37,555 nt of DNA from Sphingobacteriales bacterium (lineage in GTDB: Bacteria > Bacteroidota > Bacteroidia > Sphingobacteriales > Sphingobacteriaceae), in assembly GCA_004292865.1 (NCBI GenBank), contig RDXP01000119.1, positions 1-37,555 on the forward strand. The letters are read 5' to 3'. A model generated the notes under the pieces. It was not told where the DNA came from, made no database searches, and saw only the letters and a program-made list of their open reading frames with translations. Both the position numbers and the translations under genes were made by a program. Shown here one piece after another: positions 1 through 37,555 of this stretch; positions within the stretch are counted from its first letter, which is position 1, and every line of letters begins with the position of its first letter.

Positions 1-1
1 A

Positions 2-433
2 AAAAATCCAAGCTATATAAACAGGCACAAAATAATTGACATTGAAACCAATGAAAATTATATAAAGGATATTGAATTTAATTTTATAGAGCTTCCAAAA
101 TTCAATAAGAAAGAAAGTGAACTTGAAAGTATTATTGACCAATGGGTGTACTTTATTAAAAATGCTGAAAATCTTCATGTAATTCCAGAGAATTTAAAAG
201 ACGAAGGACTAAAATTTGCTTATGAAGATGCTGACAAACATAATTGGACACCAGCAGAATTAGAAGCTTACGATTATGTTCTTATGAGAGAGCAAGACGA
301 TAGGGGAAGAATTAGTAAAATTCAAAAAGACATTGCAAGAAGTTTATTTGATACAAATTTGAATAATTATGAAATTGCTGTTCATACTAAATTAAAAGTG
401 GAACAAATTGAAAAATTAAGAGCCGAAAAATAA
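2..433 (+). CDS. Rpn / PD-(D/E)XK nuclease family transposase, C-terminal part
   Basis: This is the 3' part of a gene whose start lies before the window; the frame is open from base 2 and ends at a TAA at 431-433, giving about 143 residues. It begins with a stretch reading IDIETNENYIKDIEFNFIEL, followed by LPKF and a run of charged helices. That arrangement is typical of the C-terminal half of Rpn-like recombination-promoting nucleases (PDDEXK_2 family transposases). The nuclease core with its D-E-K residues would lie upstream and cannot be seen. An internal ATG at 146 is not the true start, because the family-like sequence continues upstream of it. Such proteins are known to raise recombination in E. 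coli; activity here cannot be judged. The family call comes from recalled sequence resemblance. Confidence 0.7.
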   Translation, partial: KNPSYINRHKIIDIETNENYIKDIEFNFIELPKFNKKESELESIIDQWVYFIKNAENLHVIPENLKDEGLKFAYEDADKHNWTPAELEAYDYVLMREQDDRGRISKIQKDIARSLFDTNLNNYEIAVHTKLKVEQIEKLRAEK

Positions 434-612
434 AACAGCATTCAACATTAGTTTGGCAAAAACCGACAAATGCAATACATTCGATTTTAGCCAAAACACT
501 TTACTCCAGACTTTAAATGTTTATTTAAAATCAAGTAAATAAAGCATTTAAAAATATTTAGACTATTCCTGTAAATATTTTCCTTATTTTCGTTACAAAA
601 TTTTTTAATTAA

Positions 613-2625
613 ATGAACATCGAAACTAAGCCAGCACTTAAAGGGATATATTGTAATTCGCTAAGCCATTACTCGAGGTTTTTAACGCAGGAAGTAAACA
701 TTGGCGGGGTAGCCCTTGGCGGGGATTTTCCTATCCGTGTACAATCTATGACCACTACCGATACCATGGATACCCAAGGCTGTGTAAACCAAAGTATTAA
801 AATGATACAGGCTGGCTGCGAGTATATTAGAATTACGGCACCATCTATAAAAGAAGCCCAAAACCTAGCCCTTATTAAAAGTGAATTAAAAAATAAAGGT
901 TACCAAGTACCCCTAATTGCCGATATACATTTTACGCCTAATGCTGCCGAACTGGCTGCAAAAATAGTTGATAAAGTAAGAATAAACCCCGGCAACTACG
1001 CCGATAAAAAAAAGTTTGAAGACCTCGAATTTACCCCACAAGCGTACGAAAAAGAGCTGGAACGCATTAAAATAAAATTTGCACCGCTTGTAAATATCTG
1101 TAAACAAAACGGTACCGCCATGCGTATAGGCACCAACCACGGCTCGCTATCCGACCGTATTATGAGTTGGTACGGCGATACCCCAAAGGGAATGGTAGAA
1201 TCGGCCATGGAATTTATCCGTATTTGCCATAGCATGGATTACCACCAATTGGTTATCTCCATGAAATCGAGCAACCCACAAGTAATGGTGCAAGCCTACC
1301 GCCTTTTGGTTAAAACCATGGTAGCCGAAGGAATGAATTACCCTTTACACCTAGGCGTAACCGAGGCTGGCGATGGCGAAGATGGGCGCATAAAATCGGC
1401 CGTAGGCATAGGTACATTGCTGGAAGATGGCCTAGGCGATACCATTAGGGTATCCTTAACCGAAGACCCAGAATTTGAAATACCCGTTGCCAAAGCATTA
1501 GTAAATAGATATATACACCGAGAACATCAAAGCCTAAATACAGCGCAAATTGATGATGAAACTGTTGAAATTCCTGAAATTTTTTCGCCTTTTTCATTTA
1601 ATAAACGCCAAAGTGCCGAATGCAATACCTTTATTGGCGGACACCAAGTACCACGGGTAATTGTAGATATATCGCAACAAAACCTAAAAAACCCAGCTGT
1701 ATTGGATGCTGCAGGTTACCTATATTCCACTTTATTAGATAAATATACCATGGGCGAGCAATCTATAGATTTTGCTTACCTAGGCGATAATTTACCTTCG
1801 TTTAATTTTCCGGGTAATTTAAAACAGCTCTATAATTACAGCACTTGGAAATCATTAATCAACAAAAACAACTGCCACCCTTTGTTTTCTTTAAGCGAAT
1901 ATTTGGCTTGCGCCGATGATAAAGATGCTAAATTAAATTTGGTTACTGTAAGCGATAACGATTTTGATAGCTTTGCCCAATTACCTTTAGATAACACCTT
2001 GGTTTTAGTGCTAGAAACCAATGCTTTGCATGGTATGGCGCAGCAGCGAGCCTTCTTTTTTAAAATGATGAATGCGGGGATTGCTACGCCCATTATTATT
2101 AAACGCAGCTATAATTACCTACCTGTACCGCCACTTTTAGCCAATAAAATGGATGAAAACGACCCTGTTTCGTTACTGCAATTATATGCAGGAACAGATG
2201 TGGGTGCGCTATTAATTGATGGTTTGGGCGATGGAATTTGGCTAGAGGCGCAACATATTCCCACAAAAAACATAGTTTCTACCGCCTTTGGCATATTGCA
2301 GGCTACACGTTCACGCATTTCTAAAACCGAATATATATCATGCCCATCATGCGGACGCACTTTGTTTGATTTACAAGAAACCACCCAAATGATACGCAGC
2401 CGTACCGACCATTTAAAGGGCTTAAAAATTGGTATTATGGGCTGTATCGTAAACGGCCCAGGCGAAATGGCCGATGCCGATTACGGCTATGTAGGCACTG
2501 GCCCAGGTAAAATTACCCTTTACCGTGGCAAGCAAGTAGTTAAAAAAAGTGTAAGTTCGGATAATGCATTAGACGATTTGATAAATATAATTAAAGAAGA
2601 TGGGTTGTGGGTGGAAAAGGAGTAA
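613..2625 (+). CDS. ispG: 4-hydroxy-3-methylbut-2-en-1-yl diphosphate synthase (long, three-domain IspG/GcpE)
   Basis: IspG converts 2-C-methyl-erythritol 2,4-cyclodiphosphate to HMBPP in the cytosolic MEP isoprenoid pathway, using a [4Fe-4S] cluster. The 670-residue protein has the TIM-barrel part in about residues 20-300, with VQSMTTTDT near the start and the LGVTEAGDGEDGR stretch. A long insert follows (about 310-560). The C-terminal iron-sulfur domain has cluster cysteines C577 and C580 (CPSCGR) and C611 in GIMGCIVNGPGE, whose glutamate is the expected fourth ligand. The length fits the A-A*-B form found in plants, Chlamydia and Bacteroidota rather than the ~370-residue E. coli form. The ATG at 613 follows an AT-rich leader with no Shine-Dalgarno site. 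No other MEP-pathway gene is adjacent. Confidence 0.97.
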   Translation: MNIETKPALKGIYCNSLSHYSRFLTQEVNIGGVALGGDFPIRVQSMTTTDTMDTQGCVNQSIKMIQAGCEYIRITAPSIKEAQNLALIKSELKNKGYQVPLIADIHFTPNAAELAAKIVDKVRINPGNYADKKKFEDLEFTPQAYEKELERIKIKFAPLVNICKQNGTAMRIGTNHGSLSDRIMSWYGDTPKGMVESAMEFIRICHSMDYHQLVISMKSSNPQVMVQAYRLLVKTMVAEGMNYPLHLGVTEAGDGEDGRIKSAVGIGTLLEDGLGDTIRVSLTEDPEFEIPVAKALVNRYIHREHQSLNTAQIDDETVEIPEIFSPFSFNKRQSAECNTFIGGHQVPRVIVDISQQNLKNPAVLDAAGYLYSTLLDKYTMGEQSIDFAYLGDNLPSFNFPGNLKQLYNYSTWKSLINKNNCHPLFSLSEYLACADDKDAKLNLVTVSDNDFDSFAQLPLDNTLVLVLETNALHGMAQQRAFFFKMMNAGIATPIIIKRSYNYLPVPPLLANKMDENDPVSLLQLYAGTDVGALLIDGLGDGIWLEAQHIPTKNIVSTAFGILQATRSRISKTEYISCPSCGRTLFDLQETTQMIRSRTDHLKGLKIGIMGCIVNGPGEMADADYGYVGTGPGKITLYRGKQVVKKSVSSDNALDDLINIIKEDGLWVEKE

Positions 2626-2670
2626 GAAGCTATATATGTTTTATTTAGCTTATATATTACCCCGAAAATG

Positions 2671-2689
2671 TAAAAGTTTAGAACTTTTA
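2671..2689. promoter_or_regulatory. Palindrome upstream of the hepT/mntA pair
   Basis: TAAAAGTT and AACTTTTA form a perfect 8-bp inverted repeat around a 3-nt centre (TAG). It lies 89 bp before hepT and 45 bp after ispG. No T-tract follows, so an ispG terminator is less likely than a protein-binding site. Toxin-antitoxin loci are often autoregulated through such palindromes; binding here is inference. Confidence 0.35.
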
Positions 2690-2711
2690 ACATCACAACA
2701 ACAACAAAACA

Positions 2712-2731
2712 ATTGATATAATATAATCAAT
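2712..2731. promoter_or_regulatory. AT-rich palindrome just upstream of hepT
   Basis: ATTGAT and ATCAAT are inverted arms around an AT-rich 8-nt centre, ending 46 bp before the hepT start. The symmetry and position suit an operator or part of the promoter of the toxin-antitoxin pair. The arms are short and low in complexity, so chance is possible. Confidence 0.3.
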
Positions 2732-2777
2732 GTTGTGAAACTTGAAAGTATAGTTTTAATTTTAGAAAAAAAACAGG

Positions 2778-3200
2778 ATGATAATAGATGTCGCTTTTTT
2801 AGAACGCTGTGTATTAACTTTAGAAAATGCGCTTTTTTTAATGCAAAAGTCAGATCCAGATAATATTGAATATGACATGTATCGTTCTGCCTGTATCAAA
2901 GAATTTGAAATAATATTAGAACAAAGCGGAAAACTATTGCGAAAAGTTTTGAGCACATATTTTCACACTTCAAAAGAAGTTGATAAATTGGCGTTTAAAC
3001 AAGTTTTTAGAAATGCTGTATTACGAGATTTATTAAGTGTTGAACAATGTGAACGGTGGTTAAATTATCGAGATAACCGAAATAATACAGCTCATGATTA
3101 TGGTGAAAACTTTGCCGAAGAAACACTTGTAATTTTACCCCAATTTATTATTGATGCAAATGCGCTTATCGAAAAGATTAAAAATACTAACTCCATTTAA
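2778..3200 (+). CDS. hepT: HEPN-domain toxin, HepT-like (nucleotidyltransferase substrate-binding protein)
   Basis: This 140-residue all-helical protein has the HEPN ribonuclease signature R101-x4-H106-x-Y108 (RNNTAHDY). It resembles the HI0074 family of 'nucleotidyltransferase substrate binding' proteins. In characterised HepT/MntA pairs (type VII toxin-antitoxin), HepT is an RNase that cuts cellular RNA, and the partner silences it by adding AMP to the motif tyrosine. All three key residues, including the target tyrosine, are present. The gene ends at TAA 3198-3200, one base before the mntA ATG, so the two are surely co-translated. Two palindromes lie upstream. Base composition is lower in GC than in the neighbouring ispG, as is usual for mobile defence genes. 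Toxicity is inferred from the family. Confidence 0.85.
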   Translation: MIIDVAFLERCVLTLENALFLMQKSDPDNIEYDMYRSACIKEFEIILEQSGKLLRKVLSTYFHTSKEVDKLAFKQVFRNAVLRDLLSVEQCERWLNYRDNRNNTAHDYGENFAEETLVILPQFIIDANALIEKIKNTNSI

Positions 3201-3201
3201 T

Positions 3202-3504
3202 ATGCTACTTCGCGAAAAAGATAAACAAGCATTAATAGCCATTTTTGAGGCCGAAGAAACGCCTATACAGGTTTGGGCTTATGGTAGCCGTGTAAACGGT
3301 AAAGCTCATGATGGTAGCGATTTAGATTTGGTATTACGTACCAATAACCTACAACCTTTACCTTTTAAAAATTATACAAACCTTTGCGAAAAAATAGAAA
3401 ACAGCAACATTCCTATTTTGGTTGAATTACGAGATTGGGCAAGGTTGCCTGTTAGTTTTCATCGTAATATTGAGTTAGGGTACGAGGTGTTGTTTGGGAA
3501 TTGA
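3202..3504 (+). CDS. mntA: Minimal nucleotidyltransferase antitoxin, MntA-like
   Basis: This 100-residue MNT-fold protein carries GSRVNGKAHDGSDLD, the GS-x10-DxD motif with G28, S29, D40 and D42 that binds ATP and metal. As the HepT partner it is expected to AMPylate the HEPN tyrosine and neutralise the toxin. The start at ATG 3202 is preferred to an in-frame upstream ATG at 3151, because it sits one base after the hepT stop and gives the normal family length; the earlier ATG lies inside hepT. The third carboxylate, usually Asp in a VDVxDWA-like strand, appears here as Glu (E75 in ILVELRDWA). That conservative change may alter metal binding but need not abolish activity. Confidence 0.85.
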   Translation: MLLREKDKQALIAIFEAEETPIQVWAYGSRVNGKAHDGSDLDLVLRTNNLQPLPFKNYTNLCEKIENSNIPILVELRDWARLPVSFHRNIELGYEVLFGN

Positions 3505-3669
3505 TGTAATTAAGCCATAAAAAATCCTAAATATAACTTGAAATGTAATTCCTATGAAAGGTCAATCTAAATTGCGAAAATTTTAAGCCTATTTTTTTTA
3601 CAACAAACTTAAACTTGAAACAATATTTTATACATTTACAGTATAAATTTAAAAAAACTGAGATAATCT

Positions 3670-4236
3670 ATGAAAAAACCAACCCTCATCTTAATATGTT
3701 TGTTTTTTTTATCGGCCTGTGCGCCAAAAATCAATACCCAAATTACCAAAACCTACCCTACCCTAAGTTATAATGACGAAGTAAAAGTTTTTGGCTTAAA
3801 AACCGTTTTACCAGCAAATATCGAAGTAATTGGTAGCATAAAAATTGGAGATACAGGCTTTACCTTAAACTGTAATTACGAAACAGTTTTAGAAAACGCT
3901 AAAATTGAAGCCCGTAAAATAGGTGGAAATGCCATAAAAATTACCGAACACTCATTTCCAGATTTGTTAAGCAGTTGTCACCGTATTAAAGTTAATATTT
4001 TAAGAATAGATGATATTAGTAAATTAAATATTATTGAAAACATAAATAGCGATGATTTAAATTCAAACAAAACCGACCTTTTAACCCAAATAACTTTAAA
4101 CGACGGTAGAGTTTTAAAAGGTTACATCAAAAACGATACTGATGGTGTAATTTATTTTACACTGGTTAAAAACGGCACAAGCACCGAAACTCAAATTAAT
4201 AAATCAGAAATAAAAGAAATTATAAGCCCTAAATAA
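3670..4236 (+). CDS. Putative lipoprotein with C-terminal small beta module
   Basis: This 188-residue protein starts with a lipoprotein signal (MKKPTLILICLFFLSAC, lipobox LSAC with the lipidated Cys at 17). A central domain (about 30-115) carries GSIKIGDTGFTLNC and AKIEARKIGGNAIKITEH, a pattern I recall from uncharacterised Bacteroidota lipoproteins. The last ~50 residues form a separate module (ITLNDGRVLKGYIKNDTDG, then VIYFTL and INKSEIKEI). That module resembles the N-terminal module of the next protein. The gene ends one base before the downstream ATG, so the two are co-transcribed and probably act together at the cell envelope. No biochemical function is known to me. Confidence 0.8.
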   Translation: MKKPTLILICLFFLSACAPKINTQITKTYPTLSYNDEVKVFGLKTVLPANIEVIGSIKIGDTGFTLNCNYETVLENAKIEARKIGGNAIKITEHSFPDLLSSCHRIKVNILRIDDISKLNIIENINSDDLNSNKTDLLTQITLNDGRVLKGYIKNDTDGVIYFTLVKNGTSTETQINKSEIKEIISPK

Positions 4237-4237
4237 T

Positions 4238-5119
4238 ATGAAAAAAACAATTACTTTATTTACATTAATCATTTGCTTTGCAACAGCCAAAGCCCAAGAT
4301 TTAATACTTACCAACAAAGGCGATTCTATAAATTGTAAAATAACAAAAGTAGAACCCCAAAACGTTTACTTTACTTTTAATAAAGATAACCAAATACGAA
4401 GTACACTTATAAATACAACGGATTTAAAAGAATATAAATTTAATTTTTACAAAACAACTTTACTGCCAGCAAGCAAAGTATTTAACAACCAAAAATATTC
4501 GCATTGGCGTTATGGAGTTAATGTGGCGTATGGTTACCAAACGGCAAAATCGGGCGCAAATGCAAACCAAACAGAACGAGATTATTACAATGGTTTACGG
4601 TCGGGCTATAGTTTTGGTGCCGATATTACTTATTTTATACAAGAATCTTATGGCGTTGGTTTTAAATACAATAGATTTTTAACATCAAATAGTTTAAATA
4701 ATGTTCCGTTAACTCCTAAAAACGGTAATCCAACTTTTATTGGAAATTTGTCTAACGATATTAGCGTAAATTTTATAGGACCTTATTTTAGTTTAAGAAG
4801 TATCCCAAAAAACGAAAAAAATGCTTTGATTATGAATCTTGCATTAGGCTATGTGGGCTATAAAAATAATGAAATATCAGATAAAAAATATGAAGCAACC
4901 AGCAGTTCGTTTGGTGCAATGTTAGATTTTGGGTATGATGTAGGTTTATCTAAAAGCACAGCATTAGCTTTTCAGCTATCTTATCTAGCATCTACTTTAA
5001 GTTACCAAGATGTAAATGATGGGGTTAAAACGGTTAGGCAAACTTTTGATAAAAATACTTATATAGGTTTGGGAAGAATAGAGCTATCTGTTGGAATTAA
5101 ATTTAGAAGTAGCAACTAA
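4238..5119 (+). CDS. Outer-membrane beta-barrel protein with N-terminal small beta module
   Basis: This 293-residue secreted protein has a signal peptide of about 19 residues (MKKTITLFTLIICFATAKAQ). Next comes a ~50-residue module (LILTNKGDSINCKI, then VYFTFNKDN and INTTDLKEY). A predicted barrel of alternating strands follows, rich in aromatic and glycine positions such as YGVNVAYGYQT, YSFGADITYF and YGVGFKYNRF. It starts one base after the upstream lipoprotein gene, which carries a similar module at its own C-terminus. The pair may form an envelope complex. The C-terminus (GIKFRSSN) lacks the aromatic last residue that many barrels have. A 13-bp hairpin lies 23 bp after the stop codon. Function is unknown. 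Confidence 0.8.
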   Translation: MKKTITLFTLIICFATAKAQDLILTNKGDSINCKITKVEPQNVYFTFNKDNQIRSTLINTTDLKEYKFNFYKTTLLPASKVFNNQKYSHWRYGVNVAYGYQTAKSGANANQTERDYYNGLRSGYSFGADITYFIQESYGVGFKYNRFLTSNSLNNVPLTPKNGNPTFIGNLSNDISVNFIGPYFSLRSIPKNEKNALIMNLALGYVGYKNNEISDKKYEATSSSFGAMLDFGYDVGLSKSTALAFQLSYLASTLSYQDVNDGVKTVRQTFDKNTYIGLGRIELSVGIKFRSSN

Positions 5120-5142
5120 AATTTATCATTTTATATTTTATT

Positions 5143-5178
5143 ATCTTAAAAACAGACATTTACAGCTGTTTTTAAGAT
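5143..5178 (+). terminator. Hairpin after the lipoprotein/barrel pair
   Basis: ATCTTAAAAACAG and CTGTTTTTAAGAT are perfect 13-bp arms around a 10-nt loop. The hairpin lies just after the stop of the barrel gene. There is no clear U-tract after it, so it is a weak intrinsic terminator or an mRNA-stabilising hairpin. Confidence 0.55.
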
Positions 5179-5222
5179 CGAGCAAAAGCCAGTTATAAAC
5201 TTCTATAATCCTACAAAATAAA

Positions 5223-5254
5223 TTTGGGGTTAGTTGTCTGAATAGTTAACTTTA
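5223..5254 (+). promoter_or_regulatory. Candidate Bacteroidota promoter of higBA
   Basis: TTTG (5223-5226), a 20-nt spacer and TAACTTTA (5247-5254) fit the Bacteroidota -33/-7 pattern TTTG-N19-21-TAnnTTTG with one mismatch in the -7 box. The predicted start of transcription (about 5260) would coincide with the TTG start codon of the toxin gene. Confidence 0.45.
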
Positions 5255-5258
5255 CATC

Positions 5259-5618
5259 TTGATTTACGATAGGCAAGTAATAGCGTATAAAAATTACTTT
5301 CTCGATTTTTACGAGGAACTGCCCGAAAACGTACAAGCAAAAATTGAGTGGACATTAAACTTAATTAGGGTAACTAGGCAAGTTCCGGAAAAGTACTTTA
5401 AGCATTTAGAGGGCACAAAAGGACTTTATGAAATACGTGTTGAAGCCAGTAGCAACATTTATCGTATTTTCTCTTTTTTCGACAAAGGGAATTTAATTGT
5501 TCTTGGCAATGCTTTCCAAAAGAAAACCCAAAAAACACCAAAACAAGAATTAGAAAAGGCAATTAAAATAATGGAAGAATACAAAAACGAAATTGCAGAT
5601 TCACAAATTCCAAAATAA
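5259..5618 (+). CDS. higB: HigB/RelE-type toxin (phage-derived Gp49-like / DUF891)
   Basis: This 119-residue basic protein has the RelE/HigB-fold layout: YKNYFLDFYEELPENVQAKI at the N-terminus, then KYFKHLEGTKGLYEIRVEAS, then IYRIFSFF and LVVLGN-like strands followed by FQKKTQKTPKQELEKA. Family members are ribosome-dependent mRNA endonucleases; the conserved YEIRV/YRIF region and the basic C-terminal part are present. No ATG occurs near the N-terminus, so the start is taken as the TTG at 5259; this keeps the family-typical 'VIAYKNYF' opening. The cognate antitoxin gene begins 13 bp after the stop. Toxin-first order is typical of higBA loci. Confidence 0.82.
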   Translation: MIYDRQVIAYKNYFLDFYEELPENVQAKIEWTLNLIRVTRQVPEKYFKHLEGTKGLYEIRVEASSNIYRIFSFFDKGNLIVLGNAFQKKTQKTPKQELEKAIKIMEEYKNEIADSQIPK

Positions 5619-5631
5619 AAAATCTAAAATT

Positions 5632-5937
5632 ATGCGTAGAATAAAAAGCAACATTACAACATTAGACCAAATACTCGACAAAAAATATGGTAAACAAGGA
5701 CAGCCTGAACGTGAACAATGGGAGCAACAATTTGAAACGTTTAGACTCGGTGTTTTGCTTGAGGAAGCGAGAACTAAGCTTGGTATGACACAAGGAGAAT
5801 TAGCCGATAAATGCGGAACAAATAAATCGTACATTTCACGTATCGAAAATAACTCGTCCGACATACGTCTTTCAACACTTATGAAAATAATTCAGCAAGG
5901 GCTTGGCGGGCATTTAAAATTAACGCTTCAACTATAA
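5632..5937 (+). CDS. higA: HigA-type antitoxin, XRE-family HTH regulator
   Basis: This 101-residue protein has a Cro/C1-type helix-turn-helix at about residues 40-90, with MTQGELADKCGTNKSYISRI as the HTH core. An N-terminal extension (about 1-35) probably contacts the toxin. The start is the ATG at 5632; an in-frame TTG at 5593 lies inside the toxin gene and is less likely. As in other HigA proteins, it should neutralise HigB and repress the operon by binding its promoter. The sequence continues to an LKLTLQL tail that is common in this antitoxin group. Confidence 0.85.
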   Translation: MRRIKSNITTLDQILDKKYGKQGQPEREQWEQQFETFRLGVLLEEARTKLGMTQGELADKCGTNKSYISRIENNSSDIRLSTLMKIIQQGLGGHLKLTLQL

Positions 5938-6026
5938 TTCTAATAGATAGTACTGGCTACAACAGTAATTAACTATTATAAACCTGCACATTCAATTTTT
6001 TTTGCAATTGTTTTAAAACCCACCCT

Positions 6027-7940
6027 ATGGCCACACCCGTAAATTACAACGACGATAGCATAAAATCACTAGACTGGAAAGAACACATACGCCTGCGCCC
6101 AGGCATGTACATAGGCAAGCTAGGCGATGGCACCGCCTTCGATGATGGCATATATGTGCTGCTAAAAGAAATTATCGATAACTCTATTGATGAGTTTGTG
6201 ATGGGTGCTGGCCGTACCATTGATGTAAATGTAAGCGACCATAAAGTTTCTATCCGCGATTATGGCCGTGGCATCCCGCTAGGTAAAGTGATTGATTGTG
6301 TATCAAAAATTAATACAGGTGGCAAGTACGATTCTAATGCTTTCCAAAAATCGGTAGGCTTAAATGGTGTGGGTACAAAGGCTACAAATGCCCTTTCGGG
6401 GAGTTTTACCGTACAATCGTACCGAGATAACCGCACCAAACGGGCCGAGTTTGAGCTAGGCGTTTTAACCAACGATGTACCCGAAACGGATACCACCCAA
6501 CGCAACGGCACCAGCATAACCTTTATACCCGACGAAACTATTTTCCGTAATTTTAAATACATACCCGAGTTTATCGAAAGTATGATTTGGAATTACGTTT
6601 TCCTCAACGCTGGGCTAACCATAAATTTTAACAACCAAAAATATTTTTCGGAACGGGGATTATATGATTTACTTACCCGCAATACCGATGCCGAAGCCAA
6701 CCGTTACCCCATTATACACCTTAAAGGCGATGATATTGAGCTAGCTATTACCCACGGCCAACAATATGGCGAAGAATATTATTCGTTTGTAAACGGCCAG
6801 CACACCACACAAGGCGGTACACACCAGCAAGCCTACCGCGAAGCGGTGGTAAAAACCATACGCGAGTTTTATAAAAAAGAGTACGATGCCTCGGATATTA
6901 GGGCCAGTATGGTTGCCGCCATTTCGGTACGGGTGCAAGAGCCCGTTTTCGAATCGCAAACCAAAACTAAGCTAGGTTCTATAAATATGGGTCCTGCTGG
7001 GCCTTCGGTAAAATCGTTTGTAAACGATTTTATAAAACGAGAACTTGATAATTACCTGCACAAAAACCCCGAAACTGCCGATGCCTTAATGAAACGCATT
7101 TTACAATCGGAGCGGGAACGTAAAGATATTGCAGGCATAAAAAAACTGGCCAACGATAGGGCAAAAAAAGCATCGCTACACAACCGCAAACTTAGGGATT
7201 GTAAAGCACATTTAGACGATGATAAAAAAGACGAAGAAACCCGAAAAAACACTACGCTGTTTATTACCGAGGGCGATTCGGCTTCGGGCTCGATAACCAA
7301 AGCCCGCAACGTACAAACCCAAGCCGTGTTTAGCTTAAAAGGTAAACCACTAAACGCCTTTGGTTTAACCAAAAAAGTGGTGTACGAAAACGAGGAATTT
7401 AACCTTTTGCAACACGCCTTAAATATCGAAGATGGCCTTGATGGTTTGCGCTACAATAATATTGTGGTTGCCACCGATGCCGATGTAGATGGTATGCACA
7501 TTCGCTTGTTGTTAATGACTTTTTTTCTACAATTTTTCCCCGATTTGGTAAAAACTGGCCACGTTTTTATTTTACAAACTCCCCTATTTAGGGTGCGTAA
7601 TAAAAAAGAAACCATTTATTGTTATAGCGATGAAGAGCGTGTTTTGGCTATCAATAAACTCGGCGCAAAGCCCGAAATAACAAGGTTTAAAGGTTTAGGT
7701 GAGATTTCGCCCGATGAGTTCGAAAATTTTATAGGTAAAGATATTAGGCTGGACCCTGTTATCCTATCGGGAGATATAAAAATAAAAAACCTGCTCGAAT
7801 ATTATATGGGCAAAAATACGCCCGATAGGCAAAAACACATTGTACAAAACCTTAGGATAGAAAAAGACGATGCCGAAGTTATTGCCAATGCCAAAGCAGT
7901 TGCCGATGCTAAATTGATGGTGGAAGAGGATGCGGCGTAG
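6027..7940 (+). CDS. parE: DNA topoisomerase IV subunit B (GyrB/ParE-type ATPase)
   Basis: This 637-residue type IIA topoisomerase ATPase subunit acts with ParC to decatenate daughter chromosomes and relax supercoils. Visible motifs are the GHKL ATP site ([29 protein letters not shown]), the transducer region, and the TOPRIM residues ([10 protein letters not shown], then [12 protein letters not shown] with the metal-binding DxD). [11 protein letters not shown] follows near the C-terminus. The length and short loops suit ParE of Bacteroidota rather than GyrB, but the two are hard to separate by eye. A parC gene usually lies next to parE in this phylum; none follows here, as the next gene is a histidine kinase. 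Confidence 0.9.
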
Positions 7941-8091
7941 AATTATCGGCAAGCCTTCCCTCCAAAGAAAATATTATTTTTTATTAATCTCTTTTTATGT
8001 GGTGGGTGGCAAAACTCCAAGACAATACCGTTTTTAGCTTCACAAAAGCAGTGTTTTTATATACTTAAAAAACAAGTTTTTTTCGCTAAGA

Positions 8092-8118
8092 TTGAAAAAT
8101 ATAAAAATACTATCTTTA
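8092..8118 (+). promoter_or_regulatory. Possible promoter of the TPR histidine kinase
   Basis: TTG (8092-8094), a 16-nt spacer and TATCTTTA (8111-8118) resemble the Bacteroidota promoter with one mismatch in the -7 box and a slightly short spacer. It lies 69 bp before the ATG. Confidence 0.3.
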
Positions 8119-8187
8119 ATACACCCAGTATTAAGTTAAAGGCATTTTTTATTCCATTAAAATCCAAAATCAATAGCACATTTTTTT

Positions 8188-10125
8188 ATGAAGTTATTAT
8201 TATACATTACGCTCGGTTTTTATTTAACGGTTAAATCTCAAGATTTTAAAAACTCCAGTAGCCTTAAAACCCAAATAAAAACAAGCTCAAGTAGCTTAAC
8301 AAAAGCCAAAACGTATATTAAACTTTTTACGGCTTACCAGCCAAAAAATTTGAATAAGGCTAAATTGTTTCTTGATACGGCAAAATTACTGGCTAATAAA
8401 ATCAAAAACGATACCCTGTTTATGAGTGTAAACAACAAATATGCGAGCTATTTTTTTGATATAGGTCAGCCCGATTCGGCAAAATTATATGCCAATAAAT
8501 CACTCCGCCTAGCTTACAAATTACATGATAAGGTTTCAATGGCTACATCGCTAGGTTTAGTTGCTGGTGCTTACTCGTTAAAAAACGATTTTAAAAACGC
8601 CCAATTAAATTATTTACAAGCAATTAAAATATATACCTCATTAAAAAATCAATTTGCAATAGGTAATTGTTATATCAATATGGGTAATTTATGGCAACAC
8701 CAAGGTATGGTTGCTGAGGCCGAAAAATATTACGCTTTGGCAAATATAATTTTTACAAAATTAAACGACAAAGAAAGGCTAGCACAACTTTTTAACAACT
8801 ATGGTATATTGTATGGCGGAAATAATCAGCTATTAAAATCCGAAAAATATTTTGTTGCTTCAACACGCATACGCGAAAAACTAAGCAGCCAATTAAACCT
8901 TGCCAATTCATACTTAAATGTAGGTGCTATAAATATTTTATTAAAAAATTATACCAAAGCCGAGCTGTTTCTTAAAAAAAGCATGGCTAAATTTCGAGCT
9001 ATTCATAATGCCCTTGGCGAGGCCAGTTGCTTAACAAATTTGGGGCAGATAAACGAAGAAACTAAAAATTTTACAAAAGCAATTGATTATTATAACCAAA
9101 GTATTGCCTTATCTAAAACCAATAATAATATGGAAGATTTAGAAAACGCTTTAATAAATATCAGTAATGTTTATAGAAAAAAAGGCGATTACAAGCAAGC
9201 ATTTTTGTACAACGAAGAATTAATTGATTTAAAAGACACCATCTATAAAAAAAGTTTAACATCCGAAATCGCAGAAATGCAAATAAAATACGAAACCGAA
9301 AAAAAACAACAAAATATTAACCTACTAAATAAAGAAAACAAAATTCAAAAACTAACCGTAGCCAAGCGTAACACCTATTTATTAGTTACTTTAGCGGCAT
9401 TATTAACCACCATTTTACTCGGGTTTTTGTTTTACAATCGCTACAAACTTAAGCAAGAAACTAGGTTAAAAACCGAAATTATAAAACAACAAGACTTAGC
9501 CACCAAAGCTGTTTTAGAAGCCGAAGAAAAAGAACGCAAACGCATAGCTGGCGATTTACACGATGGCGTAGGGCAGCTGTTTTCGGTGGTAAAAATGAAC
9601 CTATCAGGCCTATTGGCTAGGCTAAAAATTACCAATACCGACGATGAAGCATTGGCACAAAAAACCATAGCCTTGGTGGACGAAAGTTGTAAAGAGGTAC
9701 GCAATATATCGCACCAAATGATGCCCAATGTGTTATTAAAATCGGGCTTGGCATCGGCCATAAAAGATTTTATTGATAATATAGATAAAGAAAGCTTACA
9801 GGTAAACCTTCATACTGTTGGCTTAAATAATAGGCTAAATAATAATACCGAAATTGTACTTTACCGTGTATTACAAGAAACCGTAAACAATGTAATAAAA
9901 CACGCCAAAGCCAGCCAACTGGATATACAACTGGTAAAAGATAGCGAAAGTATAACCGCCACCATCGAAGATAATGGCAAAGGATTTGATAAAAACCTAG
10001 TCGAAAAATTTGACGGTATTGGTTTAAAAAATATACGCACCCGTGTAGAGTACCTTAAAGGAAGCGTTGATTTTGACAGCCACATTGGTGGCGGCACAGT
10101 AATAAGCGTGTGGATACCTTTGTAA
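8188..10125 (+). CDS. TPR-containing sensor histidine kinase (HisKA_3 / NarL-DegS class)
   Basis: This 645-residue membrane kinase has a signal peptide (about 1-18). A periplasmic array of tetratricopeptide repeats follows (about 40-345; for example INMGNLWQHQGMVAEAEKYY and CLTNLGQINEETKNFTKAID). Then come a short coiled coil, one membrane segment (about 397-417), the DHp domain with the phospho-accepting His in RIAGDLHDGVGQ (H458), and a HATPase_c domain with ETVNNVIKHAK, DNGKGFD and GIGLKNIRTRV. The family senses envelope or nutritional signals and phosphorylates LuxR-type response regulators. No regulator gene is next to it, so its partner must lie elsewhere. A degenerate dispersed repeat lies downstream. 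Confidence 0.9.
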   Translation: MKLLLYITLGFYLTVKSQDFKNSSSLKTQIKTSSSSLTKAKTYIKLFTAYQPKNLNKAKLFLDTAKLLANKIKNDTLFMSVNNKYASYFFDIGQPDSAKLYANKSLRLAYKLHDKVSMATSLGLVAGAYSLKNDFKNAQLNYLQAIKIYTSLKNQFAIGNCYINMGNLWQHQGMVAEAEKYYALANIIFTKLNDKERLAQLFNNYGILYGGNNQLLKSEKYFVASTRIREKLSSQLNLANSYLNVGAINILLKNYTKAELFLKKSMAKFRAIHNALGEASCLTNLGQINEETKNFTKAIDYYNQSIALSKTNNNMEDLENALINISNVYRKKGDYKQAFLYNEELIDLKDTIYKKSLTSEIAEMQIKYETEKKQQNINLLNKENKIQKLTVAKRNTYLLVTLAALLTTILLGFLFYNRYKLKQETRLKTEIIKQQDLATKAVLEAEEKERKRIAGDLHDGVGQLFSVVKMNLSGLLARLKITNTDDEALAQKTIALVDESCKEVRNISHQMMPNVLLKSGLASAIKDFIDNIDKESLQVNLHTVGLNNRLNNNTEIVLYRVLQETVNNVIKHAKASQLDIQLVKDSESITATIEDNGKGFDKNLVEKFDGIGLKNIRTRVEYLKGSVDFDSHIGGGTVISVWIPL

Positions 10126-10171
10126 GCTTCGTTTTTCGGGGTAATAAAATTTAGTTTCAAACCTATAAAAA

Positions 10172-10240
10172 TTATTTGGACGTTATAAAACGCCGTCCGC
10201 TACCTGCTTACCAGCTGGCAGGCCGCTACTGTTGTTAACA
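10172..10240. repeat. Shortened copy of a dispersed palindromic repeat
   Basis: This copy carries a terminus like GGACGTTATAAAACGCCGTC and an inner CCAGCTGG palindrome. Its reverse complement resembles the right end of the 24.3-kb copy (CAGCGTGTTTAAACGCCCAA), and its other end resembles that copy's left end (GGCAGTAGCC, inverted). The central hairpin of the longer copies is missing. It lies between convergent genes. Confidence 0.6.
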
Positions 10241-10334
10241 TAAAATACACACCTTTAGCATACACACACCTAATTACACCATTAAATAAACCCCTATTTA
10301 TACGCAATTTATACACTGCCCCAAATTTTTAAAC

Positions 10335-10370
10335 AAAAAAAAACCGACATTGCTATCGGTTTTTTTACTA
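10335..10370 (-). terminator. Terminator of the first barrel gene (minus strand)
   Basis: AAACCGA and TCGGTTT arms surround an 8-nt loop, with an A-tract on the left and a T-tract on the right, so it can act in both directions. It lies 18 bp beyond the stop of the minus-strand barrel gene and may also stop readthrough from the histidine kinase. Confidence 0.85.
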
Positions 10371-10387
10371 AAATGCGGGTTGTTTTT

Positions 10388-11089
10388 TTAGAAGGAAAAT
10401 CCTACCAAAACAGAGAATACTCGGTTGCTGGCTTTAGCATCGTAGCCACTTTCCAAAACAGATTTACCTAAACCCAAGCCATAATTTACACCCAAATTAA
10501 ATCCATTATCTAATTGGTAACCTGCCAAAAAATTTACACCATAATCAAATGGATTTACTTCGCCAGCATTTTTTCCAAAAGTTACGTTGCCATCTTTAGG
10601 TGGAACTAAGTTTGATTTTATACCTAATAACGAACCTGTAACCTCTATTTTATCTTTACCTGCTATACCATAAGCTATATAAGGCCCTGCACCAAGATAA
10701 AAGTTTTTAATTTTCGCTACCGCATTTATAGGCATTTCTAAATACATAATATCTGTTTTACGAACATAGCTGGCCGATGTAGGCCCCAAAAAAGGTACGG
10801 TAACCATTGTGTTAAAGTTAATTTTAGTTCCTTTTCCGCCTATACCTAGGCCTGGTTGAATTGAAAAAGTTTCTGAAACTGGGATTTCAACGTTTGCTCC
10901 AAAATAAAAAGAAGTAACAGTACTAATACCGTCTTTTTTTTCTTTAGTAGCATCTTTGCCTGTCAATGATACTTGGGCTAAATTAACACCGCCTCTAATG
11001 CCGTATTTAATACCTCCTCCTTTTGAGGACTGCGCCATAACACTTCCGCTTACCAAAGCAAAAGCCAATAATATGTGGATTTTTTTCAT
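10388..11089 (-). CDS. Outer-membrane beta-barrel protein (porin-family-like, OMP_b-brl_2 type)
   Basis: This 233-residue protein has a signal peptide ending in MAQ (MKKIHILLAFALVSGSVMAQ). It continues as a predicted eight-stranded barrel: YGIRGGVNLAQVSL, FYFGANVEIPV, FSIQPGLGIGGKGTKI, IMYLEMPINAVAKI, FYLGAGPYIAYG. It closes with FSVLVGFSF, the aromatic C-terminus recognised by the BAM machinery. It is clearly paralogous to the next upstream minus-strand gene, with the same strand order, similar signal peptides and the same last strand. Each gene has its own terminator, so they are separate units. The role is unknown; such small barrels are usually annotated 'PorT/porin family'. Confidence 0.88.
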   Translation of the reverse strand: MKKIHILLAFALVSGSVMAQSSKGGGIKYGIRGGVNLAQVSLTGKDATKEKKDGISTVTSFYFGANVEIPVSETFSIQPGLGIGGKGTKINFNTMVTVPFLGPTSASYVRKTDIMYLEMPINAVAKIKNFYLGAGPYIAYGIAGKDKIEVTGSLLGIKSNLVPPKDGNVTFGKNAGEVNPFDYGVNFLAGYQLDNGFNLGVNYGLGLGKSVLESGYDAKASNRVFSVLVGFSF

Positions 11090-11256
11090 AATATTGTGAT
11101 TTTTGAATAAATTATGCTAAAACAACAATATTTCTTTTATAAAAGCAAAACATTTTTTTAAATTTCAAGTGTGCATTCTTTTAGCATAAGAAGCTATTTT
11201 GTGTATCTTAACAAAGTAGAAAGAAAAAAAATAGCAATTCTAAAAAACTCTAAAAC

Positions 11257-11290
11257 GAAAAAAACCGACATTTCTATCGGTTTTTTTTAT
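11257..11290 (-). terminator. Terminator of the second barrel gene (minus strand)
   Basis: AAACCGA and TCGGTTT arms around an 8-nt loop with flanking A- and T-tracts. The stem is identical to that of the terminator after the paralogous gene at 10335-10370, so gene and terminator were probably duplicated together. Confidence 0.85.
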
Positions 11291-11310
11291 TAAAAAATAA
11301 GATTTGTTTA

Positions 11311-12006
11311 TTAGAAAGAGAAACCTACTAAGAAAGAGAATACACGGTTACTGGTTTTACCATTACCTACAGAATTATTATTATAGTTACCTAAACCTAA
11401 TCCATAATTAAGATTAAAATTTAAACCGTTTTCTAATTTATAACCAACAAGACCATTAAAACCATAATCTAAGGCTCTAATTTCATCCTCTTTACTTCCA
11501 AACTTAATACTCTCAGATTCAGATGCATTCATTGTAAAATTTCCTATAGTAGCTTTGCTTTCTACTTTTACTTTACCCGATAATCCGTAAGCTAAATAAG
11601 GCCCTGCACCAAAATAAAAACCGTTAAAGTTAAAAACAGCGTTTAAAGGAAGTTCCAAGTACATAATATTGGTTTTAATATTTATAGTTTGAGAAACCAT
11701 ACCACCTTCTTCTTCGTCTTCAAAACTATCCATTTCAGTTACTTTAAAACCTTTTCCACTTAAACTTAAACCAGGTTGAATAGAAAACTTGCCAGAAACT
11801 GGTATATCAGCATAGCCACCAAAATTAAATGAAGTTAAAGATTTTATTCCATCTTTATCTTCAGACGTAATACCATCGCCTGATATAGCTACCGTAGCCA
11901 AGTTAACACCAGCTCTCACTCCAAACTTTACGCCATCATTTGATTGCGCCATAACAACACTTCCGCTTACCAAAGCAAAAGCCAATATTGAGTAAATTTT
12001 TTTCAT
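11311..12006 (-). CDS. Outer-membrane beta-barrel protein, paralogue of the neighbouring barrel
   Basis: This 231-residue protein has a signal peptide (MKKIYSILAFALVSGSVVMA) and a barrel parallel to that of the downstream paralogue: FGVRAGVNLATVAI, FNFGGYADIPV, FSIQPGLSLSGKGFKV, IMYLELPLNAVFNF, FYFGAGPYLAYG, ending in FSFLVGFSF. The main differences lie in the loops, for example an acidic stretch (SFEDEEEGG) in a predicted extracellular loop. This fits a tandem duplication followed by loop divergence. It is read away from msrB, which starts 130 bp away on the opposite strand. Confidence 0.88.
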   Translation of the reverse strand: MKKIYSILAFALVSGSVVMAQSNDGVKFGVRAGVNLATVAISGDGITSEDKDGIKSLTSFNFGGYADIPVSGKFSIQPGLSLSGKGFKVTEMDSFEDEEEGGMVSQTINIKTNIMYLELPLNAVFNFNGFYFGAGPYLAYGLSGKVKVESKATIGNFTMNASESESIKFGSKEDEIRALDYGFNGLVGYKLENGLNFNLNYGLGLGNYNNNSVGNGKTSNRVFSFLVGFSF

Positions 12007-12136
12007 AATTATATTTTTTTGTTTAAATAAATTTCGGCTAAGTTAGTACTCATTATTTACAAAAAAAAATATTTCAATAAATTACATTCCATCTTACCAC
12101 AACTTTTATAACTTTATAACCAAAACCCCCTTATTT

Positions 12137-12499
12137 ATGCCCTACAACCCACTCACTCCCGAAGAAGCACACATTATCCTCCACAAAGGTACCGAACGCC
12201 CTTTTACAGGCGAATATACCACCCTTAAAAGTGCAGGTACGTACATTTGCCGCCAATGTAATACGCCACTTTATAAATCGGACGATAAGTTCGACTCGCA
12301 TTGTGGCTGGCCAAGTTTTGATGACGAAATTGCTGGTGCCGTAACCCGTGTACCCGATAAAGATGGCCGCCGTACCGAAATTGTTTGTGCAAATTGTGGC
12401 GGGCATTTAGGTCACGTGTTCGAAGGCGAAAGTTTTACCCCAAAAAATACAAGACATTGTGTAAACTCGTTAAGCATGTTATTTGTGGCTAGGGGGTAG
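12137..12499 (+). CDS. msrB: Peptide-methionine (R)-S-oxide reductase MsrB
   Basis: This 120-residue MsrB reduces the R epimer of methionine sulfoxide in oxidised proteins. Both zinc-binding CxxC pairs are present (CRQC and CANC), as are the substrate-binding HCGWPSF and the GHVFEGES turn. The catalytic Cys lies in the C-terminal [11 protein letters not shown], where most family members have RxCxNSASLxF. The protein has no signal peptide, so it is cytosolic. It appears to be monocistronic. A G-rich tract begins in its last three codons and runs past the stop codon. Confidence 0.93.
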
Positions 12500-12536
12500 C
12501 GGGCTAATCGGGCGGCGGGCGGCGGGCTTCGGGCGG
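12492..12536 (+). repeat. G-rich heptamer tract, candidate G-quadruplex, at the msrB 3' end
   Basis: Six runs of three or more G (12492-12496, 12501-12503, 12510-12512, 12517-12519, 12524-12526, 12531-12533) are separated by 4-6 nt. The right part is four tandem heptamers: CGGGCGG, CGGGCGG, CGGGCTT, CGGGCGG. This is extreme for a sequence that is otherwise AT-rich. The gene-free stretch 12500-12876 also holds an inverted repeat and the rimM promoter. Confidence 0.8.
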
Positions 12537-12658
12537 TTATATTTATTGTGTTACCTATCTGTTTACTGTGTAAGGAGATATACTTTACTAAAGTTTCGGA
12601 GGTAAGTATTGAAGTTTTTTTTTATCATTATTTATTTACCGATGGTGCTTACAACCAG

Positions 12659-12724
12659 CTTTGTGTTCTTTGCGCTTTTCCTTTGCAAACTTTGCGGTAA
12701 AAATGTATCATAAAGAACACAAAG
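12659..12724. repeat. Inverted repeat with CTTTGTGTTCTTT arms
   Basis: CTTTGTGTTCTTT (12659-12671) and AAAGAACACAAAG (12712-12724) are perfect 13-bp arms around about 40 nt that contain further CTTTGC-type words. I recall similar 'TTTGTGTTCTTTGCG' sequences between genes in other Bacteroidota. No second copy is seen in this window. Confidence 0.6.
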
Positions 12725-12854
12725 ATTTACGCAAATTCTATTGCTTTTATACCCAGTTAATTTTATAAATACGCTACACTAATAAGTATATTTATAAGCT
12801 TTACTTCTTCCGAAAGTTTAGTACTTTATAAACAATGTAACTGCGTATAAATGC

Positions 12855-12862
12855 TACATTTG
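12855..12862 (+). promoter_or_regulatory. -7 box of the rimM promoter
   Basis: TACATTTG is an exact match to the Bacteroidota -7 consensus TAnnTTTG, ending 14 bp before the rimM ATG. The transcript would have a leader of only a few nucleotides. No clear -33 TTTG is visible at the usual distance. Confidence 0.5.
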
Positions 12863-12876
12863 CAAAATTATATTAG

Positions 12877-13404
12877 ATGATGAAATCAAACGATTGTTTC
12901 GAAATTGGCTACATAGCCAAAACCAAGGGTTTAAAAGGCGAAGTACAGGTATCATTTAGTTACCACGAGCCCGAAAAACTTAAACTTGAGGCAGTTTTTA
13001 TCGAGTATGATGGTAAAATGATACCTCACTTTGTAGAAGCCTACAAAATTCCGCAACCGCTGATAGGTTATTTTTTATTTGAAGATATAGACCATATAGA
13101 TAAAGCAAAAAAAATTATACACAAAAAAATTTACCTAGCTAACCGCTTAAAACCAAAAAAAAACAAAGATGAATTTAGCTTTAAAGATTTAGAAAGCTTT
13201 ACCGTTACCGATGTTAACAAAGGATTGCTAGGGCAAATTACGGAGGTAAAAGCGTTCCCGAAACAATATATTGCAACCCTTATGTATCAAAAAAAAGAAA
13301 TTTTGTTTCCGCTGAGCGATGATTTAATAAACGAAATTGATATTGATAAGCAAACAATTATCATTAATTTACCAGATGGGTTGATTGATATTTATATGGA
13401 GTAA
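12877..13404 (+). CDS. rimM: Ribosome maturation factor RimM
   Basis: RimM binds the 30S protein S19 and helps to mature the 3' domain of 16S rRNA. The 175-residue length is normal. The N-terminal barrel starts with FEIGYIAKTKGLKGEVQVSF, and a PRC-barrel-like C-terminal part follows (about 95-175, including ILFPLSDDLINEID). The start is taken at the first of two adjacent ATGs (12877/12880). In many bacteria the order is rpsP-rimM-trmD-rplS. Here rimM-trmD-rplS is kept, but rpsP is not found upstream, where only repeats precede a promoter. Gaps of 120-190 bp between the genes suggest extra promoters or leaders. Confidence 0.95.
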   Translation: MMKSNDCFEIGYIAKTKGLKGEVQVSFSYHEPEKLKLEAVFIEYDGKMIPHFVEAYKIPQPLIGYFLFEDIDHIDKAKKIIHKKIYLANRLKPKKNKDEFSFKDLESFTVTDVNKGLLGQITEVKAFPKQYIATLMYQKKEILFPLSDDLINEIDIDKQTIIINLPDGLIDIYME

Positions 13405-13591
13405 ATGAGGGGGGAATTGAGGTTTTTAAATATTGGGGTGAAAACTCAAAAAATACCTTTTATGTGTTGCTTAAATACATTAATATTAACAAGTAAAAAC
13501 ATACATAAAATATTAACCACCATATTTTTATTGATTTCTAAAACTGTTGATTAAAAAAACATCAACAGTAACATTTTATACATTATCAACC

Positions 13592-14266
13592 ATGCGCTTC
13601 GATATCATTACCGTACTGCCCAATTTACTTGATAGCCCCTTTGCACATTCGATTTTGCAAAGAGCGCAAACCAAGGGATTGGTACAAATTAATGTACACA
13701 ACTTACGCCATTACAGCACCCATAAACAAAAAAGTGTGGACGATTACCCCTACGGTGGTGGTGGTGGTATGGTAATGCAAATAGAACCCATTGCCAACTG
13801 TATCGAAAGCCTAAAAGCACATACCGTTTACGATGAAATTATTTTTATGACGCCCGATGGCGTTACCCTAAACCAGCAAACAGCCAACGAGATAGCCCTA
13901 AAAAAAAACATGATTATTATTTGTGGGCATTACAAAGGTATCGACCAACGTATACGCGATATATACGTTACCCGTGAGATTTCTATCGGCGATTTTGTAC
14001 TTTCGGGGGGCGAACTACCCGCAGCCCTAGTGGTTGATGCTGTGGTGAGGCTATTGCCAGGAGTTTTAAACGATGAAACTTCGGCACTTTCCGATTCGTT
14101 CCAAGGCGATTTATTGGATGCGCCAGTTTACAGCCGCCCTGCCGACTGGCAAGGCCATAAAGTACCCGAAATATTATTAAGTGGCAACCAAGCCAAAATC
14201 GAAGAATGGCGTTACGAACAATCCTTAAAACGTACGCAAGAACGTCGCCCCGATTTATTACACTAG
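13592..14266 (+). CDS. trmD: tRNA (guanine37-N1)-methyltransferase TrmD
   Basis: TrmD methylates G37 of tRNAs that read CNN codons, preventing +1 frameshifts. The 224-residue SPOUT-class protein begins [20 protein letters not shown]. It contains the knotted SAM site: [24 protein letters not shown] and [15 protein letters not shown]. The C-terminal helical domain ends EERRPDLL-like (ERRPDLLH). The ATG at 13592 is chosen over an in-frame TTG at 13547, because the family starts with MRFDI and the extra 15 residues have no counterpart. It lies 187 bp after rimM. Confidence 0.96.
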
Positions 14267-14320
14267 TTTTATCATAATAAAAAAAAATAAATTACACTTT
14301 TAATTACCAAAAATTTTTCC

Positions 14321-14386
14321 TAACATTGCACACCCAAATTGGGGGTTGGTTATCATATTTAATAACCGTAATAATAGCTTATAATC
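14321..14386 (+). promoter_or_regulatory. Structured leader and candidate promoter of rplS
   Basis: TAACATTG (14321-14328) is a one-mismatch -7 box. The following leader can fold into two small stems, CCCAAATTGGG (14333-14343, a self-complementary palindrome) and GGTTAT/ATAACC (14348-14353 with 14362-14367, 8-nt loop). Ribosomal protein leaders often mediate feedback by the encoded protein; whether this one does is inference. Confidence 0.4.
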
Positions 14387-14734
14387 ATGGATTTAGTAAA
14401 GTTTGTAGAAGAGCAGGTAATAGCAAAAGCAACCCTGCCATCGTTTAAAGCAGGAGATACTGTAAGTGTACATTATACCATACGCGAAGGTAACAAAGAG
14501 CGTGTACAGGTTTATCAAGGCGTTGTTATACAACGAAATAGCACCAATGCTACCGAAACCTTTACGGTTCGTAAAATTTCGAACGGCATAGGTGTAGAGC
14601 GTATTTTCCCTGTTAACTCGCCCAATATTGCCAAACTAGAGGTTAACAATGTAGGTAAAGTGCGTAGAGCCAAGTTATACTACATTAGAGAACTTACAGG
14701 TAAAGCAGCCCGTATAAAATCAAAAAGGGTTTAA
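14387..14734 (+). CDS. rplS: 50S ribosomal protein L19
   Basis: L19 sits at the 30S-50S interface. The 115-residue length is standard. The protein shows the family layout: VKFVEEQ start, [55 protein letters not shown] and the basic [20 protein letters not shown] tail. It follows trmD by 120 bp and has its own candidate promoter and leader. An intrinsic terminator lies 19 bp downstream, closing the rimM-trmD-rplS block. Confidence 0.97.
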
Positions 14735-14753
14735 TTTACAACAAAAAAACAAT

Positions 14754-14787
14754 AACCTTTCTTCTACAAAAAGAGAGGTTTTTTTTG
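14754..14787 (+). terminator. Intrinsic terminator after rplS
   Basis: AACCTTTCT and AGAGAGGTT form a 9-bp stem with one G-T pair around a 9-nt loop, followed by at least six T. Confidence 0.9.
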
Positions 14788-14850
14788 TGCCTATATTTTT
14801 TTTGTTTTTTTTAGAATACCTTGGCTATCTTACCCTATTTTTAACACCTA

Positions 14851-16005
14851 ATGGATAATCAGTTTTATAATCAAATTTTTTGGGGAAACAGCATCCGAAA
14901 TTATGCGCTTTTTGCCGCCTTTTTAATTATTGGTTTTATACTTAAAAAGTATTTTTCAAAGTTTTTAAGTTGGCTGTTGTTTTTACTGTTTAAAAAATTT
15001 TATAGCCAATGTGCCCCGCAAAAATTTTATGAGTTACTGCTTAAACCCATAGAGTTTTTGGTAATTATATTATTGGTTTATACCGCCATTAATCAATTAG
15101 ACTATCCGCTAAACGAAATTATTTTTAAGCGCATTACCTATATTGATAAAACCCAAAAAATATTTGCTATTACCTTAATTGAGGCAATAGATAAGGTATT
15201 TGCATTTTTGGTAATTATTTCTACCATACGCATTGCCTTGCGTATGGTAGATTTTATTGCCCATATTTTTGCTTACAAGGCTTCGCTTACCGCATCCCGA
15301 ACGGATGACCAAATGGTACCTTTTTTAAAAGAGCTATCAAAAATATTACTGATTATAACTTGTGTTTTTATTGTAATGGGTACGGTATTTAACATGAATG
15401 TAGCCACCATTATAGCAGGCCTAGGTATAGGCGGTATTGCCATTGCCTTGGCTGCACAAGATACTTTACAAAACCTACTAGGTTCCTTTACCATATTTGC
15501 CGATAAGCCATTTGTAGTAGGCGATTTGGTACATATCGAAGGCTACGATGCTGTGATAGAAAAAGTAGGCTTTCGTAGCACCTTGTTGCGTACTTTAGAT
15601 AAAACATTGGTAGTTATCCCCAATAAAAAAATGATTGATAGCCCGCTAGAAAATTTAACCCTTCGTAACTTACGCCGTGTTGCGTTTACTATCAGTTTAA
15701 CTTACCAAACTAAGCCCGAGGTAATGAAAAAAATCTCGTTCGAGATAAAAGAATTTATTAACCAACACCCAAAAACCAGTAATGATGATACCATCGTTAT
15801 TTTTAACGCATTTGGCGCATCATCGTTAGACCTTAAAGTGGAATACTATATTGAAATAATTGAATATGAGCTTTATATGGCGATAAAAGACGAAATTAAC
15901 TATAAAGTAATGGAGTATGTATTAAATAATGGAGCCGAATTTGCTTATCCTACTTCTACACTTTACCACCAAATTAATGGAAGTGAAGAAAAAAAATTAC
16001 AATAA
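14851..16005 (+). CDS. MscS-family mechanosensitive ion channel
   Basis: This 384-residue membrane protein is a small-conductance mechanosensitive channel that releases solutes on hypo-osmotic shock. There are N-terminal membrane segments at about 15-50, 65-85 and 110-135. The pore helix region MNVATIIAGLGIGGIAIALA and AAQDTLQNLLGSFTIFADKP (about 190-230) is the TM3 and TM3b signature, rich in Gly and Ala. The beta domain follows (VGDLVHIEGYDAVIEKVGFR, then VVIPNKKM and a cytoplasmic alpha/beta vestibule). An 11-bp perfect inverted repeat lies inside the gene at 15221-15250. It is flanked by the rplS terminator and a dispersed repeat, so it looks monocistronic. Confidence 0.93.
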   Translation: MDNQFYNQIFWGNSIRNYALFAAFLIIGFILKKYFSKFLSWLLFLLFKKFYSQCAPQKFYELLLKPIEFLVIILLVYTAINQLDYPLNEIIFKRITYIDKTQKIFAITLIEAIDKVFAFLVIISTIRIALRMVDFIAHIFAYKASLTASRTDDQMVPFLKELSKILLIITCVFIVMGTVFNMNVATIIAGLGIGGIAIALAAQDTLQNLLGSFTIFADKPFVVGDLVHIEGYDAVIEKVGFRSTLLRTLDKTLVVIPNKKMIDSPLENLTLRNLRRVAFTISLTYQTKPEVMKKISFEIKEFINQHPKTSNDDTIVIFNAFGASSLDLKVEYYIEIIEYELYMAIKDEINYKVMEYVLNNGAEFAYPTSTLYHQINGSEEKKLQ

Positions 16006-16070
16006 CTTATTAAATTAGCTGGGTTATAAATGATGGCTTTAACACCATATTAACGAATGCTTTTTACGAT

Positions 16071-16189
16071 TTTAGAGCGTTAACGATAGCAACGGCATCC
16101 TTTTTATCTATTGCCCCCACCTTGTGCTACTGCAATGTGGGGGCAATAGATAAAAAGATATAGTGGATAGCGTGTTAAAACGCCCAAAT
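16071..16189. repeat. Dispersed palindromic repeat with long hairpin
   Basis: A perfect 20-bp inverted repeat (16101-16120 with 16137-16156; arms end in TTGCCCCCAC and begin with GTGGGGGCAA) surrounds a 16-nt loop. Outside it, AGCGTTAACGATAG and GATAGCGTGTTAAAACGCCC form a second, imperfect pair of arms. The right end (AGCGTGTTAAAACGCCCAAAT) nearly equals that of the copy at 24211-24365, and the reverse complement of that end is recognisable at 10172-10198. No coding capacity is seen. Confidence 0.85.
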
Positions 16190-16211
16190 CAAAATTATTA
16201 AACAAAGAAAT

Positions 16212-16427
16212 ATGAATGGTATTAAATACGTAACTAACGAAAAAGCCGAAATTAAAGCCATAATTTTAGATATTGAGCAATTTAAACTAGATGGTATTTC
16301 GGCTGCTGATGTTTTACTAAAACTAAGTGATTTGCAACAAATAATAAACAATGCTCCGCAAAAAAATAAAAAAGAGAATACATCATGGGAGGAGGCTAAA
16401 AAAGCCCTTGATGTGCTAAACAAATAA
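16212..16427 (+). CDS. Small protein, possibly an orphan Phd/YefM-like antitoxin
   Basis: This 71-residue hydrophilic protein opens with [21 protein letters not shown]. The pattern recalls small 'VxYVTDExGxKxAVIxxIxxF' proteins distantly like Phd/YefM antitoxins. The rest is helical ([20 protein letters not shown]) with a lysine-rich C-terminal part. No toxin gene is adjacent: the next gene is accA, 65 bp further on. The ATG at 16212 is the first one after a dispersed repeat. The reading frame is compact and plausible, but the family assignment is weak. Confidence 0.55.
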
Positions 16428-16492
16428 TTTTAAGCCTAAGAAAGCTAACAGCATTAAATTTTAATAATACATTTGAACTAAATTTTTTAAAT

Positions 16493-17449
16493 ATGAAAAC
16501 ATCATTCGATTTTGAAAAACCTATTACCGAGCTGCAATTACAGGTTGAAAAAGTAAAGCAAATAGCCGATAAAACCAAAGTAAATATGAATGCTACGTTA
16601 AAAGAACTGGATAAAAAAATTGAAGATGCCAAAGAAATGGTGTATCATAATTTAACAGGCTGGCAACAGGTGCAAATTTCACGCCATCCCGAAAGGCCAT
16701 ATACCTTAGAGTATATTGAAAAAATAGCCGATGATTTTATTGAGATGCATGGCGACCGTACCGTAAAAGACGATAAAGCAATTGTAGGTGGCTTTGGTAG
16801 TATAAACGGGCAAACGGTAATGTTTATAGGCCACCAAAAGGGTATAAATACTAAAATGCGCCAATACCGTAATTTTGGTATGGCCAATCCCGAGGGATAC
16901 CGTAAAGCATTGCGCTTGATGAAAATAGCCGAAAAATTTAACAAACCTGTGGTTACTTTTATTGATACCCCGGGTGCCTACCCAGGCTTAGAAGCCGAAG
17001 AACGTGGCCAAGGCGAAGCTATAGCCCGTAACCTACTGGAAATGTCGGTTTTAAAAGTTCCTATTATATGTATTGTAATAGGCGAAGGCGCATCGGGTGG
17101 CGCACTAGGCATAGGTATAGGCGATAAGGTGTATATGCTTGAGCATACTTGGTATTCGGTAATTTCGCCCGAGTCGTGTTCATCAATTTTATGGCGCAGC
17201 TGGGATTTTAAAGAACGGGCAGCCGAGTGTTTAAAGCTTACCGCCGATGATATGTACGGCAATAAACTAATTGATGGTATTATTGAGGAGCCACTGGGCG
17301 GTGCACACCAAAACCCCGATGCTATGGCTGCTACCATCAAAGAAAAATTAATTACCGATTTGGCATTACTAAAAAAGAAAAAAATAGACGTTTTAATTAA
17401 CGAAAGGATAGAAAAATTTTGTGCTATGGGCCAGGTGGTGGAGAATTAA
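16493..17449 (+). CDS. accA: Acetyl-CoA carboxylase carboxyltransferase subunit alpha
   Basis: AccA, with AccD, transfers the carboxyl group from biotin to acetyl-CoA, giving malonyl-CoA for fatty-acid synthesis. The 318 residues match the family. The N-terminal coiled region ([20 protein letters not shown]) precedes [20 protein letters not shown]. The crotonase-like core shows [38 protein letters not shown] and the oxyanion-hole region [20 protein letters not shown]. It also has [14 protein letters not shown] and a C-terminal helix. accD is not adjacent. The gene converges on fic; no clear terminator is visible in the 146 bp between them. Confidence 0.97.
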
Positions 17450-17582
17450 AAAATAGATTTTTTAATCTTGATTATAATAATTGCATTTTTGGTTATTTTA
17501 AAATTAGGCAAAAAATTATTATTTTAATTTTGTTCGAATTGTTTAGACATTTATGTTTGTTAATTCTTGTTAGTTTTAAAAT

Positions 17583-17598
17583 AATTGGCAAGTATTTA
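17583..17598 (+). repeat. Half-site of the fic-flanking repeat, overlapping the fic stop codon
   Basis: AATTGGCAAGTATTTA here equals the reverse complement of 16 of the 17 bases in the left arm of the palindrome upstream of fic (18920-18936). It differs by one base from the right arm (18944-18959) in direct orientation. The fic stop codon (TTA on the plus strand, 17596-17598) is its last three bases. Confidence 0.8.
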
Positions 17599-18888
17599 TT
17601 TCTTTATTAGATTTTCAAATTGCGCTGAACGTATAAAATTACTTTTTACGTTATTTACAGGTATCATTTGCATATAGCCTAATGCAACAAGTTTAGTTAA
17701 ATCTGTACGAGCAGTAAAATTGGCTATTAAAAACCTATTGGCTATTTCTTTTACAGAAAAAACTACATCAGGTTCATCATATAATATTTTTAAAATTTGG
17801 GCTTGCCTTTCGTTTACATTGGCAAGTTTTAAAAATTGTGCAACTTGAACATTTTCTTGTTGTTTTTCTTTTATATATTTTTTTAATGCTTCAAAAGCTT
17901 TATGCATTACCTCTATATGATAGGTAACAAAATAAGTTAAATCCAATTCGTCTATTTCGGTGTATAAATATGCTTTTTCATATTTGTTTTTACTGCCTTG
18001 TATAATTTTTGATATAGATAAATATTCGGTAAGCCAGTAACCTTTTTTTAATAAATACCAATAAAATAACGCCCGGGCTGTACGCCCATTACCATCTGTA
18101 AAAGGATGTATCCAACCTATCATAAAATGAATGATGATACCTTTTAAAATAGGATGTATAAAATCATTTTCGTTATCTGTATTAAAAAACAAACAAAGTT
18201 CGGATATAAGATTTTGGATTTCATTATGTTTAGGTGGGGTATGTACTACCTCACTTGTACTGTGGTTTACAACGTAAACATCATCCGAATTTCTAAAAGC
18301 TCTTTCTTCAGTTGTGCTACCTAATGTTCTATTACACATTAAGTGATGTATTTGCAATAAATTTTCTGGGGTTAGGTCATCATTTTTGTGTGCTACAATA
18401 TGATTAATAGTGTAATAATTATTTACAATCATTTGATCGCTTTTATTTTTGGGCTTTATTTCTTTGCGAAGCATTTCTTTTGCCTTTTTACGGGTAGTTG
18501 CTGCGCCCTCCATAATGCTGCTACTAATTGCCTCTTCCATTATAGCACTTACCAAATATCTTGCCTTATCTTGTTCGGGTATTACACTTTTTGCACCCAT
18601 ATATCCACCAATGTGCATATCAAACTGATGAAGTGATTTTTGAACATAATCGGTATTGTAATACTTAAAAATATGTTGATTTAGAGGTAATAATTTATAA
18701 TTCAAGTGCCTTATGAGTTTTGTGTTTTCCCACAATTCTTCAGCACTAAGTCCATCTATTTTTTTATATTTAATTTTATCCCAATACAAATACTCGGTAT
18801 TTAGTTCTTTTATTTTATATGCTAGTTTAGGATGATTCATCCTTTGTAATGCATCAGTTAAATTGTATGGCGGTGCTGTTTCTATCAT
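17596..18888 (-). CDS. Fic-domain protein (AMPylator) with C-terminal winged-helix region
   Basis: This 430-residue Fic protein has the catalytic motif HPFTDGNGRTAR (H261 onward), intact for AMP transfer to a target hydroxyl. Upstream is the auto-inhibitory motif [S/T]xxxE[G/N] as SSIMEG with E127, placing it in class II (inhibitory helix N-terminal in the same chain). The N-terminal part (1-120) resembles the DUF4172/Fic_N-type region. The last ~70 residues (NERQAQILKILYDEPDVVFS, then a TARTDLTKLVALGYMQ segment) look like a winged helix that could bind DNA. No antitoxin gene is adjacent. Copies of one palindromic motif flank it. The low GC content suggests later acquisition. Confidence 0.92.
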   Translation of the reverse strand: MIETAPPYNLTDALQRMNHPKLAYKIKELNTEYLYWDKIKYKKIDGLSAEELWENTKLIRHLNYKLLPLNQHIFKYYNTDYVQKSLHQFDMHIGGYMGAKSVIPEQDKARYLVSAIMEEAISSSIMEGAATTRKKAKEMLRKEIKPKNKSDQMIVNNYYTINHIVAHKNDDLTPENLLQIHHLMCNRTLGSTTEERAFRNSDDVYVVNHSTSEVVHTPPKHNEIQNLISELCLFFNTDNENDFIHPILKGIIIHFMIGWIHPFTDGNGRTARALFYWYLLKKGYWLTEYLSISKIIQGSKNKYEKAYLYTEIDELDLTYFVTYHIEVMHKAFEALKKYIKEKQQENVQVAQFLKLANVNERQAQILKILYDEPDVVFSVKEIANRFLIANFTARTDLTKLVALGYMQMIPVNNVKSNFIRSAQFENLIKK

Positions 18889-18904
18889 GATTATAACAAA
18901 TGAT

Positions 18905-18934
18905 TAAATGTAAAGGTAAGTAAATACTTGCCAA
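18905..18934 (-). promoter_or_regulatory. Candidate promoter of fic
   Basis: On the minus strand, TTG (18934-18932), a 19-nt spacer and TACATTTA (18912-18905) fit the Bacteroidota promoter with one mismatch in the -7 box. The -33 element lies inside the long palindrome 18920-18960. Confidence 0.5.
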
Positions 18935-18960
18935 TTATGCTAGAATTAGCAAGTATTTAC
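18920..18960. promoter_or_regulatory. 17-bp palindrome over the fic promoter, candidate operator
   Basis: GTAAATACTTGCCAATT (18920-18936) and AATTAGCAAGTATTTAC (18944-18960) are inverted arms with one mismatch around a 7-bp centre. It overlaps the predicted -33 box and spacer of the fic promoter. It could be a repressor site for the winged-helix end of Fic itself. The remaining intergenic stretch down to 19142 shows nothing else. Confidence 0.65.
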
Positions 18961-19142
18961 ACAAACATTTGTTGCAATAACCTCATTCTTTCATTCCTGT
19001 GTATTTTGTATTAGCGTATTATCTTCTTTAAATCTCAATTATCTAAATTTTTATTTGCTTGATTTTAAGTTTGAAGGATTTAGAATATCCTGATTAATTC
19101 TTATCTAATCTTTACTATTCACTGTAAATTTCTTTATATATT

Positions 19143-20828
<1,686 letters not shown>

Positions 20829-20889
20829 TTACATTTTGATAGGTATTATTTAGTTTAAATAACTGGGCTTTTAAAAAAAAATATTAACA

Positions 20890-21618
20890 CTAGTTTATTT
20901 GTTTTTCTAATTTTATTTTAATGTTTGAAAAATACAAATCAGTAAGCCCTTCGTAACCACTATCTGTACCAATAATTATCCAAATTTGGCCATTTGAATT
21001 GGTTAATGCCAAAAATGGTGAAGCGCTATTACGGCTTATTAATGTATGATTTCGTGTATCATCTGCAACACCAATATTGCCTAAAATTTGCATATCAATA
21101 CCTGTAATCTTTTGGTTTGCTTTATCAATATTTAACCTATAAAAGTTGTTACCATCTTTTATGTTTTTAGGCTCGTATGCTTTTGCACCCGCTTTTAATG
21201 TAACACCTTCGCCTGGTGCACCACCAACACCTACTGCATTTGTTGGTGCGTTTGAGGCCATTTCTACTTCAAAAGTTATTTTATATAAAGTATTGGGAAC
21301 TAAGCCCGATAAGTTTTTTTTTACATACATAAATAAGTCATCGCTACGGTTCATGCCTTTTATACGCAACCCTTTTTGAGCAGGCACAATGCTGGCAGGT
21401 AAAGTAGCATAGCCATACAGCATTTGATAAAGCACTAAACTATCGTTTAACGATAACGTTGATGGATAATCGGAGTAGCCATAAACCCAACCTTCGCTAT
21501 CGTTTTCAAAAGTATAATTTAACAAAATAGGATTTTCTATTACCAAAGGCTTTGGTGTTTTTTTACATGCTTGTAAGCCTATAATTATAATAGTAAGTAT
21601 TCGTATTATCTTTTTCAT
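20890..21618 (-). CDS. Secreted lipoprotein of unknown function
   Basis: This 242-residue protein begins with a lipoprotein signal (MKKIIRILTIIIIGLQAC, Cys at 18), so it is anchored to a membrane, probably the outer one. The mature part is predicted to be mostly beta strands and has recognisable blocks: YTFENDSEGWVYGYSDYP, GLRIKGMNRSDDLFMYVKK, LVPNTLYKITFEVEMASN and VGVGGAPGEGVTLKAGAKA. It ends with IWIIIGTDSGYEGLTDLYFS. I recall near-identical block order in uncharacterised Bacteroidota and other lipoproteins. The jelly-roll-like pattern is reminiscent of carbohydrate-binding modules, but no ligand is known. It has no evident operon partner. Confidence 0.8.
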   Translation of the reverse strand: MKKIIRILTIIIIGLQACKKTPKPLVIENPILLNYTFENDSEGWVYGYSDYPSTLSLNDSLVLYQMLYGYATLPASIVPAQKGLRIKGMNRSDDLFMYVKKNLSGLVPNTLYKITFEVEMASNAPTNAVGVGGAPGEGVTLKAGAKAYEPKNIKDGNNFYRLNIDKANQKITGIDMQILGNIGVADDTRNHTLISRNSASPFLALTNSNGQIWIIIGTDSGYEGLTDLYFSNIKIKLEKQIN

Positions 21619-22086
21619 ATCGTTTTTTTTTATAAATTTAATATCGGTTCGTATTATTTTAAACGCAATTAATAAAATTTTATTTATGAAATTAAATTTT
21701 ATTTTAACTTTTTAATACGCTGTATTTCAAGTATAAAATATTGTATTTAAAATTTTTAAACAAAATAAAACAATTCAAATTTATAATTATAAACCGACAT
21801 ATTATTTTTTCAATTAAAAAATTTAAGTGTTACAGGTACAAAGGCGGGGCTAGCGCTAGGTAAAAAATACTAGCTTCGGTTTTTCAAAATATTTTAAAAC
21901 AATTAGCTTATACGGTGTAAAAAATTGCGCAATTGTAGCCATCAATTTTACAAAAAGTTAATGGCATAAAAATAATATTGCGTTTATATTACCCTTATTT
22001 AAAATATTTATTTGCACCCAAATTTTAGTTACTATTGTTTTATATTTGCAGCAAAGGGCGTAAAATTGTCCTGTTAATTTTTAATT
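21619..22086. other. Gene-free AT-rich region with a small GC-rich hairpin
   Basis: This 468-bp divergent spacer between a lipoprotein gene and gpmI is very AT-rich and has no plausible ORF. A GC-rich island at 21843-21878 (GGCGGGGCTAGCGC and a matching CTAGC at 21870-21874) can form a short hairpin. Near the right end is the gpmI -7 box. Nothing else is recognised. Confidence 0.6.
22041..22048 (+). promoter_or_regulatory. -7 box of the gpmI promoter
   Basis: TATATTTG is an exact match to TAnnTTTG, 38 bp before the gpmI ATG. A TTTG at 22011-22014 is 26 bp upstream, which is further than usual for a -33 element. Confidence 0.5.
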
Positions 22087-23592
22087 ATGGAAAACAAAAA
22101 AGTTGCCTTACTTATTTTAGATGGCTGGGGATTTGGTAAAAACGATGCTTCAAATGCGGTGCTTGCCGCCAATACTCCTTTTTTTGATTATTGTTTAGCA
22201 CATTATCCAAATGCTACATTGCAGGCCTCGGGCGAATACGTGGGCCTACCCGAAGGGCAAATGGGCAACTCCGAAGTAGGCCATATAAATTTAGGTGCTG
22301 GCAGTGTGGTTTACCAAGAACTTGGCAAGATAAATAAAGCAGTAAAAGATGGCGATTTTAACACCAACCCTGTACTACAAACCGCATTTGATTACGCCCT
22401 TGCCAACAATAAAAAAGTACATTTTATAGGCTTAGTAAGCGATGGTGGCGTACATTCGCATACAGCCCACTTACGTGGATTATGTGCCGCCGCCATAAAT
22501 ACTGGCCTGCAAAAAGTGTTTATCCACGCTTTTTTAGATGGCCGAGATACCGACCCAAACTCGGGCTTAGCCTATATAGAAACCCTACAAACCGATATTA
22601 AAAACACACCTGTAAAAATAGCTACCGCCATTGGCCGGTATTACGCCATGGATAGAGATAACCGCTGGGAACGGGTAAAATTGGCCTACGATGTAATGGT
22701 TAAAGGAATTGGCGAACCCACAACCGATGTAAGCAAATCTATACAAACATCGTACCTAAATGGCGTTACCGACGAATTTATAAAACCCATAGTAGCCCAC
22801 AGCGATGGCTTAATAGAAACAGGCGATGTAGTAATATGCTTTAATTTTAGAACCGACCGTGGCCGCGAAATTACCATAGCCCTAACACAAAAAGATTTCC
22901 CCGAATACGAAATGAAGCAACTGCCCCTTCATTATATTACCATGACTACCTACGACGAAACTTTTAAAAACGTAAGCGTAGTATTTACCAAACACGATTT
23001 AAAAAATACCTTAGGCGAAGTATTAGAGCTAAACCATAAAAACCAAATTCGTATTGCCGAAACCGAAAAATACCCACATGTAACTTTTTTCTTCTCGGGA
23101 GGGCGAGAAAAAGAGTTTACGAACGAGCGAAGAATAATGATACCATCGCCCAAGGTAGCCACTTACGATATGCAGCCCGAAATGAGTGCCGCCGGAATTA
23201 GAGATGCCATTATCCCCGAAATACAAAAAGGCTGGGCCGATTTTATATGCCTAAACTTTGCCAACCCCGATATGGTAGGCCATACTGGCGTATTTAATGC
23301 CGTAATAAAAGCCGTAGAAACCGTAGATGCCTGCGCCAAAGCAGTGGTAGAAGCTGGGCAAAAAAACGGCTACTCGTTTATTATAATTGCCGACCATGGC
23401 AATGCCGATTTTATGATAAACGCCGATGGAACTGCCAATACAGCACACACTACCAACCTGGTTCCCTGCATATTAATTGATAGCGAATACAAACACGTTA
23501 AAGATGGTAAACTAAGCGATATTGCCCCCACTATTTTAAAAATGATGCACCTTACCGCACCAGCCGAAATGAGTGGTAATGTATTGGTATAA
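22087..23592 (+). CDS. gpmI: 2,3-bisphosphoglycerate-independent phosphoglycerate mutase
   Basis: GpmI interconverts 3- and 2-phosphoglycerate in glycolysis and gluconeogenesis using two Mn ions. The 501-residue length fits. Metal and catalytic sites are visible: D12 in LLILDGWGFG, the phosphorylated Ser62 in GQMGNSEVGHINLGAG, the domain with VHSHTAHL, DGRDTDPNSG and RYYAMDRDNRWERV, FNFRTDRGREIT, and the C-terminal NFANPDMVGHTG and IADHGNAD metal ligands. A small lipoprotein gene starts one base after the stop, so the two are probably co-transcribed. Confidence 0.97.
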   Translation: MENKKVALLILDGWGFGKNDASNAVLAANTPFFDYCLAHYPNATLQASGEYVGLPEGQMGNSEVGHINLGAGSVVYQELGKINKAVKDGDFNTNPVLQTAFDYALANNKKVHFIGLVSDGGVHSHTAHLRGLCAAAINTGLQKVFIHAFLDGRDTDPNSGLAYIETLQTDIKNTPVKIATAIGRYYAMDRDNRWERVKLAYDVMVKGIGEPTTDVSKSIQTSYLNGVTDEFIKPIVAHSDGLIETGDVVICFNFRTDRGREITIALTQKDFPEYEMKQLPLHYITMTTYDETFKNVSVVFTKHDLKNTLGEVLELNHKNQIRIAETEKYPHVTFFFSGGREKEFTNERRIMIPSPKVATYDMQPEMSAAGIRDAIIPEIQKGWADFICLNFANPDMVGHTGVFNAVIKAVETVDACAKAVVEAGQKNGYSFIIIADHGNADFMINADGTANTAHTTNLVPCILIDSEYKHVKDGKLSDIAPTILKMMHLTAPAEMSGNVLV

Positions 23593-23593
23593 A

Positions 23594-24136
23594 ATGAAAA
23601 TTTACCGTTTTTTTGTACTTATAATTATTATTCCCCTTTGCGGGGGATGCCTTAAAAGCACCACAAAAAACACAAAACCCGAAATATACTATTTCGATTT
23701 AAAAACTTTTTTTAACAACGAAGCCCACAGATTAACCAAAGCCAATAAAACAATAAACAAAACAGTATGGCTAAATAATACACCCGAAAAAAAGCAAATT
23801 AAAATCACAAAATGGGCAAGCGAACTCTCGTTTTTTAGCAATTCGGACATCAATAAAACCGCCTGGCAAAACAGCTACCGTAAAGATAGTACCGCTACCA
23901 AAATTACATACACCGCCAAGTTTTCGGATTTAAAAACCCGTAGCATTACCATTTACATCGTAAATAAAAAACCAATACGCATAAAAATTATTAACCACCA
24001 AAAAAATTATATTTTCGAAAACTGGGAAAATTTACTGTATTTACCCGATGCGTTTTATAGAATTGAAAAAAAACAAAAATTGCTATTTTGGGATGCCGAT
24101 GTGTATAAAGTGGAGGGTTTTTTTACAGCCTTGTAA
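23594..24136 (+). CDS. Small lipoprotein of unknown function, co-transcribed with gpmI
   Basis: This 180-residue protein starts at ATG 23594, one base after the gpmI stop; an in-frame GTG at 23573 inside gpmI would add seven residues before the signal peptide and is less likely. The signal peptide (KIYRFFVLIIIIPLCGGC) ends in a lipobox-like CGGC. The mature part has a block YFDLKTFFNNEAHRLTKANK, then a long predicted beta sheet with DINKTAWQNSYRKDSTATKI and ending FWDADVYKVEGFF. It resembles uncharacterised lipoproteins that I recall from Sphingobacteriaceae. Its link to glycolysis is positional only. Confidence 0.78.
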   Translation: MKIYRFFVLIIIIPLCGGCLKSTTKNTKPEIYYFDLKTFFNNEAHRLTKANKTINKTVWLNNTPEKKQIKITKWASELSFFSNSDINKTAWQNSYRKDSTATKITYTAKFSDLKTRSITIYIVNKKPIRIKIINHQKNYIFENWENLLYLPDAFYRIEKKQKLLFWDADVYKVEGFFTAL

Positions 24137-24210
24137 ACCTATAAACCTTAGTTTGATTGTTAAAATAGGGAATAAATAGTTTTAAACAACTGATATTTAA
24201 TATTTTAAAA

Positions 24211-24365
24211 CATCAATAACGGCAGTAGCCTATCGGCTGGTAAGCGGGCATTCTTTTTTTACGCCTTATCTCCCACCTTCGGCAAGCGAGGGATAAACAA
24301 ATAAAAAAAGATACTTGCCAGCTGGCAAGCAGGTAGCGGACAGCGTGTTTAAACGCCCAAATTAT
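24211..24365. repeat. Dispersed palindromic repeat, second long copy
   Basis: It has the same plan as the copy at 16071-16189. The left end carries GGCAGTAGCC, the centre has T-tract and A-tract arms with CTTATCTCCC facing GAGGGATAA, and the right end reads CAGCGTGTTTAAACGCCCAAAT. An inner palindrome CTTGCCAGCTGGCAAG lies at 24314-24329. No gene is seen in 24137-24508 apart from this repeat and a promoter-like motif. Confidence 0.8.
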
Positions 24366-24471
24366 TATTGCGATATTAAAAATCAGTGTTTTATCACTCA
24401 AACACAAAGTATAAATATTAATTTTAAGATACTAATCTCCCGAAATTATAAATCAAATAGACACATAGCTT

Positions 24472-24484
24472 TAAATAATTTGTA
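24472..24484 (+). promoter_or_regulatory. Promoter-like motif before the ter operon
   Basis: TAAATAATTTGTA lies 24 bp before the first ter gene; its TAATTTG resembles a -7 box one base short. The same 13-mer occurs at 35705-35717, 36 bp before the alpha-2-macroglobulin-like gene. Confidence 0.35.
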
Positions 24485-24508
24485 GATTTACAATTTACAA
24501 TAATAATT

Positions 24509-25198
24509 ATGCCTTATTTTAAACATTATTCTTTCGATTTGTGGTTAACACTCATAAAATCAAACCCATTATTTAAAATAGAACGTACAAAATTTTTTTA
24601 CGAAAATTTTAACCCTTTACATAAAACATTAGAAGAGATTGCCCTAATTTTTAGGCAGATTGATGTTATGTGCAATAGCATTAACGAAAAAACAGGTAAA
24701 AATATCGATGCCGACGAAATGTATTTAATGGTAATTAACACCATAAATAATTTTTCTAATAATTTTGAAACTATTGATACCGAGTTACTTTACAATCAAA
24801 TGGAAACTTTAGTATTTAAACACCTACCAATTGTTTATTGCAATGAAACAATTAATGTTTTATCGCATCTAAAGCAAAACAGCAATTGCACTATGAATAT
24901 TTTAAGCAATACTGGTTTTATAAAAGGGCAAACATTAAGAAAAGTGTTAAATCAAATAGGTTTATTCAGTTTTTTTGATTTTCAGTTATATTCCGATGAA
25001 GAGCAGGTATCAAAACCTAATCCAAAATTTTTTAGTTTAATGCTTAAAAAAATATGTGTACTAAATGGCGACTACCTATTAAACGACATTGTACACGTGG
25101 GCGATAACCCCAATGCCGATATTAAAGGAGCTAATTCAATACGTATAAATAGTATGTTGATAAACGCAAACCATCAAACCATAAAAAATTTACTATGA
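24509..25198 (+). CDS. HAD-superfamily protein of the ter operon
   Basis: This 229-residue HAD-fold protein is the first gene of the ter operon. Motif I reads YSFDLWLTLI: the nucleophile D10 is present, but the second Asp of the usual DxD is Trp (W12). Motif II is in NILSNTGF, the motif III lysine is in EEQVSKPNPKFF, and motif IV is HVGDNPNADIKGA. HAD proteins with DxW can act on non-phosphate or unusual substrates. In ter systems described by comparative genomics, HAD and phosphoribosyltransferase genes were proposed to make a nucleoside-like metabolite. It overlaps the next gene by 4 nt (ATGA). Confidence 0.85.
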   Translation: MPYFKHYSFDLWLTLIKSNPLFKIERTKFFYENFNPLHKTLEEIALIFRQIDVMCNSINEKTGKNIDADEMYLMVINTINNFSNNFETIDTELLYNQMETLVFKHLPIVYCNETINVLSHLKQNSNCTMNILSNTGFIKGQTLRKVLNQIGLFSFFDFQLYSDEEQVSKPNPKFFSLMLKKICVLNGDYLLNDIVHVGDNPNADIKGANSIRINSMLINANHQTIKNLL

Positions 25199-26034
25199 TT
25201 AAAGCAGTAACCTACTCGCTACATAAAATAAATAATACCGTAAGTTTCGGCTTTAACCCTAGCCATTACAGTAGTTTTAAATTTGGCGATGATAAAATTG
25301 CGCAACAATATGGCAGTAGCCTGGCCGATGGATTTATAAAAAATGTTTTACAAAATATGGAAATAAACCAGCAGATTGTAGTGATATCAAGCCCATATTC
25401 GTTTATACCCACCGCAACTTTTGCCATGAAAAACCATTTCGTGTTTAAACTGAATAGGTGGTTAGCGCATAATAATTTACCAGTTGTGCAAGAAACAAAA
25501 GTGCACCGTACTGTAACTTATAAAGAAGATTACGGCGAACTATGTGCCCAACAACGTATTGATTTAATAAGCAACGATTCGTTTCATATTGATAAGGATT
25601 TTTTGAATAATAAAATTCTTGTATTTTTAGATGATATTAAAATTACGGGTAGCCACGAACGTATGATTTTTAATATGGTAAAACAATATCAATTACATAA
25701 CGAAATTTATATGCTGTACTTTGCCGAACTAATAAACGATACCATACACCCAAAAATTGAAAATTATTTGAATTACTACCAAGTAAAATCTATTTTTGAT
25801 TTAGATGCAATTATAAACAGTGGTAATTTTTGTATCAACACCCGCATTGTAAAATATATTTTAAATACCGCTAGCGAGAGTTTTTTGGTTTTTTTAAATA
25901 ATCAGAATCAAAATTTTATAGACCAACTGTACAATATGGCTTTAGGTAACGGTTACCACAATATTGATAGTTACGCACAAAACTTAAATCACATAAAAAA
26001 TCATTTAACTTTAAACACTTATAAATTAGCATAA
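25195..26034 (+). CDS. Phosphoribosyltransferase-like protein of the ter operon
   Basis: This 279-residue protein has a PRPP-binding-type loop at VFLDDIKITGSHE (D146, D147), matching the hhhhDDxxxTG signature of type I phosphoribosyltransferases. The region before it (FIKNVLQNMEINQQIVVISS) fits the Rossmann-like core. The C-terminal third (about 190-279) is helical and not recognised. It begins within the stop of the HAD gene (ATGA overlap) and ends one base before the first terD, so translation is probably coupled. Such enzymes occur in several ter gene clusters; the substrate here is not known. Confidence 0.82.
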   Translation: MIKAVTYSLHKINNTVSFGFNPSHYSSFKFGDDKIAQQYGSSLADGFIKNVLQNMEINQQIVVISSPYSFIPTATFAMKNHFVFKLNRWLAHNNLPVVQETKVHRTVTYKEDYGELCAQQRIDLISNDSFHIDKDFLNNKILVFLDDIKITGSHERMIFNMVKQYQLHNEIYMLYFAELINDTIHPKIENYLNYYQVKSIFDLDAIINSGNFCINTRIVKYILNTASESFLVFLNNQNQNFIDQLYNMALGNGYHNIDSYAQNLNHIKNHLTLNTYKLA

Positions 26035-26035
26035 T

Positions 26036-26590
26036 ATGGCAATTAACTTGCAAAAAGGACAGCGTGAAAACATACACGCACCAAAGTTTACAATTGGTTT
26101 AGGTTGGGATACCAACAGCTCATCTACTGGTACAGCATTCGATTTAGATGCCTCAATTTTTATTTTGGGCGAAAACAAAAAGTTGCTTTCCGAAGATCAT
26201 TTTATTTTTTATAACCACTTAAAATCGCCCGATGGCGCAGTAGAACATACAGGGGATAACCTTACCGGTGATGGTGCTGGCGACGATGAACAAATACTGG
26301 TTGACTTATCTAAAATTACTGCCACCGCCACCGAAATTTGTGTGGTTGTAACCATACACGAAGCCGAAACTCGCAAACAAAATTTTGGGCAAGTACGCAA
26401 CTCGTTTGTTCGTGTTTTTAACTCAGAAACTAATGATGTTATTTTAAAATACGAGTTGGAAGAGGATTTTTCTATTGAAACAGCTGTTGAATTTGGAAGG
26501 ATATACAAACGCGAAGGCAACTGGAAATTTGAAGCCGTAGGCGTAGGTATGAAAGGTGGTTTACAAGATTATTTAACTAAATATAACTAA
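26036..26590 (+). CDS. terD: TerD-family stress protein (first copy)
   Basis: This 184-residue TerD-domain protein starts AINLQKGQRENIHAPK and contains both acidic Ca-binding blocks: FDLDASIFILGEN, and HTGDNLTGDGAGDDEQILVD. It continues with the FGQVRNSFVRVFN and FEAVGVGMKGG strands. TerD proteins bind calcium and are needed for tellurite, colicin and phage resistance phenotypes; the mechanism is unknown. It follows the PRT-like gene by one base and precedes the second terD by 6 bp. Confidence 0.95.
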   Translation: MAINLQKGQRENIHAPKFTIGLGWDTNSSSTGTAFDLDASIFILGENKKLLSEDHFIFYNHLKSPDGAVEHTGDNLTGDGAGDDEQILVDLSKITATATEICVVVTIHEAETRKQNFGQVRNSFVRVFNSETNDVILKYELEEDFSIETAVEFGRIYKREGNWKFEAVGVGMKGGLQDYLTKYN

Positions 26591-26596
26591 TACAAA

Positions 26597-27211
26597 ATGG
26601 CAATAAATCTTCAAAAAGGGCAACGCATAAGCCTCGAAAAAACAAATGGTACCAAATTGCAAAATATTTGCGTAGGTATTAACTGGGGAGCAATAGAAAA
26701 AAAAGGAATGTTTGGTTTTGGCACTACCAAAGAAGCAGTTGACTTAGATGCCAGTTGTGCATTATTTAACGATGCCAAGCAAACGGTTGATGTGGTTTAT
26801 TTTGGCAGTTTAAAATCAAAAGATGGTGCCGTAAAACACAGTGGCGACGATTTAACTGGCGATATGGGTGGCGATGATGGCTTAGATAACGAGATTATAA
26901 CCTTAGATTTTTCGCAACTAAACCCGCAAGTAACTTATGTAGCTTTTGTACTAAACAGCTTTAGAGGGCATGATTTTGGTACAATTCCGTTTGCTTCTAT
27001 ACGTATATACGAAGGTACACCAAAGCGTGTAAACGAGGTTTTTGCAACTTTTGATATTGCTAAAGGTGCTGGTTTTGCGGGCCATACATCAATGGTGATG
27101 GGTGTTTTTTATAAGAAAAACGGCGAGTGGAAATTTAATGCCGTAGGCGAACCTACCAAAGATAAAAAACTAGAAGAAACCGTTAAAACGGTTGCCAACC
27201 AATATTTATAA
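26597..27211 (+). CDS. terD: TerD-family stress protein (second copy)
   Basis: This 204-residue TerD paralogue starts AINLQKGQRISLEKTNGTKL. It has an extra glycine-rich stretch (GAIEKKGMFGFGTTKEAVDL) before the acidic block DLDASCALFND. A second block is HSGDDLTGDMGGDDGLDNEI, and the C-terminal strands read MVMGVFYKKNGEWKFNAVGE. The near-identical opening shared with the first copy points to tandem duplication; the longer insert suggests the two have different partners. telA follows after 28 bp. Confidence 0.95.
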   Translation: MAINLQKGQRISLEKTNGTKLQNICVGINWGAIEKKGMFGFGTTKEAVDLDASCALFNDAKQTVDVVYFGSLKSKDGAVKHSGDDLTGDMGGDDGLDNEIITLDFSQLNPQVTYVAFVLNSFRGHDFGTIPFASIRIYEGTPKRVNEVFATFDIAKGAGFAGHTSMVMGVFYKKNGEWKFNAVGEPTKDKKLEETVKTVANQYL

Positions 27212-27239
27212 ACAAATTATTTGCTCATAAATTTATAAC

Positions 27240-28343
27240 ATGGAACTCGAACCCATAAATAATGTACCTACCGTAACTGCTGTAAAAGTAGATAAAGAAG
27301 GCAATGTTGATTTAACCACTATAACAGACCAAGAAAAAGAAAAATATGGCCAGCTAAGTAAAGAATTAGTACCTAGCGATGTAAATTCGGTTTTAAACTA
27401 CGGCGTTGAGGTGCAAAACTCAATGGAAAAATATAGTAACGAGTTTTTATCATCGGTACGTACTTTTAACTCGGGCGATGTAGGTACTTTGATAAACGAT
27501 TTACTATCCGAACTTAATTATATTGATGTTGATGAACTAGAGCAGGGTACTTTTAAACAGATTTTATCTAAAATTCCGTTTTTAAACAAACTGGTGGTTG
27601 ATGCCAAAAAACTTTTTCAGAAATACGATACCGTTGTTACCAATATTGATAAAATTACCAATAAAATTAAAGCGAGCAGGTTAAATTCTATTAAAGATAA
27701 TAGTTCGTTACAAACCATGTTCGATAGTAACGTAACCTACATCAAACAAATGGAGGATTTAATTATTTCGGGCAAAATAAGGTACGATGATTTGCTGGCC
27801 GATTTAGCAAAAATGGAAGCCAACCCCGCCGCTTATAACGATTACGAAATTGCCGATTTACGCGATTTTACCATAAGAGTTGATAAACGCCTGGCCGATA
27901 TGAAAGTGGTACGTTTTATAATGATGCAATCGCTTGCGCAAATTAGGGTAGTGCAAAACAACAATACCTCCATTGCCGAAAAAGCACAATCCATAGTATC
28001 AACCACGATACCTGTTTGGAAAAACCAGCTCACCATTGCCGTTGCCCTACAAAGGCAAAAAGCAAATGTAGAGATGCAAAAGAAAATTTCGGATACTACC
28101 AACACTATTCTACAAAAAAATGCTGAAATGTTGAAACAAAACAGTATTGATGTAGCTAAAGAAAACGAAAAAACAGTAGTATCGGTAGAAACCTTAAAAC
28201 GTACCACGCAATCGTTAATCGAAACCTTAAACGAGGTTAAAAAAATACACGAAGAAGGTACACAAAGTAGGCGAGCCTTAGATACCGATTTGCAAAGCTT
28301 AGAAACCGAGCTAAAGAAAAACGTAACCCGAGTAAATGGATAA
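27240..28343 (+). CDS. telA: TelA-type toxic anion resistance protein
   Basis: This 367-residue protein is almost all helix. It has a variable N-terminal 60 residues, then GVEVQNSMEKYSNEFLSSVR and GDVGTLINDLLSELNYIDVD. The centre includes LFQKYDTVVTNIDKITNKIK, and the second half is a long coiled coil ending in ETLKRTTQSLIETLNEVKKI. This matches the TelA/KlaA family (PF05816), associated with tellurite and cell-envelope toxin resistance. No membrane segments are present. It lies 6 bp before the next, unrecognised gene of the operon, which is also helical. Confidence 0.92.
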   Translation: MELEPINNVPTVTAVKVDKEGNVDLTTITDQEKEKYGQLSKELVPSDVNSVLNYGVEVQNSMEKYSNEFLSSVRTFNSGDVGTLINDLLSELNYIDVDELEQGTFKQILSKIPFLNKLVVDAKKLFQKYDTVVTNIDKITNKIKASRLNSIKDNSSLQTMFDSNVTYIKQMEDLIISGKIRYDDLLADLAKMEANPAAYNDYEIADLRDFTIRVDKRLADMKVVRFIMMQSLAQIRVVQNNNTSIAEKAQSIVSTTIPVWKNQLTIAVALQRQKANVEMQKKISDTTNTILQKNAEMLKQNSIDVAKENEKTVVSVETLKRTTQSLIETLNEVKKIHEEGTQSRRALDTDLQSLETELKKNVTRVNG

Positions 28344-28349
28344 AAGCTA

Positions 28350-29315
28350 ATGGATGAATACCTGTTAAACGTTTTAAATCAATCGAATAAAGTAATTGAT
28401 AAGCTACAAATGCTATCGGCTTTTTTTGATGATGACGAAGTGGTGTATAAAATTTATTTACGCACACAGGTTATTCATAAATTATTCGAAAGCAATGTAG
28501 AACTTGATGCGGGCAAGCTCGAGCTATTTCACTTACAATTTACTACCAGTATTTTAGATCTTTTAAAACGGATAAAAAAAAACAACGAAGGTAACGTTAG
28601 CTTGGTTTATGATGAGATTAGACTCAACGAAGATTTGATAGCTAAAATGAATGATGGCGTTTATACCGAAAAAAATTTTAATTTAGATAAGCAAAAACAA
28701 GCTTTAAAAATTAACAACTCGTTGCGAAATTTATTTCAGGTGCTTTCTACCGACTCGGCTGATTTTCCGTTTTCTAAAAACATTTCATCATTTAGTGCCC
28801 GATATGCAAAAGATTATTTTTACGATATTGAGCCCGATACTTTAACCAATTTATTAACCTTCGACCCGCAAAAAGTTTACCTAAACACCTACGCAACTAT
28901 TCAAAAAAAATTAATGGGTATGCTGTGTAAATACGATTTTAAAACCGAGTTTTTTTGCGGACTAAATGCTGGCAACTTAAAAATAGAAATTTATAAGTTT
29001 ATACATACCGATAAATACTTTTTATTTTCACCCGCCCGAAACTTATTTTTACTGTGCGATTTAGCTAAAATTACTGAGATTGATAAAGAAAACACCTTAT
29101 CGCGTAAAGCAAAAATTATACAAGAGTTACTTTACGAAAACGATAAATTACAAAGTAGTATTGGAGCTTTAAAAACCTTTATACCACCCGATATTAAACT
29201 ATTGCTAGAGCAAGGCTACCATAAAATTGCCGATACCAACTTTTTAGATAACCTTAGCAATGCCGATATTGAAGCAAATATTTTAAAAACAATGCTGAAT
29301 ACGAATGCGATATAA
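28350..29315 (+). CDS. Unrecognised helical protein of the ter operon
   Basis: This 321-residue protein is acidic and mostly alpha-helical, without a signal peptide or membrane segments. I do not recognise it as a named family. It starts MDEYLLNVLNQSNKVIDKLQ and has a long first helical part (1-135), a middle part with SKNISSFSARYAKDYFYDIE and FFCGLNAGNLKIEIYKF, and a helical tail ending in a coiled-coil-like region (KAKIIQELLYENDKLQSSIG). It is read between telA (6 bp away) and terC (33 bp away), so it is surely part of the operon. A plausible role is an adaptor between TelA and TerD or TerC; that is a guess. Confidence 0.8.
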   Translation: MDEYLLNVLNQSNKVIDKLQMLSAFFDDDEVVYKIYLRTQVIHKLFESNVELDAGKLELFHLQFTTSILDLLKRIKKNNEGNVSLVYDEIRLNEDLIAKMNDGVYTEKNFNLDKQKQALKINNSLRNLFQVLSTDSADFPFSKNISSFSARYAKDYFYDIEPDTLTNLLTFDPQKVYLNTYATIQKKLMGMLCKYDFKTEFFCGLNAGNLKIEIYKFIHTDKYFLFSPARNLFLLCDLAKITEIDKENTLSRKAKIIQELLYENDKLQSSIGALKTFIPPDIKLLLEQGYHKIADTNFLDNLSNADIEANILKTMLNTNAI

Positions 29316-29348
29316 ATAAAAACTTACACATACACAATTACACCCATT

Positions 29349-30200
29349 ATGGATTTTTTACACTACTTATTAGGCGATGATATACAAGCTGGCCTACTCA
29401 TCATTCTAAATTTAATTGTTATTGAAAGCTTACTATCGGTTGATAATGCAGCCGTATTGGCAACCATGGTATTAGATTTACCCAAAGAACAACGCAATAA
29501 AGCACTAAAATACGGTATTATTGGGGCTTATGTTTTCCGTGGTATTTGCTTGCTAATTGCTGGCTGGCTGGTAAAAATTTGGTTTTTAAAACCTATTGGT
29601 GGTTTTTACTTGCTTTGGCTAGCATACAGTTATTTTAAAAACAAGCACAGCGCAAACACCGAAGACGAAACCGTTGATAAACAAAAAAGCTGGCTTTACC
29701 GCTCTACCGTTGGTGCATTAGGCGTATTTTGGAGCACCGTTGCATTGGTTGAAGTAATGGATTTAGCTTTCTCGATAGATAATGTTTTTGCAGCCGTAGC
29801 ATTTACCGATCACATGCCACTAATTTACATTGGCGTATTTATTGGTATTTTAGCTATGCGATTTGTTGCCCAAGGCTTTGTGAAACTGCTAGAAAAATAT
29901 CCTTTTTTAGAAACCGTAGCCTTTATTGTAATAGGCGTTTTAGGGCTAAAACTAACCGCATCTTTATACACCCATTTTTCATCAGAAACCGCATTAGCCA
30001 AGTTTATTGATAGCGAAAAGCTAGATTTATTTGTATCAATTTTTACAGTATCTATTTTTGTACTGCCTGTATTAACATCGTACCTATTTAATTTTCCAAA
30101 GAAAGTTGTAGGCGATGCCAATGTTGCCGAAGAAGCCGAAAATGTGTTGGATAAACAAGATGATATTGTTTGGGACGATGAGGAGAAGAGGAATAAATAA
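29349..30200 (+). CDS. terC: TerC-family integral membrane protein
   Basis: This 283-residue protein has about seven membrane helices. It carries the two conserved acidic motifs of TerC inside the membrane: IESLLSVDNAAVLA near residue 30 and VMDLAFSIDNVFAAVAF near 145. The family is thought to act in metal-ion (Mn) export or envelope stress and, with TerD, to give tellurite resistance. The last ~35 residues form an acidic cytosolic tail (EEAENVLDKQDDIVWDDEEK). It is the last gene of the operon; a bidirectional terminator follows after 46 bp. Confidence 0.94.
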   Translation: MDFLHYLLGDDIQAGLLIILNLIVIESLLSVDNAAVLATMVLDLPKEQRNKALKYGIIGAYVFRGICLLIAGWLVKIWFLKPIGGFYLLWLAYSYFKNKHSANTEDETVDKQKSWLYRSTVGALGVFWSTVALVEVMDLAFSIDNVFAAVAFTDHMPLIYIGVFIGILAMRFVAQGFVKLLEKYPFLETVAFIVIGVLGLKLTASLYTHFSSETALAKFIDSEKLDLFVSIFTVSIFVLPVLTSYLFNFPKKVVGDANVAEEAENVLDKQDDIVWDDEEKRNK

Positions 30201-30246
30201 AATAATTAACATCAATAGATAAAATAGTAATGGGAAGATGGGATAT

Positions 30247-30277
30247 AAAAAAAGCTCCTAATTGGAGCTTTTTTTAT
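30247..30277. terminator. Bidirectional terminator between terC and tmRNA
   Basis: AAGCTCC (30252-30258) and GGAGCTT (30264-30270) surround a 5-nt loop, with an A-tract on the left and a T-tract on the right. It can stop both the ter operon and the minus-strand ssrA gene. Confidence 0.9.
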
Positions 30278-30280
30278 ACT

Positions 30281-30678
30281 TGGTGGACCCGGAGAGATTC
30301 GAACTCTCGTCCAAACATGGGATTAGTTGCGCTTTCTACATGCCTATTTTGTGGTTGGTTTTAGTGATTAAATTGGCCACAAACAGCCTGTTTAATCCTT
30401 AGTTTTTTTGGTTTTCGAGGTAAAAGCAAAACCATTTTACCCTTATTTTGGCTTTTCTGTGCTTCCGTATCAACTGCCGCCAAACGTGGCTTTTGGGAAA
30501 CATCTCGCTTACACTTCTAAAGTGTAATTAAGCTAAACTCAAATGATTGAGATTAGGCAGCAAGAGCGTAGTTATTTTCGCCTGTTGTTTTTTTGAAGAC
30601 CGATATTAAAGCGCTGTATCGTCAGTGCGCTGCATGCTTACACACTTATCGTCCATCCTGTCAATTCCGGTCGGGCCC
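30281..30678 (-). ncRNA. ssrA: Transfer-messenger RNA (tmRNA)
   Basis: The minus strand from 30678 starts GGGCCCGACCGGAATTGACA and ends GAGTTCGAATCTCTCCGGGT then CCACCA. The first seven bases GGGCCCG pair with CGGGTCC near the 3' end (one G-U), giving the acceptor stem, and GTTCGAATC is the T loop. The span is 398 nt, normal for tmRNA, with encoded CCA. Inside is a short tag reading frame (30582-30553). It frees stalled ribosomes and tags their products for proteolysis, together with SmpB. A perfect Bacteroidota -7 box lies about 24 bp upstream, and a terminator follows. Confidence 0.97.
30553..30582 (-). other. tmRNA tag reading frame (GENNYALAA)
   Basis: Within tmRNA, after the sequence AAACAACA, the codons GGC GAA AAT AAC TAC GCT CTT GCT GCC TAA encode GENNYALAA. 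The LAA end is the usual protease signal. The tag differs from the GETNYALAA that I recall for Bacteroides only at the third residue. The resume codon is taken as GGC. Confidence 0.9.
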
Positions 30679-30701
30679 TAAGGGTATGCTTTTTCGAGCA
30701 A

Positions 30702-30709
30702 CAAATATA
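30702..30709 (-). promoter_or_regulatory. -7 box of the tmRNA promoter
   Basis: On the minus strand the box reads TATATTTG, an exact TAnnTTTG match, ending 23 bp before the mature 5' end. A short leader would then be removed by RNase P. Confidence 0.65.
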
Positions 30710-30746
30710 CATTATTATTGGTTTAAATGTAATGTTAATTTTAGGG

Positions 30747-31946
30747 CTAAATTGTTCGGCCAGGGTAAACTTTTAAGGCTTCTTTTAAGCAAAGCATGGC
30801 GTTGGTTAAATCATTAATATTAAGCACATAAGCTAACCTTACTTGTTGCTTACCTGCGGTACTATTCGAGTAAAAACCAGCTGCGGGTGCCATCATTACA
30901 GTTTGGTTTTGGTAATCAAATTCTTCTAAAATCCACTGGCAAAACTTTTCGGCATCGTCAACAGGTAGTTGCGCTACCACATAAAATGCGCCTCCAGGGT
31001 TGGGGCAAATTACACCTTCAATGGCGTTTAAGCTATCCACCAATATTTTTCGGCGCAGGGTATATTCGTTAATTACATTTGTAAAATAGCTATCAGGAGT
31101 ATCTACGGCCGCTTCGCCCGCTATTTGTTCAACCATGCCTGCGCTTAGGCGGGTTTGTGCAAATTTTAATGCGGCAGCTATTACGTTTTTATTTTTGGTA
31201 ATTAAACAGCCTAAACGGGCACCACAGGCGCTATATCTTTTCGATATGGTATCAATTACAACTACATTTTCTTGTAACCCAGGTATATTAAAGGGCGAAA
31301 TAAATGTTTTGCCATCGTAGCAAAATTCTCTATATGCCTCATCCGAAAATATAAATAAATCGTATTTTAAAGCCAGCTGTTTTAAATCTAGCATTTCTTG
31401 CATGCTGTACAAATAGCCTGTTGGGTTATTGGGGTTACATATAAAAATTGCTCGGGTTTTGGGGCTTATTAGTTTCTCGAACTCGCTAATGGGTGGCAAG
31501 CCAAAATCGTTTTCGATAACCGACATTACAGGCACTATAACGCAATTGCTTTGGTGTGAAAACCCATTATAATTGGCATAAAATGGTTCGGGAATAATAA
31601 TCTCATCACCCGCATCTAAACAAGCCATTAGGGCAATATTTATAGCTTCGGATGCGCCTGTGGTAACAATAATATCATCGGTAGATACATTGTAATTAAA
31701 CTTATGGTAATAGCTTACCAGTTTTTTTCGGTAAGCTATTGTACCTTCGGATGCGGTGTAAGCCCATATTTTAAAATCGATATTTTTAATAGCGGCTATA
31801 ACGTTTTCGGGTGTTTCGATATCTGGTTGGCCAATATTAAGGTGGTAAACCTTTTTGCCATTTTGCTTAGCTTGCTCGGCAAAAGGACTTAGCTTACGAA
31901 TAGGCGAAGCAGGCATTGTTAATCCTTTATTAGAAATTGTAGGCAT
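30747..31946 (-). CDS. Class I/II pyridoxal-phosphate aminotransferase (aspartate aminotransferase-like)
   Basis: This 399-residue PLP enzyme is of the AAT-I fold. It contains YHLNIGQPDIETPENVIAAI near the N-terminus, VTTGASEAINIALMACLD for cofactor binding, FICNPNNPTG, and the Schiff-base lysine K236 in SKRYSACGARLG. The C-terminal domain has GGAFYVVAQLP and the substrate-carboxylate Arg region VRLAYV. Such enzymes usually transfer the amino group of aspartate or a broad set of amino acids; the exact substrate cannot be told. It is read away from the DUF1573 gene's terminator, so it has its own promoter, and ends 68 bp before tmRNA. Confidence 0.9.
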   Translation of the reverse strand: MPTISNKGLTMPASPIRKLSPFAEQAKQNGKKVYHLNIGQPDIETPENVIAAIKNIDFKIWAYTASEGTIAYRKKLVSYYHKFNYNVSTDDIIVTTGASEAINIALMACLDAGDEIIIPEPFYANYNGFSHQSNCVIVPVMSVIENDFGLPPISEFEKLISPKTRAIFICNPNNPTGYLYSMQEMLDLKQLALKYDLFIFSDEAYREFCYDGKTFISPFNIPGLQENVVVIDTISKRYSACGARLGCLITKNKNVIAAALKFAQTRLSAGMVEQIAGEAAVDTPDSYFTNVINEYTLRRKILVDSLNAIEGVICPNPGGAFYVVAQLPVDDAEKFCQWILEEFDYQNQTVMMAPAAGFYSNSTAGKQQVRLAYVLNINDLTNAMLCLKEALKVYPGRTI

Positions 31947-31970
31947 TGTGCTATTTTAAATTTTAGATAT

Positions 31971-32008
31971 AAAAAAAAAGCCTTTCTCATGTATTCGAGA
32001 AAGGCTTT
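31971..32008 (-). terminator. Terminator of the DUF1573 gene (minus strand)
   Basis: AAAGCCTTTCTC and GAGAAAGGCTTT are perfect 12-bp arms around an 8-nt loop, next to a run of A at 31971-31979 that becomes the T-tract on the minus strand. It lies 16 bp after the stop of the gene. Confidence 0.95.
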
Positions 32009-32024
32009 CAAGAATGTGGTTTAT

Positions 32025-32423
32025 TTAATTTGCTGCGGCGGCAACTACCTCTCCTTTAATATATAACATTTTTAAAGGAGTTTTAGAGTTAGAAGTAATT
32101 TTTACAAATTTAGTAAATGGTGCAGCAACGGCGGCATTAAAAGTAATGGTAATTGCACCGCCTTGTCCTTTTAATATAGGCGTTCCTTGTTTGGGTTCTA
32201 CACTAGGTACGGTACAGCCACAGGTTGATTCAACTGCGGTAATAATTATAGGCTCTTCGCCTACATTGGTGTATTTAAAAACATAAGATACAGGCTTTCC
32301 TTGTGGGATTTTACCAAAATCATGTGTTTCTTCCACAAATTTGAATTCGGCAGTTTTTTCTTGAAAAGAAGAAAGACCAATAATTGCTATTGCAATAAAG
32401 CAAAATAAAAATATTTTTTTCAT
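32025..32423 (-). CDS. Secreted DUF1573-domain protein
   Basis: This 132-residue protein has a signal peptide (MKKIFLFCFIAIAIIGLSSF) and one DUF1573 domain, a beta-sandwich of the ASPM/SPD-2/hydin-like type. It shows the diagnostic order THDFGKIPQGKPVSYVFKYTN, then ITAVESTCGCTVPSVEPKQG, then ITITFNA and FVKITSNSKTPL. The paired cysteines in CGC are conserved in the family. These proteins are widespread in Bacteroidota and are thought to sit in the periplasm or on the surface; the function is unknown. It is divergent from the E1 gene and has a strong terminator. Confidence 0.92.
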   Translation of the reverse strand: MKKIFLFCFIAIAIIGLSSFQEKTAEFKFVEETHDFGKIPQGKPVSYVFKYTNVGEEPIIITAVESTCGCTVPSVEPKQGTPILKGQGGAITITFNAAVAAPFTKFVKITSNSKTPLKMLYIKGEVVAAAAN

Positions 32424-32550
32424 TTTTTTAATAGTTTGAAACCAAAGGTAACTATTCTATTTAATGTAACAAATAATAAGATATTTTTTTCATAATTCTA
32501 ACCTAGATATTTTTTTGAATATATTTGAAAATATTGTTTACCCACATCCA

Positions 32551-34965
32551 ATGATAAAAAATAACGCCGATACCTTAAATCCTCACATGTACAACGAATT
32601 AAGTTTCGATGATTTTAAAACCATTGTTATTAATGATTATAAAATTGCTTACGAAAGTAGGCAAATTAGCCTGCTTGGCCGCCGCGAGGTGTTAACAGGT
32701 AAGGCTAAATTTGGCATTTTTGGCGATGGTAAAGAAGTAGCACAACTAGCTATGGCCAAAGTATTTAACCCTGGCGACTGGCGGGCGGGCTATTACCGCG
32801 ACCAAACTTTTATGCTGGCCACAGGCATGAGCAGCAAGCGGCAACTATTTGCCCAGTTATATGCCAATACCGATGTTAGCATGGAACCAGCATCTGCCGG
32901 AAGGCAAATGAATAACCATTTTGCAACCCGCTCGCTGGATGAACAGGGGCAATGGAAAAATTTGTGTACAAGTAAAAACAGCTCGTCCGATGTATCGCCC
33001 ACCGCATCGCAAATGCAAAAACTGGTAGGCTTGGCTTACGCCTCAAAACTATACAAACAAAATACAGCCTTGCATCAATTTACCCAATTTACAGCTAAAG
33101 GGAACGAGGTTGCTTTTGGTACTATTGGCAATGCCTCTACCTCCGAAGGGGTGTTTTTTGAGTCGATAAACGCTGCAGGCGTATTACAAATACCTATGGC
33201 AATTTCCGTTTGGGACGATAGTTATGGCATATCCGTACCTGCTAAATATCAAACTACAAAAGAAAACATATCCGAAATTTTAAAAGGATTTCAGCGTGAT
33301 GATACAGCCAATGGCCTAGAAATTTTTAGGGTAAAAGGTTGGGATTATGTGGCACTGTGCGAAACTTACCAAAAAGCTATTCATATTTGCCGAACCCAGC
33401 ATGTGCCTGTATTAATACACGTTACCGAGCTTACGCAGCCACAAGGGCACTCCACATCGGGCTCGCATGAGCGGTATAAACCCGATGAACGCTTGGCTTG
33501 GGAAAAAGAATACGATTGTATTTTAAAAATGCGTGAATGGATGCTACAATCGGCCATAGCCACCGAAGAAGAACTAAAAACACTCGAAAATACAGCCAAA
33601 AACGAAGTAAAAAGAATTCAGAAAGAGGCTTGGGCCGATTTTATGGAGGATATACAAATTGATAAAGAACAGGCTTTTATATTGCTAGATGCCTTGGCTG
33701 TTCATCACGAAGATGTAAAACAAATTACCCTAATTTTGCGCTCCGAAATCGACCCATTACGAAAAGAAATAATCTCTACCGTACGCAAAGCCATCCGCAT
33801 AAGCCGAAAAAATAAATCACCCGAAAGAGAAAATTTAGTGCAATGGTACAGCAAACAGCAAAATAAAAATCACGAATTATACAATACTTATTTATATACC
33901 AATAGCGCACAATCGCCCTTAAAAGCCCAAAGTATCGAAGCCATTTATACCGATAACTCGCAAATGGTAGATGGCCGAGAAATATTAAACGCTTGTTTTG
34001 ATGCTAATTTTGCCAGAGACCCATTAATTGTTGCTTTTGGTGAAGATTTAGGTGCCATAGGCGATGTAAACCAAGGCTTTGCAGGCTTGCAACAAAAATA
34101 TGGCGAAAACCGCATTACCGATACAGGTATAAGAGAAATTACCATTGTAGGCCAGGCACTTGGATTAGCCTTACGGGGATTTAAACCCATTGCCGAAATA
34201 CAGTATTTAGATTATGTTACTTACGCCATGAGCGTATTAAGCGATGATATTGCCACCCTAAGTTACCGTACCAAAGGAGGGCAAAAAGCACCTTTAATTA
34301 TCCGTACCCGTGGGCATAGGCTGGAAGGAATATGGCATGCTGGCTCGCCAATGGGGATGCTGGTAAGTGCACTTAAAGGAATGCACTTATGTGTTCCTCG
34401 AAATATGGTACAAGCCGCAGGTATGTACAACACCCTTTTACAGGGCGATGAACCCGCATTGCTTATCGAATGCCTTAATGGATACCGCATTAAAGAACGA
34501 TTGCCCGAAAACGTAGGCGAATTTAAGGTGCCGCTGGGCATTGCCGAAATTATAAAAACAGGCAACGATATTACACTGGTATCTTATGGCTCAACCTTGC
34601 GCATAGTGAACGAAGCCGCAAGCGAATTGCTTAAAATGGATATTGATGTAGAAGTAATTGATTTACAAACCCTAATGCCTTTCGACTTAGATAACACTTG
34701 TTTACAATCTATAAAAAAAACCAATAAACTTTTAATTATTGATGAAGATGTGCCCGGCGGTGGCAGTGCATATATATTACAACAAATTTTAGAAAACCAA
34801 AAAGGGTATCAATTTTTAGATGCTGCCCCACACACACTTACTGCCAAAGAACACCGAACTCCTTACGGTACCGATGGCGATTATTTTGGTAAACCAAGTG
34901 TAGATGATGTGGTAGAAAAAGTTTACCTTATGATGCAAGAGTATAATCCACAACAGTTTGTGTGA
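32551..34965 (+). CDS. Fused alpha/beta E1 component of a thiamine-dependent 2-oxoacid dehydrogenase
   Basis: This 804-residue protein fuses the E1 alpha (about 20-440) and E1 beta (about 480-804) chains of a branched-chain/pyruvate-type 2-oxoacid dehydrogenase. It catalyses the ThDP-dependent decarboxylation step. E1 alpha shows FGDGKEVAQLAM, YYRDQTFMLATGMSS and HSTSGSHERY; E1 beta shows VAFGEDLGAIGDVNQGF, GQALGLALRGFKPIAEIQYL and HRTPYGTDG. The ThDP-metal motif, normally GDG...N, reads GNASTSEG (N194) ... WDDSYGIS (D222-D223): Asp and Asn seem exchanged. The ATG at 32551 is chosen over an in-frame TTG at 32515; the ATG at 32587 is also possible. Confidence 0.88.
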   Translation: MIKNNADTLNPHMYNELSFDDFKTIVINDYKIAYESRQISLLGRREVLTGKAKFGIFGDGKEVAQLAMAKVFNPGDWRAGYYRDQTFMLATGMSSKRQLFAQLYANTDVSMEPASAGRQMNNHFATRSLDEQGQWKNLCTSKNSSSDVSPTASQMQKLVGLAYASKLYKQNTALHQFTQFTAKGNEVAFGTIGNASTSEGVFFESINAAGVLQIPMAISVWDDSYGISVPAKYQTTKENISEILKGFQRDDTANGLEIFRVKGWDYVALCETYQKAIHICRTQHVPVLIHVTELTQPQGHSTSGSHERYKPDERLAWEKEYDCILKMREWMLQSAIATEEELKTLENTAKNEVKRIQKEAWADFMEDIQIDKEQAFILLDALAVHHEDVKQITLILRSEIDPLRKEIISTVRKAIRISRKNKSPERENLVQWYSKQQNKNHELYNTYLYTNSAQSPLKAQSIEAIYTDNSQMVDGREILNACFDANFARDPLIVAFGEDLGAIGDVNQGFAGLQQKYGENRITDTGIREITIVGQALGLALRGFKPIAEIQYLDYVTYAMSVLSDDIATLSYRTKGGQKAPLIIRTRGHRLEGIWHAGSPMGMLVSALKGMHLCVPRNMVQAAGMYNTLLQGDEPALLIECLNGYRIKERLPENVGEFKVPLGIAEIIKTGNDITLVSYGSTLRIVNEAASELLKMDIDVEVIDLQTLMPFDLDNTCLQSIKKTNKLLIIDEDVPGGGSAYILQQILENQKGYQFLDAAPHTLTAKEHRTPYGTDGDYFGKPSVDDVVEKVYLMMQEYNPQQFV

Positions 34966-35154
34966 TTTTATTGATTTTAATAATTTACTAAACGAAGATT
35001 TTGGCTGATTGCTAAATGGTATTGCTGCTTCATAAAATAGTTTTAATTTTTGCAAATACCGATGATGTGGGTTGTAAATTTTTGTTGAAAATGGAATAAT
35101 TGTTGGCCGTTAATCGCATAAAAAAATCTTAAAAATAAAGGTTAAAACAGAAAG

Positions 35155-35659
35155 ATGGAAAAAAATAATGCGATAAAACTATTTGAAGAAAAACAGGTTA
35201 GAAGCATCTGGAATGAGGAAGAAGAAAAATGGTATTTTTCTATTGTGGATATTATCCAAATACTTACTGAAAGCGATAGACCACGTAAATACTGGAGCGA
35301 TTTAAAATCAAAACTTAAACAAGAAGGAAGTGAACTGTCCGAGAAAATCGGACAGTTGAAAATGCAAGCGGAAGATGGTAAAATGAGAATTACTGACATT
35401 GCAGACACCGAGCAATTGTTTCGATTAATTCAATCTATACACCAACCTTGAATTGGTACTAAATATGCTTGCCGAAGCCACCACCACCGAAATAAGCAAA
35501 CAAAAAAAGCAAAAAACTTTTGCCGAAAACAAAAAAATAGCCAACCAAGGCGGCACTATTGCAGGCAATACCCGAAAAGAAATAGAAGAAAAAACTGGCA
35601 AAAAAGTAGTGAGTGAATTGTCGGCAAAAAAAATAATTGAAAACAAAAAACTAAAGTAA
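35155..35659 (+). pseudogene. BRO-N family protein (prophage antirepressor-like), internal deletion plus frameshift
   Basis: The first frame (35155-35451) gives FSIVDIIQILTESDRPRKYW, then RITDIADTEQLFRLIQSI, and stops at TGA 35449. The +1 frame continues at once (from about 35438) as YTNLELVLNMLAEATTTEIS, then TFAENKKIANQGGTIAGNTR and a stop at 35659. As I recall the family, these two parts are the N-terminal BRO domain and the C-terminal tail of a ~270-residue protein; the ~110-120 residues between them are missing. The junction thus shows both a deletion and a frame change, so no full protein can be made. Upstream 34966-35154 is gene-free. Function in intact relatives is uncertain. Confidence 0.82.
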
Positions 35660-35704
35660 TGGCTTTTTTACACAAAAAAATTGCATGAGTTTGGCAAAAA
35701 AAAC

Positions 35705-35717
35705 TAAATAATTTGTA
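35705..35717 (+). promoter_or_regulatory. Promoter-like motif before the alpha-2-macroglobulin-like gene
   Basis: TAAATAATTTGTA, identical to the 13-mer before the ter operon (24472-24484), lies 36 bp upstream of the ATG. It may hold a -7-like TAATTTG box. Confidence 0.3.
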
Positions 35718-35753
35718 AACATCTCACCAAATAAAACCTTTATTTTTACTACC

Positions 35754-37555
35754 ATGATAAATAACGTCTTACTAAAAAAAAATGTAAAAACTATTGCCAT
35801 AGTTTTAGTAGCCATTACCGCAATTGCGGCAGTTATTTTTTGGCACAGCCATCGCCCAAAATCCAACGATACCAACCCTGTTTTTGCTAAATATATAGAA
35901 GCGCATACATCGGGCGTAATCTCAAAAAACGATGTTATAAAAATACAATTCGCAGGCGAAATCAACACCTTACACAGTACAAACCAAGTTATTGATAACA
36001 ATGTTTTAACCTTTAGCCCCAGTATAAAAGGCAAAACCTATTGGTATGATGAACGCACCATAGCCTTTAAACCCAACGAAAGTTTAGACCCTGGCAAAAA
36101 CTATCAAGCAAGTTTAAAGCTACATAAAATTTTGGCTGTGGCCGATGATTTATCAACGTTCGACTTTGATTTCGAGATTATAAAACCATCGTTTAAGCTA
36201 GAGCAATATGGCTTACAAGCTATAAATAATTCTTCCTTAGATTATTTAAAACTTACGGGCAGCATTTTTACTGCCGATGCCGAGGAAAGTAAAAACATAG
36301 AAAAACTTTTAAAAGCCAGCTTAGGAGACCAAAACCTAAACATAAAATGGGTGCATAATGCGGCATCCAAAACATCAGATTTTGTGGTGGATAGTATCAA
36401 AACTGCCAACAATACCGAACAGCTAAACCTAATATGGAACGGCGAACCTATTGATGCAGTTATCAGCGGAAGCGAAAAACTAGAAATCCCTGCCAAAGGA
36501 ATATTTAAAGTATTGGCCATAAAAGCCGTACAAGCACCCGAGCAATATGTGTTGATACAGCTATCGAACCCTGTTTTGGCCAACGAAGATTTAAGAGGTT
36601 TGATAAGTATTGGCAATACTAGCGATGCCAGTTTTACCATTGAAGGTAGCCAAATTAAAGTTTACTCGCCCGATAAATTAAATGGTAATTATGCTGTAAC
36701 CGTAAATGCAGGCATACAAAATATAGTGGCTAAAAAACTAGTTGAAGCAGTTTCGGCAAATGTAAATTTCGAAAACCGAGCACCAGCGGTTAGCATCCCC
36801 GGTAAGGGAACCATAATACCCAGTGCGGGCAAGCTCACCTACCCTTTCGAGGCTATTAACCTAAAAGCGGTTGATGTTACCATTATTAAAATTTACGAAA
36901 ACAATATCCCACAATTTTTACAACAAAATAACCTAAATGGCGAACAAGATTTGCGGCGTGTAGGCAAGCCATTGGTAGAAAAAACAATTAGGCTGGATGA
37001 TGATAAAACATTAAATCTTACCAAAAAAAATCGCTTTGCGCTGGATATTGATAAGATGATAAAAACCGAACCTGGGGCTATTTATAGAATTACCATTGGT
37101 TTTCAAAAATCGTATTCGTTATATGATTGTAAAGGGGTTAACGTTTCCACGGATGAAGGTCAAAGTGAAGATGAAGAAAATTATTACGAAAACATAGATG
37201 CCGATGATGGTTTTTGGCAACGATACAACAACTATTACCCAAGTGGTTTTAACTGGGACCAAAAAGACGAACCCTGCAGTCCATCGTATTATAACCGCGA
37301 TCGTTGGGTTTCTCGCAACGTAATTGTATCCAATATTGGTTTAATTGCCAAGCGGGGCAACGATAATTCGGTACTGGTTTTTGCTACCAATATTTTAGAT
37401 ACCGAGCCAATGGGCGGTGTAGAAATTAAGCTGTTAGATTACCAAAACCAGTTGCTACAAACTGCCACTACCGATAACGAAGGCATAGCAAAATTTGATA
37501 AGCCTAGCAAACCCTATTTGCTAACGGCAAAAAAAGATACCGAACGGGGTTACTT
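35754..37555 (+). CDS. Alpha-2-macroglobulin-like protein, N-terminal part
   Basis: The gene starts at ATG 35754 and is open to the end of the window (600 codons and more). The N-terminus has a membrane anchor (VKTIAIVLVAITAIAAVIFW) and no lipobox. Then follow several predicted Ig/MG-like beta domains, with words such as DVIKIQFAGEINTLH, FSPSIKGKTYWYDERTIAFK, SIPGKGTIIPSAGKLTYPFE and RWVSRNVIVSNIGLIAKRGN, then ATNILDTEPMGGVEIKLLDY. This order matches the large bacterial alpha-2-macroglobulin / YfaS-type proteins (COG2373, about 1,800 residues in Bacteroidota), which trap or inhibit proteases in the periplasm. The macroglobulin core and any thioester would lie beyond the window. Confidence 0.88.
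   Translation, partial: MINNVLLKKNVKTIAIVLVAITAIAAVIFWHSHRPKSNDTNPVFAKYIEAHTSGVISKNDVIKIQFAGEINTLHSTNQVIDNNVLTFSPSIKGKTYWYDERTIAFKPNESLDPGKNYQASLKLHKILAVADDLSTFDFDFEIIKPSFKLEQYGLQAINNSSLDYLKLTGSIFTADAEESKNIEKLLKASLGDQNLNIKWVHNAASKTSDFVVDSIKTANNTEQLNLIWNGEPIDAVISGSEKLEIPAKGIFKVLAIKAVQAPEQYVLIQLSNPVLANEDLRGLISIGNTSDASFTIEGSQIKVYSPDKLNGNYAVTVNAGIQNIVAKKLVEAVSANVNFENRAPAVSIPGKGTIIPSAGKLTYPFEAINLKAVDVTIIKIYENNIPQFLQQNNLNGEQDLRRVGKPLVEKTIRLDDDKTLNLTKKNRFALDIDKMIKTEPGAIYRITIGFQKSYSLYDCKGVNVSTDEGQSEDEENYYENIDADDGFWQRYNNYYPSGFNWDQKDEPCSPSYYNRDRWVSRNVIVSNIGLIAKRGNDNSVLVFATNILDTEPMGGVEIKLLDYQNQLLQTATTDNEGIAKFDKPSKPYLLTAKKDTERGY

What the first reader, a model, noticed from the sequence alone, without database searches (positions are those of the whole stretch)
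17583..18960. Fic gene bracketed by three copies of one 16-17 nt motif
The motif AATT(G/A)GCAAGTATTTA occurs twice as a palindrome over the predicted fic promoter (18920-18960) and once at the end of the gene, where the fic stop codon lies inside it. The promoter copy covers the -33 box. Two readings: an autoregulatory operator, perhaps bound by the winged-helix end of Fic, with a second site at the 3' end allowing looping; or repeats marking the ends of a mobile cassette. The 16-base exact match across 1.3 kb is unlikely to be chance.
Basis: partly seen in the sequence, partly recalled or inferred. Interest (0 to 1): 0.6.

Follow-up and report, generated by a model that had tools for sequence, protein, structure and literature searches.

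The report
Fic gene with operators both ends
A bacterial toxin-like gene (fic, whose protein also carries a DNA-binding domain) has a private palindromic DNA site over its promoter and a second copy laid over its stop codon; the pair is kept and changes together across a protein family, so the gene most likely controls itself from both ends, and at two well-resolved insertion sites the palindromes are also nearly the ends of the DNA that was inserted.

Summary
Among 66 Bacteroidota fic homologues, 61 have a palindrome just upstream, nearly always with a TAnnTTTG promoter box at fixed distance. In 28 of 71 scorable loci a matching palindrome overlaps the stop codon. Where the half-site changes, it changes at both ends (0 of 20,000 permutations). 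Genomes carry these one or two sites and hardly any others, so there is no regulon. Best reading: negative autoregulation by Fic's own C-terminal winged helix, as shown experimentally for CccR, with a second, non-promoter operator at the stop codon, perhaps for looping. Empty sites give the cassette reading some weight: in Chryseobacterium the inserted DNA runs from palindrome to palindrome within about 10 and 4 nt, in Flavobacterium mostly within about 11 and 26 nt. The unit encodes no recombinase, and the window's own locus shows no sharp boundary. Fic binding and looping are inferred, not shown.

The parts
17596..18888 (-). fic, 430 aa, class II Fic AMP-transferase with C-terminal winged helix (P0001)
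   Evidence: ORF; Pfam Fic PF02661 1.2e-18 and HTH_DeoR 1.6e-4; PADLOC SoFic 4.5e-44; AlphaFold2 model pLDDT 86.6, closest solved structure SoFic 3zcn/3eqx
18921..18959 (.). 5' operator dyad: arms 18921-18936 and 18944-18959, 7-nt spacer 18937-18943 (palindrome 18920-18960)
   Evidence: same dyad geometry at 61 of 66 homologues
18911..18918 (-). Bacteroidota -7 promoter box, TACCTTTA (5 of 6 to TAnnTTTG), 22 nt from the dyad centre
17560..17598 (.). 3' operator dyad: intact arm 17583-17598, which contains the stop codon TAA (17596-17598); spacer 17576-17582; decayed arm 17560-17575
17629..17811 (-). Winged-helix domain (residues 360-420); predicted recognition helix is residues 390-402
18073..18108 (-). 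Catalytic Fic motif HPFTDGNGRTAR (residues 261-272)
   Evidence: sequence; invariant columns
18505..18522 (-). Class II inhibitory motif SSIMEG (S123xxxE127G128)
   Evidence: sequence; invariant columns
16493..17449 (+). accA-like gene, convergent left neighbour; adjoins the ABC-F gene without fic in G006
19143..20795 (-). ABC-F-type ATPase gene, right neighbour

Best explanation
The motif is the half-site of a palindrome bound by the winged-helix end of the Fic protein that the gene encodes. A Fic dimer on the promoter palindrome covers the -33 region and represses fic. A second palindrome of the same specificity is placed so that its first three bases are the fic stop codon; it is not a promoter site. 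It most likely acts as an auxiliary operator that holds Fic at the gene, and may close a loop of about 1.36 kb between the two sites, keeping a potentially toxic AMP-transferase tightly off. The pair is private: no other copy was found in the genome. Shown by computation: both sites, their geometry, conservation, shared specificity and uniqueness. Inferred: binding by Fic, repression, and the role of the 3' site (looping is the weakest step, about 0.4).
For: Genome-wide dyad search finds only the two fic sites. In 22 other genomes, those with the 3' site have two dyads with at most one mismatch and those without have one, at fic; G170 has three. The 5' dyad is present in 61 of 66 Bacteroidota homologues; 60 of 61 have a -7 box (at least 5 of 6), 53 of them 20-22 nt from the dyad centre, against 22% at random positions. 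The 3' sites lack one (6 of 26, no fixed place), and 17 of 26 have their centre 19 nt from the first base of the stop codon. The 5' and 3' cores match within loci better than between loci: 19.96 of 22 against 16.6, 0 of 20,000 permutations; dereplicated 19.5 against 15.2, 0 of 20,000. Loci with unusual operators have unusual recognition helices: window, L040 and L041 have I/V-A-N where most others have I/V-S-N; L078, L087 and L104 also differ. The model shows a winged helix. CccR, a Fic with C-terminal HTH, binds an inverted repeat in its own promoter and represses itself (PMC9755527).
Against: No binding or expression data exist for this family. The 3' site is missing from most of one clade of about 38 homologues, so it is not essential for autoregulation. 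In the window its second arm is decayed. Distances between the sites show no clear helical phasing (1346-1384 bp, Rayleigh R 0.32). The CccR spacer is 26 bp and here it is 7. The A-N change in the recognition helix is a single event in one clade.
Confidence: 0.72

Rival explanations
1. The two palindromes are mainly the ends of a mobile one-gene unit: palindrome-fic-palindrome is what moves, by host recombination or a transposase supplied in trans, and promoter control is a second use of the left end.
For: Chryseobacterium L088 against 97-98% relatives: homology to the empty site resumes 0-4 nt after the 3' palindrome and stops about 10 nt before the 5' one; about 46 bp of target are lost. Flavobacterium tex site: left homology runs to 1-4 nt before the palindrome in L068, L071, L085, with 14-15 nt on the right. 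Two different operator types (L041 and the GCGAGATT group) sit at the same spot before tex. In marine Flavobacteriaceae that lack the 3' palindrome, an attC-like repeat begins about 5 nt after the stop.
Against: No recombinase in the unit; no target duplication seen; palindrome sequence goes with the Fic recognition helix and the promoter box, as an operator would; the window locus and G006's fic have no sharp boundary; a compact gene with operators would also look like this after any insertion. Flavobacterium flanks are A-rich, so the last few aligned bases there are unsure.
Confidence: 0.2
2. The 3' palindrome is a transcription terminator or a stabilising hairpin of the fic mRNA.
For: Several 3' copies fold to -18 to -26 kcal/mol as RNA (z about -7 to -11).
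Against: The window's 3' copy forms no hairpin (z 0.09) although its protein-type half-site is intact; the terminator scan does not report it. A terminator need not follow the operator's half-site, yet it does.
Confidence: 0.08
3. The 3' palindrome is the operator of the next gene, so that Fic controls its neighbour.
For: Same-strand gene within 200 nt in 9 of 15 dereplicated loci with a 3' site (tex, type I restriction genes, a Capnocytophaga operon).
Against: No promoter box at the 3' sites beyond chance; no significant enrichment over loci without the site (12 of 30, p 0.23); in the window, L073, L081, L093 and L104 the next gene is on the other strand.
Confidence: 0.1
4. Chance repeat in AT-rich DNA.
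For: AT-rich region; 8 loose matches in the window against 4.4 expected.
Against: 18-nt match reached in 2 of 2,000 resamples; unique dyads genome-wide; conservation in dozens of homologues.
Confidence: 0.01

Closest known systems
CccR of Yersinia pseudotuberculosis (PMC9755527)
   Same: [quoted passage not shown] binds an inverted repeat in its own promoter and represses itself; dimer needed
   Different: Spacer 26 bp against 7 bp; low sequence identity; secreted by type VI secretion; the passages read report no site at the 3' end of the gene
SoFic / Sofic (PDB 3eqx, 3zcn; anti-phage defence, PMC12249575)
   Same: Fold with Fic and C-terminal winged helix; PADLOC SoFic model hits at 4.5e-44
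   Different: About 20% identity in the structural match; below NCBIfam's cut-off (64 against 550 bits); no operators were found in the passages read; no AS1-like small gene was recognised by eye beside fic here
CbFic2 of Coxiella burnetii (PMC10628234)
   Same: Fic with HTH that binds DNA with nanomolar affinity
   Different: Tested with random DNA; no operator known
Auxiliary operators and loops (lac, gal; from general knowledge)
   Same: Second binding site away from the promoter
   Different: Here the second site is fixed on the stop codon

Membership tests
Class II Fic AMP-transferase | Catalytic HPFx(D/E)GN(G/K)R motif and N-terminal (S/T)xxxE(G/N) inhibitory motif | tested here: met
   HPFTDGNGR and S123xxxE127G128; key residues invariant in 44 sequences
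Class II Fic AMP-transferase | AMP transfer to a target protein | not testable with these tools
   needs enzyme assay
CccR-like self-repressing Fic | C-terminal DNA-binding domain | tested here: met
   HTH_DeoR hit; winged helix in model
CccR-like self-repressing Fic | Inverted repeat over own promoter | tested here: met
CccR-like self-repressing Fic | Binding and repression by the protein | not testable with these tools
   needs mobility shift and reporter
SoFic (NCBIfam NF046030) | Score above curated cut-off | tested here: not met
   64.2 against 550 bits
SoFic anti-phage defence | PADLOC profile similarity | tested here: met
   4.5e-44; defence itself not tested
Transposable element | Ends at fixed distance from terminal repeats in independent insertions | tested here: inconclusive
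   Chryseobacterium about 10 and 0-4 nt; Flavobacterium mostly 1-11 and 14-26 nt; window and G006 not sharp
Transposable element | Encoded recombinase | tested here: not met
   the unit encodes fic only

The most novel reading that the evidence does not exclude
A one-gene mobile unit whose two palindromic ends are binding sites of its own product, a DNA-binding Fic toxin: the protein silences itself from the left end and marks, protects or bridges both ends, so that the same two sites serve as operators and as the ends of what moves.
Probability: 0.2. Interest if true: 0.8.

Novelty: new variant of a known kind. Interest (0 to 1): 0.58.

Why it matters
Self-repression by a Fic-HTH protein has been shown for CccR. 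Here a whole Bacteroidota family appears to share it, with a testable operator whose sequence switches at both ends of the gene. The second site over the stop codon is a conserved arrangement I found no report of. The near coincidence of palindromes with insert ends offers a way to study how single defence or toxin genes move without a recombinase of their own.

Tried and rejected
Sigma-70 and terminator scan of the window: nothing specific, and the sigma-70 consensus does not apply to Bacteroidota. Helical phasing of the two sites: no clear signal. Extra operator copies within the loci: 5 against 4 in controls, of which L059, L062 and L098 look real. Sharp insert boundary at the window locus and for G006's fic: not found. 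Literature searches for a 3' operator of fic, fic in integrons, or genes flanked by palindromes gave nothing on point.

Full report
The observation. The exact match across the gene is 18 nt; 2 of 2,000 Markov resamples of the region reach that length. In the whole genome (2.23 Mb, 93.5% complete) the 16-mer has only these three exact copies. The full dyad ACTTGCYAATT-N7-AATTRGCAAGT, with up to three mismatches, occurs at two places only: over the fic promoter with none and at the fic stop codon with three; the reversed-pattern control gives zero. The 3' copy is therefore one intact arm of a second, partly decayed palindrome (17560-17598), whose first three bases, read on the fic strand, are the stop codon TAA.

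The protein. fic encodes 430 aa: a Fic domain with HPFTDGNGR and a class II inhibitory motif, and a C-terminal winged helix. The closest solved structures are SoFic; 7xux, which by its length of 380 aa and its name may be CccR, is also among the hits. The protein resembles SoFic, an anti-phage Fic, at PADLOC level but is far below NCBIfam's SoFic cut-off.

Comparative evidence. A scan of species-representative genomes gave 74 loci. Of 66 Bacteroidota loci, 61 have a 5' dyad with 7-nt spacer under a strict rule; L082 and L094 show one under a looser rule. The consensus is TAAAAATTGCGAGATT-N7-AATCTCGCAATTTTTA. A TAnnTTTG box (at least 5 of 6) follows in 60 of 61, in 53 of them 20-22 nt from the dyad centre, against 22% at random positions, so the dyad lies on the -33 region (the place of the -33 element is from general knowledge of Bacteroidota promoters). 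In 28 of 71 scorable loci a palindrome of the same core overlaps the stop codon; its centre is 19 nt from the first base of the stop in 17 of 26 aligned cases. These 3' sites have no promoter box beyond chance.

Shared specificity. Cores at the two ends of one gene agree better than cores of different genes (0 of 20,000 permutations, also after dereplication). L039/window and L041 use CTTGCCAATT, L104 GRGGAAATT, L078 a GGAAGATT-like core, L087 CCGAGATT/CAGAGATT, L042 a TTCTTCTTGA type, each mirrored at both ends. Several of these loci also have unusual recognition-helix residues. The window clade is one event, so this is consistent evidence, not a statistical proof. On the protein tree the 3' site needs at least five changes; most early-branching lineages have it and one large clade mostly lacks it. 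Some branches there are weakly supported.

No regulon. In 22 genomes searched with the common core, genomes with a 3' site have two dyads with at most one mismatch and genomes without have one, at fic; G170 has three. Two-mismatch hits occur at about the control rate.

Empty sites. At the window locus, close relative G006 has accA and the ABC-F gene about 86 bp apart, with no fic and no palindrome; the window's flanks of about 130 and 180 nt are not clearly alignable to that spacer, so the boundary is not sharp. In Flavobacterium, 11 fic loci sit immediately before tex, including L041 with a different operator type; empty sites have no palindrome. In closest pairs the left homology ends 1-11 nt before the palindrome for most, and 14-26 nt separate the 3' palindrome from the tex start codon. 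L066 and L070 are less sharp on the left (44 and 33 nt), L041 is 21 nt, and L072 had no useful empty match. In Chryseobacterium L088 the comparison is clean: homology resumes 0-4 nt after the 3' palindrome and ends about 10 nt before the 5' one, about 46 bp of target are replaced, and the upstream msrB now ends in the TAA of the palindrome arm.

Mechanism. The operator reading explains promoter geometry, co-change and uniqueness, and has an experimental precedent in CccR. Why a second site sits on the stop codon is open. Terminator and neighbour-operator readings are weak. Looping or local retention of Fic is the most likely of the remaining choices, and use as unit end is the main rival; the two can both be true.

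Limits. No binding, expression or mobility data. Assemblies are partly draft and species-level; boundary calls rest on two resolved insertion sites. The has-3'-site label used a score rule with four loci set by hand (L042, L057, L093, L094).

Noticed in passing
L276:545 and L277:545 (Capnocytophaga G302, G304): A single GCGAGATT palindrome with a fic-like promoter stands before a 135-aa membrane-protein-like gene at the site where C. felis (L099) and G318 carry fic. No close fic was found in 1.86 of about 2.7 Mb of G304.
   Followed up: partly
L089 (clearest), L086, L091, L092: In marine Flavobacteriaceae fic looks like an integron gene cassette: attC-like repeats flank it in L089, and the 3' palindrome is absent.
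   Followed up: partly
L059 and L062, about 173 nt upstream of fic: A third palindrome with the core of the 3' one, preceded by about 14 nt resembling the end of fic, lies upstream of the fic promoter.
   Followed up: partly
L083, L069, L057 5' operators: Half-sites GCGAGA repeat at about 10-bp steps inside the operator (GCGAGATATTGCGAGATATTGCGAG in L083), as if more than two protomers could bind on one face.
   Followed up: no
L084, L087: fic with both palindromes sits next to genes that look like type I restriction subunits (by eye).
   Followed up: no
L088, end of msrB: The inserted 5' palindrome now supplies the stop codon of the upstream msrB gene.
   Followed up: no
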